This document shows, one piece after another, positions 1-64,000 of a stretch of DNA of 64,000 nt. The notes under the pieces were generated by a model. That model saw nothing but the letters and a program-made list of their open reading frames with translations. It was not told where the DNA came from and searched no databases. Origin of the DNA: Nitrospira sp. (GTDB taxonomy: Bacteria; Nitrospirota; Nitrospiria; Nitrospirales; Nitrospiraceae). The stretch covers positions 1-64,000 of the forward strand of contig JANDJE010000011.1 of assembly GCA_024331095.1 (NCBI GenBank), in the 5' to 3' direction. The translations under genes and the position numbers were made by a program. How positions within the stretch are numbered: the stretch's first letter is position 1; every line of letters starts with the position of its first letter.

Positions 1-643
1 CATTGAGATGGGAGCGGCGGCCGATGGCAACCTGTGCGACGAAAGGCATCAAGTTGTTGGGGATGCCGCGAGGATCTTCACCGATCAAGCCGCTCTCATG
101 AGCGCCGACCGGGTTGAAATAACGGAGGATCGCGATGCGCCAGGCTCCATCCCCACGCTGAAGGTCTCGCAACATGTGTTCGATGGTGAGTTTGGTCTGG
201 CCGTAGGGATTGGTGGCGGAGAGAGGATGATCTTCCGTCAGCGGTAATCGCTGGGGATTGCCGTACACGGTTGCCGAGGAGCTAAACACCAGCGTCTTGA
301 CGCCGACCGTGTTCATCGCCTCCAGCAGGCGAAGGGAGCCTGCGACGTTGTTGTCGTAGTAAGCGAGCGGGCGCTCGACCGATTCCCCTACTGCCTTAAG
401 CCCGGCGAAGTGAATGACCGCCTGGGCGCCGCTTTCTCGCAGGGCGGTCACGAGGGCATCTTGAATGCGGATATCACCGTGGATCGCACGCAGCGACTTT
501 CCTGTGATTCGTTGTATCCGTTTCAGCGCTTCTGGGTGGCTATTGCTGAAGTTGTCAAACACGGTCACGTCGTAGCCGGCCCTGAGCAGTTCGACGCAGG
601 TGTGTGAGCCAATGTAGCCAGCGCCGCCGGTGACCAGAATCAT
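1..643 (-). CDS. galE: UDP-glucose 4-epimerase, 5' part (3' end outside window)
   Basis: GalE interconverts UDP-glucose and UDP-galactose using tightly bound NAD and supplies galactose for surface polysaccharides. Translating the minus strand from the ATG at 643 gives about 214 residues beginning with the extended-SDR fold: a glycine-rich NAD motif (TGGAGYIGSH) at residues 5-14, a DNFSNS segment after beta-2, then SSSATVYG and the NPYGQTK stretch that holds the catalytic Tyr and Lys. A clear GGAGG lies just upstream of the ATG. The gene runs off the left edge, so about the last third of a normal (roughly 330-residue) protein is missing here. Related SDR enzymes are possible, but the start and motif spacing fit GalE well. 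Confidence 0.93.
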   Translation of the reverse strand, partial: MILVTGGAGYIGSHTCVELLRAGYDVTVFDNFSNSHPEALKRIQRITGKSLRAIHGDIRIQDALVTALRESGAQAVIHFAGLKAVGESVERPLAYYDNNVAGSLRLLEAMNTVGVKTLVFSSSATVYGNPQRLPLTEDHPLSATNPYGQTKLTIEHMLRDLQRGDGAWRIAILRYFNPVGAHESGLIGEDPRGIPNNLMPFVAQVAIGRRSHLN

Positions 644-745
644 GTTTGTCCTCCGGGTGGCTTGAGAAGTCGTTCTCGCTCCGTGCCGATGAGGGTAACA
701 GATCCATCATGAGCGTCAAGGAAAGGAAAAGAGACGCCCTGTGTG

Positions 746-1210
746 CTACCACCCATTAAGAAACCCACTTTGCCGCCAGGCCTCATACACCACGACCGCT
801 ACGGCATTGGCCAGATTGAGGCTGCGGCTTTCCGGGAGCATCGGCAGTCGCAACCGCTGTTCTTCCGGAAACGACTCGAGCAACCTGGCCGGCAACCCGC
901 GCGTTTCGGGACCGAACAGAAAGACGTCTCCTTCGACATAAATGATTTGGTCGTAACGTTGCCTCCCTTTTGTCGAGAGGGCGAATATGCGGCGATCCTT
1001 GAAACGGTCCGCACATTCGGTCCAACTGCCGTGGATAGTGAGGGCGGCGAATTCATGGTAATCCAATCCGGCTCGCACCAACTGTTTGTGCTCAAGAGAA
1101 AAACCCAGTGGTTTCACGAGGTGCAGCCTTGCCCCGGTGTTGGCGCACAGGCGAATGATGTTGCCGGTGTTGGGCGGGATCTCGGGTTGATAGAGAATGA
1201 CGTCGAACAC
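746..1210 (-). CDS. trmL: tRNA (cytidine/uridine-2'-O-)-methyltransferase TrmL
   Basis: SPOUT-family methyltransferase that 2'-O-methylates the wobble base (position 34) of certain leucine tRNAs. The N-terminus PEIPPNTGNIIRLCANTG and the C-terminal knot motifs FGPETRGLP and RSLNLANAVAVVVYE are diagnostic of the TrmL group. The open frame continues far upstream to 1873 over an unrelated gene, so a start must be chosen. The GTG at 1210 gives 154 residues, close to the E. coli protein (157). No good Shine-Dalgarno is visible there; another GTG lies 13 codons further upstream. It is divergent from the TPR gene that begins near 1433. Confidence 0.9.
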   Translation of the reverse strand: MFDVILYQPEIPPNTGNIIRLCANTGARLHLVKPLGFSLEHKQLVRAGLDYHEFAALTIHGSWTECADRFKDRRIFALSTKGRQRYDQIIYVEGDVFLFGPETRGLPARLLESFPEEQRLRLPMLPESRSLNLANAVAVVVYEAWRQSGFLNGW

Positions 1211-1432
1211 GGTCGGGAACGCAATGGTTCGTTGAGAAATGTTCCGCACTATACCATGAAAGCCGGGAAAGCCGGGCGTCGTCGGGTCGTTTTCTGTGAA
1301 CCGCGAGAATCGTCTGGCCGGCGTCGGACAGGTTTCTTCGCCGAGGTTCATTTCGCTCCGTCCTGCTTCTTGGTATAGTGAATTCCAACCGATCGCTCGG
1401 TGAGTGGAGAATCGGTTTGTTTCCGAAGGGAG

Positions 1433-3151
1433 ATGATGAGAAACGGAAAATTGCCCTTGTGCCGGACAGTCGGCGGGGTCATCTTCCTGCTCGCGCTGAT
1501 CGCCGCACGGGCATGGGCACAGGACTCCATCGGATCGTCGGAAGAGCAGACGGCTCGAGACGCCAAAGCGGCTTGGGATGGCGGGGCGGTGCTCCCCGCG
1601 CTCGAATTGCTGGACCAAGGCATTGACGCGAATCCTCGCTCGCTTGTGCTCCATAAGCTGCGGGGCGACATTCTTGCTGCCTTTCGAGGCCCCCAAGAAG
1701 CGGTTCGCGAGTATGATGTGGTGTTGGCCGACGATCCCGCCTCGCTCTCGACTCGCTGGGCCAAGTGGAGCGTCCTCGTGTGGTGGGGGCGGGCGGAAGA
1801 GGCGATCAAGGAATTGCGCCATATCGCTCTGATCGACGGCCAAAATCCGCTGGCGCATCTGAGGCTGGCACAAGAACTGCGGAAGGTCGATCGGTTGGAA
1901 GAGTCGATTGAGTCCTATCGAGCGGCGGTGGAACTTGTGCCGGAGTTGTTGGATTGGCGATTAGCCTTGGCGCGGGCGCGCTTCGACGTGCTGGATTATT
2001 CAGGCGCGGAAGCCGAGCTTCGTTTCGTGCTGGAACGGGCGCCGTCCGGCTCCCTCTTGGAGTTGACCGCTCGGAATCAGTTGGCTCAACTTTATGAATC
2101 GATGGATCGCGGTCGGCGATTCACGCCCGTGCTGACCCCTGGGGCGACGGCCGAGCAATTGAAAGAATGGGCCGCCATTCGGGCGGAGGCCTGGAAACTG
2201 TTCGTGGCGGGCCGTTATCGGGAAGCGGAGCCTATCTATCGGAAGATGCTGACCCTCAATCCTCGTGATGCTCTGGCGACGCATCAGTTGGGGATCACGC
2301 TCATGCAACTCGGACAATGTGAGGAAGCGCTCGCCGTATTCGGGAATTTGTTCAGCCTCGATCTCAGCGAGGAAGATTATGCCGATGCGACGTTCCGCAT
2401 GGGGCAATGTCTGGTGAAATTGGAGCGCTGGGAGGAGGCGTTCGTCCATTTTCACATGCTGTATGATGCGGCGGTCGAATTCGAGGCGGCGAATAAAGAC
2501 GCGGCTCTTCCTGCGGGCATGCGGGTGCTTTCCAAAGAAAAGCTCGCCAAATGGCTCGATACGGTGCGCCCGCATGTTCCGGACGCCGTGAGACATGAGC
2601 TCGAATCGGAAAAATCCGACACAACAGTGAGTGATCGGGGCGATGCGGAGTCGTCGGAAGAAACGCGCTATGCGGAGGCCGCTCGGCAAGTGCAACCGCA
2701 GAACGTATTGGACGCGGGTGTCTCTCTCATGGGGCGTGATGCCGATTTCAGTTGGTTTCGGTTCGTCATCCCCGCGGGAAAGGTCGTGCGCGATGATTTT
2801 CCGACCGGGGCGCATGATTTTATTCCATTGAATCCCGGCGATACGTTTCCGACGACCCAACCGGAGATTTACTTGGTCTTCGGACTGGTATCGGCCTCGT
2901 ACGACGCCGTGCCGCTTGCCGCCCAGTGTTTTATGGAATCCGACGGACAACGCGAGGGGCGACGGGTCGTGGCTCAGGACCGAGTGATGACCGCGACCAA
3001 CGATCAGTCTGGTTATTTCATGTTGACCCGTCCTGCAACCGGGTGGATGCCCGGTCTGTATCGCTGCGGCCTTTTTGCCGGAGAGCGAGCCAATGCCTAT
3101 ACGCTGGTCGATGAAGTCCGATTCCGGATCGTCGATCGGTCCCAGCCGTGA
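1433..3151 (+). CDS. Secreted TPR-repeat protein of unknown function
   Basis: About 572 residues. The N-terminus has a basic start, a hydrophobic run (GGVIFLLALIAA) and an A-x-A type site (RAWA before QDS), so export to the periplasm is likely. Residues from about 40 to 370 form tetratricopeptide-like helical repeats, probably protein-protein contacts (for example LATHQLGITLMQLGQCEEAL). The C-terminal ~130 residues look like an all-beta domain with many Trp, Tyr and Phe and no known catalytic motif. The ATG pair at 1433/1436 follows AGGGAG; a GTG at 1400 would put a long tail before the signal peptide and is less likely. Function not recognised. Confidence 0.8.
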   Translation: MMRNGKLPLCRTVGGVIFLLALIAARAWAQDSIGSSEEQTARDAKAAWDGGAVLPALELLDQGIDANPRSLVLHKLRGDILAAFRGPQEAVREYDVVLADDPASLSTRWAKWSVLVWWGRAEEAIKELRHIALIDGQNPLAHLRLAQELRKVDRLEESIESYRAAVELVPELLDWRLALARARFDVLDYSGAEAELRFVLERAPSGSLLELTARNQLAQLYESMDRGRRFTPVLTPGATAEQLKEWAAIRAEAWKLFVAGRYREAEPIYRKMLTLNPRDALATHQLGITLMQLGQCEEALAVFGNLFSLDLSEEDYADATFRMGQCLVKLERWEEAFVHFHMLYDAAVEFEAANKDAALPAGMRVLSKEKLAKWLDTVRPHVPDAVRHELESEKSDTTVSDRGDAESSEETRYAEAARQVQPQNVLDAGVSLMGRDADFSWFRFVIPAGKVVRDDFPTGAHDFIPLNPGDTFPTTQPEIYLVFGLVSASYDAVPLAAQCFMESDGQREGRRVVAQDRVMTATNDQSGYFMLTRPATGWMPGLYRCGLFAGERANAYTLVDEVRFRIVDRSQP

Positions 3152-3180
3152 CGGTTTTTCTGCGGCATCAATAAGAAGTA

Positions 3181-3197
3181 CGTCGGTAAGACCGACG
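3181..3197. terminator. Short stem-loop between convergent genes
   Basis: A perfect 7-bp inverted repeat (CGTCGGT, loop AAG, ACCGACG) lies between the end of the TPR gene and the end of the CBS gene, which converge. No long T tract follows on either strand, so intrinsic termination is only a guess from position. Confidence 0.3.
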
Positions 3198-3347
3198 AGG
3201 ATTAAGAGCGGCAAGACTCCGGCATTACGGTGCGTTCTCCGCACGTTATCGTCATAGGGGCCACGTGGAACGACCTGTGTGCTTCCGGTGTTTTGGGGAA
3301 AACGGTTGAACGGATTGCGGGGGTGTGTGCGACGAGATGAGAGGGGA

Positions 3348-3800
3348 TTATGACCGAAGTCGAGCCGGGCTGATAAGAGCCCGCAAGATGTCTCGCCAGG
3401 TCAAGATCCCTTTCAGATGTCGGTCGTCCGAAGTGATGGGGAGACAGGAGACGTTTTTCTCCAGCATCAGCGCGGCGGCAGTCTCGATCGATGTCGTCGT
3501 CCGCACGGTGACGGGGTTGCGCGTCATGATGTGATGGGCGCGTTTGTTAAGGGTGGCTCGATCACGATCCGTTTCAGACAGGGTGCCGATGTTCGGGCTG
3601 ATGGCTTTCAAGAGGTCGCGGTCGGAAATGATGCCGACGAGTTCGCCCCGTTCAACAACCAACAGGTGATGGAAATGATGCTCCTGAAAAAGGCGCCGGA
3701 TCGTTGCGAGAGAGTCGTCCATGGTGACAGTGACGACATGAGCGGACATGACGGCGCCAGCGGTCAGTTCGGTGGAGGGGAATTGCACGGTCGGCTCCAT
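3348..3800 (-). CDS. Two-CBS-domain protein
   Basis: 150 residues made almost entirely of a CBS pair. The first repeat (residues about 18-72) carries VMSAHVVTVTMDDSLATI and the end motif GIISDRDLLK; the second (about 88-145) carries HIMTRNPVTVRTTTSIETAA and GILTWRDILR. Each ends in the usual G-hydrophobic-(S/T)-x-R/W-D signature. CBS pairs bind adenosyl nucleotides and usually sense energy state. There is no fused enzyme, transporter or DNA-binding domain and no informative neighbour, so the target is unknown. No strong ribosome binding site is seen at the chosen ATG. Confidence 0.85.
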   Translation of the reverse strand: MEPTVQFPSTELTAGAVMSAHVVTVTMDDSLATIRRLFQEHHFHHLLVVERGELVGIISDRDLLKAISPNIGTLSETDRDRATLNKRAHHIMTRNPVTVRTTTSIETAAALMLEKNVSCLPITSDDRHLKGILTWRDILRALISPARLRS

Positions 3801-3904
3801 GGCAGTCGTGTCCGATTATCGGTGGGACGGAGTGAATTCTTGAGCGGTTCCCGTGGGAACTGAGATGAGCGTCTGATTTTGACGTGGGAAGCCAACGGGA
3901 GTGC

Positions 3905-3943
3905 GCCGGAAGAGATCCTCACATGTGGAAGATCTCTTCCGGC
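3905..3943. repeat. 13-bp perfect inverted repeat (stem-loop)
   Basis: Left arm 3905-3917 (GCCGGAAGAGATC) and right arm 3931-3943 are perfect reverse complements with a 13-base loop. It lies just past the 3' end of the OmpA-like lipoprotein gene, read on the minus strand. No T run follows the stem in that direction, so it could be a Rho-independent-like structure, an mRNA-stabilising hairpin or a protein-binding dyad. Confidence 0.5.
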
Positions 3944-3991
3944 CGTATCAAGGCAGGGAGAAGTCGGCTTGTCGGCTCCTCGCCCGCTCTC

Positions 3992-4912
3992 TTATTTGAC
4001 GATGATCTCAACCCGTCGGTTTTGAGCACGTCCCGCTTCAGTGTTGTTTGAGGCGACCGGTTGAGTGTCGGCGTGACCGGCCGTCGTCACGGAGGTCAGT
4101 CCTCCTTCCGCCAGCGCCCTAGCCGCGCTTGCAGCCCGAGCTTCTGACAGTTCTTGGTTTGATGCGAATTTCTTCTTTAAGGTGCTCCGGAGCGGCCTAT
4201 TGTCCGTGTGCCCTTCAACGGATACCGAATACTCCGGGTAGTCTTTCAATACCTCGCCGACCTTCTTGAGCACTTCGACGCCACCAGGCTTGAGTTGGTC
4301 TTGGCCGGAGTCAAACAGGTAATGGGATGCCAGATTGATCAGCAGCCGTTCGCTGTTGAGATCGATCGAGATGTCACCCTTTGCAATTTGCGGCCTGAGC
4401 GCTCTGACGAGCCCTTGTCGTGCCCTTTCGAGTTTGGCGGCTGGGGGAGGTGCGACTTGCGCGGCACGCGCCTCGGCCAGTTGCCGCTCAAGATCCGCGA
4501 TCCGCTGGTTGGCCGCCGCCAATTCCGCCGCCAGCCGGTCCCTGTCGCTTTGGACGGAGGCGAGCTGATTTGCCAGCCGCTCGCGCTCGCCGCTGCCGGA
4601 ACGAAGCGCCGCGAGTTCCCGATCTCGGTCGGCCAATTGTCGTTCCAGTTCGCTTACTCGACTGCTCAATGTGCCGTTTTGACGCCGCGCTGCTTCTAGC
4701 TCATCGGCCAGTCGTTGCCGCTCTCGTTCAAGAGAGGCCAGACGGGCGGCTGTTTCATCGACGGCCGCCGCTTTCACGGTGGGCGGGCATCCGCCCTCTT
4801 GGACGTATCCGTACCACCGGTCAATGCAAACGGTCGGTTGCTTGATATAAGAAGAACAACCGATGAGAGTCACCAAACCCATGGCCACAAGTCCGGCATG
4901 GCGTTTCTTCAT
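3992..4912 (-). CDS. OmpA-family peptidoglycan-binding lipoprotein
   Basis: 306 residues from the ATG at 4912, which has an ideal AAGGAGGT upstream. The N-terminus is a lipoprotein signal (MKKRHAGLVAMG then a LIGC lipobox). Residues about 55-170 form a long coiled coil rich in Leu, Glu, Arg and Ala with heptad character (LERERQRLADELEAARRQ). The last ~110 residues are an OmpA C-terminal domain, seen in YLFDSGQDQLKPGG, SVEGHTDNRPL and the end AQNRRVEIIV, which binds diaminopimelate in peptidoglycan. It probably links a lipid-anchored coiled-coil stalk to the cell wall. It is not Pal itself, which lacks the long coiled coil. Confidence 0.9.
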   Translation of the reverse strand: MKKRHAGLVAMGLVTLIGCSSYIKQPTVCIDRWYGYVQEGGCPPTVKAAAVDETAARLASLERERQRLADELEAARRQNGTLSSRVSELERQLADRDRELAALRSGSGERERLANQLASVQSDRDRLAAELAAANQRIADLERQLAEARAAQVAPPPAAKLERARQGLVRALRPQIAKGDISIDLNSERLLINLASHYLFDSGQDQLKPGGVEVLKKVGEVLKDYPEYSVSVEGHTDNRPLRSTLKKKFASNQELSEARAASAARALAEGGLTSVTTAGHADTQPVASNNTEAGRAQNRRVEIIVK

Positions 4913-4982
4913 AACAACCTCCTTGTTTGTGTCAGGCTTGACGCGCGGTGCGATCGACAACTCGGCCGATCCGATCCAGTGG

Positions 4983-5417
4983 TCATTGTAAGCCGGATTG
5001 ACGGCTCTTGAGCAAGTCTCGGATTTCCATCAATAACTTTTCCTCGTTGGTCGGTTCCGGTGGAGCGGGTGGAGGCGGAGGAGGGGCCTCGCGCTTAAAT
5101 CGGTTGATCTGTTTGACCACCATGAAAATTGCGAACGCGATGATCAAAAAGTCGAAGACGCTTTGTAAAAAGACTCCGTAGTTGAGGGTGGGAGCCCCGG
5201 CGGCTTTGGCCGCCACCAGCGAGGGATAGGACGTATCGGAGAGGTTGATGAAGAGGCTTGAGAAATCGACCTTGCCAAGAATCAAGCCCAACGGGGGCAT
5301 CAGCACGTCGCTGACAAGCGACGACACGATTTTGCCGAACGCGCCTCCCATGATGACACCGATCGCCATATCGAGCACGTTGCCTCTCATCGCGAATTCT
5401 TTGAACTCTTTCAACAT
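4983..5417 (-). CDS. mscL: Large-conductance mechanosensitive channel
   Basis: MscL opens under membrane tension after hypo-osmotic shock. The 144-residue protein starts at the ATG at 5417 behind AAGGAGG. It shows the conserved amphipathic N-helix and first membrane helix ([25 protein letters not shown]), a periplasmic loop, the second helix ([17 protein letters not shown]), a run of prolines, and the charged C-terminal helix ([12 protein letters not shown]) that bundles in the pentamer. Length is usual for the family. Confidence 0.97.
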
Positions 5418-5461
5418 GGCGTTCCTCCTTGAAAACAGGGTTCTGTGCACTATATCCGCCG

Positions 5462-6562
5462 TTATCGTTTGCGGGTGGTGTCAAAACTATATCCCAAGGT
5501 GAACAGATACAGCTGATCGGTGTCGGTCGTCCCGGCGGGCGGCCGATTGTTGTAGCGCGTGGTCACCTGAAAGCCGCTGGCCAGGCCCGCGACGATTTTC
5601 AAACGGATGCCATTGTCCATGGTGAGGAAAAAATCCGATGCGTTCTCAATGGATGGAAAAATCTCATTGTAGTGATAGAGCGTGACCCGGCCGTCGAAGA
5701 GCGGCCAGTCCAATTTCATGGAGACGCGGGCTCGGAAACTTGATTGATCGGCGGCGGTTCGGAAATCCTCGTTGAAATATGACAAGCCGGCCTCCGTGTA
5801 GAATGTCATGTCCTTCAAAAGCCCGCCGTAGTCTCCGTGGTCGATCCATTGAAATCCTGGGCCGCTGGAGATGGCCGTCCTGAGCTTCAAATCTTGAAAC
5901 CGATCGTTTTCGAAGTAGGCCGAGGCGAACCAGAACAGCCGCTTCGTGATAAAAAAGTCCAGCTTGATGGTCCCCCGTGCGTTGCGCGTGATAAGCACGC
6001 CGTCGTTGTCGCCGTACACGTAACGGCCCAGCATGGTCAATCGGAGTTGTTCGCTGCGGGCGACGAGGTCGCCGACGACGCTGACGTTGCGAAGACGACT
6101 GTTGCCCGTGGCTTGCGAGAATCCGGCGTTCAAGCTCCCGATGTACACGACGGGCGGCTGAGCCAGCGGATTGATGGATTCGATGGAAGACAACGGAACG
6201 GTCATCGATCCTTGAAGGGGATCCGCCTGGATATTGATGGTCCGATCCAGGCCGGCTGTGGCAGTGCCGTTGAGAATCGTCCCTTCTTTGAGATGGAAGG
6301 GGATCGGATGGGTGACTTCTAAGGCGGCCACATCATCCCACTTGATTTTTATCATGTTGTCGGCACTCGACGCCGACTTGATGGAGAGAACCCCGCCGGT
6401 CATTTCGATGATTTCGCCATAAAGACGACCGCCGTCTTTCAAGGTGACGACATCCGGTCTCGACGGGATGGGAACGGGCGATTGGGCGAACGAAAAGTCG
6501 GGCGTTCTGCATGTGGCGACCAGACAGAGCGCCATCAAACTCTTCCATAGTATGGAAGTCAC
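5462..6562 (-). CDS. DUF481 outer-membrane beta-barrel protein
   Basis: 366 residues from a GTG at 6562 behind GGGGAG. The signal peptide ends near SFAQ. Residues about 38-135 form a small beta domain ([21 protein letters not shown]) of a type common before DUF481 domains. From about residue 140 there are alternating polar/aromatic strands ([42 protein letters not shown]) ending near the C-terminus, as expected for a YdiY/salt-induced barrel protein. Function within the family is poorly defined. Adjacent mscL suggests an osmotic-stress neighbourhood, which is only context. Confidence 0.82.
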
Positions 6563-6748
6563 CGATTTCTCCCCTTATCAATGATTCACCGGCGCCGAGC
6601 GGCTGGATGTCTTGTTGGGCGAGTCGATAGATCATTTCCCTAAATTCGTTAGCTTTTCATAATTTCACTTAGTATAGGGAGAGATCTCCTGGGTGGCAAT
6701 TGGAAAAGTGCCAACTGGGCGGGATCGCTGGGAGAAGAGAATCCGCGT

Positions 6749-7384
6749 TCAACGAGAAATGATTCTCGGCGTTTGAAGGCGCCGGAGACTCTCGGCCCAA
6801 AGAGTATCCGGGTCATGATCGAAAATGATGTTGGCGTCCGGCGGCAAGGTCGCCCACGCTCCCTGGCGTAGTTCGAACGCCAGTTGTCCCGGCGCCCAAC
6901 CGGCTGTTCCCGCGAAGACTCGAAAGGCCTCCGTCGGCTTGGGTTGCGTCACCAAGCGCTCCAGGAGTTCCAACGAGCCGCCCACGTAGATTCCGTCGAA
7001 TACCCGCTGCACATCGGGGAGAGGCTCCGTCAAACGGACCAGCATCGTCATGCGGTTTGGGGACACAGGTCCGCCGATGAACAGCGGATAGCCGGTCTCT
7101 TTAATCGCGGCAAGGTCCGGCAATGCCTGGGACAGGGGAATGTCGGAGGGGCGGTTCAGTATGAAACCGACCGTTCCTTGAGGACCGTGTTCGACAAGCA
7201 GGACGACCGTGCAACGGAAGTTGGGATCGTCCATCAAGGGATGCGCCACCAAGAGGACTCCCTCGGCGGGCGGAACTTGAAGGGGATCGAGTTCCGCTAA
7301 GGATTCAGAAAGGCTTGGGAAAAAGAGCATGATGCCGGCCAGGCAACTTGCTGCGATTCCTTGCCCGATCAGCCGTCGGCGCAT
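6749..7384 (-). CDS. YqgE/AlgH family protein with N-terminal signal peptide
   Basis: 211 residues. The family domain (DUF179) is clear: LLVAHPLMDDPNF, VVLLVEHGPQGTVGFILNRP, LFIGGPVSPNRM, and GTAGWAPGQLAFEL. Known YqgE/AlgH proteins are small cytoplasmic proteins of uncertain role. Here about 40 residues precede the domain and look like an export signal: basic MRRRLIGQG, hydrophobic IAASCLAGIMLFFPSL, then SESLA. The ATG at 7384 is the only start that includes it; a start just before the domain is not obvious. Exported location is an inference. Confidence 0.88.
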   Translation of the reverse strand: MRRRLIGQGIAASCLAGIMLFFPSLSESLAELDPLQVPPAEGVLLVAHPLMDDPNFRCTVVLLVEHGPQGTVGFILNRPSDIPLSQALPDLAAIKETGYPLFIGGPVSPNRMTMLVRLTEPLPDVQRVFDGIYVGGSLELLERLVTQPKPTEAFRVFAGTAGWAPGQLAFELRQGAWATLPPDANIIFDHDPDTLWAESLRRLQTPRIISR

Positions 7385-7527
7385 TCGGTACCAGGATTCT
7401 GATATGAATGATTCCGAGAAGGCCGGCTTTAGGTCACGGCATCAGTGACACTTCAAGGTCCTGGCGTGACCGTGAAAAAGCCGACAAACTCACAAGCAGT
7501 GTAGAGCCGATCATGAGCGTTCATCGG

Positions 7528-8523
7528 TCATGAGGCCGCCGGTTGCCGGTCGTCTACTTCGATGGTGAACCCCAGGTCTTCGATCATCTTCCAGACTTCC
7601 GGTGCCGGCGCCCCAGGAGTAGTCAAGTAGCCGTTGACGAAGAGAGAGTCGGCCGGATACAGCGCCAACGGTTGGAGGCTGCGAAGGTTGTGCTCCCGCC
7701 CCCCGGCGATTCGGATCTCGGTTCTCGGATGGAGGAAACGGAACAGACACAGCACCTTCAGGCAGCGTTGCGGAGTTAAGTAATCGGAGTCCGCCATCGG
7801 CGTTCCCGATACCGGGTTGAGCATGTTCAGAGGGATCGAATCCGGCTTCACGTCGCGGAGCGCCATGGCCAGCTCGATCACGTCGTCGTCTTGTTCGCCC
7901 ATCCCGACGATGCCGCCGGAGCAGATTTCCAAGCCGGCCGCGCGCGCGTTTCTGATCGTGGCCAAGCGGTCTTGGAACGTGTGGGTCGTGCAAATGGAGG
8001 GATGATACGCTTCGCTGGTGTTCAAATTGTGATTCACCCGATCCACTCCCGCTTCCTTGAGCCGTTTGGCCTGCGCTTCGCTCAGCAGGCCGAGGGAACA
8101 GCAAATTTGAATGGGAATCTCCTGTTTGATGGACCGGACGGCGCCGGCGATCTCTTCGATTTCCCGATCCAGCGGGCTTCGGCCGCTGATGACGATGCAG
8201 TAACGTTGAGCCTTTGAAGCGGAAGCCCGCCGCGCGCCCTCGATCATCCGAGACCGCGGCAACAAATTATATCGCTCGATCGGAGCGGTGGAAACGGACG
8301 ATTGCGAGCAGTAGTGACAATCCTCTTGGCAGGCGCCGCTTTTGGCGTTTTGCAGCATCTGAAGACGGACGGTCCGACCGAAATATTTCGATCGAACGAC
8401 GAACGCGGCGTGCAGCAAGGCCAAGAGATCATCATCCGGCGCGTTCAACACGGCGCGCGATTCGTTCATGGTCAACGGTTGGTCGCGAAGGGCTTTCTCT
8501 GCGAGTTGCGAATAGGTGGTCAT
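7528..8523 (-). CDS. bioB: Biotin synthase
   Basis: Radical SAM enzyme that inserts sulfur into dethiobiotin, the last step of biotin synthesis. In the 331-residue protein the [4Fe-4S]-SAM cysteines are in CQEDCHYCSQSS; further family motifs are YCIVISGR, CCSLGLLS, HNLNTSE, CSGGIVGMGE, and IRIAGGRE with the Arg that ligates the second cluster. The gene is last in the run that starts with rplU, 106 bp after the LapB-type gene. No other bio gene is adjacent. Confidence 0.97.
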   Translation of the reverse strand: MTTYSQLAEKALRDQPLTMNESRAVLNAPDDDLLALLHAAFVVRSKYFGRTVRLQMLQNAKSGACQEDCHYCSQSSVSTAPIERYNLLPRSRMIEGARRASASKAQRYCIVISGRSPLDREIEEIAGAVRSIKQEIPIQICCSLGLLSEAQAKRLKEAGVDRVNHNLNTSEAYHPSICTTHTFQDRLATIRNARAAGLEICSGGIVGMGEQDDDVIELAMALRDVKPDSIPLNMLNPVSGTPMADSDYLTPQRCLKVLCLFRFLHPRTEIRIAGGREHNLRSLQPLALYPADSLFVNGYLTTPGAPAPEVWKMIEDLGFTIEVDDRQPAAS

Positions 8524-8629
8524 TGCTGCGGCCTCTTGTCAGGTGGTTCCGGATTGTTCGACGCGAATCGTTTCTCCGTTGCTCATCGGCAACCGGCCTG
8601 TTGCCAAGGAACAGGCCGGTTGCGGGACC

Positions 8630-10033
8630 CTACACGGTTTCAAACGGCGACGCAATGCCTTGATAAGGAATGGTGCGAACAAGCGGGCTTCCTTCCCCTT
8701 CCGAATGGGAGACGGGTTGACCGGCCTCGAGCCAGGGAAGGGCGGTGAGCGTATTCCATCGGGCGCACCCCCGGCAGCGCCCAGACCATTCCGCAGACTC
8801 TTGTCTGCACTGGGTGCAAATGTAGGGAACGACGACGCGCTTTTTGAAACCGAGCGCTTTCTTCAACTCGACGATGGCCTGCTCGAATTGCTGCTTGCGC
8901 AAGAAGAGATTGGCCATGATCTTGTGATAGTCGAGCAGGTAATCTTGAGGACCTTCGATTGTCGAAAGGACTTCGAAGGCTTCATCCACCATTTCAAGCC
9001 TGTAATAGAGCTTGCCCAAGTAGAATTGCAGCACGGGATCCTGCGGATTGTGCTGTAAGGCCTCCTGATAGACGCGAATGATTTCTCCGGGTTCCCCTTG
9101 ATCGAGAAACAGTTCTTCGAGCCGGTGAAGGATGATCATGCTTCGCGTCCTGGCATAGACCTTCTTGAAGATTTCGACGGCTTCCTTAGTCTTGCCTTCG
9201 TGGATCAAAATTTCACCCAGCCCGATATATGCGGGGAGAAAGGCGCGGTCCTTCTTGATGGCGCCTCGAAAATAGCGGCGGGCTTTGTCCGGATGTCCGC
9301 GCTCCAGCAGTTGACGCCCGACTTCATACATGCAACCGACCAGCAATTCCGCTTCCGCCCGTTTTTCCTGGGCCGGCAGAGACGCCTTGAGCAAGCGGTG
9401 TTGAATTTCGAGCGCCTCGCTCCACCGTTCCAAGCGGATATTGAGGTCACGTTTGCGGATCAGCGCCATCAAATTGTCCGACTCGATTTTTAGGATTTTG
9501 TCGAAAGCCTGAAGCGCCTCTTCATATCGCTTGGCGCACTCCAGATCCGTGCCTAATTCGAGCAGAATTTCGATGTTCCGGTCGTCGACCCGATGGGCGT
9601 GTTGATGAAGCCGAATGGCTTCGGAGAAATTGCGCTCGGATCGGTAGATGTTTCCGAGCCATAGAAGCGAATCGACGCGGTTGGGATCGATGGCGAGGGC
9701 CTTTTCAAACAGCGAGATCGCCTCCATCGTGCGTTTGGACATCAAGGCATGGGTGCCGTCCCGATGCAACACGTCCACCTTTTCCTTGCGACGGATCTGT
9801 CGGTTGCTGCGCCAGTTGACGATGGCGTGGGCCGTCTGTTGGAGGCCGACCAGAAAGGCGACGAAGACCGAGCCGGCTGCCATGGAAATCAAGACCAGGT
9901 TGACGGGGCTGAGGTCGAATTCGGTCGTGGGGCTTGTATGAATCGTCACCGCGCCGGGATTCAGTTCGCGGAAATAACTATAGACGAAAATACCGGCGCT
10001 GATCAAAAAGATCGTGATCAACAGTCTGAGCAT
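8630..10033 (-). CDS. lapB: LapA-LapB-like fusion: two membrane helices, TPR repeats and rubredoxin-type zinc site
   Basis: 467 residues. The first ~70 resemble LapA/DUF1049: helix 1 (LLITIFLISAGIFVYSYF), a short beta stretch (NPGAVTIH), helix 2 (LVLISMAAGSVFVAFLVGL) and a basic cytoplasmic segment. From about residue 85 to 395 there are TPR repeats as in LapB (YciM). The end has the LapB rubredoxin-like metal site, C406-x2-C409 and C420-x2-C423. In E. coli LapA and LapB are separate; LapB controls LpxC turnover by FtsH and so LPS amount. The gene follows rsfS by two bases. The fusion reading is from sequence pattern; the LPS role is inferred from the family and from the LPS operon in this window. 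Confidence 0.85.
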   Translation of the reverse strand: MLRLLITIFLISAGIFVYSYFRELNPGAVTIHTSPTTEFDLSPVNLVLISMAAGSVFVAFLVGLQQTAHAIVNWRSNRQIRRKEKVDVLHRDGTHALMSKRTMEAISLFEKALAIDPNRVDSLLWLGNIYRSERNFSEAIRLHQHAHRVDDRNIEILLELGTDLECAKRYEEALQAFDKILKIESDNLMALIRKRDLNIRLERWSEALEIQHRLLKASLPAQEKRAEAELLVGCMYEVGRQLLERGHPDKARRYFRGAIKKDRAFLPAYIGLGEILIHEGKTKEAVEIFKKVYARTRSMIILHRLEELFLDQGEPGEIIRVYQEALQHNPQDPVLQFYLGKLYYRLEMVDEAFEVLSTIEGPQDYLLDYHKIMANLFLRKQQFEQAIVELKKALGFKKRVVVPYICTQCRQESAEWSGRCRGCARWNTLTALPWLEAGQPVSHSEGEGSPLVRTIPYQGIASPFETV

Positions 10034-10035
10034 GA

Positions 10036-10464
10036 CTAAACCGACTTGCGGGCGGCTGCTTTTCGAGTCGCGACACGCCGTTGAGGCCCTTCAGGGGCAA
10101 TCTTTGAGTCCGAGTCCTGGGGAATCGGCACCGACTTCGCGTCGCTCCAAAGCCGCTCGAGGGCATAGTGAGTTCGGGCGTCCTGCCTAAACACATGGGC
10201 GACCACGTCGCCGAAGTCGATCAAAACCCATTGTCCCGTCGTTGTGCCTTCGATGCTCAACGCTCGACGCCCCAGACGGGAGATGTTTTCATCGATATGG
10301 TCGGCAATGGCGCGGGTTTGCCGATCCGAGTCCGCCGAGCCGATGACCAAGTAATCGGCGACGGACGTCAACGGGGCGACATGCAGCACCTGGACATCGA
10401 CGGCCTTCTTGTCGAGCATCGCCTTTCCGATGGCGAGTGCGACGGCCTTAGATGTTTGTGCGAT
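10036..10464 (-). CDS. rsfS: Ribosomal silencing factor RsfS
   Basis: RsfS (YbeB) binds bL14 on the large subunit and blocks subunit joining in starvation. The family core is clear: KAVDVQVLHVAPLTSVADY, IGSADSDRQTRAIADHI, GTTTGQWVLIDFGDVVAHVF and HYALERLW. The start is unusual. A perfect AGGAGG lies at 10471-10476, and the only codons at proper spacing are ATC at 10464 (6 bases away) or 10470. ATC at 10464 gives 142 residues and a 17-bp overlap with nadD. The nearest standard starts, a TTG and a GTG inside nadD, lack a ribosome binding site and add residues unlike the family. The ~30-residue tail after the domain is basic. Confidence 0.87.
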   Translation of the reverse strand: MAQTSKAVALAIGKAMLDKKAVDVQVLHVAPLTSVADYLVIGSADSDRQTRAIADHIDENISRLGRRALSIEGTTTGQWVLIDFGDVVAHVFRQDARTHYALERLWSDAKSVPIPQDSDSKIAPEGPQRRVATRKAAARKSV

Positions 10465-11170
10465 CGCGATCCTCCTGATACAAGCGATGCCGAAGTATAT
10501 AAGATTCAACGGGGGGCGGCAACAGATTTGCCAGAGTGTCACCGTTTCCGACCCGCCGCCGAATGTCGGACGCCGAAATGGGGCAGAGCGGGATCGGAAG
10601 ACAGATCACGCCTCGGCATGACGCACTTGAGATGTCCAGTCGAGGCAGGACTCCCGTGTCAAGCTTGGCCAACATATCGGGATCGAGGTTCGGTAGCAAG
10701 GGAACGCTCGCGAGGTGACGGTACGATTGTCCCGGTCGAGGCACGACGACGAATCGGCACGCTTGCAGCAATTCCAAAGGAGCTCTCCAATGGTGGATGT
10801 CGAGAAAGGCGTCGAGCCCGATGATGAAATAGAGATCCGTCGCCGGGCCGAACCGCCGTTCGAGGGTTCGGACGGTATCAATGGAATAGGATTTTCCTTT
10901 GCGTCGGATTTCGATATCGGAGAGATCGAACGACGGCGTTCCGGCAATGGCAAGCTTGACCATTTCATAGCGATCCGTTGCGGGCGCCAGCGATCCGTTC
11001 CGTTTGTGGGGCGGATCGCCGGCCGGAATAAAGAGCACTCGGTCGAGTCCCAGCCTGTCTCGGACTTCGCTTGCAACGGCCAAGTGGCCGTTGTGAATGG
11101 GATTGAAACTGCCGCCGAAGAGTCCCAGCTTGAACGGCGAGGGGTGTGAGGCGGGAGGAGAAGCGCTCAT
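10448..11170 (-). CDS. nadD: Nicotinate-nucleotide adenylyltransferase
   Basis: NadD joins nicotinate mononucleotide and ATP to make deamido-NAD. The 240-residue protein has the nucleotidyltransferase motif GLFGGSFNPIHNGHL near the N-terminus, FIPAGDPPHKR, FIIGLDAF, and the C-terminal ISASDIRRRV (ISSTxIR type). It sits between proB and rsfS, a common arrangement (obgE-proB-nadD-rsfS). Its 3' end overlaps rsfS. Confidence 0.96.
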   Translation of the reverse strand: MSASPPASHPSPFKLGLFGGSFNPIHNGHLAVASEVRDRLGLDRVLFIPAGDPPHKRNGSLAPATDRYEMVKLAIAGTPSFDLSDIEIRRKGKSYSIDTVRTLERRFGPATDLYFIIGLDAFLDIHHWRAPLELLQACRFVVVPRPGQSYRHLASVPLLPNLDPDMLAKLDTGVLPRLDISSASCRGVICLPIPLCPISASDIRRRVGNGDTLANLLPPPVESYILRHRLYQEDRDRTNI

Positions 11171-11195
11171 GACCGAACGGCGGCGCGTGCGACTT

Positions 11196-12317
11196 CTAAA
11201 AAACGACCAGGTTGTCTCTGTGGATCACTTCTTCGTATTCCTGCGGTCCGATTCGCTCATGAATGTCCACCGTCTTAAGGCCTTTCATGCGATCCAACAG
11301 GTCCGAGGAAAAATTCACCAGGCCTTTGGCGAATTCTTTCCCGCCGGGATCCAGGCAAGCGACCGGATCGCCCGCCTCAAAATCGCCGATCACCTCGACG
11401 ATGCCGGAAGCCAGGAGACTTTTTCCCCGCTTGACCAAGGCCTCGACCGCTCCTTGATCCACCCGCACGCGCCCGCGGGGACGCAGCGTAAAGGCGATCC
11501 AATGTTTGCGGCTCTTCATTCGCCGTTCCCGCGCCAAGAAGAGACTGCCGCCGGGATTCCCGGCCAGCACGCTTGAAAGGAGTCCGGGCCGTTCGCCGTT
11601 GATGATCAACGTGGGCACGCCGTACTCGCCGACCTTCTTGGCGGCGCGGACCTTGGTCGCCATCCCTCCGGTTCCCTCAAAGGTGCTCGAGGCGCCGGCC
11701 CGTCGTTCGATGTCTTCCGTGATTTCCGGAATGGTCGAAATCAGCGTCGCGGCCGGGTTCTTTCTTGGATCTTCCGTATAAAGGCCGTCGACATCGGATA
11801 AAATGACGAGCAACTCCGCGTCCACCAAGTGAGCGACCTCGCTCGCCAACGTATCGTTGTCACCGACTCGAATTTCATCAACGGCCACGGTGTCGTTCTC
11901 GTTGATGATCGGAAGGACTCCGAATCCGATCAGGGCCGCGAGGGTATGGCGGGCGTTTAAGAATCGACGGCGATCGGCCAGATCTTGATGGGTCAGGAGA
12001 ATTTGCGCGACTTGAATGCCGCTCCGTTCGAACGCTTTTTCGTAGGCCCACATCAGGCGGCTCTGTCCGACGGCCGCGGCGGCTTGTTTGACCGGAAGGC
12101 TTCTCGGATATTCCTTCAACCGCAGTTTCTTGATGCCGGACACGATCGCTCCCGATGAGACGACCAGCACTTCGCGGCCGCCTGTTCGTAAAACCGCCAG
12201 CTCCTCGGCAAGTCGCTCGATTTGATCGAGACGCAAGCCGGTGGCGCGGGAAGCGATCAGACTGCTCCCGATCTTGACGACGATGCGTTTGGCTTTCGTT
12301 AAGATTTCGTCTCGCAT
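11196..12317 (-). CDS. proB: Glutamate 5-kinase with C-terminal PUA domain
   Basis: First step of proline synthesis, phosphorylating glutamate. The start is taken as the ATG at 12317 ([19 protein letters not shown]), giving 373 residues and a 19-bp overlap with obgE. The amino-acid kinase domain covers about 1-260 (VVKIGSSLI, VSSGAIVSG, INENDTVAVDE, DVDGLYTEDP, GTGGMATKVRAA). The PUA domain covers about 280-360 (ALVKRGKSLLASGIVEVIG). proA is not next door. Confidence 0.96.
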   Translation of the reverse strand: MRDEILTKAKRIVVKIGSSLIASRATGLRLDQIERLAEELAVLRTGGREVLVVSSGAIVSGIKKLRLKEYPRSLPVKQAAAAVGQSRLMWAYEKAFERSGIQVAQILLTHQDLADRRRFLNARHTLAALIGFGVLPIINENDTVAVDEIRVGDNDTLASEVAHLVDAELLVILSDVDGLYTEDPRKNPAATLISTIPEITEDIERRAGASSTFEGTGGMATKVRAAKKVGEYGVPTLIINGERPGLLSSVLAGNPGGSLFLARERRMKSRKHWIAFTLRPRGRVRVDQGAVEALVKRGKSLLASGIVEVIGDFEAGDPVACLDPGGKEFAKGLVNFSSDLLDRMKGLKTVDIHERIGPQEYEEVIHRDNLVVF

Positions 12318-13324
12318 GGCTGGCTTCTGATGTGGTCCACTTGCGCGCCGACGAAGGCGATCAGGTCGTCGAGACCTTCTCTCGTGGCGGACGAAACGGG
12401 AAAACACCGAAGGCGACGATGCTTGCAATAGTCCCGGAGTCGTGCGAGTCGATCCGACGTTCCGCCGATGTCGATCTTCGTCGCGACGACGGCGAAGGGG
12501 CGGTCGATCAACATGTGATCGTACGCCGCGAGCTCGCGCCTCAGGGTCTCGAAGCCGGCGATCGGCTCAACGGGCGTCCACTCCGAAACGTCGATCAGGT
12601 GAAGCAAAAAAGCCGTGCGTTCGATATGGCGAAGAAATTGAAGCCCCAGCCCCTTTCCATCGTGAGCTCCTTCGATCAAGCCGGGAATATCGGCGACGAC
12701 GAAGCTGCGATCGGCTCCCCAGCGCACGACGCCCAAATGGGGAGTCAATGTGGTGAACGGATACTCGGCGATTTTGGGGCGCGCTGACGAAACGGCCGCA
12801 ATGAGCGTCGATTTTCCCGCGTTGGGAAAGCCGACCAGGCCGACGTCCGCGAGCAGCTTCAGCTCGAGCCGAAGCGTTCGCTCTTCGCCGTCCGTTCCTG
12901 GGGTCCACCGGGTCGGGGCCCGATTGGTCGAGGTGGCGAAATGACAATTGCCGAGCCCCCCTCGCCCGCCTTTGGCGATCACGACCGTTTCTCCGTCGGT
13001 GACGAGGTCGGCCAGCACATCGCCCGTCGCGGCGTCGTACACGACGGTGCCGACGGGGAGTGTCACGATGACATCGGCCCCCGACCGGCCGGTGCATTTA
13101 GAGCTTCCGCCGGCTCGTCCGTCTTCAGCCTGGTAGTGCTTTTGATAACGGAGATCCAGCAGAGTCGTGAGACGATGCGACGCCGTTAAGACGACGTTGC
13201 CGCCATTGCCGCCGTCACCTCCGTCCGGGCCGCCGCGGGGCACGTACATCTCGCGGCGGAAACTGCAAACGCCGTCTCCTCCTCGTCCGGCGCGAACGGT
13301 AATGACCGCCTCATCGACGAACAT
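12299..13324 (-). CDS. obgE: GTPase ObgE/CgtA
   Basis: Large-subunit ribosome assembly GTPase. The 341-residue protein has the glycine-rich Obg fold at 1-158 ([24 protein letters not shown]) and a G domain with P-loop GFPNAGKST, switch [12 protein letters not shown], and the base-specificity motif VATKID. It stops soon after the G domain, lacking the extended C-terminal domain of some species. Its place after rplU and rpmA is strongly conserved in bacteria. Confidence 0.97.
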
Positions 13325-13456
13325 GGTGTGCCTGTATCGGGTTGAATGTATCGCGGCGTGCCATAGGCTGGAGTATACCCGACCTGCTATCGCCGGTGGA
13401 AAGGGACGTTCAGGGTATCGGGCGATTGAGATCAGGATGCGTGAAAGGCGGGAGGG

Positions 13457-13720
13457 TCAAGATTCAGCGGGGAGCGGATACACGCTGACCTTCCGTCTGC
13501 CGCGGCCGCCTTCGAATTTCACCGTTCCGGTGATCCGGGCGAACAACGTATGGTCTCGTCCGATATCGACGTTGAAGCCGGGGAAAAACTTCGTGCCTCG
13601 TTGGCGGACAATGATGCTCCCCGCCGTCACGGTTTCACCGCCATACGCCTTGACGCCCAGATACTGCGGATTGCTGTCCCGACCATTCCGCGACGAACCG
13701 CCGCCTTTATTGGTTGCCAT
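13457..13720 (-). CDS. rpmA: 50S ribosomal protein bL27
   Basis: 87 residues starting [18 protein letters not shown], typical bL27, whose N-terminal tail reaches the peptidyl-transferase centre. Conserved [15 protein letters not shown] and GRDHTLFA are present. AAGGGA precedes the ATG. It lies 21 bp after rplU. The 132 bp to obgE hold no recognisable feature. Confidence 0.98.
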
Positions 13721-13741
13721 GGGCAGTCCCTTCTGTAGCCG

Positions 13742-14056
13742 TTAGTTTGTCGTGATGTCTTTGATAAGAAGCTTCGTAAAATGTTGCCGATGACCGCGGG
13801 TCCGGCGATAGTTTTTCCGGCGTTTCTTCTTAAAGACGGTAATGGATCTCGTCCGGCCTTGTCGCAAGATTTCAGCCGTGACCTTCGCGCCCTGCACAAG
13901 CGGTTGCCCGATAATAGGACCGGCATCTCCGTGAACCAAGTGCACGCGGTCCAATTCGACTGTGCCGCCGACGTCACCGGGCAGTTTTTCAACCTGAATC
14001 GTGGACCCGGCTTCGACTCGATACTGTTTTCCACCCGTTTCAATGATTGCGTACAT
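13742..14056 (-). CDS. rplU: 50S ribosomal protein bL21
   Basis: 104 residues beginning [17 protein letters not shown], the family signature, with the basic end [16 protein letters not shown] and the final LLIKDI. bL21 binds 23S rRNA domain I. It is the first gene of the minus-strand run down to bioB; AAGGAG lies upstream of the ATG. Confidence 0.98.
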
Positions 14057-14084
14057 GCTTCATGTCTCCTTAAGCGGAGCGACT

Positions 14085-14114
14085 TTGATACCATGCGTTT
14101 TTATATGATGTCAA
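14085..14114 (-). promoter_or_regulatory. Putative sigma70 promoter of rplU operon
   Basis: On the minus strand TTGACA (14109-14114) and TATCAA (14085-14090) are separated by 18 bp. It lies about 30 bp before the rplU ATG, so the leader would be short. No other element of this quality is seen upstream of rplU. Confidence 0.6.
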
Positions 14115-14282
14115 GTAAGCCGGTTTTCGGTACGCCTTGCTCGATGTGAGCGAGGCTGAGTCATTTTACCCCCTCTTCAGAAGGGATAGAAAGGTGGAGT
14201 GGAAAGGAGTATTTTGCCGTCAGTTCTTCAGTGGTCAGTGGGAAAGTTAAAGAGAAGGGCGGTTCCTTCAGGAGACGACGGT

Positions 14283-14624
14283 ATGCCTTCAACCCGGTTT
14301 GTGATTCGCGCGTACCAGCGCATTCCTGTCCGTTGCAACTTCTACTATATGGGCGAGGAGTTTCTCGGCAAGGGAACGGTGACGAATTTATCTCGAATCG
14401 GATTTCGAGCGCTCGGCGATCATCTGGTGATGCCGGGGATGGAACTCGTCGCTCGGTTGTCTCTTCCCGACCGCGTCGGTTCGGTGGACGTCGGGCTTGT
14501 TTTGGTTCGATGGGTGCGTGGACACTGGTTCGGGGCGAAAATGATCAGACTGAATCCGGGGGCCAAGGAGCGGATCGGAACGTTTCTCGACACTTGCGTT
14601 CGGCCGTCTTGTCTGTCGCCTTGA
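14283..14624 (+). CDS. PilZ-domain protein
   Basis: 113 residues from the ATG at 14283, which follows AGGAG. The start of a PilZ fold is visible: RAYQRIPVRCNFYY carries the RxxxR-type arginines, and NLSRIGFRA stands in place of the usual (D/N)xSxxG motif, keeping N, S and G. PilZ domains bind cyclic di-GMP. No output domain is fused. The window also has a degenerate HD-GYP protein, but no link is shown. Confidence 0.82.
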   Translation: MPSTRFVIRAYQRIPVRCNFYYMGEEFLGKGTVTNLSRIGFRALGDHLVMPGMELVARLSLPDRVGSVDVGLVLVRWVRGHWFGAKMIRLNPGAKERIGTFLDTCVRPSCLSP

Positions 14625-14790
14625 ATCGGTTTTCTATCCGAATCAGAAGCAAAGCCGTGTCCTGTCTGCAAAGAGGAAGACAGGGGCGGTTGCTTGACGC
14701 ATGGTCGGCCTCGCGTTATAGTTCGCGCGCGCCAAACGGGATCGGGATCGCGGAATCGAAACCGTCATCGCACACAGGAGTCGCATTTTC

Positions 14791-15705
14791 ATGTTGGAGC
14801 CCAGTGAAAAAATCTGGATGGACGGCAAGTTCGTCGCGTGGGATCAGGCCACTACGCATGTCTTGACCCATTCGCTGCATTACGGCTTGGCGGCGTTTGA
14901 AGGAATCCGCTGCTATAAGGGCCGGGCCGGATCGGCTATTTTCAGGCTGCAGGAGCACGTCGATCGGTTGTTTGACTCCGCTCATATCGGCATGATGGCG
15001 ATTCCCTATGACAGAAAGCAAATCGCCGATGCCATCCTTGAAACCGTTCGCATCAATCGTCTGGATGCTTGCTACATTCGCCCGTTGGTCTATATCGGCT
15101 ATGGAGCGATGGGGGTTCATCCCGGCGATAATCCGATTCGCGTCGCCATCGCGGCGTGGAAATGGGGGGCCTATTTGGGAGAGGACGCTTTGGCGAACGG
15201 CATCCGCGCCTGTGTGTCTTCCTTTACCCGTCATCATGTCAACGTGTCCATGACGAAGGGGAAAATAGCCGGCTATTACGTCAATTCGATCATGGCGAAA
15301 CGGGAAGCTAAAGCCGCCGGCTATGATGAAGCGATCTTGCTCGATGCCGAGGGATACGTTTCGGAGGGAACGGGAGAAAACGTCTTCATCGTCCGGAGAG
15401 GAAAGTTGAAAACCACTCCTCTGACGTCGGTGCTTGAAGGCATCACCAGAAATTCGGTGATCGAATTGGCCAGGGAGCGAGGGCTTGTCGTGGAGGAAGA
15501 GCGATTTACGCGGGATGAAATGTATATTGCGGACGAGGTCTTCGTGACCGGCACGGCGGCGGAACTGACACCGGTTTGTGAAATCGATCGTCGCGCGATC
15601 GGAAGCCGCAAACCGGGGCCGATCACTCAAATGCTCCAGAAGACGTTCTTTTCCATCGTGCGGGGCGAAAATCCTGCCTACGCCTCGTGGTTGACGCCTG
15701 TCTAG
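14791..15705 (+). CDS. ilvE: Branched-chain amino acid aminotransferase
   Basis: PLP enzyme (fold type IV) that interconverts Val, Leu and Ile with their 2-oxo acids. The 304-residue protein has the start SEKIWMDGKFVAWDQA, the Tyr/Arg region (HYGLAAFEGIRCYKG), the PLP lysine region (NVSMTKGKIAGYYVNS), the EGTGENVFIV motif that holds the cofactor phosphate loop, and the end motif VTGTAAELTPV. D-amino acid transaminase or aminodeoxychorismate lyase are relatives, but length and the FEGIR motif fit IlvE. Confidence 0.95.
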   Translation: MLEPSEKIWMDGKFVAWDQATTHVLTHSLHYGLAAFEGIRCYKGRAGSAIFRLQEHVDRLFDSAHIGMMAIPYDRKQIADAILETVRINRLDACYIRPLVYIGYGAMGVHPGDNPIRVAIAAWKWGAYLGEDALANGIRACVSSFTRHHVNVSMTKGKIAGYYVNSIMAKREAKAAGYDEAILLDAEGYVSEGTGENVFIVRRGKLKTTPLTSVLEGITRNSVIELARERGLVVEEERFTRDEMYIADEVFVTGTAAELTPVCEIDRRAIGSRKPGPITQMLQKTFFSIVRGENPAYASWLTPV

Positions 15706-15801
15706 ATTGGTAAAAGGCTTCTGCTTGCAAAGGGAATCCTACTCATCATTCGACAGCCTGTGGTTGCTGTGGGGATCCTCGGAGGGCATCGCCTCTTACT
15801 G

Positions 15802-15829
15802 ATCCTAAAACGCAAGAGTTTTAGAGGAT
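15802..15829. terminator. AT-rich stem-loop between convergent ilvE and secG
   Basis: An inverted repeat (CTAAAAC, loop GCAAGA, GTTTTAG, then a two-base bulge and GGAT pairing with ATCC) sits in the 154 bp where ilvE and secG converge. Position suggests a bidirectional terminator, but the T tract is inside the stem and the following bases are not T-rich. Confidence 0.35.
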
Positions 15830-15859
15830 TGCGGGTTGTTTCCGGTTCTTAAGGCGAGA

Positions 15860-16216
15860 TCAATGTTGTTCGCCGGGCGAGCCGTTGCCATCCGTAGAGG
15901 GGGACTCGGTTGCCGGCTGAGTCGGCGTGGAAGAGGCCGGGGACTCGCTCTTTTTGTTCAGATCAATGACGGTCGAGGAAAAGTTCCGTTCTTTGGCCAA
16001 AATCGCCAGGCTGAGCGACGTCAGCATGAACACCGCCGCGACGACGACGGTCAGCTTGCTGAGAAAATTGGCGGGGCCTCGACTTCCAAAGACGGTTTGG
16101 CTGGATCCTCCGAACGCCGCCCCGATCTCCGCGCCCTTTCCGGACTGAAGCAGGATGGCTCCGATCATGAGGAACGAAATGAACACATGAAGGATGATGA
16201 TGAGTGTGTATAGCAT
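15860..16216 (-). CDS. secG: Preprotein translocase subunit SecG
   Basis: Small partner of SecYE in protein export. The 118-residue protein has two membrane helices (LIIILHVFISFLMIGAILLQ and LTVVVAAVFMLTSLSLAIL) and the family motif GKGAEIGAAFGGSSQTVFGSRG between them. A low-complexity Ser/Thr/Pro tail follows. The ATG begins directly after the tpiA stop codon (TAAATG), so the two are translationally coupled. Confidence 0.95.
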   Translation of the reverse strand: MLYTLIIILHVFISFLMIGAILLQSGKGAEIGAAFGGSSQTVFGSRGPANFLSKLTVVVAAVFMLTSLSLAILAKERNFSSTVIDLNKKSESPASSTPTQPATESPSTDGNGSPGEQH

Positions 16217-16993
16217 TTATCCTCGATCCGCGATCGCTTGGGCAACGGCGCCGATTGTAACAAAGGATTCCACGTGCAGACAAGCCCCGCCGATTAATGC
16301 GCCGTCGATTTGCTTTGATTGCAAGAATGTCCCGACGTTGTCGGGTGTGACGCTCCCGCCGTACAAAATTCTCGTTGACTTTGCGACGTCGGCCGACCAA
16401 CGGTCTTCCAAGAAATTCCGGATTGCGTGATGGGCGTTCGCCGCTTGCTCGGCGGTGGCGGCTTTGCCCGTTCCGATGGCCCAGATCGGCTCATAGGCGA
16501 TCGTGACGCCCGTTATTGCTTGGGGAGACAGGTCTCCCAAGCCGCCGTTTAATTGCTGACGAAGCACCTCTTCCGTTCGTTCTTGTTCCCGTTGAGCCGA
16601 CGATTCTCCGATACAAACGATCGGTTTCAGGTCATGCGCGAGCGCGGCGCGGATTTTCTTGTGAATCCACTCGTCCCGCTCGCCGAACAGGGTGCGTCGT
16701 TCCGAATGACCGAGAATGACGTATCGACAGCCGAGATCTTTAAGCATGGGGGCCGAAACCTCGCCCGTGTAGGGACCATGGTCTTCCCAAAACATATTTT
16801 GCGCGCCGAGCTGAATCGGCGATGAAGAACCAAGGGCCGTGCGGGCGGACTCAAGCGCGGTGAAGGGAGGGGCGACCACGAATTCGACCGTCGGAGACGT
16901 AGGAAGCTGAGGCCCGACGGCACGCAGGAAAGCAGCCGCCTCGGAGGGGGTTTTATTCATCTTCCAATTGCCGACGATGAGGAGCGAACGCAC
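16217..16993 (-). CDS. tpiA: Triosephosphate isomerase
   Basis: Interconverts dihydroxyacetone phosphate and glyceraldehyde 3-phosphate. The 258-residue TIM barrel starts at a GTG (VGNWKMNKT with the substrate Lys), has the catalytic His in ILGHSERR, the catalytic Glu in AYEPIWAIGTG, and the phosphate loop YGGSVTPDN. Third gene of the gap-pgk-tpiA-secG set. Confidence 0.98.
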   Translation of the reverse strand: MRSLLIVGNWKMNKTPSEAAAFLRAVGPQLPTSPTVEFVVAPPFTALESARTALGSSSPIQLGAQNMFWEDHGPYTGEVSAPMLKDLGCRYVILGHSERRTLFGERDEWIHKKIRAALAHDLKPIVCIGESSAQREQERTEEVLRQQLNGGLGDLSPQAITGVTIAYEPIWAIGTGKAATAEQAANAHHAIRNFLEDRWSADVAKSTRILYGGSVTPDNVGTFLQSKQIDGALIGGACLHVESFVTIGAVAQAIADRG

Positions 16994-17037
16994 GGTGCCG
17001 CCGTTTGTCTTTGTGGGGAATCCAGCGATGACGGACG

Positions 17038-18237
17038 TTAGTCCGTTCGGTCCGGCAGTGCGACGAGGCCGGGAAGCTTTTTCCCCTCAAGCAATTCCAG
17101 CGCGGCGCCGCCGCCGGTGGAAATGAAAGACATATTGTCGGAAACTCCGGCTCGATGCACGGCCAACGCCGTTTCGCCTCCTCCGATGATCGTCAGTGCA
17201 TAGGCGTCGGCGATGGCGTGAGCCATGGCGAGCGTGCCTCTGGCGTAGGCGTCGATTTCAAAGACGCCCATCGGGCCGTTCCAGAGAATCGTTTTTGCGT
17301 TTTGAACGGCCTCGTTGAACAGTTTCACCGAAGCCGGGCCGATGTCGAGGCCATACCATCCTTTGGGAATTTCCTGGACTGGGACGATTTTCGATTCAGC
17401 GCCCGGTCCGCGGTCGGCTGCGACGACGCAATCCACCGGAAGGTAAAACTTGACCCCCCGCGACAGCGCGTGGTCTTCGATGCCTTTGGCAAAGTCGAGC
17501 ATGTCGTTTTCGACCAATGAATTACCAATCTCCATGCCTTTTGCCTTCAGAAATGTAAAGGCCATGCCGCCTCCGATAATGACCTTGTCGACCTTCTTGC
17601 CCAGGTTTTCGATGACACCGATTTTCCCCGATACCTTGGCCCCTCCCAGAACTGCGACAAACGGCCGAATGGGATTGGCAACGGCGCCTTCCAGATATTC
17701 AATTTCCTTTTTGAGCAAAAAACCGGCCGCGGCTTCTTTGATGAACTTCGTAATGCCGACCGTGGAAGCATGGGCGCGGTGGGCGGCTCCGAAAGCGTCA
17801 TTGATATAGACGTCTCCCAGTGAAGCGAGGGCCTTGGCAAAGGCGTCGTCGTTTTGCTCTTCGCCGCGATGGAAGCGGAGATTTTCCAACAAGAGCACGT
17901 CGCCGGGATTCATTTTTGAGACGAGTTTCTCGACGGTCGGTCCGATGCAATCCGGCGCGAAAATCACCTCCTTGCCGAGGAGCCGACCCAGTCGCTTTGC
18001 AACCGGCGCCAGACTGTACTTGGGATCAAAGACTCCTTTGGGGCGCCCCAGATGGGAACACACGATGACCTTAGCGCCTTCGTCGACGACGCGATTGATG
18101 GTCGGCAGCGTGGATCGAATGCGCGTATCGTCCGTGATCTGCAACGCTTCATCCAGCGGCACGTTGAAATCGGCGCGGATAATGACCCGTTTTCCGCGAA
18201 GCACCACGTCATCGATGGTTTTTTTGTGCAAGTTCAC
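17038..18237 (-). CDS. pgk: Phosphoglycerate kinase
   Basis: Transfers phosphate between 1,3-bisphosphoglycerate and ADP. The 399-residue protein starts at a GTG behind GAGGAAC, with [49 protein letters not shown], and the nucleotide-site end motif [16 protein letters not shown]. Full length for the family. Confidence 0.98.
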
Positions 18238-18334
18238 GGCTGTTCCTCTTTTGCGTGTGACGTCCCATGATCGGTCGCGATTGCCTGTGGTGTGGAAGTC
18301 GGGCTGCCGCCGGCAAGAGTTCCGGTTTTTAACT

Positions 18335-19345
<1,011 letters not shown>

Positions 19346-19397
19346 TTACCTAAGTAGAAAACAATCTTTTTGCCGGGATGTGCTCAAAAAGCATGCG

Positions 19398-19427
19398 ATA
19401 GTATCCACGCTGTTTCATTGTTGTCAA
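19398..19427 (-). promoter_or_regulatory. Putative sigma70 promoter of gap operon
   Basis: On the minus strand a consensus TTGACA (19422-19427) is followed after 18 bp by TACTAT (19398-19403). It is about 65 bp before the gap ATG and inside the 212-bp region shared with the divergent mutS2 gene. Confidence 0.65.
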
Positions 19428-19545
19428 GCATGTGCCGCTGAGAGAAGACATGGCGGTTCCCTTGCGAGTCGATCGGATCCTTCGTTAGAGTCCATTCGGA
19501 ATCCATCGCGGAATCCGTCTCGGATTTAGCGGGGCAAAGGCACTC

Positions 19546-21960
19546 ATGAATCACGGTCAATCGAAGACGGCGCAGGCGTTGGAATGGCCTCGCGTGCTGG
19601 ATCTGTTGGCTCAACACGCAGAGTCGACGCTTGGGAAAGAGAGGTGCGGATCTTTGCCGCTTGCCGATGATCTGGGTTCGGCTCGATTGCGTCAGCAGGA
19701 AACGACCGAGATGGCGGAGCTGTTGAAGAGCGATGAGCCGATGCCGAGTCTCGGATTTCCCGATATCCGTCAGGACTTGGCCCGGGCCGCCAAAGGGGGG
19801 GAACTTGCGGCCCATGAACTCAGGAACTGTGCAGTGGTCATAGAACTGATGGACGAGGCTGCGGAGTTCATGTCACGACATGCCGCGGAGGCTCGAGCCT
19901 TGGCCCGCATCGCGGAGCCGCTTCAGGCCCTTGCGAGGGAATTGCGGCCGGTTCGATCGGCGATCGACGAGGCGATCGAATCGGACGGCACGATCAAAGA
20001 GTCGGCCACCCCCGAGTTGCGGCGGCTCACGCATCATGCTCACGAACTGAAATGGAAAATCCGAGAGCGGCTCGACCGAATGCTTCATTCCCAATCGCAC
20101 AAGGAAATTTTGCAGGAGCTTTATTTCGTCCAACGAGAGGGGCGGTACGTCCTTCCGGTCAAAGCCGATATGCGGGGAAGAGTGCCGGGGATCGTGCACG
20201 ACGTCTCCGTCAGCGGCGCGACGGTTTTTATCGAGCCTCGTGACTTGATCGATCTGAACAACGCGATCAAAGTGGCCGATCTCGACGTGGAGCGGGAGGT
20301 CCGCCGCATCTTGCGCGAGCTCACGGCGTCGGTGGCCGGGAAGGCCGATTCAATCGGCGACGGGATGGAGCGGCTCGCCGAGTGGGACTGTATCCGAGCG
20401 AAAGCCGAACTGAGTCGTCGATTGCAATGCAACCCGGTCGAACTCAACGCCGAGGGGCGCGTCGTGTTGAAACAAGCGCGGCATCCTTTGCTCATGGTTA
20501 CGAGAGAAGAAGTGGTGCCGAACGACATCATTGCGGACGAGACGGTCCGGGTCCTCGTCATTTCGGGTCCCAACACCGGCGGCAAAACCGTCACGCTCAA
20601 AATCGTCGGCCTCTATTCGCTGATGGCGCGGGCCGGGCTCCACTTGCCGTGCGCGCCGGAATCAGAAATGGCTTTGTTCACGGAGTGCTATGCCGACATC
20701 GGCGACGCGCAAGATATCAGCCGGGATCTCTCCAGCTTCTCCGCTCATATCCTGCAGATCGTTGAGCTTGTGTCCAGGGCGGAGAAGCGGGGCGAGGGTC
20801 ATGAGCCGCAGGTGCCGCGATCGCTGGTTTTGCTGGATGAACCGGTGACGTCGACTGATCCCGAAGAGGGAGCGGCCTTGGCCGGGGCGGTGCTCTGTCG
20901 TCTGGCGGCCTTGGGTATGAAAGTCGTGGCGACCACGCACTATGGACTCCTCAAAGAGTTGGCTCAGACGACGCCAGGGTTCGCCAACGCCAGCGTGGGA
21001 TTTGATGTCGAACGGCTGGCTCCGACGTATCGGCTCTTCCTGGGTATGCCGGGAAGTTCGTCGGCTTTGGAGATCGCCGGTCGGCTCGGCATGGATGAGG
21101 CGATCGTGAACGACGCGCGGCGGCGATTGCGGCAAGACGATCGGCAGCTCGAAGGGTTGATGGCGGACTTGCAACTGAAACAGCGGCAGTTGGCCGAGGA
21201 GATCGAACGGGCGAGACGGGCGAGAGTCGAATCCGAACGGGCGGCGGCCGAAGCCAAGGCGCTGCAAGCAGAACTGGAACGGACCGAACGGGAGGTCCGC
21301 AAGGGGCTGCGGAAAAAGCTGGGCGAGCATCTCCAACGGGCGCGCGCGGAAGTTCAGGCGACGGTGGATGCCGTCAAGCGTGAACAGAAGCTTGTCAAGG
21401 CGAAGGAAGCGAAGCAGCGGCTGAGTGAGATAGAAGAGCAGGTGAAACGAGAGGTTGCGCCGATTGGCGAGCCCATTCCGGTCGAGCGGCTCAAGGTCGG
21501 TGATACGGTGGAAATCGCCGGGCTGGGCATGACCGGACGTTTGCTTGAGTCGCCGCAGGGGAAAAAGCGTGTGCGTGTCAAAGTCGGGGATGGAGAAATA
21601 GTGGCGGCCGTCTCAAACTTGATCGGTCTCTCGCATCAAAAAACCGATGACGGGGGTTCAGACATGTCGTCGGGACGGAAGCCGCAGGTTTCGATCGGCC
21701 TGGAATCGAGCGTCAATGCCGACACGGTCGTGGACGTGAGAGGGCAGTCGGCCGATGACGCGCTCGATCGCGTCATTGCGGCATTGGACCATGCCGTGCT
21801 GGGCGAAGTCTCCTTCCTACGCATCATCCATGGTCATGGTACGGGTCGGCTCAAATCCGTCTTGCGCGAATATCTGAGCGGTTCTCCTTACGTGGCGAAT
21901 TTTCGCTCCGGTGATCGGACTGAAGGGGGAGATGGAGTCACGGTGGTGAAGCTGGTATGA
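19546..21960 (+). CDS. mutS2: MutS2 family ATPase with C-terminal Smr domain
   Basis: 804 residues. The MutS2 core/clamp (1-320) is followed by the ABC-type ATPase with Walker A (SGPNTGGKTVTLK), a DLSSFSAHI signature region and LLDEPVTSTDPEEG. A long charged coiled coil (about 520-650) and a C-terminal Smr nuclease domain (VDVRGQSADDALDRV, IIHGHGTGRLKSVLREYL) complete it. MutS2 proteins resolve or suppress recombination intermediates and can rescue collided ribosomes in some bacteria. In the ATPase the usual DELGSGTDP is DEPVTSTDP, a variation worth noting. An AAAGG site precedes the ATG. Confidence 0.95.
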   Translation: MNHGQSKTAQALEWPRVLDLLAQHAESTLGKERCGSLPLADDLGSARLRQQETTEMAELLKSDEPMPSLGFPDIRQDLARAAKGGELAAHELRNCAVVIELMDEAAEFMSRHAAEARALARIAEPLQALARELRPVRSAIDEAIESDGTIKESATPELRRLTHHAHELKWKIRERLDRMLHSQSHKEILQELYFVQREGRYVLPVKADMRGRVPGIVHDVSVSGATVFIEPRDLIDLNNAIKVADLDVEREVRRILRELTASVAGKADSIGDGMERLAEWDCIRAKAELSRRLQCNPVELNAEGRVVLKQARHPLLMVTREEVVPNDIIADETVRVLVISGPNTGGKTVTLKIVGLYSLMARAGLHLPCAPESEMALFTECYADIGDAQDISRDLSSFSAHILQIVELVSRAEKRGEGHEPQVPRSLVLLDEPVTSTDPEEGAALAGAVLCRLAALGMKVVATTHYGLLKELAQTTPGFANASVGFDVERLAPTYRLFLGMPGSSSALEIAGRLGMDEAIVNDARRRLRQDDRQLEGLMADLQLKQRQLAEEIERARRARVESERAAAEAKALQAELERTEREVRKGLRKKLGEHLQRARAEVQATVDAVKREQKLVKAKEAKQRLSEIEEQVKREVAPIGEPIPVERLKVGDTVEIAGLGMTGRLLESPQGKKRVRVKVGDGEIVAAVSNLIGLSHQKTDDGGSDMSSGRKPQVSIGLESSVNADTVVDVRGQSADDALDRVIAALDHAVLGEVSFLRIIHGHGTGRLKSVLREYLSGSPYVANFRSGDRTEGGDGVTVVKLV

Positions 21961-22053
21961 TTGCTCGAGAAAACATGCGTTTGGGGTACGATCGACATCA
22001 TCGATCGAATCGTCTAAAAGTTCAGAAGAACAAACGAATCAAGGGTGACCGAC

Positions 22054-22269
22054 ATGCCTGTCAATCTACATCCCGAGAACAAGCGGCCGCGTTCCTCCGC
22101 GAACAACACTGCCACTTCAGAGATCCCCGACCAATCGGTCAACCAAGGGACTCAAGCTTCTCATCGATTCGGCGATGATACGGAGGAGGATCGAGACAAG
22201 GCCCTGGCTGAAGCCGAGTGGAAGAATCTGTGGGAGGCAACGGAAGTCATTGACATGGATACTTTTTAG
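22054..22269 (+). CDS. Small acidic hypothetical protein
   Basis: 71 residues from the ATG at 22054 with AAGGGT about 8 bases upstream (a GTG three codons earlier is also possible). It is hydrophilic and acidic, with no membrane segment or cysteine, and ends in a charged helical stretch (DDTEEDRDKALAEAEWKNLW). It lies 93 bp after mutS2 in the same direction. I do not recognise a family; coding status rests on the site and plausible composition only. Confidence 0.45.
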   Translation: MPVNLHPENKRPRSSANNTATSEIPDQSVNQGTQASHRFGDDTEEDRDKALAEAEWKNLWEATEVIDMDTF

Positions 22270-22613
22270 ACGTCTGTAAGAAACAAGTCCGTCAATCTCT
22301 GAAACACAACATTACTTCAGCATTCACCTTTCTCGTTTTCTCGCGACACTGCAAGGATACAAGGATATCAGCAGTCCCTTTTGAAACTGTTCGCAAGTCT
22401 TCAGGATTTGAGACAATGGACTGCGGAGGGGAAGGGGATCGTTGTTTGTGTCCGAAGGAGGTGCTTAGTGAGCGATTTGGCATCATTCCGGAGGGGATAC
22501 CCATGATCATGGTGGAGCTAACCCTCGATCCTCGCTGGAGGTAAAGAGATCCTGACATAGGGAAAGAAATAAATAAAAGACTCAATCGAAAGGCAATTGG
22601 CGAAACGAAAATC
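22270..22613. other. Intergenic stretch, no gene supported
   Basis: Lower GC than the flanks. A minus-strand open frame at 22292-22663 exists but has an improbable composition and covers the promoter described next, so it is not called. No clear terminator or repeat was found. Confidence 0.4.
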
Positions 22614-22643
22614 TTGACACTCTTGCTTCGTCGGTGGTATTGA
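22614..22643 (+). promoter_or_regulatory. Putative sigma70 promoter for the 33-residue membrane peptide
   Basis: Consensus TTGACA at 22614-22619 and TATTGA at 22638-22643 with an 18-bp spacer, about 40 bp before the small gene. The -10 box matches weakly (TAT then GA). Confidence 0.5.
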
Positions 22644-22685
22644 AAGCACCAGTTTTTACCCAACCATCCAATAAGGAGGAGCTAC

Positions 22686-22787
22686 ATGGACCATATTAAG
22701 CTAGTGATTTACGGGCTCATCGTGACGGGGGTTGTATTTGGGATTGTAGCCATGATCACAAACATGCTGGGGATCCAGCAGTATTAA
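22686..22787 (+). CDS. Single-pass membrane microprotein (33 residues)
   Basis: ATG at 22686, TAA at 22785-22787, with AAGGAGG at ideal spacing. The peptide is MDHIKLVIYG, a hydrophobic helix LIVTGVVFGIVAMITNML and the tail GIQQY. It has one predicted membrane helix with a short charged N-terminus. It stands alone, flanked by about 400 bp upstream and 590 bp downstream without genes, so it appears to be its own transcript. Small subunits of respiratory oxidases or small stress peptides have this size and shape, but no family is recognised. Too short for many gene finders. Confidence 0.7.
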   Translation: MDHIKLVIYGLIVTGVVFGIVAMITNMLGIQQY

Positions 22788-23376
22788 AAAACTTCCATGT
22801 GCGAAGCCTGCGAAGGCGGTCCGATTAAAAGTGACGCCGGGTAACGGTGTCTCGTGCGCGCCTTTTCCCCCGATACGTCATCTTTTTTTGAAGGAGTTGT
22901 CGTCATCCTCCCTATCGATTGCTCCACTATCTGTTGTGGCTTCTGTTGCGGAAACGCGCCGCCATGAGATCTTTTTTATGAGATCTTTTTGAAGGGATGA
23001 GATCGGATCGTGTGTGACAGAGAAAAGTTCAAAAAGAGGAGCGCGCATCCTTTCTCAGCGATGGCAGATGCTCGTTGCCGTTGACTCCGGAGTGCTTGTT
23101 CAAGCAAAGCGGGTGACGATCTTGAAGATAGTTGCACAGGGATCGAGGGCAGTGGCCGGATTGCCCCTTTCCTGAAGTGCGGGGCGCCGACTGAATGATC
23201 CTGCAGGGTAGCTGGTCGGCATCCGAAATCCCCACCAGACTTTCGACCTGAAACAGAGCGTGTCCGTGGCAAGGCGATCAATCAGCGGGCACGCTCTGTC
23301 GTCGTTGGGGTAAAAACATGAGATTTCCTCCGTCATGACCTGAAGAGGCGGTCCGGCGGAGCGTTTAAGCAAGCGA
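22788..23376. other. 589-bp region without supported gene; 14-bp tandem repeat
   Basis: Several short minus-strand frames (22976-23281, 23100-23372) overlap one another and lack family-like composition or ribosome binding sites. At 22964-22991 a 14-base unit (ATGAGATCTTTTTT/G) occurs twice in tandem, and its first eight bases occur once more at 22997. Nothing else is recognised. Confidence 0.4.
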
Positions 23377-25332
23377 TCATTTCAAGTCGGTCCGGGCGGT
23401 GCGGAGCAAACCATCGAGAGCCGCCCGGAGGGAGATCAACGACACCGGCTTTGTGACCACCTCGTCCATACCGGCCTCCTTGCATTGCCGGGCATCTTCA
23501 ATGGATGCGTTTCCCGTCATGGCGATGATGGGAAGGCGAGGGGATCTCTGTTCCTCCTCTTTTTTTCTGATACAACGTGCGGCTTCGTATCCATCCATGA
23601 CGGGCATTTCGCAATCCATGAGAACGGCGTCATAGTTCACCCGCGCCAATGATTCGATCGCGTCGCGTCCGTTCCGCGCAACCTCGACCTGATAACCGAG
23701 TTTTTGAAGGAATTTACAGGCAACGACCTGGTTGATTTCATTGTCGTCGACGACCAAAATCCGCCGCGGCAGTTGTGAGGCTGCGGTTTGAATGGTCGAG
23801 TCGATATCTGAGGAAACTGGAGTCGTGCGGTGAATGGCCGGCAACAGATTCGTGGTGTAGGTAAAGGTGCTTCCTTTCCCCGGCGCGCTCTCCACGGAAA
23901 TGGTCCCCCCCATCAAGGTGACGAGTTGGCGGCAAATCATCAAGCCCAAACCTGTTCCGCCGAACCGCCGTGTCGTCGAGGCGTCGGCTTGGACATAGGT
24001 CTGAAACAGTCGGTCCAATTGCTCTTTGGTCATCCCGATGCCGGTGTCCTGTATGGTCCACCTGATGACGACGTGCTCCGCTTCGGGAGAGGAAGTCTGG
24101 TCTATGCCGATGGAGATACCGACTCCTCCCCGTTCGGTGAACTTAATGGCGTTACCGACCAGATTAAAAAGAATCTGTCTGAGCCGCACCGGGTCTCCTC
24201 GGAAGAGAGGGGGCACGTTTTCATGAACCTCGGTTGTCAGCGTCAATCCCTTTTGCCTGGCCAATGCCGAGACCAGGGTGATCACATCCTTGACCAGCGA
24301 GCGGAGATCGACATCGGCCACTTCAAGCGTCATCTTGCCCGCCTCGATTTTCGAGAAGTCGAGGATGTCGTTGACCAACGCGAGCAGGGCTTCGGCCGAC
24401 CGTTGCACGGTGCCGATCAGTTCTTGTTGCTGATGTGTCAGGACGGTGTCTTGCAGCAGTCTGGTGCAACCCAAGACGCCGTTCATCGGCGTTCGCAATT
24501 CGTGGCTCATGGTGGCGAGGAAGAGACCCTTGGCTTTGGCTGATTCTTCGGCCGATTCCTTTGCTTTGCGGAGCGCCACGTCGGCGGTGATATCCACTCC
24601 ATAGGCCCGAACCTGCCGGAGATCGCCGATGGGGAAAAAGGTCCAGGCAAGCACCATATGATCAAAAGCATGTTCGTACCGTCCGTTTGGCCGATTGCCG
24701 TCGAGGCATGAGAGGATGATTTGCTCAAGCCGGGGCGGAAAGATCGAGAGGATGGAATCGCCGTGGTCGCCGGCTGCGTTCATCAACTCGATTGCGGCCG
24801 TGTTGGCGTAGAGCATCGTGCCGCTTTCGTCGAATTCGGCAATGGGATTGGGGGCATCCTCGGCCAGACGGGCGACTCGTTGAATGTCCCGCTGCATTTC
24901 GTGCTGCTCGGTCAGATTGTGAATCACCGCCAGGGCTCCGATCACGGTCATCCCCTTCCGGCGAGGCCAGTAGGTGGCGGACAGATCCAGAACGGCGCCA
25001 TCGGGTCTGGTCCATCGGTAAGGCGGCAGCACGGTGACTTGCCCGGAAGAAATGGCCGTTTGCAGAGGGCATCCCTCGATCGATGGCTCGTCGTGTGTGA
25101 CACAGTGAAGGAGTTCGTGCAGAGGATACCCTATTGCACGCTGATTGCCGCCGATCAACTGCTGGGCGGCGGGATTGAGAAAGAGGATCCGGCCGTCTTG
25201 GTTCGTGACGAAGAGGGCTGCTTCCGAAGCTTCCATGACCAGAAAGAGGTCGTGATGGGTCGGCACCCAGGCCGTGCCGGGACGGTGAGGGTGATCATCA
25301 GGAAAGGGAGTCGAGGGGAGAGGGATGGTCAT
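23377..25332 (-). CDS. Hybrid sensor histidine kinase (PAS-PAS-HisKA-HATPase-REC)
   Basis: 651 residues from the ATG at 25332, which overlaps the upstream stop codon (ATGA). Order: PAS 1 (about 25-130, ALFVTNQDGRILFLNPAAQQLIG), PAS 2 (about 150-250, NPIAEFDESGTMLYANTAAIEL), HisKA with the phosphoacceptor His in MSHELRTPMNG, HATPase (N box NLVGNAIKF, G boxes DTGIGM and GGTGLGL), and a C-terminal receiver (about 530-645) with the Asp in AVLMDCEMPVMDGYEA and switch Lys in VTKPVS. No membrane helix is seen, so it is a cytoplasmic sensor. Catalytic residues are all present, in contrast to its two partners upstream. Target regulator unknown. Confidence 0.95.
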   Translation of the reverse strand: MTIPLPSTPFPDDHPHRPGTAWVPTHHDLFLVMEASEAALFVTNQDGRILFLNPAAQQLIGGNQRAIGYPLHELLHCVTHDEPSIEGCPLQTAISSGQVTVLPPYRWTRPDGAVLDLSATYWPRRKGMTVIGALAVIHNLTEQHEMQRDIQRVARLAEDAPNPIAEFDESGTMLYANTAAIELMNAAGDHGDSILSIFPPRLEQIILSCLDGNRPNGRYEHAFDHMVLAWTFFPIGDLRQVRAYGVDITADVALRKAKESAEESAKAKGLFLATMSHELRTPMNGVLGCTRLLQDTVLTHQQQELIGTVQRSAEALLALVNDILDFSKIEAGKMTLEVADVDLRSLVKDVITLVSALARQKGLTLTTEVHENVPPLFRGDPVRLRQILFNLVGNAIKFTERGGVGISIGIDQTSSPEAEHVVIRWTIQDTGIGMTKEQLDRLFQTYVQADASTTRRFGGTGLGLMICRQLVTLMGGTISVESAPGKGSTFTYTTNLLPAIHRTTPVSSDIDSTIQTAASQLPRRILVVDDNEINQVVACKFLQKLGYQVEVARNGRDAIESLARVNYDAVLMDCEMPVMDGYEAARCIRKKEEEQRSPRLPIIAMTGNASIEDARQCKEAGMDEVVTKPVSLISLRAALDGLLRTARTDLK

Positions 25333-26594
25333 GCCGCAGCCTGTTCGAGCACTTGCTCGATATTGACGCCGCACCGCCGAGGATCCAGCAGTTCTTTCAC
25401 CCGACGGCTGCCTTCCGGTTCTTGGGTTAAGTCGAGCGGTTTGGGCGGGATGCAAGGGCGCTGGAATTTGTCTCGACAGAGGTACAAGTAAGGTAAGTGA
25501 GCCTTTCCGGGGGTAATGGCGGCGACGACACCCACCTCGTCACTGGTCAGGGACACGACGCTGTACAGCGGGTAGATGCCGATGACCCTGATCAACGATG
25601 AGACAAGAGTCCGCCACTCGGCGTGAGTCTGAGAACGCTGGTAAAGGTGAGACAAGGCCTGGCTCGACGACATGGGCGGGAGGCCGGTTTGACCGCTCAA
25701 GAGTTCGTCATACTGGTCGATCACGCTAATCAACTTGAGGGAGTCGGTGTCGGACGCCGAGCCGGCAGCGGATTCGGTCGGCCGTTCAAATTGATGGTGA
25801 TGGCTGACTATGGAGAGCAAATCCGGCGCCGTCAGACCGCTTTTTTGCAAAATTCTACGGCCTTCTTCCGTGTGAGTGTGATAGAGCGCCTGTTGAGCGG
25901 GAGTCATGGCCTTCGGTCGTTTGATCATGTGACGTGGCAGTTTGGCCAGCCCGATGTCGTGCAGCAGGGCTCCCAGCCCGAGTTGGTTCAGCCGGTCGTC
26001 TGAGAAATTGAGAGATTTACCTAGGATAATGGCAAGGGCACACACGGTCAGGCCGTGTTCCTGCAGGTTTGCGTCAAGATGTCCCAAGCCCAGGACGGCG
26101 AGGCAGGCGGCTTGTCGCTCGATCACGGTTTTCAGTACATCATCAACGATGGCCTGAGCGTCACGAGCCTCAATGATATCCGTTGCTCGTGTTTTTTCAA
26201 AAAGAGCCTTCGCTTGGGCGAGCCATCGCTCGCGGTGCTGTCTTGCTTCCGAGAAGTGAGCGGCCAATTGAAGGGGAGACGGTCGCGCCGGCGATGGTTC
26301 CGACCCTCTTGGGGTTTGGGCAGGCTGGTCGTCAGCGGCGGTGGTATCGGTGAATTGAACCGCTGGAGGATCGGGGATGTTCTGGGGAGGCGATGGTTCG
26401 TTCTCCACGTCCTTGCCCAAATCGGTGTCGATGACGACCGTGGCAACACCGCATTTTCGCAGCGTTTCGATCTCCTTCTCTTCCCGAATGAGGAAGCTAT
26501 GACGCAGAAACGGCGTGTGGAACCAGGAACGGTCAAGTCCGGACAAATACATGCCTACTTTGAGACGAGAGATCGGAATGGTTCGTTTGGGCAT
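25329..26594 (-). CDS. HD-GYP-related protein with DUF3391, lacking the GYP motif
   Basis: 421 residues. Residues 1-65 are a DUF3391 domain (LKVGMYLSGLDRSWFHTPFL), which normally precedes HD-GYP domains. The HD part (about 165-300) retains an early His (LQEHGLTVCALA), the HD pair in ALLHDIGLAKLP, a further His/Glu pair (HTHTEEGRRIL) and VSHHHQFERP. Where HD-GYP phosphodiesterases read DGxGYP after that His pair, this protein reads TESAAGSAS and continues into SVIDQYDEL. Cyclic-di-GMP hydrolysis is therefore doubtful; it may bind the nucleotide or signal by contact. GAGGAC precedes the ATG. It is coupled to the histidine kinase by an ATGA overlap. Confidence 0.88.
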   Translation of the reverse strand: MPKRTIPISRLKVGMYLSGLDRSWFHTPFLRHSFLIREEKEIETLRKCGVATVVIDTDLGKDVENEPSPPQNIPDPPAVQFTDTTAADDQPAQTPRGSEPSPARPSPLQLAAHFSEARQHRERWLAQAKALFEKTRATDIIEARDAQAIVDDVLKTVIERQAACLAVLGLGHLDANLQEHGLTVCALAIILGKSLNFSDDRLNQLGLGALLHDIGLAKLPRHMIKRPKAMTPAQQALYHTHTEEGRRILQKSGLTAPDLLSIVSHHHQFERPTESAAGSASDTDSLKLISVIDQYDELLSGQTGLPPMSSSQALSHLYQRSQTHAEWRTLVSSLIRVIGIYPLYSVVSLTSDEVGVVAAITPGKAHLPYLYLCRDKFQRPCIPPKPLDLTQEPEGSRRVKELLDPRRCGVNIEQVLEQAAA

Positions 26595-26755
26595 CGAAGT
26601 CCTCAGAGAGTTGGTGCTAAGCTCTATCGGATGATCGTTGCTTTTGCTTAAGACGTTTATTCGGAAAAATTTGTCGGAGGGGAGGTAGATGGTAAAATGC
26701 CTTTCCAGGTACGCGTCGCCAGACGCGCTCGACAGCGATCGGCAGCATCCGCCGT

Positions 26756-28096
26756 TTATCGAAGGTGGTGCTTCGCCATGCGATAACGAAGGGTATTGCG
26801 ACTGATCTTCAAAAGACGGGCGGCTTCCGACACATTGCCTGCCGCTCTCTCCAACGCTTCTTCAAGCAGTCGTTTTTCCAACTCTTCAAGCGACAAGCCT
26901 AGGTCCAGAAGAGAATGCGTGAGTGCACGTTGCGATCTGCTCTGAACCGGCATAGCCCGAATTGACGGCGGAAGATGTTCCGGTCGAATGGTCGGATGTT
27001 TGCAGGTGATGGTGAGCCATTCCACGACATTGTGCAGCTCGCGAACGTTGCCGGGCCAGTCGTGGCGCTTCAGGAGAGCCAAGGCTTCCGGAGCGACAGA
27101 TCGAATAGGACATCCGCGCTCCCTCCGTGCTCGTTCCAGAAAAACCATCAGGATCGCCTCGATATCCTCCGGTCGCTCGCGTAGGGGGGGAATGCGGAGT
27201 TGATAGACATTGAGCCGGTAGTAGAGATCAAGTCTGAACCGTCCCGCCTTGATATGGGCCGGGAGATCTTCGTTTGTCGCGGCGACCACTCGAATGCTCA
27301 CCTTCCGGCCTCTGGTGGCTCCCAAGGGATCCACGACATGGTCTTCCAAGACGCGCAGGAGTTTGGCTTGAGCCGTCGCGCTCATCTCTCCGATTTCATC
27401 TAAGAAAAGAGTGCCGCCTTCGGCCAGTTGAAAGCGGCCCGGCTTCGAATGTTTGGCGTCGGTAAAGGCTCCTTGTTGGTATCCGAACAGTTCCGCCTCG
27501 AGGAGCTGTTCGGGTATGCCGGCGCAGTTGAGGGCGATCAGGGGGCCTCGTGCCCGGGGGCTGGCTGCATGGATGGCCTGTGCGAAGAGTTCCTTCCCGG
27601 TTCCGCTTTCTCCGGTGAGAAGAACAGTCGCGTCGGTCGCGGCCACTTCTTTCGCCAGTTGTTTGATTAAATTCATCTGTGGAGACACACCGACAATCTG
27701 GGCGAAGCGGTCTTGAGGGGGGAATGGGAGATTGACACGCGGTTGCGAAAGTAATCGAGTGACGGCGGTGTGCAGATCGTCACGGGAAACAGGTTTTGGA
27801 AGATAATCGGCCGCTCCGCCCCGCATGATATCGACGGCGTCTTTGACCGACCGGTGTTCGCCGATGACAAGGATAGGGATGGGTGGGACGGTGTGCCCCG
27901 CCAAGTCCAACAACGGCATCACGGACGGAGGAGTTCCTTCACAAATAACCACGGTCGGTTCGGCTGTGTGCCAGAGACGGATCCCCTCGACGATGGTCGA
28001 GGCCGTCAGGATGGTGCTTGACGCGGGAGCGACGGTTTCAAGAAGCTTGATCGTGTCGGTATTCTCCGAGACGAGCAGGATAGTCGTCGAGCTCAC
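26756..28096 (-). CDS. Sigma54-dependent activator (NtrC family) with degenerate receiver
   Basis: 446 residues, GTG start. Residues 1-115 have a receiver fold (ILLVSENTDTIKLL to DYLPKPVS), but the acidic pair is SE and the phosphoacceptor position reads VVICEGTPPS instead of a D-containing motif, so classical phosphorylation is unlikely. The AAA+ domain (about 130-370) is intact: Walker A GESGTGKE, the sigma54 loop GAFTDA (a variant of GAFTGA), Walker B GGTLFLDEIGEM, and arginine fingers near RFRLDLYYRLNV. A Fis-type helix-turn-helix ends the protein (NVSEAARLLKISRNTLRYRM). It heads the three-gene signalling set with the HD and kinase genes, 161 bp upstream of the HD gene. Confidence 0.95.
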   Translation of the reverse strand: MSSTTILLVSENTDTIKLLETVAPASSTILTASTIVEGIRLWHTAEPTVVICEGTPPSVMPLLDLAGHTVPPIPILVIGEHRSVKDAVDIMRGGAADYLPKPVSRDDLHTAVTRLLSQPRVNLPFPPQDRFAQIVGVSPQMNLIKQLAKEVAATDATVLLTGESGTGKELFAQAIHAASPRARGPLIALNCAGIPEQLLEAELFGYQQGAFTDAKHSKPGRFQLAEGGTLFLDEIGEMSATAQAKLLRVLEDHVVDPLGATRGRKVSIRVVAATNEDLPAHIKAGRFRLDLYYRLNVYQLRIPPLRERPEDIEAILMVFLERARRERGCPIRSVAPEALALLKRHDWPGNVRELHNVVEWLTITCKHPTIRPEHLPPSIRAMPVQSRSQRALTHSLLDLGLSLEELEKRLLEEALERAAGNVSEAARLLKISRNTLRYRMAKHHLR

Positions 28097-28233
28097 AGCG
28101 CGTCCTTGTCCGGATTCGTGCCTTATGGAGGCCGCTTTTTACAGCCTACTCCTCTCGCGCTGAAGAAAAAAGAGGACCGTTTATCGGCACGCACTTACGG
28201 AATCGCATGGTGATCGAGAAGACTCCTGATGGC

Positions 28234-28275
28234 AAAAAAACGGGCTGCCGGCCGACAATAACGACCGGCAGCCCG
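28234..28275 (-). terminator. Rho-independent terminator after cytochrome c gene
   Basis: On the minus strand an 11-bp perfect GC-rich stem (CGGGCTGCCGG with its complement) is followed directly by seven T. This is the clearest intrinsic terminator in the window and ends the cytochrome c transcript. Confidence 0.9.
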
Positions 28276-28303
28276 CCAGGGGATCGAGGGAGTCCTTTAC
28301 CGG

Positions 28304-28762
28304 TTATTCAGTGTCTTTGCAGAAGGTTCGCTCGTACGCGATGATCGCCCATGCTTCTTCCTCGGTTAAAATGCCGCCCTTCACCAGAGCCGGCATGCCG
28401 GTGCCCGGGCTTCCGTTCTTGATGACCCAGAACAACTCTCCATCGTTCCGTTTCTTGTGGAACTTGCAGTTTGTGAAGTTGCGGGGACCTGGCGTCAGCA
28501 ACATTCCTCCCGGACCGTCCCCGGCTCCGGTCTGGCCATGACAGTTCGCGCAGGTGCCTTTTCCCTCATAGAGCTCCTGCCCCTTGGCGATCACGGCCGG
28601 TGTTACGGTGAGGGGATTTTTCATTTTTCGCGCCTCGCCCCGCTCGGCTTCCGGGACACGCGGCTTTAACGGGTCGGCCTCGGGACCTGACCAACTGACC
28701 GGACTCCACAAGGCGACGGTGAGGATACTGCACGCTGCAATGGCCCAATACTTCCCTTTCAT
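28304..28762 (-). CDS. Periplasmic monoheme cytochrome c
   Basis: 152 residues with a signal peptide ending near SWSG. One heme site, CANCHGQTGAGDGPGG, and an axial Met candidate in GTGMPALVKGG, as in class I cytochromes c; the C-terminal helix is EEEAWAIIAYERTF. The ATG follows AGGAGGAG. It lies beside a globin and a copper nitrite reductase on the same strand, so electron donation in nitrogen-oxide or respiratory metabolism is plausible but unproven. Confidence 0.93.
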   Translation of the reverse strand: MKGKYWAIAACSILTVALWSPVSWSGPEADPLKPRVPEAERGEARKMKNPLTVTPAVIAKGQELYEGKGTCANCHGQTGAGDGPGGMLLTPGPRNFTNCKFHKKRNDGELFWVIKNGSPGTGMPALVKGGILTEEEAWAIIAYERTFCKDTE

Positions 28763-28948
28763 GACTCCTCCTCTTGATAATGACCACTAATGTGACGGCC
28801 GAAGCTTATCGCGCCGCTTGATTGAGAGGCGCAGGTTGCGCATTCATGATAACACGACGTTATTTTAAGTTGCAGGGGTGGTGTTCCGTGGAGAGCGATC
28901 AAGTCGAGAGCTTGGGATTGTTGAAACGATCGGCTCAGAAATTCATAA

Positions 28949-28976
28949 GGGGCAAGACCCTTTCAGGCCTTGCCCC
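28949..28976 (-). terminator. Stem-loop downstream of truncated globin gene
   Basis: GGGGCAAG and CTTGCCCC form an 8-bp stem around a 12-base loop, 45 bp past the globin stop codon. On the minus strand it is followed by TTATGAATTT, only partly T-rich, so it may be a weak terminator. Confidence 0.5.
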
Positions 28977-29020
28977 CCCGCCTATCTAGCGAAAGTGCTC
29001 TCAGTCCTGCCTTGCCCCGA

Positions 29021-29464
29021 TCAGGGGACTTCGACGATGTCCGCTTTCATCGGCCCCAGGATTGCGAGCAACTCACCTTTTTCTTTCTCCGGCACATTGA
29101 AGGTATCCAATGCGGCGACCAAATCTTCCACCAGGGCGTTGAAGGCGGCCGTGGTGACCTTCATCCCTTTGTGGGCGGTTTTCATATCCCGTCCTTCGTA
29201 GGTGCAGGGCCCGCCGGTGGCTTGGCAAACCTGATTTACCAGATGTTTGTTGAGCTGTTTCAAGTCGGCGTTCTTGAAATAGCCGTTGATCCGAGCATCT
29301 CCCCCTACGTTGCTGATGAATTTGGTGACGACGGCCTGGATGGCACCCACTCCGCCCAGTCGCTCGTAGAGCGACTGCTCTGCGGCATAGGAGGCGGTGC
29401 CGCTCAAGGCCCAGAAAGATGCAACCGCGACGGTTGCACAAACGATTTTCTTGCTCCATCTCAT
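29021..29464 (-). CDS. Secreted truncated hemoglobin (group I-like)
   Basis: 147 residues. An N-terminal signal peptide (basic start, VCATVAVASFWALSG, cleavage near SYA-AEQ) is followed by a 2/2 globin fold: SLYERLGGVGAIQAVV, VVTKFISNVGGDARINGYF, and HKGMKV with the proximal His candidate. Truncated globins bind NO or O2 and may turn NO into nitrate. Export to the periplasm is unusual for the class but fits placement next to a nitrite reductase that would make NO. AAGGAG precedes the ATG. Confidence 0.92.
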   Translation of the reverse strand: MRWSKKIVCATVAVASFWALSGTASYAAEQSLYERLGGVGAIQAVVTKFISNVGGDARINGYFKNADLKQLNKHLVNQVCQATGGPCTYEGRDMKTAHKGMKVTTAAFNALVEDLVAALDTFNVPEKEKGELLAILGPMKADIVEVP

Positions 29465-29523
29465 ATCGGCGACTCCTTTGTGTGAGTGATGAACTGACGG
29501 ACCTCCCTATCCTGTCGATTGAC

Positions 29524-30477
29524 TTAGGGATTCCACGGGGTGTTCGGCATCAACTGGCCTTTATAGTCCTTGGGATTCTTGTTGGCGACCACCACCGCGA
29601 TGGCACCCCGGAGGGCTCCGGTCAGGGAGTGGGTCACGACCGGATAGGCTCCCGGCTCATCGACGATCACGTCGAAGGTGGCTCCGCTGCCGGGGCCGAC
29701 CACATAAGTCTGCACACCGACGAATTTGTTTGCCGGATTGCCGCTTTCATAGACGGCGTCCCAGATTTCCGCGATGGGGTGAATTGCCGAGAATTCGTTG
29801 GGGCCGGCGTTCACAAAGTAGATTCGCACCCGCTCGCCGACCTTGACTTCAAGCGGTTCTCCTCCCGGGAAGAACGGATGGTATTTGAAGATCCCGCCGT
29901 TGAAAATCGTATGGTCCCACTTGCGATCGAACATGGCCTGCACGTTATCCGGATTCTTCCACAGCTCGGACTGCACCAACACGAATTCCCGATCGGCCTT
30001 GGGCCACACGCTCGAGTCTTTGGGATCAACGATGATGGCGCCGAACATCCCGCGGGCGACGTGTTGGATCATAGGGCTCGCGCCGCAATGGTAGAAAAAC
30101 ACGCCGGGCTTCTTCGCCACGAAGCTGTATTTGTGTGTCTCGCCCGGTCCAACGGTCTTGTGGTAGTTTTTCAAGAAGTCGAGCTCGGCCGCATGAAAGT
30201 CCATCGAATGGGGGAAGGAGTTGTTCTTATCCCCGATGAGGGTGAAATTAACGGTATCGCCCTGTGTGACCCGAACAACAGGACCCGGCATCTGACCGTT
30301 GAACGTCCACGCTTTGTATTTTGTCCCGTTGCCGTCGATGACGATTTCCGATTCGGTCGCTGTGAATGTGACGTCATGAACCTTTGCCCCGGCAGACCCC
30401 GGCATGGTGATACATCCGCTGGCTCCGAAGAGGACGCCAAGTCCGAGCGTTACTGTGAGCACACGAAACCTCTGCAT
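29524..30477 (-). CDS. nirK: Copper-containing nitrite reductase, lipoprotein type
   Basis: 317 residues from the ATG at 30477 behind AAGGGAGG; the open frame continues upstream but only this start begins with a signal. The signal ends in a lipobox-like FGASGC, so the protein is likely lipid-anchored. Two cupredoxin domains follow. Copper ligands are visible: type 1/type 2 region FPHSMDFHAA, then FFYHCGASPMIQHVARGM (type 2 His next to type 1 Cys, then type 1 His and Met); the second domain gives IHPIAEIWD and VVTHSL, matching the remaining His residues of NirK. The enzyme reduces nitrite to NO. Multicopper oxidases have a different Cys-His pattern, so NirK is favoured. Confidence 0.92.
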   Translation of the reverse strand: MQRFRVLTVTLGLGVLFGASGCITMPGSAGAKVHDVTFTATESEIVIDGNGTKYKAWTFNGQMPGPVVRVTQGDTVNFTLIGDKNNSFPHSMDFHAAELDFLKNYHKTVGPGETHKYSFVAKKPGVFFYHCGASPMIQHVARGMFGAIIVDPKDSSVWPKADREFVLVQSELWKNPDNVQAMFDRKWDHTIFNGGIFKYHPFFPGGEPLEVKVGERVRIYFVNAGPNEFSAIHPIAEIWDAVYESGNPANKFVGVQTYVVGPGSGATFDVIVDEPGAYPVVTHSLTGALRGAIAVVVANKNPKDYKGQLMPNTPWNP

Positions 30478-31040
30478 AATAGCCTCCCTTGGGTATTTGA
30501 TGAAAAATACGCTGTACTTGATGAGTGCGGCGACTAAAATCCCCCCCTTTACCACTCGTCAAGCATACGCGGGTCAACTATCTACCAAATTCCGAAGAGA
30601 AAATACAAAGAAAAATTTTGTCGGAGACTCTGGCTAAGGAAGCACCATGCCTCCTTGCAGGTAAAAATCGGGGGGATAGCAAAATAGTCAAAATTAATGA
30701 GGGGGTGGGTCCCGGAAACCGGATATTCTTGAATTGATGAATTGTGGACTTTGAAAATTTTCATTAAGAATTTCTTTGAGTTAAGGAAAAGTATTATGAG
30801 TGAAGAACTGATTTCATTATTTTGACGGAGACGGTAGGAGAGGAAGGGGGAGTTTGCTGAAACAGAGCATGGCTGAAGCGATTTCTGAAAAGAGCCATAA
30901 AAAGAAAAAGCGTCGTCTCTGCCGAGTAGAATTCGTGAAACAAGGCGTTTCTTCGCAAGCGCGGGAACAAAAATTTCTAGGCGAGAGAAAAGGGGGCTGG
31001 TATTCTCGGACAGATAATCCGCAACGGAAGCCAGAGGGCT
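30478..31040. other. 563-bp divergent intergenic region, AT-rich
   Basis: Between nirK and the membrane-anchored protein, clearly lower in GC than the flanks. On the minus strand TTGACG followed 17 bp later by TTTTAG (about 65 bp before the nirK start) is a possible but poor promoter. No palindromic FNR/NNR-type site (TTGAT-N4-ATCAA) was found; single ATCAA half-sites occur. Open frames here overlap and are not convincing. Confidence 0.4.
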
Positions 31041-31805
31041 ATGTTCGAGCTCGAATTTCCCGACATCACGATCTACTTGGTGGCCATCCTGGGCCTGCTG
31101 GTCGTGTGGCAGTTCTATCAAATGCAGGTCATGGCCGGACGAATTCTGGCCATTGATATTTTCGACCGTTCCGGTATCCGCATGTATGTCTATATCGTTC
31201 CAGAAGACGACGACGTGTGCGAGGTGTGCTCGGCCGCGCACGGGCGGGTGTTTCTGCCATCCTATATCGTGAAAAAGGGGTTTTCGCCGTTGCCGGAAAC
31301 ATGTCGACGGCCGATTCCCTGTCCCGGTGTGCTGGTCGGGCTATATGGAGCATGGTCGGAGGCGCGATCTGTCGTGCAACGGCTTCGAGCCAACGCCAAA
31401 AGGGGCTGGATCCAGTTGTCCGCGGAAGAGCTGCGCGCGTTGGTGAATGGACAATGGGAAACGAGCATCAGCGCCGAGACGGACCGCGTCGTGGTTCGCA
31501 TGTTGGAGGCGGTCTGTTATGAAAACATCAATCAGGCCGTATCGGTTTCGGGCTATCGGTACGTCATCGACGAGGCCAAGGAAATCCGCCATCTGCTTCT
31601 GTTGGTTCCGGCCTATCTCCGCTTGACGCGGCTCTTGGCCCGCGCGGGAGACGGCGCCGGCGCGCTGGCGGTGATCGAGCGGTTTGAAGCGCGATTCCCT
31701 CCCACGAAGCGGGGGATCCATTTTCCGACCAAAGAACAGCGCAACGTGATGAAGACACGAAAGGCGCTGTTGCTCAAGAATCGACAGGTCAATGTAGCGG
31801 CTTAG
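31041..31805 (+). CDS. Membrane-anchored protein with cysteine motifs, unknown function
   Basis: 254 residues. One membrane helix near the N-terminus (IYLVAILGLLVVWQFYQM), then a domain with VCEVCSAAHGRVFLPSY (C-x2-C, H) and TCRRPIPCPG, which could bind zinc. The C-terminal half is helical (AYLRLTRLLARAGDGAGALAVIERF) with TPR-like character. The Cys pattern recalls the C-x2-C...G...CRC region of Mu-F-like head proteins, but there is no phage context. It converges on the HD hydrolase gene with 9 bp between. Confidence 0.7.
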   Translation: MFELEFPDITIYLVAILGLLVVWQFYQMQVMAGRILAIDIFDRSGIRMYVYIVPEDDDVCEVCSAAHGRVFLPSYIVKKGFSPLPETCRRPIPCPGVLVGLYGAWSEARSVVQRLRANAKRGWIQLSAEELRALVNGQWETSISAETDRVVVRMLEAVCYENINQAVSVSGYRYVIDEAKEIRHLLLLVPAYLRLTRLLARAGDGAGALAVIERFEARFPPTKRGIHFPTKEQRNVMKTRKALLLKNRQVNVAA

Positions 31806-31814
31806 TCCGAAGCG

Positions 31815-33233
31815 CTAGTAGCTGGACTCGATGCTGGACGGCGCCTTGTTCAGGACAGCCGCCGCTGCACGGGAAAGCGCGGCGTCATGGGTATGGTCGA
31901 GCGAATAAACCCGAAATTGGACGAGTCTGGTCGGCAACAGATCCAGAAATTCCTCCAATGGGTCGGTTGACACCTGCTTGGTTCCCGGATCATACACGTA
32001 CAGCGGGCGGCCGCGTTGATCTTTGGGGTCCGGCCTCGGGTCAAGCGGGGCCATGTCCACGCGAAACTCCACGTCCCGCAGTTCCTTCGGCAATTCCTTG
32101 GCGATCTGTTGCGCGAAATGCCGGTGGCCGGGAAACGCCATGCCGCGCGCCGCTCCCTTTTCCTTGAGCGACGTGCTGTAAGCCATTTTCCACTTCACGT
32201 CCCGGTCCAAGATCCGACCCCATTCCTCGCCGAGCCTTCGGCGGGCCTTAACCCCGGCGCGTCGCCAGGATCGGACTTCTTCCAGGAGGGACCAATCCGT
32301 GAGCGACCGATACTTGTCCATGTGTTTGCGCGGATCGTAGGGAAACAAGAGTTTCATCGTCTCACCGAAGATGTCGCGCAGGTGGATGTCGATGGCTCTG
32401 GTCGTGCGGTGAAAATACACGTTGGAGTAGAGGTACATGCGGGTGTTCAGAAACATTTGAAGGGCCGGCAGGCCGGTTTTATGGATCGTGAAGCCTTTGT
32501 CGGTCACGATCGTATAGTGAATGAGCCTGGTGAGGTCGACCGGACCGACGGCCACGCCGCACATGTAAGAGTCCCGCAGGACGTAATCGAGGTTGTCTCC
32601 CGTGTACGCACCGGAGATGACAGGCTGCAGGAGATCCAGCCAGCGGGGCAGTCGTGAATTGTCCTTGCCTTTTTCTTTGAGGATCAGATGCGCGATTTGA
32701 TCCGGGTTCAATTCTTCTCCCTTGGCGAAGGGGCCGGACGGACTGCGGCGGATTTTTCTGATGATGGGCCCTAAATGCTCGCGGATGATGATCTGCCCCA
32801 GTCGTTCGTGGGTCAGGTCGAAATGATGGAGATAGTTCTCGTCGAAGAAATGGCAAAAGGGGCCGTGGCCGATGTCGTGAACCAGAGCGGTGACGCGCAG
32901 CAATTCTTCGACGTAGTTGGCCGAGGGAACGTCCGGGACGACTTTTTTGAGAAACGGATAGAGATGGCGGGCGAATCGTCCGGCCACGTGCATGGTGCCG
33001 AGAGAATGGACGAACCGACTGTGCTCGGCCGACGGATACACCCAACGCGCGCTCTGTAACTGGTAAATGTACCGGAGCCGCTGGACCCACGGCGAATCGA
33101 TCAAATCCTTCTCAGTTCGCTCGGAGGGGTCGGGTTCGGCGTAGGGAACGGTAAACGAGAGGTAGCGGTGGATGGGGTCGGCGATGAGCGCCGACCCGTC
33201 ATAGGGAGCGTTCGATCGGTCGGTATGATCCAT
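31815..33233 (-). CDS. HD-superfamily phosphohydrolase (dNTPase-like)
   Basis: 472 residues. The metal-binding HD site is plain: RFVHSLGTMHVAGRFARHL supplies the first His, ALVHDIGHGPFCHFFDE the HD pair and further His, and DYVLRDSYMCG the later Asp. This is the YdhJ/SAMHD1-like arrangement in which the protein acts on nucleotides. The C-terminal ~150 residues lack known motifs. It is last of the run galU-lon-thiL-DUF2062-HD; substrate unknown. Confidence 0.88.
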   Translation of the reverse strand: MDHTDRSNAPYDGSALIADPIHRYLSFTVPYAEPDPSERTEKDLIDSPWVQRLRYIYQLQSARWVYPSAEHSRFVHSLGTMHVAGRFARHLYPFLKKVVPDVPSANYVEELLRVTALVHDIGHGPFCHFFDENYLHHFDLTHERLGQIIIREHLGPIIRKIRRSPSGPFAKGEELNPDQIAHLILKEKGKDNSRLPRWLDLLQPVISGAYTGDNLDYVLRDSYMCGVAVGPVDLTRLIHYTIVTDKGFTIHKTGLPALQMFLNTRMYLYSNVYFHRTTRAIDIHLRDIFGETMKLLFPYDPRKHMDKYRSLTDWSLLEEVRSWRRAGVKARRRLGEEWGRILDRDVKWKMAYSTSLKEKGAARGMAFPGHRHFAQQIAKELPKELRDVEFRVDMAPLDPRPDPKDQRGRPLYVYDPGTKQVSTDPLEEFLDLLPTRLVQFRVYSLDHTHDAALSRAAAAVLNKAPSSIESSY

Positions 33234-33246
33234 GACGACCCGAATC

Positions 33247-33762
33247 TTAGCTCACTTGGTTTGAAGGCGGCAACGACGGGCGCGACGCCCGGTCGGGCGA
33301 CGAGCGATACCGGAGAATGAACGCGTACGCCAGCGGGTACGACACCAGCGCCCCGATCAGGCTCAAAACCAATCCGCCGACCACGAACGGAATCAGGTAC
33401 GGCGCGACCTGCGTGTAAATTCCCATGAAACTGAGATCGTTCCACGTCAACGGGGGGATTTCCGTCTGTCCCAATAACCGGGCGCCGGTCCAATAGGTCG
33501 CGCCCAGGATCGGCACGATCGTCCAGGGGTTGTTGACGAAGGCGCCGGCCAAGAGCGCCACCACGTTGAGACCGAAAAGCCACGCGCACAGGATCGCCAT
33601 GATCGTATGGAGGCCATAGGCCGGGCAGAACGCGATGAATACGCCCACGGCGAAGGCGAGGGCCGTCCGCTGCGGCGGCTCTTCAAGACGAAGCACCTGG
33701 CGCAGCAAGGCTCTGAAAGAACGGACGCGGAGCGCCGAGGTCTGTTTGTCCGGAGGCGTCAT
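33247..33762 (-). CDS. DUF2062 membrane protein
   Basis: 171 residues from the ATG at 33762, which overlaps the thiL stop (ATGA). Family features: EEPPQRTALAFAVGVFIAFCPAYGLHT, FVNNPWTIVPI and about three membrane helices. DUF2062 proteins are inner-membrane proteins of unknown role, often near glycosyltransferase or envelope genes. The longer open frame to 33912 lies within thiL and is not needed. Confidence 0.86.
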   Translation of the reverse strand: MTPPDKQTSALRVRSFRALLRQVLRLEEPPQRTALAFAVGVFIAFCPAYGLHTIMAILCAWLFGLNVVALLAGAFVNNPWTIVPILGATYWTGARLLGQTEIPPLTWNDLSFMGIYTQVAPYLIPFVVGGLVLSLIGALVSYPLAYAFILRYRSSPDRASRPSLPPSNQVS

Positions 33763-34802
33763 GCGAAGAAGTGTTCGTAGCTGGCGACGGGCATCGGCCG
33801 CATGATGCCGTCGATGTCTCTTATGCGAATCCCGAATCGTCGGCGTCGAACGGTGCCGATGCGGGTGATCTGAAATCCCCTCGCACGGGCCTGCCGCTCG
33901 ATGGTTGCGCACATTCGGGGTGGAGCCGTAAACAAGAGCTCGTAATCTTCACCCCCCGCGACGGCCAAATCAACGGGCGACAGGCGGCGGCTTTCCGCGT
34001 AAGCTCGACAGGACGCCGAAATCGGGAGCGCGCCGCCGTCGATTTCCGCTCCCACGCCGCTTTCTTCGCAGATGTGCCGCAGGTCTCCGGAGAGGCCGTC
34101 CGAGAGATCGATGGCGGCGCTCGCCAATCGTTCCTGGTTGAGCCAGCGACCCTCCTTCACGCGGGCCGACGGACGGAGGTGGCGCTCGATGAGAATGCGA
34201 CGATGGGCCGCGGGCAGCGAGAGAGAACGTCGGTTCGAACGGGGCGATCGGCCTTCGTTCAGCAGCCTGAGCCCCGCTAAAGAGTCTCCCAACGTCCCCG
34301 TCACGTAGATATGGTCGCCGACGTCGGCTCCGTGGCGGAACAGCGCTCGACCCGCGGCCGTGTCGCCGATGAGCGTGATGCCGAGAAACAGGCCGGCGCG
34401 GGAGGCCGATGTGTCGCCGCCGATCAGCGCGACGTCGTGAAGACGGCAGGCTTCCATGAGACCGTCGTAGATCGCGAAAACGGACGCCGATTTGAAACGG
34501 CGAGGAATCGCGAGTGTCATGAGGAGGTAGCGGGGAACGGCTCCCATGGCGGCAATGTCACTCAAATTGGCCATGGCCGCGCGATAGCCGATCGTGGCGG
34601 GGTCGGCCGTGTCGAGATCAAAATGGACGCCTTCCGCCAACAGGTCCGTCGTCACATGCCACCATGCCGGTCCTTTCGCCGCGACGACGGCGGCGTCATC
34701 GCCGATGCCTTTGATGAGGTTCGGAACGCATTCGGCGAACCGATGCGCGATCGCCCGGATCAAGGAAAATTCAGCGATGGAAGAAACCTTTCGCCTCGCC
34801 AC
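33759..34802 (-). CDS. thiL: Thiamine-monophosphate kinase
   Basis: Makes thiamine diphosphate, the active cofactor. The 347-residue protein has the PurM/ThiL fold: KGIGDDAAVV and HVTTDLLAEGVHFD near the N-terminus, AAMANLSDIAAMGA, GGDTSAS, DLSDGLSGDLRHI and AGGEDYELLFTAP. All metal-binding acidic motifs are intact. No other thi gene is adjacent. Confidence 0.96.
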   Translation of the reverse strand: MARRKVSSIAEFSLIRAIAHRFAECVPNLIKGIGDDAAVVAAKGPAWWHVTTDLLAEGVHFDLDTADPATIGYRAAMANLSDIAAMGAVPRYLLMTLAIPRRFKSASVFAIYDGLMEACRLHDVALIGGDTSASRAGLFLGITLIGDTAAGRALFRHGADVGDHIYVTGTLGDSLAGLRLLNEGRSPRSNRRSLSLPAAHRRILIERHLRPSARVKEGRWLNQERLASAAIDLSDGLSGDLRHICEESGVGAEIDGGALPISASCRAYAESRRLSPVDLAVAGGEDYELLFTAPPRMCATIERQARARGFQITRIGTVRRRRFGIRIRDIDGIMRPMPVASYEHFFA

Positions 34803-34847
34803 GGATTGTCGGAGTGGGGTTAGGGGGGCGATGAATCGTCGGGATAC

Positions 34848-37334
34848 TTATAACACAGCCGGCAGTTCCGGCGCGCGGTTCCGTTCCCTCCGCCGTTTCT
34901 CCACATGGCCGGGCCGAGAAGGCGCCGCCGTTGAGGAAGACGATGACGATTTCTTGGGCTTCGGCGCCGTCTTGGTTTTGTGCTCCAGCGCGACCTTCAT
35001 CACCTCATCCATCGTATCGACGAATAAGATCCGGATGCCTTTCAAAAGGTGCTTGGGAATTTCCTCCAGATCTTTTTTGTTGCGCCGAGGCAGAATCACC
35101 GTTGTCAGTCTGGCCCGTTTGGCCGCCAGAATTTTCTCCTTGAGCCCGCCGACCGGCAACACACGCCCCCGCAACGTGATCTCTCCGGTCATCGCAAGAT
35201 CCCTCCGCACGGGGATGCCGGACAAAGCCGACGCGACGGCGGTCGCCATCGTAATGCCCGCCGACGGTCCGTCTTTCGGGATCGCGCCGGCCGGCACGTG
35301 GATATGCAGGTCTTGTTTGCTGAACGTGTCCGGATTGATGCGCAGCGTTTTTTCACGGGATCGAACGTAACTGAGCGCGGCCTGGGCGGACTCTTTCATG
35401 ACGTCGCCCAGATGCCCCGTCAGGGTCAACTGTCCCTTGCCTTTCATGACGGTGGCTTCGATGTGAAGCACGTCTCCTCCCGTTTCGGTCCAAGCCAAGC
35501 CGGTCGCCACGCCGACTTCGTCTTTTTCCAGTTCCGCCTCGGGCACGTGTTTCGGAACGCCGAGGTACTTGTGCAGATTGGACGGATCGACCGTGAAGCC
35601 CCCCCCCTTGCCTTCGGCGACCTTTTTCGCCACTTTCCGCATGATGTTGGCGATCTCGCGTTCCAAGTTTCGCACGCCGGCTTCCCGCGTGTAGTGCGAG
35701 ATGATTTTTCTGATGGCCGGCTCGGTGACGAGGATGTGTTCGCTCGTGATCCCGTGTTCCTCCAATTGGCGAGGGATCAAGTATTTCTGAGCGATGCCGA
35801 GCTTTTCCTCCTCCGTGTAGCCGGGGATTTCGATGATTTCCATTCGGTCGCGGAGGGCGGGAAGGATCGGGTCAATCAAATTGGAGGTGGTGATGAACAT
35901 GACCTCGCTCAAGTCGAAGGGCACCCCGAGATAATGGTCGGTGAAAGAGGCGTTTTGTTCCGGGTCCAATACTTCAAGGAGGGCCGCGGAGGGGTCGCCG
36001 CGAAAATCCATGCCGACTTTATCGACTTCGTCCAGCATGAACACGGGATTGGCCGTCCCGGCCTGCTTCAATCCCTGGATGATGCGGCCCGGCAACGCCC
36101 CGACGTAGGTGCGACGGTGCCCGCGAATTTCGGCTTCGTCGCGGACGCCGCCCAGACTGATGCGGACGAATTCCCGACCCAGCGCGCGGGCGATCGACTT
36201 GCCCAACGAGGTTTTTCCGACGCCCGGCGGGCCGACGAAACAGAGAATGGGCCCCTTCATCTTCTCCTTGAGCTTGCGGACGGCCAGGTATTCCAAAATC
36301 CGCTCCTTGACCTTCTCCAAGTCGTAGTGGTCTTCGTTCAGCACTTTGGCCGCGGCTCTGAGGTCCAGGTTGTCTTTCGACCGTTTGGACCACGGCAGTT
36401 CGACCATCCATTCCAAATAAGTGCGGACCGTGGCGGATTCGGCGGTGTCCGGGTGCATCTTTTCCAAACGTTTGAGCTGTTTTTCGGCTTCCTTAAGGAC
36501 CTTCTCGGGCATCTTGGCGTCGGCGATTCGTTTGCGGAACTCGGCGATTTCTTCCATCCGTTCGTCCGATTCGCCCAGTTCTTTTTGTATCGCCTTGAGC
36601 TGTTCGCGCAGGAAGTACTCGCGCTGGGTCTTGTCCATCTCGCCTTTCGCCTGCGCCTGAATTTTTTGCTGCATGGACAGGACTTCGATTTCTTTGGCGA
36701 GGATGTCGCTGACTCGGCGAAGACGTTGAATCGGATCGAGCACTTCCAGCACGGTCTGGGTCACGTCGACTTTCAGGCCGAGATTGGACGCCACCATATC
36801 GGCCAATCGTCCCGGCTCCTCGAGGTTCTCGATCACGACCATGACGTCGGGGATCAGGGCCTTGCCGAGACTGACGAGACGCTCGATCTGTTCTTTGACC
36901 GTGCGCATGACCGCTTCGGCCTCCAACGCGGTCGCCGTGGGTTTCACGTCGGCCAATCTGTCGATCCGAACGGAGAAGTACGGATCCGTCTGAATGTATT
37001 TGACGATCTTTCCTTTCGCGATTCCTTGGACCAGGATTTTGATCCGCTCGTCGGGCAGTTTGAGCATCCGCATGATGATGCCCGCCGTGCCGATCGTATG
37101 GATATCGTCGGGAGAAGGATTCTCGACGTCGAGGGCCTTTTGGGTGGCCAGAAAGATCATGCGGTTGCCGGCCAAGGCCGCCTCGATGGCCTTGATCGAC
37201 ATTTCGCGTCCGACGAAAAGCGGGAGCACCATATAGGGGAAGACGACGATGTCGCGAACCGGCAGAAGCGGAAGCTGCGCCGGAATTTCGATGTTTTGAG
37301 GAATCTGGATCTCTTGCTCATTCGGATCGTTCAT
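34848..37334 (-). CDS. lon: ATP-dependent protease Lon
   Basis: 828 residues from the ATG at 37334; the frame runs upstream into the galU region without need. Lon degrades unfolded and regulatory proteins in the cytoplasm. The N-terminal substrate domain begins at [22 protein letters not shown]. The AAA+ module has Walker [14 protein letters not shown] and Walker B FMLDEVDK. The protease domain carries the Ser-Lys dyad in KDGPSAGIT and [10 protein letters not shown] Lys/Ser-rich tail follows. No heat-shock operator was recognised in the 79 bp upstream. Confidence 0.98.
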
Positions 37335-37413
37335 TGTGCGGCTCTTTCTTGGCGTTCGTCCCGATGAAAGACGGCCATCCTCGACGGACCTGAGTTTAAT
37401 AGAGGGGCGGCCC

Positions 37414-38310
37414 TTATGGGCGACGGTTTTGAACCATCGTGCGGGTTCGAGACAACAGGTATTCACGAAAGTCGGCGCCCAACGAGGGGTTCTTGAGCGC
37501 GAACTCGACGGTCGCAATCAGAAATCCGAGTTTGTCCCCGGCGTCGTGGCGCTGCCCTTGAATTTCATGCGCGAACATCGGGGATCTCCTGCCCAGCTCT
37601 TTGAGCGCATCGGTCAACTGGATTTCTCCGTTTTTCCCGGGCGGCGTTTTTCGCAGGATAGGGAAAATCTCGGGGGGGAGGATGTAACGACCGATCACGG
37701 CCAATGTGGATGGCGCGTCGGCTGGAGCAGGTTTTTCCACCATGTCCTCGACCCGATACAACCCTTGGGCGAGCCGCTTGGGGGTCACGATGCCGTATCG
37801 ACCGACGTCGGATTTGGACACGTTCTGGACACCGAGCACGGCGCCTTGACGTTTGCGGTAGACGTGGATCAATTGCGCGAGCGCCGGCACCTCGGCGTCG
37901 ATGATCTCGTCCCCGAGAATCACGGCGAACGGTTCGTCGCCGATCAGGTGTTGGGCGCACAAAACGGCATGCCCCAATCCCAACGCTTCCTGCTGCCGCA
38001 CGTAGCAGAAATTCGCGAGGGTTGAAATCTGGCGAATTTGATGGAGAACTTGGCTTTTCCCCGTTCCTTTCAGGTTCTCTTCGAGTTCGACCGATCGGTC
38101 GAAGTGGTCTTCGATCGCCCGTTTGCCCCGACCCGTGATTACGATAACGTCTTCGATGCCCGATGCCACCGCCTCTTCCACCGCGTATTGAATCAGAGGT
38201 TTGTCCACCAACGGCAGCATTTCTTTGGGCGAAGCTTTTGTCGCGGGAAGGAAACGTGTGCCCAGGCCCGCTGCGGGGAGCACGGCTTTTCTGACGGTCG
38301 CGCGAGACAT
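37414..38310 (-). CDS. galU: UTP-glucose-1-phosphate uridylyltransferase
   Basis: Makes UDP-glucose for LPS and other polysaccharides. The 298-residue protein starts at the ATG at 38310 with [24 protein letters not shown], and has [29 protein letters not shown] and [10 protein letters not shown]. GalE at the left edge uses its product. Upstream frame extension to 38487 lies in the intergenic region and is not used. Confidence 0.96.
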
Positions 38311-38654
38311 GCAGCGGATACTATGTGATGGGGGAGGGGATGTCAAGAAAAGGGCGACTCGCGGGCGCGTCGCCGAAATGCAGGACGGCGCGACCGCGCG
38401 GGCGCGGGAGGACCACCAAGGACCATCAAGGTATCCAACGAGAGGAGCATGCGACACCAAGTCCTTTACAATGAGAAGACGCATCAATATAATCCGACAG
38501 TTTTTCGGGGTATAGAGTCGGAGCGGGCTCGCCTTGTCTTGCCTGTCTTGACGGCGGGCGCACGTTCACGTTCCCGTCGTCTGTGTTTTGTTCTAGATGA
38601 TCGAGAAGAACGCTGAGGATCGTCTTCGGTGTCGGCCGTTCGATAACGGAATCC
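38311..38654. other. Divergent galU/bamA intergenic region
   Basis: 344 bp. It holds the bamA promoter listed separately. No small gene, repeat family or riboswitch is recognised; the open frames crossing it belong to extensions of galU or antisense of bamA. Confidence 0.6.
38465..38493 (+). promoter_or_regulatory. Strong putative sigma70 promoter of the bamA-LPS operon
   Basis: TTTACA (38465-38470), 17-bp spacer, and a perfect TATAAT (38488-38493). Transcription would start near 38500, giving a leader of about 155 bases before bamA. It is the best -10 box in the window. A sigma-E type sequence was not evident. Confidence 0.75.
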
Positions 38655-40979
38655 TTGTCGGTGACCACGACTCTCCTGAAACAATTTCGATGGCTGATCG
38701 CCCTGGCCGCGATGGGCTCCGCGCTGTCCGCGTGGTGTGAGGCGGTTTCCGAAACAATCGGTTCCAGGGTGCAGTCGATCGAGATTCGCGGAAACAAGCG
38801 TATCGAGGTTCCCGCCATCCTCGGCCGTCTGACGCTCAAGGTCGGTGATTTCTACGAGCCCGAGATCGTTCGCGGGCAGGTCAAGATCTTGTACGACTCG
38901 GGATTCTTCGAGGATGTGCAGGTCGAAACCGAATCGGCGGCGAACGGGACGGCCGTGATCTTTGTCGTGCGGGAGAAACCCTTCATCACCGAGATCGTGT
39001 ACGATGGAAACGAAAATCTGAGCGACGACAAGCTGAAGGAGAAAACCGTCATCAAAAGCCAGACGTTTCTCGATCTCCAACAGGTCAAGGAAAGCGCGGA
39101 GAGCATCCGGGCGGCGTACGAAAAAGAGGGGTACTTCAACTGCCAAGTGGTCCCGGTCGTCCAAACGTTGGATCAGGAGCGCAAACGGCTGACGTTCTTC
39201 ATCAAAGAAGGAAAAAAAGCGCGCGTGAAAAGCGTAGTGTTCGACGGACTGCGCGCCACGACCAGAGACGAGTTGTTCAAGGTGCTGAGCACGCGCGAAT
39301 GGGTGCCATGGTACGGGATCTTCACGCGCTTCGCGCTGCCTTCGTTCATCTCGGACGCCGGCGTGTTGAAGCGCGAAGAATTGTCGAATGATGTGGAACG
39401 GATCAGGGAAGTGCTGCTTAATAAGGGCTACTTCAACGCGAGAGTCAGTTTGTCGTCGGTCGAACTGACCGACGACAAACAATGGTTCGTGGTCACGTTC
39501 AACATTTTCGAGGGCGAGCCGTTTACCGTGGCCCAGGTGGGCTTTCGCGGGCATACCGTGTTTGAAGAAGACGAACTGCGCGAGGGGATGACGATCAAAG
39601 AGGGCGAGATTTTTCAACGCGCCAAACTGCGCGACGAAATCACCCGCCTGACCGACAAATACGGGGGAAAGGGCTATTCGTTCGCCGAAATCGCTCCCAA
39701 CGTGATTCCAAACGATCAGGAGCGGACCGTCAACATCATCTTCAGCGTGAAGGAAGGGGAGATGATGCGTATCCGCCAAATCAATATTTTTGGAAACAAC
39801 AAAACCCGCGACAACGTGATCCGGAGAGAAATTCGGGTGGATGAGCAGGACGTGATCGACACCCCTTCGCTCAAGCGGAGTTTCCAACGGCTGAACAACT
39901 TGAATTTCTTTGAGACCGTCGAAATTCTCCCGGAAAAGGTGGCCACCGACAAAGTGGATCTGAACGTCCGAGTCAAAGAGAAACCGACCGGTCAGTTCAG
40001 CATCGGGGGCGGGTTCAGTTCGTTGGACCGATTGATGGCCATCGCCAACATTACCGAAGGGAACATCGGCGGCTACGGCTACATGGGGCGCATCAGCGGG
40101 CAGCTCGGCCAGCGGAGAAGCATGGGCACGATCACGTTCCGCAATCCGTACCTCAACGACTCGCTGACGTCGTTTCAAGTCGACGGCTATCGAACCATCA
40201 CGAACTTCCTGTCGTTTTTCGAGTCCAGAACGGGCGGGAGCGTCACGCTCGGTCGCTGGCTGTCGGAATACAATACGGGAAGCATCAGCATCTTCGGCGA
40301 AGAGATCAACTACCGAAGTCCGGCATCGGGGGTGTGCGAATCGCGCCCCGACATTTGCGAACAGCTCGGGCGTCAATCGACGACGGGATTCAGGATCCAC
40401 GCGTTTCGCGACACGCGGGATTACTTTCTTGATCCCCGGTCGGGCTGGCGGATCGGGGGCGGGTTCGACTGGGGCACGCCGTGGATGGGCGGCAGCAACA
40501 ATTTCATCAAGTACACCGCGGACGTGATCAAGGTCACCCCCCTCCCCTTCGATATGAGGCTGTCGCTCAGGGGACGGTTCGGCGAGATTCGGCCGTTCGA
40601 CGGCAAGCCGGTCCCGCTCAGCGAGCGGTTCTACGTCGGCGGCATCAATACGGTCCGGGGATTCGTGTTCGGACGGGCGGGCCCCGTGGTGCCGACGACG
40701 CGCACCACGATCGGAGCCGCCAAGCAGATCATCTTCAATGCCGACTTGGTCTTTACGATCTCGTCCGAGGCCAAGTTGAACGGCGTGATCTTTTTCGACT
40801 ATGGAAAAGGGTTCGATGAAAACGAAGCGCTGTCGTTGGATCTCCGGAAAACGGCCGGGTTCGAGGGGCGCTGGATTTCGCCGTTCGGCCCTTTACGTGC
40901 GGCGTACGGCATCAATCTTGATCCTCGGCCCGGAGAGCGGGGAGGGGTCTTTGAGTTCACGATCGGATCGATTTTCTGA
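38655..40979 (+). CDS. bamA: Outer-membrane assembly factor BamA
   Basis: 774 residues. Signal-like N-terminus (FRWLIALAAMGSALSAW), then POTRA repeats from about residue 37 (VQSIEIRGNKRIEVPAIL; VKSVVFDGL; VAQVGFRGHTVFEEDEL; IRQINIFGNNKTRDNVI), then a 16-strand-type barrel with GGGFSSLDRLMAIANI, RFYVGGINTVRGF (the loop-6 VRGF motif) and the terminal beta signal ending FTIGSIF. BamA inserts outer-membrane barrels. The start is TTG 38655 or GTG 38661; neither has a strong ribosome binding site. First gene of the long envelope operon. Confidence 0.97.
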   Translation: MSVTTTLLKQFRWLIALAAMGSALSAWCEAVSETIGSRVQSIEIRGNKRIEVPAILGRLTLKVGDFYEPEIVRGQVKILYDSGFFEDVQVETESAANGTAVIFVVREKPFITEIVYDGNENLSDDKLKEKTVIKSQTFLDLQQVKESAESIRAAYEKEGYFNCQVVPVVQTLDQERKRLTFFIKEGKKARVKSVVFDGLRATTRDELFKVLSTREWVPWYGIFTRFALPSFISDAGVLKREELSNDVERIREVLLNKGYFNARVSLSSVELTDDKQWFVVTFNIFEGEPFTVAQVGFRGHTVFEEDELREGMTIKEGEIFQRAKLRDEITRLTDKYGGKGYSFAEIAPNVIPNDQERTVNIIFSVKEGEMMRIRQINIFGNNKTRDNVIRREIRVDEQDVIDTPSLKRSFQRLNNLNFFETVEILPEKVATDKVDLNVRVKEKPTGQFSIGGGFSSLDRLMAIANITEGNIGGYGYMGRISGQLGQRRSMGTITFRNPYLNDSLTSFQVDGYRTITNFLSFFESRTGGSVTLGRWLSEYNTGSISIFGEEINYRSPASGVCESRPDICEQLGRQSTTGFRIHAFRDTRDYFLDPRSGWRIGGGFDWGTPWMGGSNNFIKYTADVIKVTPLPFDMRLSLRGRFGEIRPFDGKPVPLSERFYVGGINTVRGFVFGRAGPVVPTTRTTIGAAKQIIFNADLVFTISSEAKLNGVIFFDYGKGFDENEALSLDLRKTAGFEGRWISPFGPLRAAYGINLDPRPGERGGVFEFTIGSIF

Positions 40980-41018
40980 CGAAACCGGCCGGTGCACAAC
41001 GCAGGGGACGGCACGGGG

Positions 41019-41585
41019 ATGAATCGCTGCTGGTTTGAGCGGGCGGGCAAGTGGACGGCGGGCGCGACGCTGGCGGCGGCGCTGTTGATGCCGGGGTGCA
41101 GCTCGTCCTGGCTGAAGGTCGAGCGGAGGATCGACGGCAGAATCGGCGTCGTCGACGCGCAGCGGGTGTTCGAACGAACCAACGCGGGGAAGAAGGCCAA
41201 GGACAATCTGCTCTCGTTCTCCAAAAGCCGCCAGGCGCTGATGGAGCTGGAGGAAAAAGAATTGCGCCGGATGGAAGAAGATTTGGTCAAACAAGCCACG
41301 GTGCTGAGCCCGGCGGCCAGACGGGAGCGGGAAGAGCAGTTCCGACGACGCCTCCAAGATTATCAGCAAAAGGCCGCGGAGCTGAATCGCGAGGTTCAGG
41401 AAAAACAGAAGGACGTGCTGGAAGCCTTTCGAGACAAGGTCGAACTCGTGGCGGGGAAGGTTGGGAAGCGGCTGGGGTTGCAAATCGTCGTGGACAAAAG
41501 CAAGGGAGGCCCGACGCTCTATCACGATGACGCGCTCGACATATCGGGCCTGGTGATCGAAGAATTCAATCGTGAGTATCCGTAG
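41019..41585 (+). CDS. OmpH/Skp family protein 1, predicted lipoprotein
   Basis: 188 residues from the ATG at 41019. Unlike classical Skp it has a lipobox (AALLMPGC followed by SSS). The mature part has the Skp beta start (RIGVVDAQRVFERTNAGKKAK), a long charged coiled coil from about residue 75 to 140 (LMELEEKELRRMEEDLVKQ), and the beta end (LQIVVDKSKGGPTLYHDDALDISGLVIEEFN). Skp is a periplasmic holdase for outer-membrane proteins; a lipid anchor would fix this copy to a membrane. It sits 39 bp after bamA. Confidence 0.88.
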   Translation: MNRCWFERAGKWTAGATLAAALLMPGCSSSWLKVERRIDGRIGVVDAQRVFERTNAGKKAKDNLLSFSKSRQALMELEEKELRRMEEDLVKQATVLSPAARREREEQFRRRLQDYQQKAAELNREVQEKQKDVLEAFRDKVELVAGKVGKRLGLQIVVDKSKGGPTLYHDDALDISGLVIEEFNREYP

Positions 41586-41604
41586 CATCGGCGGAGGTAT
41601 GGTG

Positions 41605-42144
41605 ATGAAAAAAGCGGGTATCGTCGCGATAGCGGGGATTTTCATGACAGCGGTCTCGATTTCGTGGGGCCACGCCGCTTCGTCGGCGAAGGTCGGCGTC
41701 ATGGACACGCAGGCCGTCATGGAAAAATCCAAAGCGGGCAAGGCCGCGTTGGACAGCGTTCGAAGTTACTCCATGACCAGGCAGAAAATCATCGACGGCG
41801 ACGAACAAGAGCTTAAAGAGCTTCAGCAGGCGTTGGAAGATCCGAACAGCAAGCTCAGCGAGGCCGCCAGGCAGGAAAAGCAGGAGCTGTTTCAAAGCAA
41901 GCTGGCGGCCTACGACCGGCGAATCCAGGATTTCAATCGAGAGATTCAAGAGAAACAGCGCAGCATGGTCGAGGAGTATGGGAAGAAGATCGCGGAGGCG
42001 GCGAAGGCGGTCGCCCAAAAAGAGGGGTATACGGCCATTCTCGACAAGGGGAACGAGGCGCTCTTCCGCATCGTGCTCTATCACAGGCCGACGTTGGACG
42101 TCACCGATCTGGTCATCAAGGAGTTCGATCGGCAGAATCATTAA
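41605..42144 (+). CDS. OmpH/Skp family protein 2, periplasmic
   Basis: 179 residues from the ATG at 41605 with GGAGG upstream. A normal signal peptide (AGIVAIAGIFMTAVSISWGHA) precedes the Skp fold: KVGVMDTQAVMEKSKAGKAAL, a coiled coil through RRIQDFNREIQEKQRSM, and the end YTAILDKGNEALFRI...DLVIKEFDRQNH. It is a tandem paralogue of the preceding lipoprotein gene, 19 bp after it. This place before fabZ is where lpxD lies in many Proteobacteria. Confidence 0.9.
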   Translation: MKKAGIVAIAGIFMTAVSISWGHAASSAKVGVMDTQAVMEKSKAGKAALDSVRSYSMTRQKIIDGDEQELKELQQALEDPNSKLSEAARQEKQELFQSKLAAYDRRIQDFNREIQEKQRSMVEEYGKKIAEAAKAVAQKEGYTAILDKGNEALFRIVLYHRPTLDVTDLVIKEFDRQNH

Positions 42145-42189
42145 CGCATAACGCGGTGTGACAACCGCCCGAATGAGGAGGCAGCGCCG

Positions 42190-42651
42190 ATGGGTAAGGT
42201 CGAGCAAGTGGAAATTCAGGGGTTCCTTCCGCACCGCTATCCCTTTTTGCTGGTGGATCGCGTCAAGGAACTGGAGCCCGGCACGCGGGTGATCGCGATC
42301 AAAAATGTCACGGTCAACGAGCCGTTCTTTCAAGGGCACTTCCCCGGGCGGCCGGTCATGCCGGGGGTGTTGATCATCGAAGCGATGGCGCAGGCGGGCG
42401 GGGTCTTGGTGTTCAAGTCCGGATGGTCCTCCGGCAGACCGGTCATGTACATGACCGGCATCGACGAAGCGAAATTCAGAAAACCGGTCGTGCCCGGCGA
42501 TCAATTGCGGTTCGAAATCGAGGTGCTCAAAAAACGCCCGCCCTTTTGGAAAATGCAGGGGAAGGCGTACGTCGACGATGAGATGGTGTGCGAAGCGGTC
42601 GTCACGGCCATGGTGGCCGAGGACAAAGAGGCGGCAAAGAGCGGCAAATGA
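42190..42651 (+). CDS. fabZ: 3-hydroxyacyl-ACP dehydratase FabZ
   Basis: Hot-dog-fold enzyme of fatty-acid elongation. The 153-residue protein has FLPHRYPFLLVDRV, NEPFFQGHFPGRPVMPGVLIIEAMAQ with the catalytic His and Glu, and FRKPVVPGDQLRFE. It draws on the same 3-hydroxyacyl-ACP pool as LpxA, which follows, explaining the usual linkage. GAGGAG lies about 9 bases upstream of the ATG. Confidence 0.97.
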   Translation: MGKVEQVEIQGFLPHRYPFLLVDRVKELEPGTRVIAIKNVTVNEPFFQGHFPGRPVMPGVLIIEAMAQAGGVLVFKSGWSSGRPVMYMTGIDEAKFRKPVVPGDQLRFEIEVLKKRPPFWKMQGKAYVDDEMVCEAVVTAMVAEDKEAAKSGK

Positions 42652-42728
42652 GACGTGGTGAGTCGCCGGGCGCTCATCCGGATTCCGGCCCATTGTCCAT
42701 CATGAAGCACTCATCACGGAGGTCAGGT

Positions 42729-43547
42729 GTGAAAATCCATCCAACGGCGATTGTCCATCCCAAAGCGAATCTCGCCGACGACGCCGAAATCGGTCCCTAT
42801 TGCATCATCGGCGAGCACGTCACGATCGGCAAAGGGACGCGGCTCTTGTCCCATGTCTCGATTGACGGGTGGACCGAGATCGGAGAGCGGAACGTGGTGC
42901 ATCCGTTCGCCTCGATCGGCGGTCCCCCGCAGCATCTGGGGTACCGCGGGGAACCCACCAAGGTCGTCATCGGCGACGACAACGTGATCCGCGAGTACGT
43001 GACGGTGAACCGGGCGACGGTGCAAGGGGGAGGGGTCACATCGATCGGTTCACGCAACGTCTTGATGGCCTATGTCCATGTGGCGCACGATTGCCGGCTC
43101 GGCAACCACCTCATCATGGCCAACGCGGCCAGTCTGGCCGGACATATCACGATCGACGATTACGCGATCATCGGCGGCCTGACCGGCATTCATCAATACG
43201 TTCGGGTCGGCGAATACGCGATGGTGGGCGGCTGTTGCGCCATCGGACAGGACGTGCCCCCCTTCATGCGGGCGGCCGGCGGCTATCGGGCGCATCTCTA
43301 CGGACCCAATACGGTCGGGTTGCAGCGGCACGGCTTTTCGATGGAGCGCATCGCCGTGCTCAGGAAAGCGTTCGATCTCCTTTTTCGGGAAGGACATCGT
43401 ATCGCCGAAGCGATGCGCCTGGCCAAGAAAGAATTTAAGGGCCATCCGGACGTGGCCAAAATCCTGACGTTCATGGAAGGCACCAAGCGCGGCATCTCGC
43501 GCGTGGTGAACGTTGATTTGGACATCGAGTTCGATCAAGAGGGGTGA
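42729..43547 (+). CDS. lpxA: Acyl-ACP:UDP-N-acetylglucosamine acyltransferase LpxA
   Basis: First step of lipid A synthesis. The GTG at 42729 has GGAGG six bases upstream and gives 272 residues, starting KIHPTAIVHPKANLADDAEIGPY; an ATG nine codons earlier is the alternative. Hexapeptide repeats run through residues 1-190, with HVAHDCRLGNHLIMANAASLAGHI (catalytic His region), GGLTGIHQYVRVG, and VGLQRHGFSMERI; a helical C-terminus follows. If the gnnA-like gene downstream is active, LpxA here may act on a 3-amino sugar substrate. Confidence 0.96.
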   Translation: MKIHPTAIVHPKANLADDAEIGPYCIIGEHVTIGKGTRLLSHVSIDGWTEIGERNVVHPFASIGGPPQHLGYRGEPTKVVIGDDNVIREYVTVNRATVQGGGVTSIGSRNVLMAYVHVAHDCRLGNHLIMANAASLAGHITIDDYAIIGGLTGIHQYVRVGEYAMVGGCCAIGQDVPPFMRAAGGYRAHLYGPNTVGLQRHGFSMERIAVLRKAFDLLFREGHRIAEAMRLAKKEFKGHPDVAKILTFMEGTKRGISRVVNVDLDIEFDQEG

Positions 43548-43560
43548 AACGATTCCGATT

Positions 43561-44412
43561 ATGACCGCATCGATGCCAGTGCAAGACGGCCGCATCGGTC
43601 TGATCGCCGGCAACGGCCGGTTTCCGATCATTTTCGCGGACAACGCCAAAAAGATGGGCTTGTTCGTCTCCGCGGTAGCGCATGAGGGCGAAACGGAGCC
43701 GGAACTGGAACGGCACGTCGATCGGATCCATTGGATCAAGATCGGACAGCTCAACAAGCTGATCAACGCCTTCAAGGGGGACGCCATCCGGCAGGCGGTG
43801 ATGTTGGGCGGGATCAGGAAGACCCACGTGTACAGTACCGTGCGTCCGGATTTTCGCGCGTTGGCGTTGGCGGCTCGGCTGACGTTGTGGAAGGACGACG
43901 ACATCCTTCGGGAAATCGCCGCCGAATTGGAGCGGGAAGGCATTTCCATTTGTGAATCCACGTTCGGCTTGCAGGGGATTCTGGTCGAGGAAGGCCCGCT
44001 GACGTCCCGCCGCCCCAACAAGAAAGAGTGGAACGACATCCGGTACGGGTGGGAAATCGCCAAAGAGGTCGGGCGCCTCGATATCGGCCAATGCGTCGTG
44101 GTCAAGGATCGGGTGGTCGTGGCGGTGGAGGCGGTCGAGGGAACCGACGGGGCGATCAAACGGGGCGGTGAGTTGGCGAAAGAAGGAGCCGTGGTGATCA
44201 AGCGCAGCAAGCCGCAGCAGGACTTGCGTTTCGACCTGCCGGCGGTCGGGCCCCGGACGATCGAGGTTATGGCATCGGTCAAAGCGGCCGTGCTGGCGGT
44301 CGAACCGGGTCGGACGGTGGTGTTGGATCGGGACGAGCTTGTGCGTCAAGCGGAACGGGCCGGGATTGCGGTCATCGGCGTGGCGGCCGGCGACGTCGAG
44401 CGCGAGGCATAA
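43561..44412 (+). CDS. lpxI: UDP-2,3-diacylglucosamine pyrophosphatase LpxI
   Basis: Cleaves UDP-2,3-diacylglucosamine to lipid X plus UMP; LpxI replaces the unrelated LpxH in many bacteria. 283 residues starting GRIGLIAGNGRFPIIFADNA, with the C-terminal DUF1009 core: LDIGQCVVVKDRVVVAVEAVEGTD, KRSKPQQDLRFDLPAVGP and VDRD-like end VVLDRDELVRQAERAGI. The ATG at 43561 is chosen; a second in-frame ATG lies four codons on. lpxH is not seen in the window. Confidence 0.93.
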   Translation: MTASMPVQDGRIGLIAGNGRFPIIFADNAKKMGLFVSAVAHEGETEPELERHVDRIHWIKIGQLNKLINAFKGDAIRQAVMLGGIRKTHVYSTVRPDFRALALAARLTLWKDDDILREIAAELEREGISICESTFGLQGILVEEGPLTSRRPNKKEWNDIRYGWEIAKEVGRLDIGQCVVVKDRVVVAVEAVEGTDGAIKRGGELAKEGAVVIKRSKPQQDLRFDLPAVGPRTIEVMASVKAAVLAVEPGRTVVLDRDELVRQAERAGIAVIGVAAGDVEREA

Positions 44413-44509
44413 AACAGGGGGCGGGCGCCCGGTCGACCGGCGGACAGTTCAGGTTTCAATGGCAAGCGGCGTGGTTCGAGACGCGCTCGTCTCGTGAGCG
44501 AACGGGAAT

Positions 44510-45478
44510 ATGACCACATTGCGAGCGGGAGTCGTCGGCGTCGGGCATTTGGGTCAACACCATGCCCGGTTGTACGCGACGCTGCCGGACGTGACGCTCG
44601 TCGGCGTGACGGATCGGGACCGTGGAAGAGCCGAGTTGATCGCAAGTCGGCACGGCGCGCGAGCGTTCGAAACGGTATCGGATCTTCTTCCGGGCGTCGA
44701 TGTGGTCAGTGTGGCCGTTCCGACGTCGGCGCATTACGAGGTGGCGCGGGCTTGTCTTGAAGCGGGCAAGCACGTGTTGGTGGAAAAACCTCTTGCCGCG
44801 CGACTTGCCGAGGCGCAAGAGCTGGTCGAGCTGGCCAAGGCCAAGGGACGCGTGCTGCAAGTCGGTCATAGCGAACGGTTCAATCCCATCATGCAAACGA
44901 TGCGGCCGTACGTTCGGCGGCCGGCGTTCATCGAAGGCCATCGGATCGGCCCCTACAGCGAGCGGGGAACCGACGTCGACGTCGTGCTGGACTTGATGAT
45001 CCACGACCTCGACCTGGTGTTGTCCTTCCGGCCCGGTCCGGTTGAAGAGGTGCGGGCCGCGGGCGTGCCGGTCCTGTCGCCCACGATCGACATCGCCAAC
45101 GCCCGCATTCAATTTCAAAGCGGTTGTGTGGCGAACCTGACCGCCAGCCGGGTGTCGTTCACGAAGATGCGGCGGCTTCGTCTGTTTCAGCGAGACAGCT
45201 ATGTGTCGATCGATTTTCAATCCCGACAAGGGATCGTGGGGCGCCGATCCGGCGAGGCGGCGGGTAAACCGGGATTCGCGATCGAGGAATACAAAGGAGG
45301 CGACGACGAGCCTTTGAAGTTGCAGCTCGAATCGTTTGTTCGGTCGATCAGAAACGGCTCCCCCCCCGTCGTCTCCGGAGAAGATGGAGCGGCGGCGGTG
45401 GCCCTTGCTCATCAGGTCTTGGCGGCGATCGCTTCGTTCGTCCGGCGTCAGGAGGAACGGGAAGCGTTGGAAGCATAG
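44510..45478 (+). CDS. gnnA: Gfo/Idh/MocA oxidoreductase in lpx operon, GnnA-like
   Basis: 322 residues with an N-terminal NAD-binding fold (VVGVGHLGQHHARLY), the family motif HVLVEKPLA with the EKP lysine, and a C-terminal beta domain (LDLMIHDLDLVLSF with the HDxD-like motif). In Acidithiobacillus ferrooxidans GnnA (same superfamily, encoded beside lpxA/lpxB) oxidises UDP-GlcNAc at C3 so that GnnB can add an amino group, leading to lipid A with amide-linked chains at C3. Position between lpxI and lpxB supports this role; sequence alone only proves the superfamily. A DegT aminotransferase that could be GnnB is at 59170. Confidence 0.72.
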   Translation: MTTLRAGVVGVGHLGQHHARLYATLPDVTLVGVTDRDRGRAELIASRHGARAFETVSDLLPGVDVVSVAVPTSAHYEVARACLEAGKHVLVEKPLAARLAEAQELVELAKAKGRVLQVGHSERFNPIMQTMRPYVRRPAFIEGHRIGPYSERGTDVDVVLDLMIHDLDLVLSFRPGPVEEVRAAGVPVLSPTIDIANARIQFQSGCVANLTASRVSFTKMRRLRLFQRDSYVSIDFQSRQGIVGRRSGEAAGKPGFAIEEYKGGDDEPLKLQLESFVRSIRNGSPPVVSGEDGAAAVALAHQVLAAIASFVRRQEEREALEA

Positions 45479-45744
45479 GAGGCGTGGCGGGTGTCCGCAA
45501 ATGTCTCTTGCTCGTGCTTACGGGCGTCGTCTCCGATGAGGCGGATTTCGTCCAGGCCAAGAAGGGACAGTTAAGGGGTCGGTTAAGGAATTTCGGTTTA
45601 GGGCGGTTGCCTTTCAAGCGGCTCGAAGCCTCTTCTTCGAACATGAACGAGAAACCCGCGGCGTGAAGCTCCGAACTGGGCATTCGTTCCGTATCACGCA
45701 TCTTGAACGACAAATCGGGCGCAACTGCATCAGACGGTGACGTC

Positions 45745-46875
45745 ATGCCGCGCATTCTCATCGTGACCGGCGAAGCCTCCGGCGATCTTCACGGGGCCAA
45801 TCTTGCCAGGGCGTTGAGGGCGCGCGATCCCGACGTGGTGTTGGTTGGCATCGGGGGGGTGGCGATGAGGGACGCCGGGGTCCGATTGGTGGGCGAGTCC
45901 GGCCGTTTCGACGTGATCGGCATGGTCGGCCCGCTCATGATGCTGGGGGTCCTCCGGCGATTTTGGGCGGTTCGTCGATTGTTCAGGTCGGAGCCCTGGG
46001 ACGCGGTGGTGTTCATCGATCATCCGGGGTTGAACTTGCGGTACGCCTATTTCGCCAAGGCGGCGGGGCTGCGTGTCTTCTACTATATCGCGCCTCAAGT
46101 CTGGGCCTGGAGGCCGGGACGCATTCATTGGATCAAACGGCGGGTCGATCATGTGCTGGTCGTACTGCCGTTCGAAAAAGCCATTTACGATCGAGCCAAG
46201 ATCCCCTGCACGTTCGTCGGCCATCCCTTGTTGGACGCCGTCGCCTTTCGGCACGATCGTGAAGCGCTTCGCAAGTCGTTTGCCTTGACGACGGACGGTC
46301 CGGTCATCGCGCTGCTGCCGGGGAGTCGAAAAAGGGAAGTGGAATTGCTCTTGCCGGTCTTGATCGAGGCCGCGGAAAAGTTGGCTCAACGGGAGCCACG
46401 CGCGCGGTTTCTGTTGGCACAGGCCCCCACGATCGAGGATCGTCTGCTTCAGTCCCTGTTGCAAAAAAGCTCGGTTTCCGTCCAGGTCGTCAAAGGACGG
46501 GCCGGTGACGTCATGGCGGCGGCGGATTTGGCGTGGATCGCGTCGGGAACCGCGACGCTTCAGGCGGCGGTCATCGGCACGCCGTTGATCTTGGTGTATC
46601 GGACCAGCGCGCTGACGTTCTGGTTGGCGTTTTTTCTCATCCGGGTCCGATGGATCGGATTGGTGAATTTGGTCGCGGAGCGGACCGTCGTGCCGGAGCT
46701 GATTCAATCGGATGCGACCGGCCAGCGATTGTACGAGGAGGCCCGGCGCCTCTTGGAAGATCGATTCGCCTATGATGAAATGAAGCGCGGCTTGGCGAAG
46801 GTACGCGCGGCGTTGGGCGAGCCCGGCGCGTCGCTCAGGGCCGCGGAGGTCGTGTTGGCGTCATGTCGGGCATAG
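45745..46875 (+). CDS. lpxB: Lipid-A-disaccharide synthase
   Basis: GT19 enzyme joining lipid X and UDP-2,3-diacylglucosamine. 376 residues from the ATG at 45745 (a TTG at 45703 is also in frame). Motifs: RILIVTGEASGDLHGANLARAL, MGIGGVAMRDAGV-like VGIGGVAMRDAG, YIAPQVWAWRPGRI, LLPGSRKREVELLLP, and ASGTATLQAAVIGTPLILVYR. The 266 bp before it contain only a weak 60-codon frame. Confidence 0.97.
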   Translation: MPRILIVTGEASGDLHGANLARALRARDPDVVLVGIGGVAMRDAGVRLVGESGRFDVIGMVGPLMMLGVLRRFWAVRRLFRSEPWDAVVFIDHPGLNLRYAYFAKAAGLRVFYYIAPQVWAWRPGRIHWIKRRVDHVLVVLPFEKAIYDRAKIPCTFVGHPLLDAVAFRHDREALRKSFALTTDGPVIALLPGSRKREVELLLPVLIEAAEKLAQREPRARFLLAQAPTIEDRLLQSLLQKSSVSVQVVKGRAGDVMAAADLAWIASGTATLQAAVIGTPLILVYRTSALTFWLAFFLIRVRWIGLVNLVAERTVVPELIQSDATGQRLYEEARRLLEDRFAYDEMKRGLAKVRAALGEPGASLRAAEVVLASCRA

Positions 46876-48632
46876 ATCGGTTTAAGCGCCTCATGCGCTA
46901 CGTGAAGCCCTATCGGGGCCGATTCATCGGGGCGTTGGCCTGTTCGGGTATGGTGGCCCTGCTGAGCGGGGTCTATGCGTGGCTCGCGAAGCCGGTGTTG
47001 GACGGGATCTTTATCGAAAAGAACGAGCGCCTGTGGCTGATTCTCCCCGTAGTCCTGATGGGGGTGGCGGTCTTGAAGGCGCTCTTCAGCTACGGCGTCG
47101 GCTATTTGATGGCCTATGTGACGAATCGCGTCGTCGCGGATATCAGGCAGGAACTGGTCCGGCATTTGGTCCGTCTGCCGGTCGGGTTTCACGACACCAA
47201 TACGTCGGGACGGTTGGTGTCGCGGGTGGTCAATGACGTCGGTCTGATGGCCAGCGCGGCGTCGAACGTGCTGAAGGATATTTTCCAGCACGTCCTGACG
47301 TTTCTGGCCATGGTAGCCGTGATTTTTTACCAGAACTGGAAGTTGGCGGCGATTTCGGCCGTCGTCATTCCCCTGTCGGCGGTGACGATGGTACGGGTCG
47401 GCAAGCGGTTGCGGCGGTTGGCGACGAGCGGGCAGGAGCAGATGGGGGATCTGTCGTCGATGTTGCAAGAGACGCTGGCCGGCATTCGAATGGTCAAGGC
47501 GTTCGGGCGCGAGGACGCGGAGGCGGCGCGCTTCAAGGAATACAACAAGGCGTTCCTGGGGACCACACTCAAGGCGAATCAAGTATGGTCGATCGGATCG
47601 TCGCACATGGAAGTGATCGGCGTGATCGGAGTGGCGGGAATCATTTGGTACGGTGGGTATCTGGTCATCCACGGCGATATGACGCCGGGCGCCTTGTTTT
47701 CCTTCATGGCGGCGATGCTGATGGCCTATACGCCGATCCGCAAGTTGTCCGGGGCCAATAACATCATTCAGCAGGCGTTGGCGGCGGCCGAGCGGGTCTA
47801 TGACGTCATGGATCTTCCCACGGAACGATTGCAAGAGCAGGATGCCGTTCCGTTGGAGAAAATCGATCGGGGACTCGAGTTTCAAGAAGTCTCGCTGCGC
47901 TACGACGACCACGACGTGCCGGCTCTCAACGGGATCGATCTGTCGGTTAAGGCCGGCGAGATGGTGGCGTTGGTCGGAAGCAGCGGGAGCGGCAAAACGA
48001 CGCTGATCAGTTTGTTGCCGAGATTTTATGAGCCGACGGCCGGCCGGATTCTGCTCGACGGCCGGCCGCTTGCGGACTACCAGTTGGGGTCGCTGCGCGC
48101 GAAGATCGGCATCGTCTCTCAAGACGTCGTCTTGTTCGACGACACCGTGAGGAACAACCTGGCGTTCGGACGAGCGGGGGCGACGATGGCTGAAATCGAA
48201 GAGGCGGCCAAGGCGGCCTATGCCCATGACTTCATCCTCCGTCTTCCCCGGGGCTATGACACGGTGATCGGTGAGCGGGGAGTCAAATTGTCGGGCGGCG
48301 AACGGCAACGGTTGGCGATCGCCAGGGCGATTTTGCGGGACCCGCCCCTGTTGATTCTGGATGAGGCTACGTCGGCGTTGGATACGGAATCCGAGCGGAT
48401 GGTGCAACTGGCCTTGACGAATTTGATGAAAAATCGGACGACCCTCGTCATCGCCCATCGGTTGTCCACTGTCCAAAACGCGGATCGCATCGTCGTGTTG
48501 GATCGCGGCTCGATCGTGGAAATGGGGACTCATGAGGAACTGTTGCGGCGGAGAGGCATGTACCACCGCCTTTACACCATGCAGTTTCAGGACGCGGCGG
48601 CGCACGAACGGATGATGAGGGCGGAGCGTTGA
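46863..48632 (+). CDS. msbA: Lipid A ABC flippase MsbA
   Basis: 589 residues, an export half-transporter that flips lipid A-core to the periplasmic leaflet. Six membrane helices in about 1-310 (RFIGALACSGMVALLSGVYA and others), then the nucleotide-binding domain with Walker A GSSGSGKTT, Q-loop SQDVVLFDDTV, signature LSGGERQRLA, Walker B LLILDEATSAL and H-loop IAHRLSTV. It overlaps the lpxB stop by 13 bp. Generic multidrug half-transporters are similar; operon context decides for MsbA. Confidence 0.95.
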   Translation: MSGIDRFKRLMRYVKPYRGRFIGALACSGMVALLSGVYAWLAKPVLDGIFIEKNERLWLILPVVLMGVAVLKALFSYGVGYLMAYVTNRVVADIRQELVRHLVRLPVGFHDTNTSGRLVSRVVNDVGLMASAASNVLKDIFQHVLTFLAMVAVIFYQNWKLAAISAVVIPLSAVTMVRVGKRLRRLATSGQEQMGDLSSMLQETLAGIRMVKAFGREDAEAARFKEYNKAFLGTTLKANQVWSIGSSHMEVIGVIGVAGIIWYGGYLVIHGDMTPGALFSFMAAMLMAYTPIRKLSGANNIIQQALAAAERVYDVMDLPTERLQEQDAVPLEKIDRGLEFQEVSLRYDDHDVPALNGIDLSVKAGEMVALVGSSGSGKTTLISLLPRFYEPTAGRILLDGRPLADYQLGSLRAKIGIVSQDVVLFDDTVRNNLAFGRAGATMAEIEEAAKAAYAHDFILRLPRGYDTVIGERGVKLSGGERQRLAIARAILRDPPLLILDEATSALDTESERMVQLALTNLMKNRTTLVIAHRLSTVQNADRIVVLDRGSIVEMGTHEELLRRRGMYHRLYTMQFQDAAAHERMMRAER

Positions 48633-49377
48633 AACAAGAGAAGAAGACCGGCCTCCGGAAGCGGTTGGGACGGTGGGCTGCCTGTTCGTTGCTGCCTCCG
48701 ATTGCGGCGATCTTGCTGCGCGCCCTGTTTCGGACGATGCGTTGCGAGACCAGAGGCCATGAGGATGTCGATGCTCTGTATCGGCAGGGACGTCACATCG
48801 TGCTCGCCTTTTGGCACGCTCAACAGTTGATGATCCCGATGGGCTACCGGGGGGCGGGATCTCACGTGTTGATCAGCCAACATGGAGACGGAGAAATCAT
48901 CGCCCGCATTATCGCCCGGTTCGGCCATGAGGCGGTGCGGGGGTCGAGCACGCGCGGAGGCGCCGGCGCGCTTCGCGCGTTGATCAAATTAGGACGATCG
49001 GGCCGGGACGTGGTCGTGACGCCGGACGGCCCCAAAGGGCCTCGCTGCCAAGCCAAGCTCGGCGTGATCCAATTGGCCAAGGCGACGGGCCTGCCGATCA
49101 TCCCCCTCGCCTTCGCCTGTTCAAAAAAAAACTCTTTGCGAGCTGGGATCGATACATGGTCCCGTACCCCTTCTCCAAAGGCCTGTTCCTGTATGGCGAG
49201 CCCCTGTGGGTTTCGCGCGAGGCGGACGACGCGGCGCTCGAAGCGGCTCGCTTGGAGCTGGAAGCGACGCTGAATCGCCTGACGGATCAAGCGGAGCAAG
49301 AGGTGTCGCGTCCGACGATCGGCGCCGGCCGTCGGTTCGGACCCGGCGGGTCGGAGCATTCTTCGACGGATGTCTGA
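48629..49377 (+). pseudogene. DUF374 acyltransferase-like gene, frame broken at an A9 tract
   Basis: The first frame starts at TTG 48629 (overlapping the msbA stop) and reads a DUF374 protein: LAFWHAQQLMIPMG, ISQHGDGEIIARI, RGSSTRGGAGALRAL, VTPDGPKGPRCQAKLG, then FACSKK. At the A9 run (49123-49131) the family-like sequence leaves this frame, which ends at 49273 with an Arg/Ser-rich tail. From 49132 the neighbouring frame continues properly (LFASWDRYMVPYPFSKG, LYGEPLWVSR, coiled end) to the stop at 49377. One extra A would restore a 249-residue protein. DUF374 proteins act on LPS; a sequencing error, true mutation or RNA-polymerase slippage are all possible. The later frame stops 35 bp before waaA. 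Confidence 0.85.
49123..49131 (+). repeat. A9 homopolymer at the DUF374 frame break
   Basis: Nine A residues in a gene otherwise rich in G and C; the reading frame of the DUF374 protein changes exactly here. Tracts of this length are known slippage sites for polymerases in general. Confidence 0.9.
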
Positions 49378-49412
49378 GGTGCCGAAGAGCCGAGGGGCGC
49401 AACGGCGTGGCC

Positions 49413-50723
49413 ATGTGGCGTGTTCTCTATAACATCGGTCTCTTGGTTGCAACGCCGATCGTCGTCGGCCTGTTGTTGGCGAAGCCCCGATGCCGACGAG
49501 GGTTTCTCCAAAGAATGGGCTGGCAAGCCCATCCGTCCGATAAAGGGCGACGAGATCGGCCGGTTGTCTGGGTGCACGCGGTGTCGTTGGGAGAAGCGGT
49601 CGCGGCGGCTCCGCTCGTCAAGGCGTTGCGGGAACGTCATCCGGAGTTTTGCTATATCGTGACGACCGTGACGGAGACCGGGCGCGAGGCGGTCGAGCAA
49701 CGGTTGGCCGGCGTGGCGGAGCATCGGTACGCGCCGCTGGATTTTCCGTGGGCGGTCTCGGGCATGGTGAATCGGCTGCGGCCTTCGCTCTACCTGTTCG
49801 TTGAAACGGAGTTGTGGCCCAACGTGCTTTGGACGTTGAACGACCGGCGCATTCCGACGATCCTGGTGAACGGCCGATTGTCGTCCCGCTCGTTCGGCCG
49901 CCAAAACAGGGGCCTCGTTCGCTCGTTCTATCGATCCGTCATCCGGTCGATCACTCTGTGTTTGATGCAATCCGATCGGGATCGACAACGAATTGTCGCG
50001 CTGGGCGCCGATCCGGCTCGTGCGTACACGACCGGCAATATCAAGTTCGACCAACCGCTTCCCGCCGGGGAAGGCGGCGAGCCGTCGGAACGAAACTTTG
50101 GATTGAATCGGTCGGACAGGCTGATCTTGGCCGGCAGCACCCACGCGGGCGAGGAAGAAATGCTGGTTGCGGCCTATCGCCGGATTGTCAAGGCGGATCC
50201 TTCGGCCGTGTTGATGCTGGCGCCGCGACATATCGAGCGGGTGGAGCAGGTCGAATCCATGATTCGCGACGCCGGTTTTACGGTTCAACGGAAAAGCCGA
50301 ATGGAACAAACGGGACGGGGGCCGCGGGTCGTCATCTTGGATACGAGGGGAGAGCTGGCCCGCGCCTATCGTGAAGCGACGGTGGCGTTCGTGGGCGGCA
50401 CCTTGGTGCCGGTCGGGGGCCATAATTTGCTGGAGCCGGCGGCTTGGGGAAAGCCGGTTCTTTTCGGACCCCATACCGATCATTGCGCCGAAGTGGCGAC
50501 TATGTTGGAAGAAGCGGGAGGAGGCCGGCGTGTACGGGATGTGGAAGAATTGGCGCGCGCGTGCGGCGAATGGCTGGCCGATCCCCATGCCCGCGCGCAC
50601 GTCGGACAGGCCGCGCGGCGCGTCGTGTTGGACAATCAAGGCGCTCTGCAACGAACACTGGACCTGATCGAATCGTGCTTCAACGCCATAGAGACATCAC
50701 ACCATTCCCTCCGGCCTTCGTAA
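49413..50723 (+). CDS. waaA: 3-deoxy-D-manno-octulosonic acid transferase
   Basis: GT30 enzyme adding Kdo to lipid IVA. 436 residues from the ATG at 49413 (MWRVLYNIGL, an N-terminal membrane anchor). Motifs: VWVHAVSLGEAVAAAPLV, ETELWPNVLWTLNDRRIPTILVNGRLS, AGSTHAGEEEMLVAAYR, RHIERVEQV, and FVGGTLVPVGGHNLLEPAAWGKPVLFGPH. The longer frame upstream overlaps the DUF374 gene and is ignored. Whether it adds one or more Kdo cannot be read from sequence. Confidence 0.97.
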   Translation: MWRVLYNIGLLVATPIVVGLLLAKPRCRRGFLQRMGWQAHPSDKGRRDRPVVWVHAVSLGEAVAAAPLVKALRERHPEFCYIVTTVTETGREAVEQRLAGVAEHRYAPLDFPWAVSGMVNRLRPSLYLFVETELWPNVLWTLNDRRIPTILVNGRLSSRSFGRQNRGLVRSFYRSVIRSITLCLMQSDRDRQRIVALGADPARAYTTGNIKFDQPLPAGEGGEPSERNFGLNRSDRLILAGSTHAGEEEMLVAAYRRIVKADPSAVLMLAPRHIERVEQVESMIRDAGFTVQRKSRMEQTGRGPRVVILDTRGELARAYREATVAFVGGTLVPVGGHNLLEPAAWGKPVLFGPHTDHCAEVATMLEEAGGGRRVRDVEELARACGEWLADPHARAHVGQAARRVVLDNQGALQRTLDLIESCFNAIETSHHSLRPS

Positions 50724-50896
50724 CCGGTACGGGGAAGGAGTCATCAAAACGTCGAGTGTCGGTTGCTTGTTGAAGAAGAACGCCGTCAAGCCACTCGGGA
50801 CGTGAGCAAGAGAGATGAATCCAAGAAGGGACGTGCGTGGCGATCTTCAGGCGCTCGGTCGATGTGTTGTAATGGCCGGGGAGACGCCGAGCTGAT

Positions 50897-51979
50897 ATGG
50901 CGTTCTTGCAACCCGGACAACCGGTCCGGACGTGGCTTCGATGGGTCGCGTTTTTCTATGGCCTGCTCGTGCGATCGCGCGGCTGGTGGTATCGACTCGG
51001 CCGGGCGATGCCGTCACGATTGCCCTGCAGGGTCGTGAGCGTGGGCAATCTCACCGTCGGCGGAACCGGCAAAACGCCGGTCGTCATCTTGCTGACGGAA
51101 TGGTTGCAAGCCGAGGGGCTGAAGGTCGCCGTGTTGAGCCGTGGCTATAAACGGACGAAAGGAGCCGAGCGGTTGCTGGTCTCCGATGGAGTGAGGTTGC
51201 TGGCCGGGCCGTCGGAGGCGGGCGATGAACCGTTTCTCATCGCCAAGCGATGTCCCTCCGCGATTGTGGCGGTAGGGGCGGATCGAACAGAAGTGGGCCG
51301 ATGGGTTTTGGCGCAGCAGAAGGTGGATTGCGTGGTCTTGGACGATGGATTTCAACACCGGAGACTGCATCGGGATGTTGACGTCGTCTTGCTCGATGCG
51401 ACCGACGCGGCTGGGCTCGACGCGCTGGTGCCGGCCGGTCGCCTGCGTGAGCCAATCGAGGGGCTGGCCCGCGCGACGGCGGTGGTCGTCACGAGGGCCG
51501 ATTCGCGAGAAAACGTCGAGGCGGTTCATCGGCGGCTGAGGAAGGCCGGCGTCACGTTCAACGACGAGATCGAGGTTTCGTTCAGGCCGCAGTCGCTGGT
51601 GTCGGCGCGGGGTGACGGGAACCGGTCGCTCGAATGGGCTCAAGGGAAACGCGCATGGCTGGTGAGCGGCATCGGCAACAGCCGATCGTTCCGCCGGTCG
51701 GCCGAGGAGATAAGTGTGACGATCGTGGGCGAGACCGCCTTCGGCGATCATCATCACTATCGCTTGGATGATGTCCGCCGAATTCGATCCGAAGCGGGGG
51801 CCGCCGACGCCGAGCTGGTGTTGACGACGGAGAAGGATGCCGGGAAATTGTCGCCCTTTCTTGGGCCGGAGGACTCCTGGTGGGCGTTGCGGATTCGCGT
51901 GGAGATCCTCCGGGGGCTGGAGCGGTTGCGACGTCTGGTTCTCGAAGAAAAAGGAACAGGACAGAAGACCGATGCGTAG
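50897..51979 (+). CDS. lpxK: Tetraacyldisaccharide 4'-kinase
   Basis: Phosphorylates the 4' position of the lipid A precursor at the inner membrane. 360 residues with an N-terminal membrane-associated helix, the P-loop VGNLTVGGTGKTPVVI, LSRGYKR, GDEPFLIAKR, DCVVLDDGFQHRRLHRDVDV and LTTEKDAGKL. The 173 bp upstream contain nothing recognisable. GAGCTGAT-like spacing before the ATG offers no strong ribosome site. Confidence 0.96.
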   Translation: MAFLQPGQPVRTWLRWVAFFYGLLVRSRGWWYRLGRAMPSRLPCRVVSVGNLTVGGTGKTPVVILLTEWLQAEGLKVAVLSRGYKRTKGAERLLVSDGVRLLAGPSEAGDEPFLIAKRCPSAIVAVGADRTEVGRWVLAQQKVDCVVLDDGFQHRRLHRDVDVVLLDATDAAGLDALVPAGRLREPIEGLARATAVVVTRADSRENVEAVHRRLRKAGVTFNDEIEVSFRPQSLVSARGDGNRSLEWAQGKRAWLVSGIGNSRSFRRSAEEISVTIVGETAFGDHHHYRLDDVRRIRSEAGAADAELVLTTEKDAGKLSPFLGPEDSWWALRIRVEILRGLERLRRLVLEEKGTGQKTDA

Positions 51980-53765
51980 GGGATCGATCAAGCGGCTTGT
52001 CGTGCGGGCGCCGAATTGGATCGGCGACGCCGTCATGTGCGAGCCTGCGTTGCGCGGGCTCCGGTCGCTGTTTCCTCAGGCGGAACTGACGGTGCTGGCG
52101 AAGCCCTCCGTCGCGGAACTGTTCTTCGGTCACGCGGGCGTGGACCGGATCGTCCTCTATGATGACCGCCATCTGCACGCCGGTCTTTCGGGAAAATGGA
52201 CGCTCGCCGAGACGCTGCGCCGGCACCGATTCGATCTGGCCGTGTTGTTTCAAAACGCCTTCGAAGCGGCGTTTCTGACCTGGCTGGCCGGCATCTCGCG
52301 CCGATACGGGTATGCCACCGATGGGCGCACCATGTTCCTGACCGATCCGGTTGCGGTTCCCGACCTCCGGAGACCCGTTCATCAAGTCGCCTATTACTGG
52401 AACCTGCTCAAACCGCTGGGACTGAACGGGGAGCCGATGGTTCCGGCGCTGACCGTCTCGCCGGATGAGGAACGGACGATGGGTGAGAAACTGGCGTCAG
52501 TTGGAATCGGACCGTCGGATCTCGTCATCGGGATCAATCCAGGCTCCATGTACGGAGCGGCCAAACGATGGCTGCCCGATCGCTTTGCGGAGGTCGCGCG
52601 ACGGCTGGTCGGACGATTGCGAGAGGATGAGGGTAGAGAGGCGGCGGTCGCGATCATCGGCGCCAAGGGGGAAGAAGCATTGGGCCGACGGATCGCGGCT
52701 CAGATCAACGCACGAACGGCGGTCTTGTCCGGGACGACGACGATTCGAGAGTTGATGGCGGTGATCAAGCGATGCCGTCTGCTGCTGACCAACGACACAG
52801 GCCCGATGCACATCGCCGCGGCGTTCGGCGTGCCGGTCACGGCGATCTTCGGCCCGACGGATTGGCGCACGACATCCCCCTATGGACAGGAAAGCGGCAT
52901 CGTGCGAGCGTCGGTCGATTGCGCTCCTTGCCTTTTGCGAGAATGTCCGATCGATCATCGATGTATGGCCGGAGTGGTGGTCGATCAGGTGTATGAGACG
53001 GCGGTTCGGCGGATGCGAGAGAGCAGCAGAGCAAGGTGCGAATCGGCGGAAGATTCATCCAAAGACCGTGGCGCAACAGCCCGGCAGTCTGCCGACATGA
53101 CCGAGGGCTTGGTCGGCGTCACGGTATTTCTGGACCGAGACGGAACGTTGAATCCCGATCCCGGCTATATCCGCTCGCCGGATCAGTACGAGCTTTTTCC
53201 CGGTGTCGCCGATGCGCTGGCCAAACTCAAACGGGCCGGGGCTCGATTGATCGTCGTGACGAACCAATCGGGGGTGGCCAGAGGGTTTCTATCCATGAGG
53301 GATCTGGAGGCGATTCACGAAAAACTCGCCCGCCTCCTCGGCGAAACAGAGGTGATTCTCGATGCCGTTTATGTATGCCCCCATCACCCTGATGACGGCT
53401 GCGGATGCCGGAAGCCGAAAACCGGCCTGGTTGATCGGGCCGTTCGAGACCATGCGATCGATTTGTCGCGTTCGTATTTGGTCGGGGACCATGAAAAAGA
53501 TATGGAGCTGGCCAAACGTGTGGGAGCGCGGGCTGTGTTGGTGACCACAGGGGCCGTGACGCCGCAACAGGTGGAAAGGCTTGGTGACACCGGTGTGGTT
53601 CCCGATCATGTCGCCTCGTCGCTTGAGGAGGCCGTTGAATGGATTTGGGGCGATGCTCAGGCTCGGTTTTGCAGGGAGGCCGTTCGACGACCTGAAGAGA
53701 ACCACGGCCTCGATGCACAACCGACCTCTGATAGCCCGACGGCCGTGACACAGCAACATGGCTGA
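51972..53765 (+). CDS. Fusion of heptosyltransferase II (WaaF) and heptose bisphosphate phosphatase (GmhB)
   Basis: 597 residues from the ATG at 51972, overlapping lpxK by 8 bp. Residues 1-355 are a GT9 heptosyltransferase: RLVVRAPNWIGDAVMCEPALRGL, VIGINPGSMYGAAKRW, and LLTNDTGPMHIAAAFGVP. A linker of about 35 residues leads to an HAD phosphatase (about 390-570): VFLDRDGTLNPDPGYI with the catalytic Asp pair, VVTNQSGVARGF, the zinc loop CPHHPDDGCGCRKPKTG and YLVGDHEKDMELAKRVGA, matching GmhB. GmhB makes a precursor of ADP-heptose, the donor used by WaaF, so one chain carries a donor-supply step and the transfer step. The two are normally separate genes. Confidence 0.93.
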   Translation: MRRGSIKRLVVRAPNWIGDAVMCEPALRGLRSLFPQAELTVLAKPSVAELFFGHAGVDRIVLYDDRHLHAGLSGKWTLAETLRRHRFDLAVLFQNAFEAAFLTWLAGISRRYGYATDGRTMFLTDPVAVPDLRRPVHQVAYYWNLLKPLGLNGEPMVPALTVSPDEERTMGEKLASVGIGPSDLVIGINPGSMYGAAKRWLPDRFAEVARRLVGRLREDEGREAAVAIIGAKGEEALGRRIAAQINARTAVLSGTTTIRELMAVIKRCRLLLTNDTGPMHIAAAFGVPVTAIFGPTDWRTTSPYGQESGIVRASVDCAPCLLRECPIDHRCMAGVVVDQVYETAVRRMRESSRARCESAEDSSKDRGATARQSADMTEGLVGVTVFLDRDGTLNPDPGYIRSPDQYELFPGVADALAKLKRAGARLIVVTNQSGVARGFLSMRDLEAIHEKLARLLGETEVILDAVYVCPHHPDDGCGCRKPKTGLVDRAVRDHAIDLSRSYLVGDHEKDMELAKRVGARAVLVTTGAVTPQQVERLGDTGVVPDHVASSLEEAVEWIWGDAQARFCREAVRRPEENHGLDAQPTSDSPTAVTQQHG

Positions 53766-54804
53766 GATCATGCGCGAACAAAGTAGAGAAGGGGGACGAG
53801 AGGGGGGAGAGTCCTCCTCAATACCCTGTAACCTGTGCGGAGGAACGGACGTCTCCACCCTGTCGAATCGCAGTCGCAGCGGGAAGCCGCTGCGGACCGT
53901 CATTTGCCGTGCCTGCGGTCTGGTCTGGTCCGATCCTCGTCCCCATGACGCCAGGCGGTTCTACGAAGAAGAGTATCGGCTCTCCTATAAACACACGTAC
54001 CAGCCGAAACCCAAACATATCCTGCGGGCTGGAAAGGTCGCGCTCTCTCGGTTTGAAAAGATCAAGGATCTGTTGGCGAGCCCCAAGCTCATTCTGGACG
54101 TGGGGACCGGCGGAGGGGAGTTCGCCTATCTGCTTCGATCGCTGGGGCATCAGGTCCAAGGCGTCGAGCCCAACAGGGGATACGCGGAGTATTCGATACG
54201 AGAATATGGCTTGACGGTCCAGGTGGGTTTTGTGCAAGACACGACGTTTCTCTCCGAGTCGTTCGATGTGGTGACGATCTGGCACGTGCTCGAACACACG
54301 GAAGATCCGGGCGCGGTATTGGCGCTGCTCCGATCCTGGCTCAAGCCCGGTGGAAGGTTGGTCGTCGAGGTGCCGAACGTGGAGGCGACCTGCCAGGCCC
54401 CCAAGAACACGTTTCATGAGGCGCATCTCTACAATTTCAATGTCGTGACGCTGCGCCGGTTGGCCCAAAAGCAGGGATTGCGCGAAGTCCGGCACGTCAT
54501 TTCCCGCGACGGCGGGAATATTACGATGGTGTTCGGGATGGAGGAATCGCCCATTGTAAACGGTGCCGCCCTCGATATTCCCGGAAACTACGAATGGATC
54601 GCTCGGATCGTCCGAGGGCACAGTGCCTGGCGGCATCATCTGACGCCGATGCCCTATGTGCGGGCGTGGCAACGGTTTTGTCGATCGCTCGAAGAACGAA
54701 GAGAGACGGTTGCCGTATCGAGCGGCAAGGAGCTCCTCGATGATCTCTATGGACGGGAGGTGCGGACCCGTTTCTCGATCGAGGCGGGCAACGGAGTCGC
54801 TTGA
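53758..54804 (+). CDS. SAM-dependent methyltransferase with N-terminal zinc ribbon
   Basis: 348 residues, overlapping the previous gene by 8 bp. Residues 20-60 have CNLCGGT and a second pair CRACGLVW, a zinc ribbon often seen in sugar/LPS-related class I methyltransferases. The Rossmann core (about 110-230) has LILDVGTGGGEFAYLL, GVEPNRGY, and WHVLEHTEDPGAVLALL. A C-terminal ~100-residue extension follows. Place within the core operon suggests methylation of a core sugar; the substrate is unknown. Confidence 0.88.
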   Translation: MAEIMREQSREGGREGGESSSIPCNLCGGTDVSTLSNRSRSGKPLRTVICRACGLVWSDPRPHDARRFYEEEYRLSYKHTYQPKPKHILRAGKVALSRFEKIKDLLASPKLILDVGTGGGEFAYLLRSLGHQVQGVEPNRGYAEYSIREYGLTVQVGFVQDTTFLSESFDVVTIWHVLEHTEDPGAVLALLRSWLKPGGRLVVEVPNVEATCQAPKNTFHEAHLYNFNVVTLRRLAQKQGLREVRHVISRDGGNITMVFGMEESPIVNGAALDIPGNYEWIARIVRGHSAWRHHLTPMPYVRAWQRFCRSLEERRETVAVSSGKELLDDLYGREVRTRFSIEAGNGVA

Positions 54805-54856
54805 CCGGCCTCGACCGCTCCCTCCCTTTTTAGTCGCTCGATAACAAGGATGTTTC

Positions 54857-55930
54857 ATGTACGCCGCTCCGGCCGACGATCAGTTCGCGGCTTCGCAGTT
54901 CAGCCGAGCCCGCATCCTGCTGATCAAGCCCAGTTCCCTCGGCGATATCATCCATGCGATGCCCGTGGCCTCGGCCATTAAAACCGCCTGGCCGGAAGCC
55001 CATCTGACGTGGGTCGTCAAGCGTCGCTGGGCGGATCTGGTCGAGCGGATCGAAGGAGTCGATCGAGTGTGGGCGGTGGATGAAACGGTGCGCAGTTGGA
55101 TCGAACAGGCACGACGGCTGAGGGCTGAGCGGTTCCATCTCGCGATCGATTTGCAGGGCCTCTTTCGCAGCGGCGCGCTCGCTTGGTTCAGCGGCGCTCC
55201 CGCGCGCATCGGTTTTGCCAATGCGAGGGAAGGCAGTCCTTGGTTCTACACGGCGCGCGTGCCTGTTCCGACGCCGGAGATGCACGCGGTCGATCGGTAT
55301 TTGCTCGTGGCTCAGTCCTTGGGGATTCGATCGCTTGGTACGCCCCGGTTTTCCTTCATCGCGTTTGACCGCGATCTGGAAATCATTCGGGATGTCTGTG
55401 CGCGGGAAGGGCTGATGATCGATCGGCCCTGGATCGCCGTGAATGTCTCAGCCCGGTGGCCGACCAAACGGTGGTTGCTCGACTCTTTTGCCGAGGTGGT
55501 GGACCGATTGCAGGGGGAAGGGCTTGGGCCGGTCGTGGTGATCGGGGGCACCGGCGATCGGTCTGATGCGGAGCATCTGAGGGCGGCCGCCAGAAGTCCG
55601 TTCATCGATTTCACGGGAAAGATTCCACTGGGTTGTTTGCCGGCTTTTCTTTCGAAGGCGGCCCTCTTGATCACGAACGATTCAGGCCCGATGCATATCG
55701 CCGCGGCGGTGGGCGTTCGGGTCATCACGCTGTTCGGGCCGACCAGTGAAGCGCGCACCGGTCCCTATGGAGCGGGCCATCTGGTGTTGACCAAGCCGGT
55801 CCCTTGCCGCCCCTGTTTCAGCCGCGTCTGTCGGCACGAGCCGGAGCTCGAGTGTTTGCGTCGCATCGAGCCCGGCGAAGTGGTCGAGGCTGTCCGGCGC
55901 GTAATCGACGAGTCTTCGGTTTCTCCATGA
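54857..55930 (+). CDS. waaC: GT9 heptosyltransferase, WaaC-like
   Basis: 357 residues. ILLIKPSSLGDIIHAMPVASAI is the start typical of heptosyltransferase I, which adds the first heptose to Kdo. Further motifs: LTWVVKRRWADLVERIEGVDRV, FHLAIDLQGLFRSGALAWFSGA, NVSARWPTKRWL, and TNDSGPMHIAAAVGVRVITLFGPT. AAGGA precedes the ATG. It overlaps the next GT9 gene by an ATGA junction. Confidence 0.85.
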   Translation: MYAAPADDQFAASQFSRARILLIKPSSLGDIIHAMPVASAIKTAWPEAHLTWVVKRRWADLVERIEGVDRVWAVDETVRSWIEQARRLRAERFHLAIDLQGLFRSGALAWFSGAPARIGFANAREGSPWFYTARVPVPTPEMHAVDRYLLVAQSLGIRSLGTPRFSFIAFDRDLEIIRDVCAREGLMIDRPWIAVNVSARWPTKRWLLDSFAEVVDRLQGEGLGPVVVIGGTGDRSDAEHLRAAARSPFIDFTGKIPLGCLPAFLSKAALLITNDSGPMHIAAAVGVRVITLFGPTSEARTGPYGAGHLVLTKPVPCRPCFSRVCRHEPELECLRRIEPGEVVEAVRRVIDESSVSP

Positions 55931-56946
55931 ACGTGCTTATTGTCAGACCGGACGGCATCGGCGACGTCATCTTGTCGATTCCGGTGGCGACGGAGTTGAG
56001 GCGGCTTGTTCCAGGATCGACGATCGGCTTTCTCACCAGCCCGACGGCCGCGCCCCTGTTGGATCATCACCCCGATGTGGATTACGTGCGAACGATGCGA
56101 TGGACGGATTCGCTCCGAACCTTGTGCGCGGTCTTTCGCGACGGAGTGGATGCGGCGCTTTTTCTCAAACCGTTTCGGCGTCTCATGTGGGCGGCCTTTC
56201 TGGCGCGCGTGCCGATCCGCGTGGCGACGGGATTCCGCTGGTACAGCCTGTTGGCCAATCGGCGGATGTATGAACACCGCAGCGAGTTTTTGAAGCACGA
56301 GTCCGAATACAACGTGGAGATGCTGAGAGGATTGGGGTTGCATCCGCAAACGGGAAGCCGCCCGACCTTGGTTGTGAGCGAGGAGGAGCGGCGAGGCGGC
56401 GAGCAACGTTGGGAAGCGATGCCGGGCCCCCGCGTCGTCGTTCATCCGGGAGGCCATTCCGCGCGCCGCTGGAGACCGGGGCACTTTCGGGATCTTGCCG
56501 TTGAATTGGCGCGACAGGGATTCGGGGTCGTCTTGACCGGCAGTGAGAAGGAGCGGAGCGAGTTCGAACGCGAGGCGTTGTCGGGATCGCCGCTTCCCGT
56601 GGAAATCTCCAATCTGATGGGCCGTCTGTCGGTTCGGGAGCTCATGGCGGTGATCGCCAATGCCGATGTGGTCGTTTCCGGCGCAACAGGACCGGCGCAC
56701 ATGGCGGCGGCGCTCGGCACGGCGGTGGTCAGTCTCTTTGATCCGCGCAGAAACAATTTGCCGACGAGATGGCGGCCTTTGGGGGCCGGTCTGTTGCTCC
56801 GTCCCGACGTGCCTACCTGCGAAAAATGTATCGGCGAGGTCTGTCCCTTTTGGGATTGTCTGGATCGATTGACCGTGGGGCACGTCGCGGCTGCCGTGCG
56901 ACAGGCGGTCAAGGATCCATCGCCGTTGACCGTGATCCACATCTGA
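55927..56946 (+). CDS. GT9 family glycosyltransferase
   Basis: 339 residues from the ATG at 55927 (ATGA overlap). N-terminal VLIVRPDGIGDVILSIPVATELRR, then VVHPGGHSARRWRPGHF and SGATGPAHMAAALGTAVVSLF place it in GT9. The donor may be heptose or another sugar. A C-terminal cysteine group (CEKCIGEVCPFWDCLDRL) is similar to that of other GT9 members. Last gene of the core operon before a 148-bp gap. Confidence 0.88.
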   Translation: MNVLIVRPDGIGDVILSIPVATELRRLVPGSTIGFLTSPTAAPLLDHHPDVDYVRTMRWTDSLRTLCAVFRDGVDAALFLKPFRRLMWAAFLARVPIRVATGFRWYSLLANRRMYEHRSEFLKHESEYNVEMLRGLGLHPQTGSRPTLVVSEEERRGGEQRWEAMPGPRVVVHPGGHSARRWRPGHFRDLAVELARQGFGVVLTGSEKERSEFEREALSGSPLPVEISNLMGRLSVRELMAVIANADVVVSGATGPAHMAAALGTAVVSLFDPRRNNLPTRWRPLGAGLLLRPDVPTCEKCIGEVCPFWDCLDRLTVGHVAAAVRQAVKDPSPLTVIHI

Positions 56947-57094
56947 GCATAACGCTCCTTTGTTTCGTATCAGGACTCAGTAGTACGTAGTTTGGCGCAT
57001 CGCGGTGTTTTTGCTTGACTCATATCTCTTCCTGTGTTCATATCATGAACGCTTTGAGGGCGATTTGAGGATTGAGCGGTTACGATTGAGAGGC

Positions 57095-57748
57095 ATGGAT
57101 CTTCAAGGCCAACGGGACCTTCTGTTGCTCACCGAGCTGGAGCGAGGTGAAGCGATCACCCAACGCTCGCTTGCAACCAAGCTGGGCGTGGCTCTGGGGC
57201 TCACGAACCTCTGTCTCAAACGGCTGGCGAGAAAGGGCTACATCAAGATCGCCACGATTCCTCCGCACCGCGTTCGCTATCTGCTCACGCCGCAGGGGTT
57301 TGCCGAGAAGTCCCGGCTGACGAGCGAATACGTGAAGCATTCCCTGTCGTACTACCGCGACACGCGACGGCGTCTGAAAGCAACGTTGGAAAAGCCGGTT
57401 CAATCGGGGGCGAAAAGACTGGCGATCTGCGGGACCGGCGAACTGGCCGAACTGGCGTATCTGACGCTGCGCGAGCTTGAGATCACCCTCGTGGGCTTCG
57501 TGGACGATCAGTCCGCGGGAACCTTTTTGTCGTATCCGGTCCGGCCGATCGCGTCGCTGAGAGAATGGGAATTCGACGGGCTGTTGATCGCCGATTTGGA
57601 GCGCGGCCCGCAAATCATGGCCCGGCTGGTGCGGCAAGGGATTCCGAAGGAGAAGATTTTCAGCATCGGCCTCGCCGCCGGCGCCTCCGCCTCTTGCGAC
57701 GTGAAACGCGCCGAAGCAACACAAGAACGACAGAGACAGACCGGATAG
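57095..57748 (+). CDS. Winged-helix regulator with Rossmann-like sensor domain
   Basis: 217 residues if the ATG at 57095 is the start; a GTG at 57005 would add 30, and the start is uncertain. The N-terminal MarR-like winged helix (QRDLLLLTELERGEAITQRSLATKLGVALGL, RLARKGYIKI) is followed by a fold with KRLAICGTGELAELAYL and VGFVDDQSAGTFL, like the PglD/CoA-binding type that senses nucleotides or sugar nucleotides. Such proteins are met at the head of exopolysaccharide loci, where they are thought to act as transcription regulators. It is read in the same direction as the MNT, HEPN and antiterminator genes. Confidence 0.75.
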   Translation: MDLQGQRDLLLLTELERGEAITQRSLATKLGVALGLTNLCLKRLARKGYIKIATIPPHRVRYLLTPQGFAEKSRLTSEYVKHSLSYYRDTRRRLKATLEKPVQSGAKRLAICGTGELAELAYLTLRELEITLVGFVDDQSAGTFLSYPVRPIASLREWEFDGLLIADLERGPQIMARLVRQGIPKEKIFSIGLAAGASASCDVKRAEATQERQRQTG

Positions 57749-57752
57749 ACCT

Positions 57753-58082
57753 GTGACTCCATCGATTGAGTCGGATCCCATCCTCCGTGCGTTTTTGGAA
57801 CGAATCGCTTCAGTCCGTCCGTTGATCAAACGGATCGTCTTGTTCGGTTCGCGCGCCAGGGGAACCCATCGGTCCGACTCGGATTATGATGTGCTCCTTG
57901 TGGTCTCTCGGAAAGATGACGCGTTGCTCGACGTCCTCTATGACGCGGTGATGGACATCCTGTTGGAGCACGGGCGGTTGGTGTCGTTGAAGGTGTTTCC
58001 GGAACGGGAATTTTCCAGATTGCAATCGTTGCGGACTCCCTTCATGGAGCAAGTGAGCCGGGAAGGAGTGCTCATTGGATAA
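57753..58082 (+). CDS. MNT-type minimal nucleotidyltransferase
   Basis: 109 residues with the core motif GSRARGTHRSDSDYDVLL (GS-x10-D-x-D), a complete metal-binding site, and a later acidic strand region. Partner of the HEPN gene that overlaps its 3' end by 8 bp. In known HepT/MntA pairs the MNT protein neutralises the HEPN RNase by transferring AMP groups. The start is a GTG at 57753, four bases after the regulator gene stop. Confidence 0.9.
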   Translation: MTPSIESDPILRAFLERIASVRPLIKRIVLFGSRARGTHRSDSDYDVLLVVSRKDDALLDVLYDAVMDILLEHGRLVSLKVFPEREFSRLQSLRTPFMEQVSREGVLIG

Positions 58083-58473
58083 GGCGCAACAGGAACTCAT
58101 CCGCGGTTATCTGGCCAAGGCGCGCGAGAAAGCGAGGGTGGCCCGCGACCTGTACGCCAAGGGAGAGTGGGACGACGCGATTTCCCGCGCCTACTATGCC
58201 GCCTACCACGCGGCGCAGGCGGCTCTCTTGACGGAAGGACAACGGGCGGACACCCACAAGGGCGTCGTGACCCTGTTCGGCCTGTTGCTGGTGAAAACCG
58301 GCAAGCTGGACAAACGGTGGGGAAAGCTGTTGAGCAACCTGAAAGACGATCGCGAAGCGGGCGACTACGACGCCTTGTCCTACTTGGATGAAGAAACCGC
58401 GCGTCGCGCCGTCCGGGAGGCGGACGAGTTCGTCGCGGCCGTTGATCGATACATAACCGGCCTTGCGTCTTGA
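58075..58473 (+). CDS. HEPN-domain protein (putative HepT-like RNase)
   Basis: 132 residues from a TTG at 58075. Four-helix HEPN pattern with AISRAYYAAYHAAQAALL, where R-x6-H matches the R-x4-6-H site of active HEPN RNases, and LKDDREAGDYDALSYLD. Overlap with the MNT gene implies coexpression and a toxin-antitoxin or regulatory pair. HEPN proteins without toxic activity also exist, so the role in this locus is open. Confidence 0.88.
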   Translation: MDKAQQELIRGYLAKAREKARVARDLYAKGEWDDAISRAYYAAYHAAQAALLTEGQRADTHKGVVTLFGLLLVKTGKLDKRWGKLLSNLKDDREAGDYDALSYLDEETARRAVREADEFVAAVDRYITGLAS

Positions 58474-58580
58474 GAGACGCCGAGTGTGTCGCCGGACAAG
58501 GAGCAGGGAAGTGCTTGCAGTGGCCGAAGGGGGGAACTGTAAGTGAGAGGGCGGAGCTGTGCCCGCAGGGTCGCGGATCC

Positions 58581-59189
58581 ATGGCCGTTGAAACGGCGGT
58601 TGAGATGAATCCTATCAATCGAACAGATCAAGCCCGAACGGATCAAGCCGACCAGTCCGTTTGCTGGTACGCCCTGCGCACAAAGTCGCGCCATGAGAAG
58701 GTGGTGCGGGATCAATTGGACAGGCAGGGCATCGAGCAGCTTCTTCCCACGGTTCGGCGCTTGAGCCAGTGGAAAGATCGCAAAAAGGAGATCGATGTTC
58801 CGCTGTTTTCCGGCTATTGCTTCGTGCGGTTCGGGAAAGGAACGAAGTCGTCGGTGCAGAAGGTCGCCGGTGTGGTGGAGATTGTGGGGAGCGGCGGACG
58901 CCCGGAACCGATTCCCGACGGCGAAATCGAAAACCTCAAAATGTTGATGTCGAGTGTGCTGCCGTACGATCCCCATCCTTATTTGCACGAGGGGATGGTC
59001 GTGGAAGTGGCTCGAGGTCCGTTACGGGGGGTGCGTGGTGTGTTGCTGCGTAAGGAGAAACGCCATCGTTTGGTGGTGGGAATCCGGTTGATTCAGCAGG
59101 CGGCGGCGGTGGAAATCGACGTGAGAGACGTGGAGCCGGTGAGCGGTTCATTAGAAACAAGGAGTGAATATGGCGGTCCCCTTACTTGA
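58581..59189 (+). CDS. NusG-family antiterminator of the UpxY/RfaH/LoaP type
   Basis: 202 residues from the ATG at 58581 (an ATG at 58605 is equally possible). NGN domain: CWYALRTKSRHEKVVRDQLDRQGIE, LPTVRRLSQWKDRKKE, PLFSGYCFVRF, and IVGSGGRPEPIPDGEI. The C-terminal KOW domain (GMVVEVARGPLRGVRGVLLRK) is present. Specialised NusG paralogues of this kind promote elongation through long polysaccharide operons. It overlaps the DegT gene by 20 bp and precedes rfbB, so it probably acts on this locus. The housekeeping nusG is not in the window. Confidence 0.9.
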   Translation: MAVETAVEMNPINRTDQARTDQADQSVCWYALRTKSRHEKVVRDQLDRQGIEQLLPTVRRLSQWKDRKKEIDVPLFSGYCFVRFGKGTKSSVQKVAGVVEIVGSGGRPEPIPDGEIENLKMLMSSVLPYDPHPYLHEGMVVEVARGPLRGVRGVLLRKEKRHRLVVGIRLIQQAAAVEIDVRDVEPVSGSLETRSEYGGPLT

Positions 59190-60309
59190 TCTGAAAGCGC
59201 ATCACGAGCCGATTCGCGAGGAGATCTTAAGCGCGTTGCGGCAGACCTTCGCGAGCAACCAGTTCATCCTGGGGCCGGATGTCGGCAAGTTGGAAGAGCG
59301 GGTGGCCGCGTACTGTCATGCTCAACACGGTATCGGCGTGACGTCGGGAACCGATGCGTTGTTGCTGTCGCTCATGGCGTTGGGAGTCGGTCCGGGCGAT
59401 GAAGTGATCACCCCCTGCTATTCGTTTTTTGCGACGGCTGGCGTCGTCGCCCGGCTCCATGCCAAACCGGTGTTCGTCGATATCGATCCCGTGAGCTTTA
59501 ACATCGATCCTTCGAAGATCGAAGCTGCGGTGACGCCGAAGACCAAAGCGATCATCCCCGTGCATTTGTACGGCCAGTGCGCCGAGATGACGCCGATTCT
59601 TGAGATCGCGCGGCGCCATGGTTTTTCCGTCGTGGAAGACGCCGCTCAAGCCATCGGAGCGGAATATCGCGACGGCCGGCGGGCCTGCAGCATGGGGACG
59701 GTCGGTTGCCTCTCGTTTTTCCCCAGCAAGAACTTGGGGTGCTTGGGAGATGGCGGAATGGTTGTCACAAACGACCGCGACCTGGCGGAGCGCCTGAAAA
59801 TTCTGCGCGTTCACGGGAGCCATCCCAAGTATTACCACAAAATGATCGGAGGCAATTTCCGGCTCGACACGATTCAGGCCGCGGTGTTGAACGTCAAATT
59901 GAATTATCTTGACGGATGGACGAAGCGCCGGCAGGATAATGCGGACCGGTATCGTTCATTGTTTCAGCAGAGCGGATTACTGAATCGGGAAGTCGTCCGG
60001 TTGCCCGAAGCGGTGTATCGCGAGTCCGGCGCGAAGCATCACCACATCTACAACCAGTTCGTGCTGCGGGTCGAGCGGCGCGACGAGCTGATGGCGCATC
60101 TGAAACGAAACGAGATCGGGGCCGAAATCTACTATCCGGTTCCCTTTCACCTCCAAGAATGTTTCGGGTACCTGGGATATCGCGAAGGAGACTTCCCCGA
60201 AGCGGAGCGGGCCGCTCGGGAGACCATCGCGATTCCCATTTATCCGGAACTCACGCCCGCTCAACAAACCGAGGCGGTGGAAGCCGTCGCATCGTTTTAT
60301 GCTCGATAG
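59170..60309 (+). CDS. DegT/DnrJ/EryC1-type sugar aminotransferase
   Basis: 379 residues from the ATG at 59170 with AAGGAG upstream. PLP-dependent: VPLLDLKAHHEPIREEIL, FILGPDVGKLEERVAAY, GVTSGTDALLLSLMALG, VVEDAAQAIGAEYRDG and the lysine in SFFPSKNLGCLGDGG. It turns a keto-sugar nucleotide into an amino sugar. In A. ferrooxidans the family member GnnB completes UDP-GlcNAc3N synthesis after GnnA; a gnnA-like gene is 14 kb upstream. It may equally make an O-antigen amino sugar, since it sits before rfbB. Confidence 0.9.
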   Translation: MAVPLLDLKAHHEPIREEILSALRQTFASNQFILGPDVGKLEERVAAYCHAQHGIGVTSGTDALLLSLMALGVGPGDEVITPCYSFFATAGVVARLHAKPVFVDIDPVSFNIDPSKIEAAVTPKTKAIIPVHLYGQCAEMTPILEIARRHGFSVVEDAAQAIGAEYRDGRRACSMGTVGCLSFFPSKNLGCLGDGGMVVTNDRDLAERLKILRVHGSHPKYYHKMIGGNFRLDTIQAAVLNVKLNYLDGWTKRRQDNADRYRSLFQQSGLLNREVVRLPEAVYRESGAKHHHIYNQFVLRVERRDELMAHLKRNEIGAEIYYPVPFHLQECFGYLGYREGDFPEAERAARETIAIPIYPELTPAQQTEAVEAVASFYAR

Positions 60310-60374
60310 CGTGAGAGCGAAAAAACCCCGTGAGATAGCCTTTTAACACCATGCCGGACCTTGCATAGGGAGAG

Positions 60375-60389
60375 TTGCTGAAGCAGCAA
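60375..60389 (+). promoter_or_regulatory. Hairpin in rfbB leader
   Basis: TTGCTG, loop AAG, CAGCAA: a perfect 6-bp stem in the 129-bp interval between the DegT gene and rfbB, about 50 bases before the rfbB ATG. No T tract follows. NusG paralogues such as RfaH and LoaP are known to work with leader hairpins; the same gene neighbourhood has an antiterminator. Not a recognised riboswitch. Confidence 0.35.
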
Positions 60390-60438
60390 TCCAGTTAGGA
60401 AAAGACCTGGGACGAAGCGGAGGAGGAATAAAAACTTC

Positions 60439-61497
60439 ATGATTTTGGTGACGGGCGGGGCCGGATTCATCGGGTCGAATTTCGTCCTGTATTGGTCCAC
60501 GCAAACCGATGAACCGGTTCTCAATCTCGATAAACTGACCTATGCGGGCAATCTAGATAATCTCGCCGATTTAAACGGTGATGAGCGCCATACCTTTGTG
60601 CGGGGCGACATCGGCGATACGGCGTTGGTCGCCTCGCTGCTTGATCGCCATCATCCTCGCGCCGTCGTCAACTTTGCCGCCGAGAGTCACGTGGATCGAT
60701 CGATTCACGGGCCCGATGATTTCATCCGCACGAACGTGGTCGGGACGTTTCATCTGCTGGAAGCGGTGCGAGCCTATTGGATGAAACTTGATCCGGCGGC
60801 GCAAGCGTCGTTTCGATTTCTTCACGTGTCAACGGATGAAGTGTATGGATCGCTTGAGTCGCATGAGCCGGCGTTTCGCGAAACGAATCCCTATCGGCCC
60901 AACAGCCCCTATTCGGCCAGCAAGGCGGCCGGCGATCATCTCGTGCGCGCCTATCACCACACCTACGGCCTGCCGGTGCTGACGACGAATTGTTCCAACA
61001 ACTACGGGCCCTATCAGTTTCCTGAAAAACTGATTCCTCTCGTGATTCACAATGCGTTGGCCGGCAAACCGTTGCCGATCTATGGCGACGGCCGGCAGGT
61101 GCGCGATTGGCTGTACGTGGAAGACCATTGTCGGGCGATCTGCCGGGTACTGGAGAGCGGTGTGCCGGGCGAAACGTACAACGTCGGCGGATGGAGCGAA
61201 AAGCATAATCTGGATGTGGTGGATACCATCTGCGGGATTTTGGACGAATGGCGTCCTCGAAGCGACGGTCGGTCTTATCGGGCACAGGTGACCTTCGTCA
61301 AAGATCGGCCCGGCCATGATCGGCGGTACGCCATCGACGCAACAAAGATCGAACGGGAACTCGGCTGGAAGCCGACCGAAACGTTTGAAACCGGCATTCG
61401 TAAAACCGTCCGCTGGTATTTGGACCATGACACGTGGGTGCGGAACGTGACGAGCGGAGACTACCGCCGCTGGATCGAGCGGCACTACACGCAATAA
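60439..61497 (+). CDS. rfbB: dTDP-glucose 4,6-dehydratase
   Basis: Second step of dTDP-L-rhamnose synthesis. 352 residues, extended [58 protein letters not shown] with the TDE motif, [19 protein letters not shown] (catalytic Tyr, Lys), [30 protein letters not shown] precedes the ATG. The order rfbB-rfbA-rfbC is intact apart from the insert; rfbD is not seen before the window ends. Confidence 0.97.
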
Positions 61498-61536
61498 AGT
61501 CAGCGGCCTGGAAGCGGCCAAGAGGAGGAGCCGGGC

Positions 61537-62448
61537 ATGAGTCAAGATTCTCGATCCGGTCAGACGGTTAAAAGAAAAGGCATCATCCTGGCCGGAGGGG
61601 CCGGCACGCGACTGCATCCGGCGACCCTGTCGATCAGCAAACAGTTGCTCCCGGTGTTCGACAAACCGATGATCTATTATCCCCTCAGCACCCTCATGTT
61701 GGCGGGGATCAGGGACATTCTCGTCATTTCCACGCCGCAAGATACCCCGCGGTTCGAGCAGCTTCTTGGGAAAGGAGACCAGTGGGGGGCGCGGATTCAC
61801 TATGCCGTTCAGCCGTCGCCGGACGGGTTGGCGCAGGCTTTCCTGATCGGCGAATCCTTCATCGGGGACGATGTGTCGGCCTTGGTGCTGGGGGATAACA
61901 TTTTCTACGGCCATGATTTTCAACGTTTGCTGAACAGCGCGATGGCTCGCACCGACGGAGCCACGATCTTTGCCTATCACGTTCACGATCCTGAGCGATA
62001 CGGCGTGGCCGAATTCGACGGGCAAGGCAGGGTTCTGTCATTGGAGGAAAAACCCCAGAAGCCCAAATCGAACTATGCCGTGACCGGTCTCTACTTCTAC
62101 GATCGACGGGTGATCGAGTATGCCAAGAGCCTCAAACCGTCGGCCCGGGGCGAGTTGGAGATTACGGATCTGAATCGGCTGTATCTGCAAGAGGGACGGC
62201 TGCATGTCGAAGTCATGGGGCGGGGATATGCCTGGCTCGATACCGGGACGCACGAGTCATTGTTGGACGCCGGCCAGTTCATCGCCACGCTGGAACATCG
62301 CCAAGGGCTCAAGGTGGCTTGTCCGGAAGAGATCGCCTGGCGGCAGGGTTGGATCGATGCGGCCCAAGTGGAACGGCTGGCTCGGCCGTTGGCCAAGAAC
62401 GGCTACGGCAAATATCTGCTGCGAATCATCAAAGAAAACGTGTTCTGA
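61537..62448 (+). CDS. rfbA: Glucose-1-phosphate thymidylyltransferase
   Basis: First step of dTDP-rhamnose synthesis. 303 residues with a short extra N-terminus, then [73 protein letters not shown], and [15 protein letters not shown]. It ends IIKENVF, and its stop codon overlaps an ATG (TGATG) that opens a short rfbC-like remnant. The 3' end is repeated 733 bp further on. Confidence 0.97.
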
Positions 62449-62473
62449 TGCGGGCCACGCCGCTTGCCATCCC
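62420..62473 (+). repeat. Left copy of 54-bp imperfect direct repeat (rfbA end / rfbC start)
   Basis: Matches 63153-63206 at 49 of 54 positions, with the central 46 bp (62428-62473 against 63161-63206) differing at three. It spans the last codons of rfbA, the overlapping TGATG, and the first nine codons of an rfbC reading frame (MRATPLAIP). It marks the left edge of the inserted segment. Confidence 0.9.
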
Positions 62474-62552
62474 AAACGAACGGTCCCCTGTCGGAAAATG
62501 GTCGAAAGGACATGCGCGGTTAAGGGAAGCGGAGTTGTTCTCATGCCATTAG
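62448..62552 (+). pseudogene. Truncated rfbC start left of the insert
   Basis: An ATG overlapping the rfbA stop opens a 34-codon frame whose first nine residues (MRATPLAIP) equal those of rfbC at 63181, then diverges into unrelated sequence and stops at TAG. It is read as the remains of the original rfbC start that was separated from its gene. Confidence 0.7.
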
Positions 62553-62567
62553 ACTAGAAGAGCGCCA

Positions 62568-62819
62568 ATGGCTGTTCGGCTGCATCCTCACGCGTTGGAA
62601 CGACTACAAGAACGTGGTGGGACGGAGCAAGAGGTGAGGCTGACTGTGGAGGCTGGTGAGCACTTTGAGGCAAAGTTCGGTCGAACGGGCTTTCGTCGCA
62701 ACTTCCCGTTTGCGGGGACCTGGCAAGGAAAGATCTATGCAAACAGGCAGATAGAAGCCTATGCTGTGCAAGAGGGGAGCGACTGGGTCGTCATTACGGT
62801 AATCGTGAAATATTTCTAA
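62568..62819 (+). CDS. DUF4258 protein
   Basis: 83 residues. The family pattern is visible: LHPHALERLQERGGTEQEVRLTVE (H-x(2)-A-x(2)-R-M/L-like repeats) and a C-terminal beta hairpin ending VVITVIVKYF. DUF4258 proteins resemble small RelE-like toxins or cytotoxic repressors, and are often paired with a DUF2283 gene, as here. AGAAGAG offers a weak ribosome site. Function not shown. Confidence 0.8.
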   Translation: MAVRLHPHALERLQERGGTEQEVRLTVEAGEHFEAKFGRTGFRRNFPFAGTWQGKIYANRQIEAYAVQEGSDWVVITVIVKYF

Positions 62820-62834
62820 TTCGGAGACTGTGAA

Positions 62835-63077
62835 ATGAGGCTGACATACGATCCTACGTACAATGTTGCGTATATCCGACTCCACGAGAAAACGACCCCG
62901 GTAACTACCCTTAAGATCAGCGATGAGATGAATGTTGATGTGGCGCCGGACGGAACCGTCTACGGCATTGAGCTTCTCAATGCCAACGCGCAGTTGGCGG
63001 AAGATGGGGGAACTCTGATTCTGGAATTGGCGGGAAAACGTCAAGAGATTGCCCTTCGGGCACAAGACTTGACATGA
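62835..63077 (+). CDS. DUF2283 protein, partner of DUF4258
   Basis: 80 residues from the ATG at 62835 with GGAG upstream, 15 bp after the DUF4258 gene. Typical DUF2283 pattern: LTYDPTYNVAYIRLHEK and VDVAPDGTVYGIELLNANAQL. Likely the antitoxin-like partner of the preceding gene; this role is inferred from pairing. Its stop overlaps the start of the next small frame (ATGA at 63074-63077). Confidence 0.83.
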   Translation: MRLTYDPTYNVAYIRLHEKTTPVTTLKISDEMNVDVAPDGTVYGIELLNANAQLAEDGGTLILELAGKRQEIALRAQDLT

Positions 63078-63181
63078 GTCTGTCTGGTCATCGTCAAGGA
63101 CAGGTCGAGAAAGATCTGGATAGAAAGCCATACGACAGTGTCACGATCGACATGCGGAGCATCAAAGAAAATCTGTTCTGA
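63074..63181 (+). CDS. 35-codon chimeric frame ending in an rfbA tail
   Basis: ATG overlapping the DUF2283 stop, 35 residues, ending MRSIKENLF, which resembles the rfbA end LRIIKENVF. Its TGA overlaps the rfbC ATG (TGATG), recreating the coupling that rfbA had. It may be only a leftover of an rfbA 3' end, but the frame is open and could couple translation of rfbC to the inserted pair. Confidence 0.4.
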   Translation: MSLSGHRQGQVEKDLDRKPYDSVTIDMRSIKENLF

Positions 63182-63206
63182 TGCGTGCCACGCCGCTTGC
63201 CATCCC
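63153..63206 (+). repeat. Right copy of 54-bp imperfect direct repeat
   Basis: Partner of 62420-62473. The copy to the right carries the real rfbC start. Differences in the rfbA part are partly silent or conservative (Arg codon, Val to Leu), as if this copy came from another rfbA allele rather than a fresh target duplication. Confidence 0.9.
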
Positions 63207-63726
63207 CGACGTCGTCTTGCTTGAACCCCGGGTATTCGGAGATGACCGGGGGTTTTTCTTTGAAAGTTTCAACCAAGCCCGGTTCGAGGCGGCGATCGGC
63301 AAACCCATCGCCTTTGTCCAAGACAACCACTCCCGATCGGTCAAGGGGGTCTTGCGGGGGTTGCATTATCAGATTCGGCAACCGCAGGGGAAGTTGGTGC
63401 GCATCGTGGTGGGAGCCGTCTTCGACGTGGCGGTGGATCTACGCCGCTCGTCGCCGACGTTTGGTCGCTGGATAGGCGAGGTACTCTCTGCCGAGAACAA
63501 GCGGCAACTCTGGATCCCTGCCGGGTTTGCCCATGGATTTCTCGTGTTGTCGGAGGTCGCCGAATGTTTGTACAAAACGACCGACTACTATGCGCCGCAG
63601 CACGAGCGGTGCCTGATCTGGAACGATCCGACGATCGGCATCACCTGGCCGTTGGGGGGAGAGCCGATTCTGTCCGCAAAGGATCGGCAAGGTGTCGCGT
63701 TCGATCGAGCGGAACGGTTTGAATGA
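63181..63726 (+). CDS. rfbC: dTDP-4-dehydrorhamnose 3,5-epimerase
   Basis: Third step of dTDP-rhamnose synthesis. 181 residues, cupin fold: LLEPRVFGDDRGFFFESFNQ, FVQDNHSRSVKGVLRGLHYQ (with catalytic His), PQGKLVRIVVGAVFDVAVDLRRSS, and IPAGFAHGFLVLSE. Complete for the family. The start ATG overlaps the stop of the 35-codon frame. Confidence 0.97.
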   Translation: MRATPLAIPDVVLLEPRVFGDDRGFFFESFNQARFEAAIGKPIAFVQDNHSRSVKGVLRGLHYQIRQPQGKLVRIVVGAVFDVAVDLRRSSPTFGRWIGEVLSAENKRQLWIPAGFAHGFLVLSEVAECLYKTTDYYAPQHERCLIWNDPTIGITWPLGGEPILSAKDRQGVAFDRAERFE

Positions 63727-64000
63727 CCATTTGATGATCAGCGTTAATTATCAAAAGAAGAAGGGCGTGAGAAGCGGCTGTGCGACTCAAGAGATTCGAG
63801 CGATACGATTTACTATAGATTTGGATGAAAAGCACAATTGACGAGAGTAAGCATGATGGACAATTATAAGTATTTTTTCTGCTGGTTACATAACTTAAGG
63901 TCGCCCGAATTCTTCGTCGGCTAAAAAGTCAAACGTGCTAGACAAGAGAAGCCCGCTCGCCTTCTAGTGTCATTCCATAAAAGTTGAGCCTAGTGATGCT
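63727..64000. other. AT-rich right edge, no gene seen
   Basis: 274 bp of lower GC than the rest, with only very short open frames (for example a 23-codon frame near 63853). It may begin an accessory segment continuing past the window. TTGACG at 63838 has no good -10 box at normal spacing. Confidence 0.4.

Follow-up and report, generated by a model that had tools for sequence, protein, structure and literature searches.

The lipid A of Bdellovibrio bacteriovorus was reportedly described by Schwudke in 2003 (a study cited in PMC5006992) as a GlcN3N disaccharide. In A. ferrooxidans, the enzymes of this chemistry are GnnA, a UDP-N-acetylglucosamine 3-dehydrogenase of the Gfo/Idh/MocA family (7BVJ/7BVK), and GnnB, a DegT-family aminotransferase. 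Granulibacter, whose lipid A contains GlcN3N, encodes a putative GnnA 44% identical to that of A. ferrooxidans (PMC8036547). In M. loti, gnnA and gnnB lie apart from each other and from the lpx genes (PMC5644692). Our literature search found no report on the lipid A of Nitrospira and no test of the substrate of a GnnA-like enzyme from Nitrospirota.

Here we describe a Nitrospira lpx operon that encodes a predicted GnnA, with a DegT-family aminotransferase gene further downstream. We put at about 0.65 the probability that this organism forms GlcN3N (amide) lipid A via GnnA and a DegT aminotransferase, the protein encoded at 59170 being the first candidate for the latter. It would be known chemistry in a lineage for which we found no earlier report, and the puzzle it poses is a universal gnnA set against patchy gnnB candidates.

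The lpx gene cluster

The stretch of DNA analysed (the window; 64,000 nucleotides) is nearly all of a 64,587-base contig, C13, from an 80%-complete MAG of 2.6 Mb. Its lipid A genes lie on the + strand in the order bamA-ompH-ompH-fabZ-lpxA-lpxI-gnnA-like gene-lpxB-msbA-waaA-lpxK, with heptosyltransferase-like genes and a methyltransferase gene after lpxK. The features discussed below are as follows.

38655, + strand: bamA, then two ompH-like genes and fabZ
42190-42651, + strand: fabZ (NF000582, 3e-59)
42732-43547, + strand: lpxA, first acyltransferase (NCBIfam NF003657, 368 bits; TIGR01852)
43513-44412, start at 43513 or 43561, + strand: lpxI, UDP-2,3-diacylglucosamine hydrolase family (LpxI_N/LpxI_C; PF06230, 7e-52; PF17930, 5e-38)
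44510-45478, + strand: gnnA-like gene, 322 aa, predicted Gfo/Idh/MocA NAD-dependent UDP-GlcNAc 3-dehydrogenase (PF01408, 5.2e-33)
45748-46875, start perhaps at 45703, + strand: lpxB (TIGR00215, 4e-87; PF02684)
46863, + strand: msbA-type ABC transporter gene
48629, + strand: conserved ORF between the msbA-type gene and waaA
49386, + strand: waaA
50897-51979, + strand: lpxK, further downstream in this LPS cluster (PF02606, 1.5e-86)
58470-59189, + strand: NusG/RfaH-like gene overlapping the DegT start (PF02357, 5.7e-21; synteny with genomes G012 and G025)
59170-60309, start at 59164 or 59170, + strand: DegT/DnrJ/EryC1/StrS protein, predicted sugar-nucleotide 3-aminotransferase, candidate GnnB (PF01041, 4.1e-120)

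A first-pass annotation of this DNA had noted a gnnA-like oxidoreductase gene between lpxI and lpxB and a DegT gene at 59170. Both are present as it described them: the PF01408 reading frame lies between the end of lpxI at 44412 and lpxB from about 45748, and the DegT gene codes for a full-length PF01041 protein.

A probable GnnA in the lpx operon

The gene at 44510-45478 encodes a member of the GnnA subfamily of Gfo/Idh/MocA proteins, conserved and placed in the lpx operon. Among all PDB sequences searched with phmmer, the best match of the protein is A. ferrooxidans GnnA (7bvj/7bvk; E = 1.8e-61, 211 bits; 38-39% identity), and the runner-up, 3ezy, follows at 2.3e-26, weaker by 35 orders of magnitude. 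The AlphaFold2 model (pLDDT 94.6) is likewise closest to 7bvj, which is annotated as the UDP-N-acetylglucosamine 3-dehydrogenase GnnA of A. ferrooxidans (Foldseek, VIA-align), with Z 41.5 and an rmsd of 1.4 Å over 301 residues; the second entry scores Z 35.5 and Bordetella WlbA (3q2k) 33.9. The Gfo/Idh motifs are conserved, EKP (E92 K93 P94) with its lysine and DLMIHD with its D-x3-H pattern (D161...H165) being invariant in 20 homologues. In a maximum-likelihood tree, built by a quick method and containing several long branches, a branch with SH-aLRT support of 93 unites the window protein with A. ferrooxidans GnnA, GnnB-adjacent GnnAs and other lpx-operon GnnAs, and leaves on its other side nine other Gfo/Idh proteins, including the dehydrogenase of a Nitrospira fusion protein discussed below. 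Phylogeny and fold both place the protein with proven GnnA and not with unrelated Gfo/Idh dehydrogenases, the grouping that would have spoken against the first-pass annotation. The top NCBIfam model, the UDP-GlcNAc 3-dehydrogenase NF040723, scores 201 bits, under its 450-bit cut-off, which excludes only the archaeal equivalog and not GnnA. Based on these sequence and model comparisons, the assignment of the gene as gnnA is well supported and very probably correct.

The window gene resembles A. ferrooxidans gnnA in family, fold, length, the EKP and DLMIHDLD motifs and its place beside lpxA/lpxB. It differs in that no gnnB adjoins it and lpxI lies between lpxA and gnnA, and in that the activity of the window enzyme is predicted. 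The same gene is found in the lpx operons of Nitrospira, Magnetococcales, Desulfobacterota, Bdellovibrionota and others; in most of 80 loci from named genomes, it lies between lpxA(-lpxI) and lpxB or adjoins lpxB. Its recurrence in the lpx operon of several phyla argues that the placement is not due to chance. Locus L012, with the order lpxA-gnnA-DegT-lpxB, encodes a GnnA 66% identical to that of A. ferrooxidans, while Bdellovibrio-type genomes carry gnnA inside the lpx operon and a DegT gene elsewhere, an arrangement that, next to the GlcN3N lipid A reported for B. bacteriovorus, speaks for the pathway proposed below.

Within the window's own family (59 genomes: the window's MAG and 58 others of at least 90% completeness), gnnA is present in 55, and in all 55 with an assembled lpx operon. 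The four genomes without a match were considered as counter-evidence to a link between GnnA and DegT and rejected as such, the operon being absent or broken by a contig end: G005, G027 and G052 have no detectable lpxA or lpxB orthologues, and in G021 lpxB stands at a contig start. As gnnA and DegT are both nearly universal in the family, a presence/absence statistic is uninformative.

The DegT aminotransferase as a GnnB candidate

The DegT protein of the window spans positions 3-359 of the 360 of PF01041, and the solved proteins that it matches best are for the most part aminotransferases of the 3-ketosugar type (7b0d, DesV, QdtB and WbpE). Like GnnB, it is a full-length member of the 3-ketosugar group, and it is 44% identical to the DegT that adjoins gnnA in L012 and 45-46% identical to the gnnA-adjacent DegTs of L080 and L026. 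Unlike GnnB, it is encoded about 14 kb downstream of gnnA, beyond lpxK and the heptosyltransferase-like genes, with rmlB, rmlA and rmlC following immediately after it; its orthologues have another dehydrogenase partner; and in our trees it falls outside the A. ferrooxidans-type GnnB clade, in a Nitrospiraceae/Desulfobulbales clade of 3-ketosugar aminotransferases. The gnnA-adjacent DegTs themselves split over two clades, the window protein belonging to a third, so DegT phylogeny does not define GnnB. Most DegTs of Bdellovibrionota and Magnetococcales group with WbpE. A place beside gnnA is usual for gnnB without being required, M. loti being a case where the two are separate.

The family has two DegT types, which are sisters in the tree (support 99). 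The window type occurs in 17 family genomes (64-79% identity) and the second, which stands alone, for example beside ilvD, in 38 (53-59% identity to the window DegT); two genomes carry both, six carry neither, and 53 of the 59 have one or the other. Outside the family, the closest relatives of the window type are stand-alone Desulfobulbales genes adjoining a sigma-factor-like gene, and Desulfobulbales also carry gnnA in the lpx cluster. The arrangement in the window, gnnA in the operon without an adjacent gnnB and DegT elsewhere, is like that of the orphan gnnA of Bdellovibrionota, Magnetococcales and Desulfobulbales, from which Nitrospira differs in having its own pair of sister DegT types and some genomes with none.

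As to further DegT-like proteins, the MAG has an RfbH-type dehydratase encoded beside a CDP-glucose dehydratase-like gene (contig C60), one distant protein (C108) and otherwise weak matches; no further GnnB-like DegT was found in the 80%-complete assembly, from which a different GnnB may, given that completeness, be missing. Among the DegT-like proteins of this MAG, the 59170 protein is the leading candidate for GnnB. The GnnA/GnnB pair put forward in the first-pass annotation holds up for GnnA, on sequence, tree and fold, and is plausible for GnnB.

A dehydrogenase-acetyltransferase fusion beside DegT in relatives

In nine of the 16 loci with a window-type DegT, a 540-aa fusion of a Gfo/Idh dehydrogenase and a WlbB-like acetyltransferase is encoded directly upstream of it. 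The hexapeptide acetyltransferase domain matches the LPS acetyltransferase 3mqg (1.1e-63), which we take to be WlbB. The window DegT thereby resembles WbpE/WlbC, the aminotransferases for UDP-3-keto-GlcNAcA, in belonging to the same broad group and in having, in relatives, a neighbour with a 3mqg-type acetyltransferase domain. It departs from the WbpE/WlbC systems with WlbB in that the dehydrogenase part of the fusion had 3c1a and GnnA, not WlbA, as its matches, and in that the fusion was not found anywhere in the window's MAG. The fusion (for example at L160:7226-8845) is kept beside a 3-ketosugar aminotransferase gene in at least nine Nitrospiraceae genomes, and fusion and DegT could possibly form a compact pathway to a 2,3-diacetamido surface sugar.

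The presence of the fusion beside the window-type DegT in nine relatives points to another sugar as the product of DegT. However, the gene order HTH-NusG-fusion-DegT of G012 is shortened in the window, where the NusG-like gene overlaps the DegT start and the fusion is missing; in G025, too, the NusG-like gene and DegT form a pair that lacks it. Where DegT is kept without its usual partner, GnnA is the remaining candidate dehydrogenase, which favours a role as GnnB. A role for the window DegT as a QdtB/FdtB enzyme for a dTDP-3-amino sugar was also considered, and is weakened by the rmlB, rmlA and rmlC genes downstream being for a rhamnose precursor and by the orthologues lying beside the WlbB-like fusion.

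GnnA-bearing relatives without DegT

At E 1e-15, no DegT-family protein was found in G031 (99% complete, 8 contigs), G057 (99%) or G041 (94%); matches to GnnB in G031 and G057 are all weaker than 1e-5, and those in G041 are likewise trivial. G031 and G057 nevertheless carry GnnA. G031, a Nitrospira-like genome (loci L174, G031:C6, and L200, G031:C2), has gnnA in its lpx operon with GnnA and LpxA intact and conserved, and no DegT gene lies in the 40 kb around and downstream of that operon; its ilvD neighbourhood is syntenic with that of relatives, the sister DegT being cleanly absent. GnnA in these DegT-less congeners is under purifying selection: dN/dS between G031 and G020 is 0.17 for gnnA and 0.06-0.11 across the remaining fabZ-lpxB genes, the constraint on GnnA being somewhat looser than that on its neighbours. 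That G031 keeps GnnA without DegT implies either another aminotransferase there or another role of GnnA. It has to be considered that part of Nitrospira uses GnnA without a DegT-family GnnB, a non-homologous aminotransferase or another fate of the 3-keto sugar completing an undescribed lipid A pathway, although we regard this as quite improbable.

Proposed pathway and alternatives

In the pathway we favour, GnnA would most likely use NAD+ to oxidize UDP-GlcNAc at its 3-OH, giving a 3-keto sugar, the keto group of which a DegT-family aminotransferase, most likely the 59170 protein, would convert to an amine, giving UDP-GlcNAc3N. The LpxA of the operon would then acylate this amine, and LpxC, LpxD, LpxI and LpxB would carry the product on to a lipid A with amide-linked chains at position 3. 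The MAG yielded a single LpxA, a further weak match (C51) having the size of LpxD, so the chains are probably amide-linked at 3' as well. We infer the substrate, the aminotransferase partner, the selectivity of LpxA and the final lipid. Nitrospira LpxA has Q-H at the positions of E. coli Q73-D74 and N at that of H99. Of the lineages compared, Nitrospirota alone had the histidine at 74. These residues were dropped as a signature of the GnnA pathway, as the positions differ from one GnnA-operon lineage to another, D74 and H99 being kept in Magnetococcales.

GnnA may also feed GlcN3N lipid A with an aminotransferase other than the 59170 protein, either a DegT lost from the incomplete MAG or a non-DegT enzyme, in which case the 59170 protein would make a 3-amino sugar of the O-antigen. 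The fusion beside the orthologues of this DegT, its position just upstream of rmlB, rmlA and rmlC, and the existence of G031 and G057 are all in line with this alternative. Nonetheless, we consider it somewhat unlikely, given that the fusion is missing from the MAG, that G025 has the NusG-DegT pair without it, that the nearest relatives of this DegT outside the family are encoded by stand-alone genes of gnnA-bearing Desulfobulbales, and that the MAG holds no other GnnB-like DegT. An organism that makes UDP-GlcNAc3N could also have an LpxA that takes both sugars. Its lipid A would then have a hybrid or varying GlcN/GlcN3N backbone, of the kind made by Campylobacter jejuni. Such hybrid backbones are documented (PMC7956469; PMC3342949), and the candidates for the aminotransferase are unevenly distributed over the genus; however, in Capnocytophaga canimorsus the hybrid backbone is linked to two lpxA genes (PMC3342949), unlike the single LpxA of the MAG, and a mixed backbone here looks unlikely.

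A further alternative is that the Gfo/Idh enzyme was recruited elsewhere, for another sugar nucleotide or for regulation, and that the lipid A is of the ordinary GlcN type. In favour of this, our literature search found no substrate test from Nitrospirota, and the purifying selection on gnnA in DegT-less congeners would fit it. Yet sequence, tree and fold all have GnnA as clearly the closest proven homologue, and the gene lies between lpxA and lpxB in several phyla, including lineages with DegT adjacent, making such recruitment highly improbable. Our likelihoods for these readings do not sum to one, as the alternatives overlap and a mixed backbone would be compatible with either aminotransferase.

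If the favoured pathway to GlcN3N lipid A is correct, a whole lineage of nitrite-oxidizing bacteria would have a chemically robust, amide-rich lipid A that is probably alkali-resistant. The range of GlcN3N lipid A would extend to Nitrospirota, with one operon gene predicting it in several phyla. The contrast between a universal GnnA and a patchy DegT also makes the identity of GnnB a concrete, testable question.

Other features of the surface-sugar cluster

In several Nitrospira genomes, a winged-helix gene (57005-57748 in the window) and the NusG/RfaH-like gene (58470-59189) are conserved as a pair with which the surface-sugar cluster opens. Between the regulator gene at 57005 and the NusG-like gene, the window has a HEPN-domain gene (58075-58473), where G012 encodes a different small protein. 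Further downstream, a toxin-antitoxin-like DUF4258-DUF2283 pair (62420-63211) lies between rmlA and rmlC. On either side of it is a copy of a 59-bp direct repeat (88% identical) that takes in the end of rmlA and the start of rmlC, as if the pair had been inserted with a duplication.
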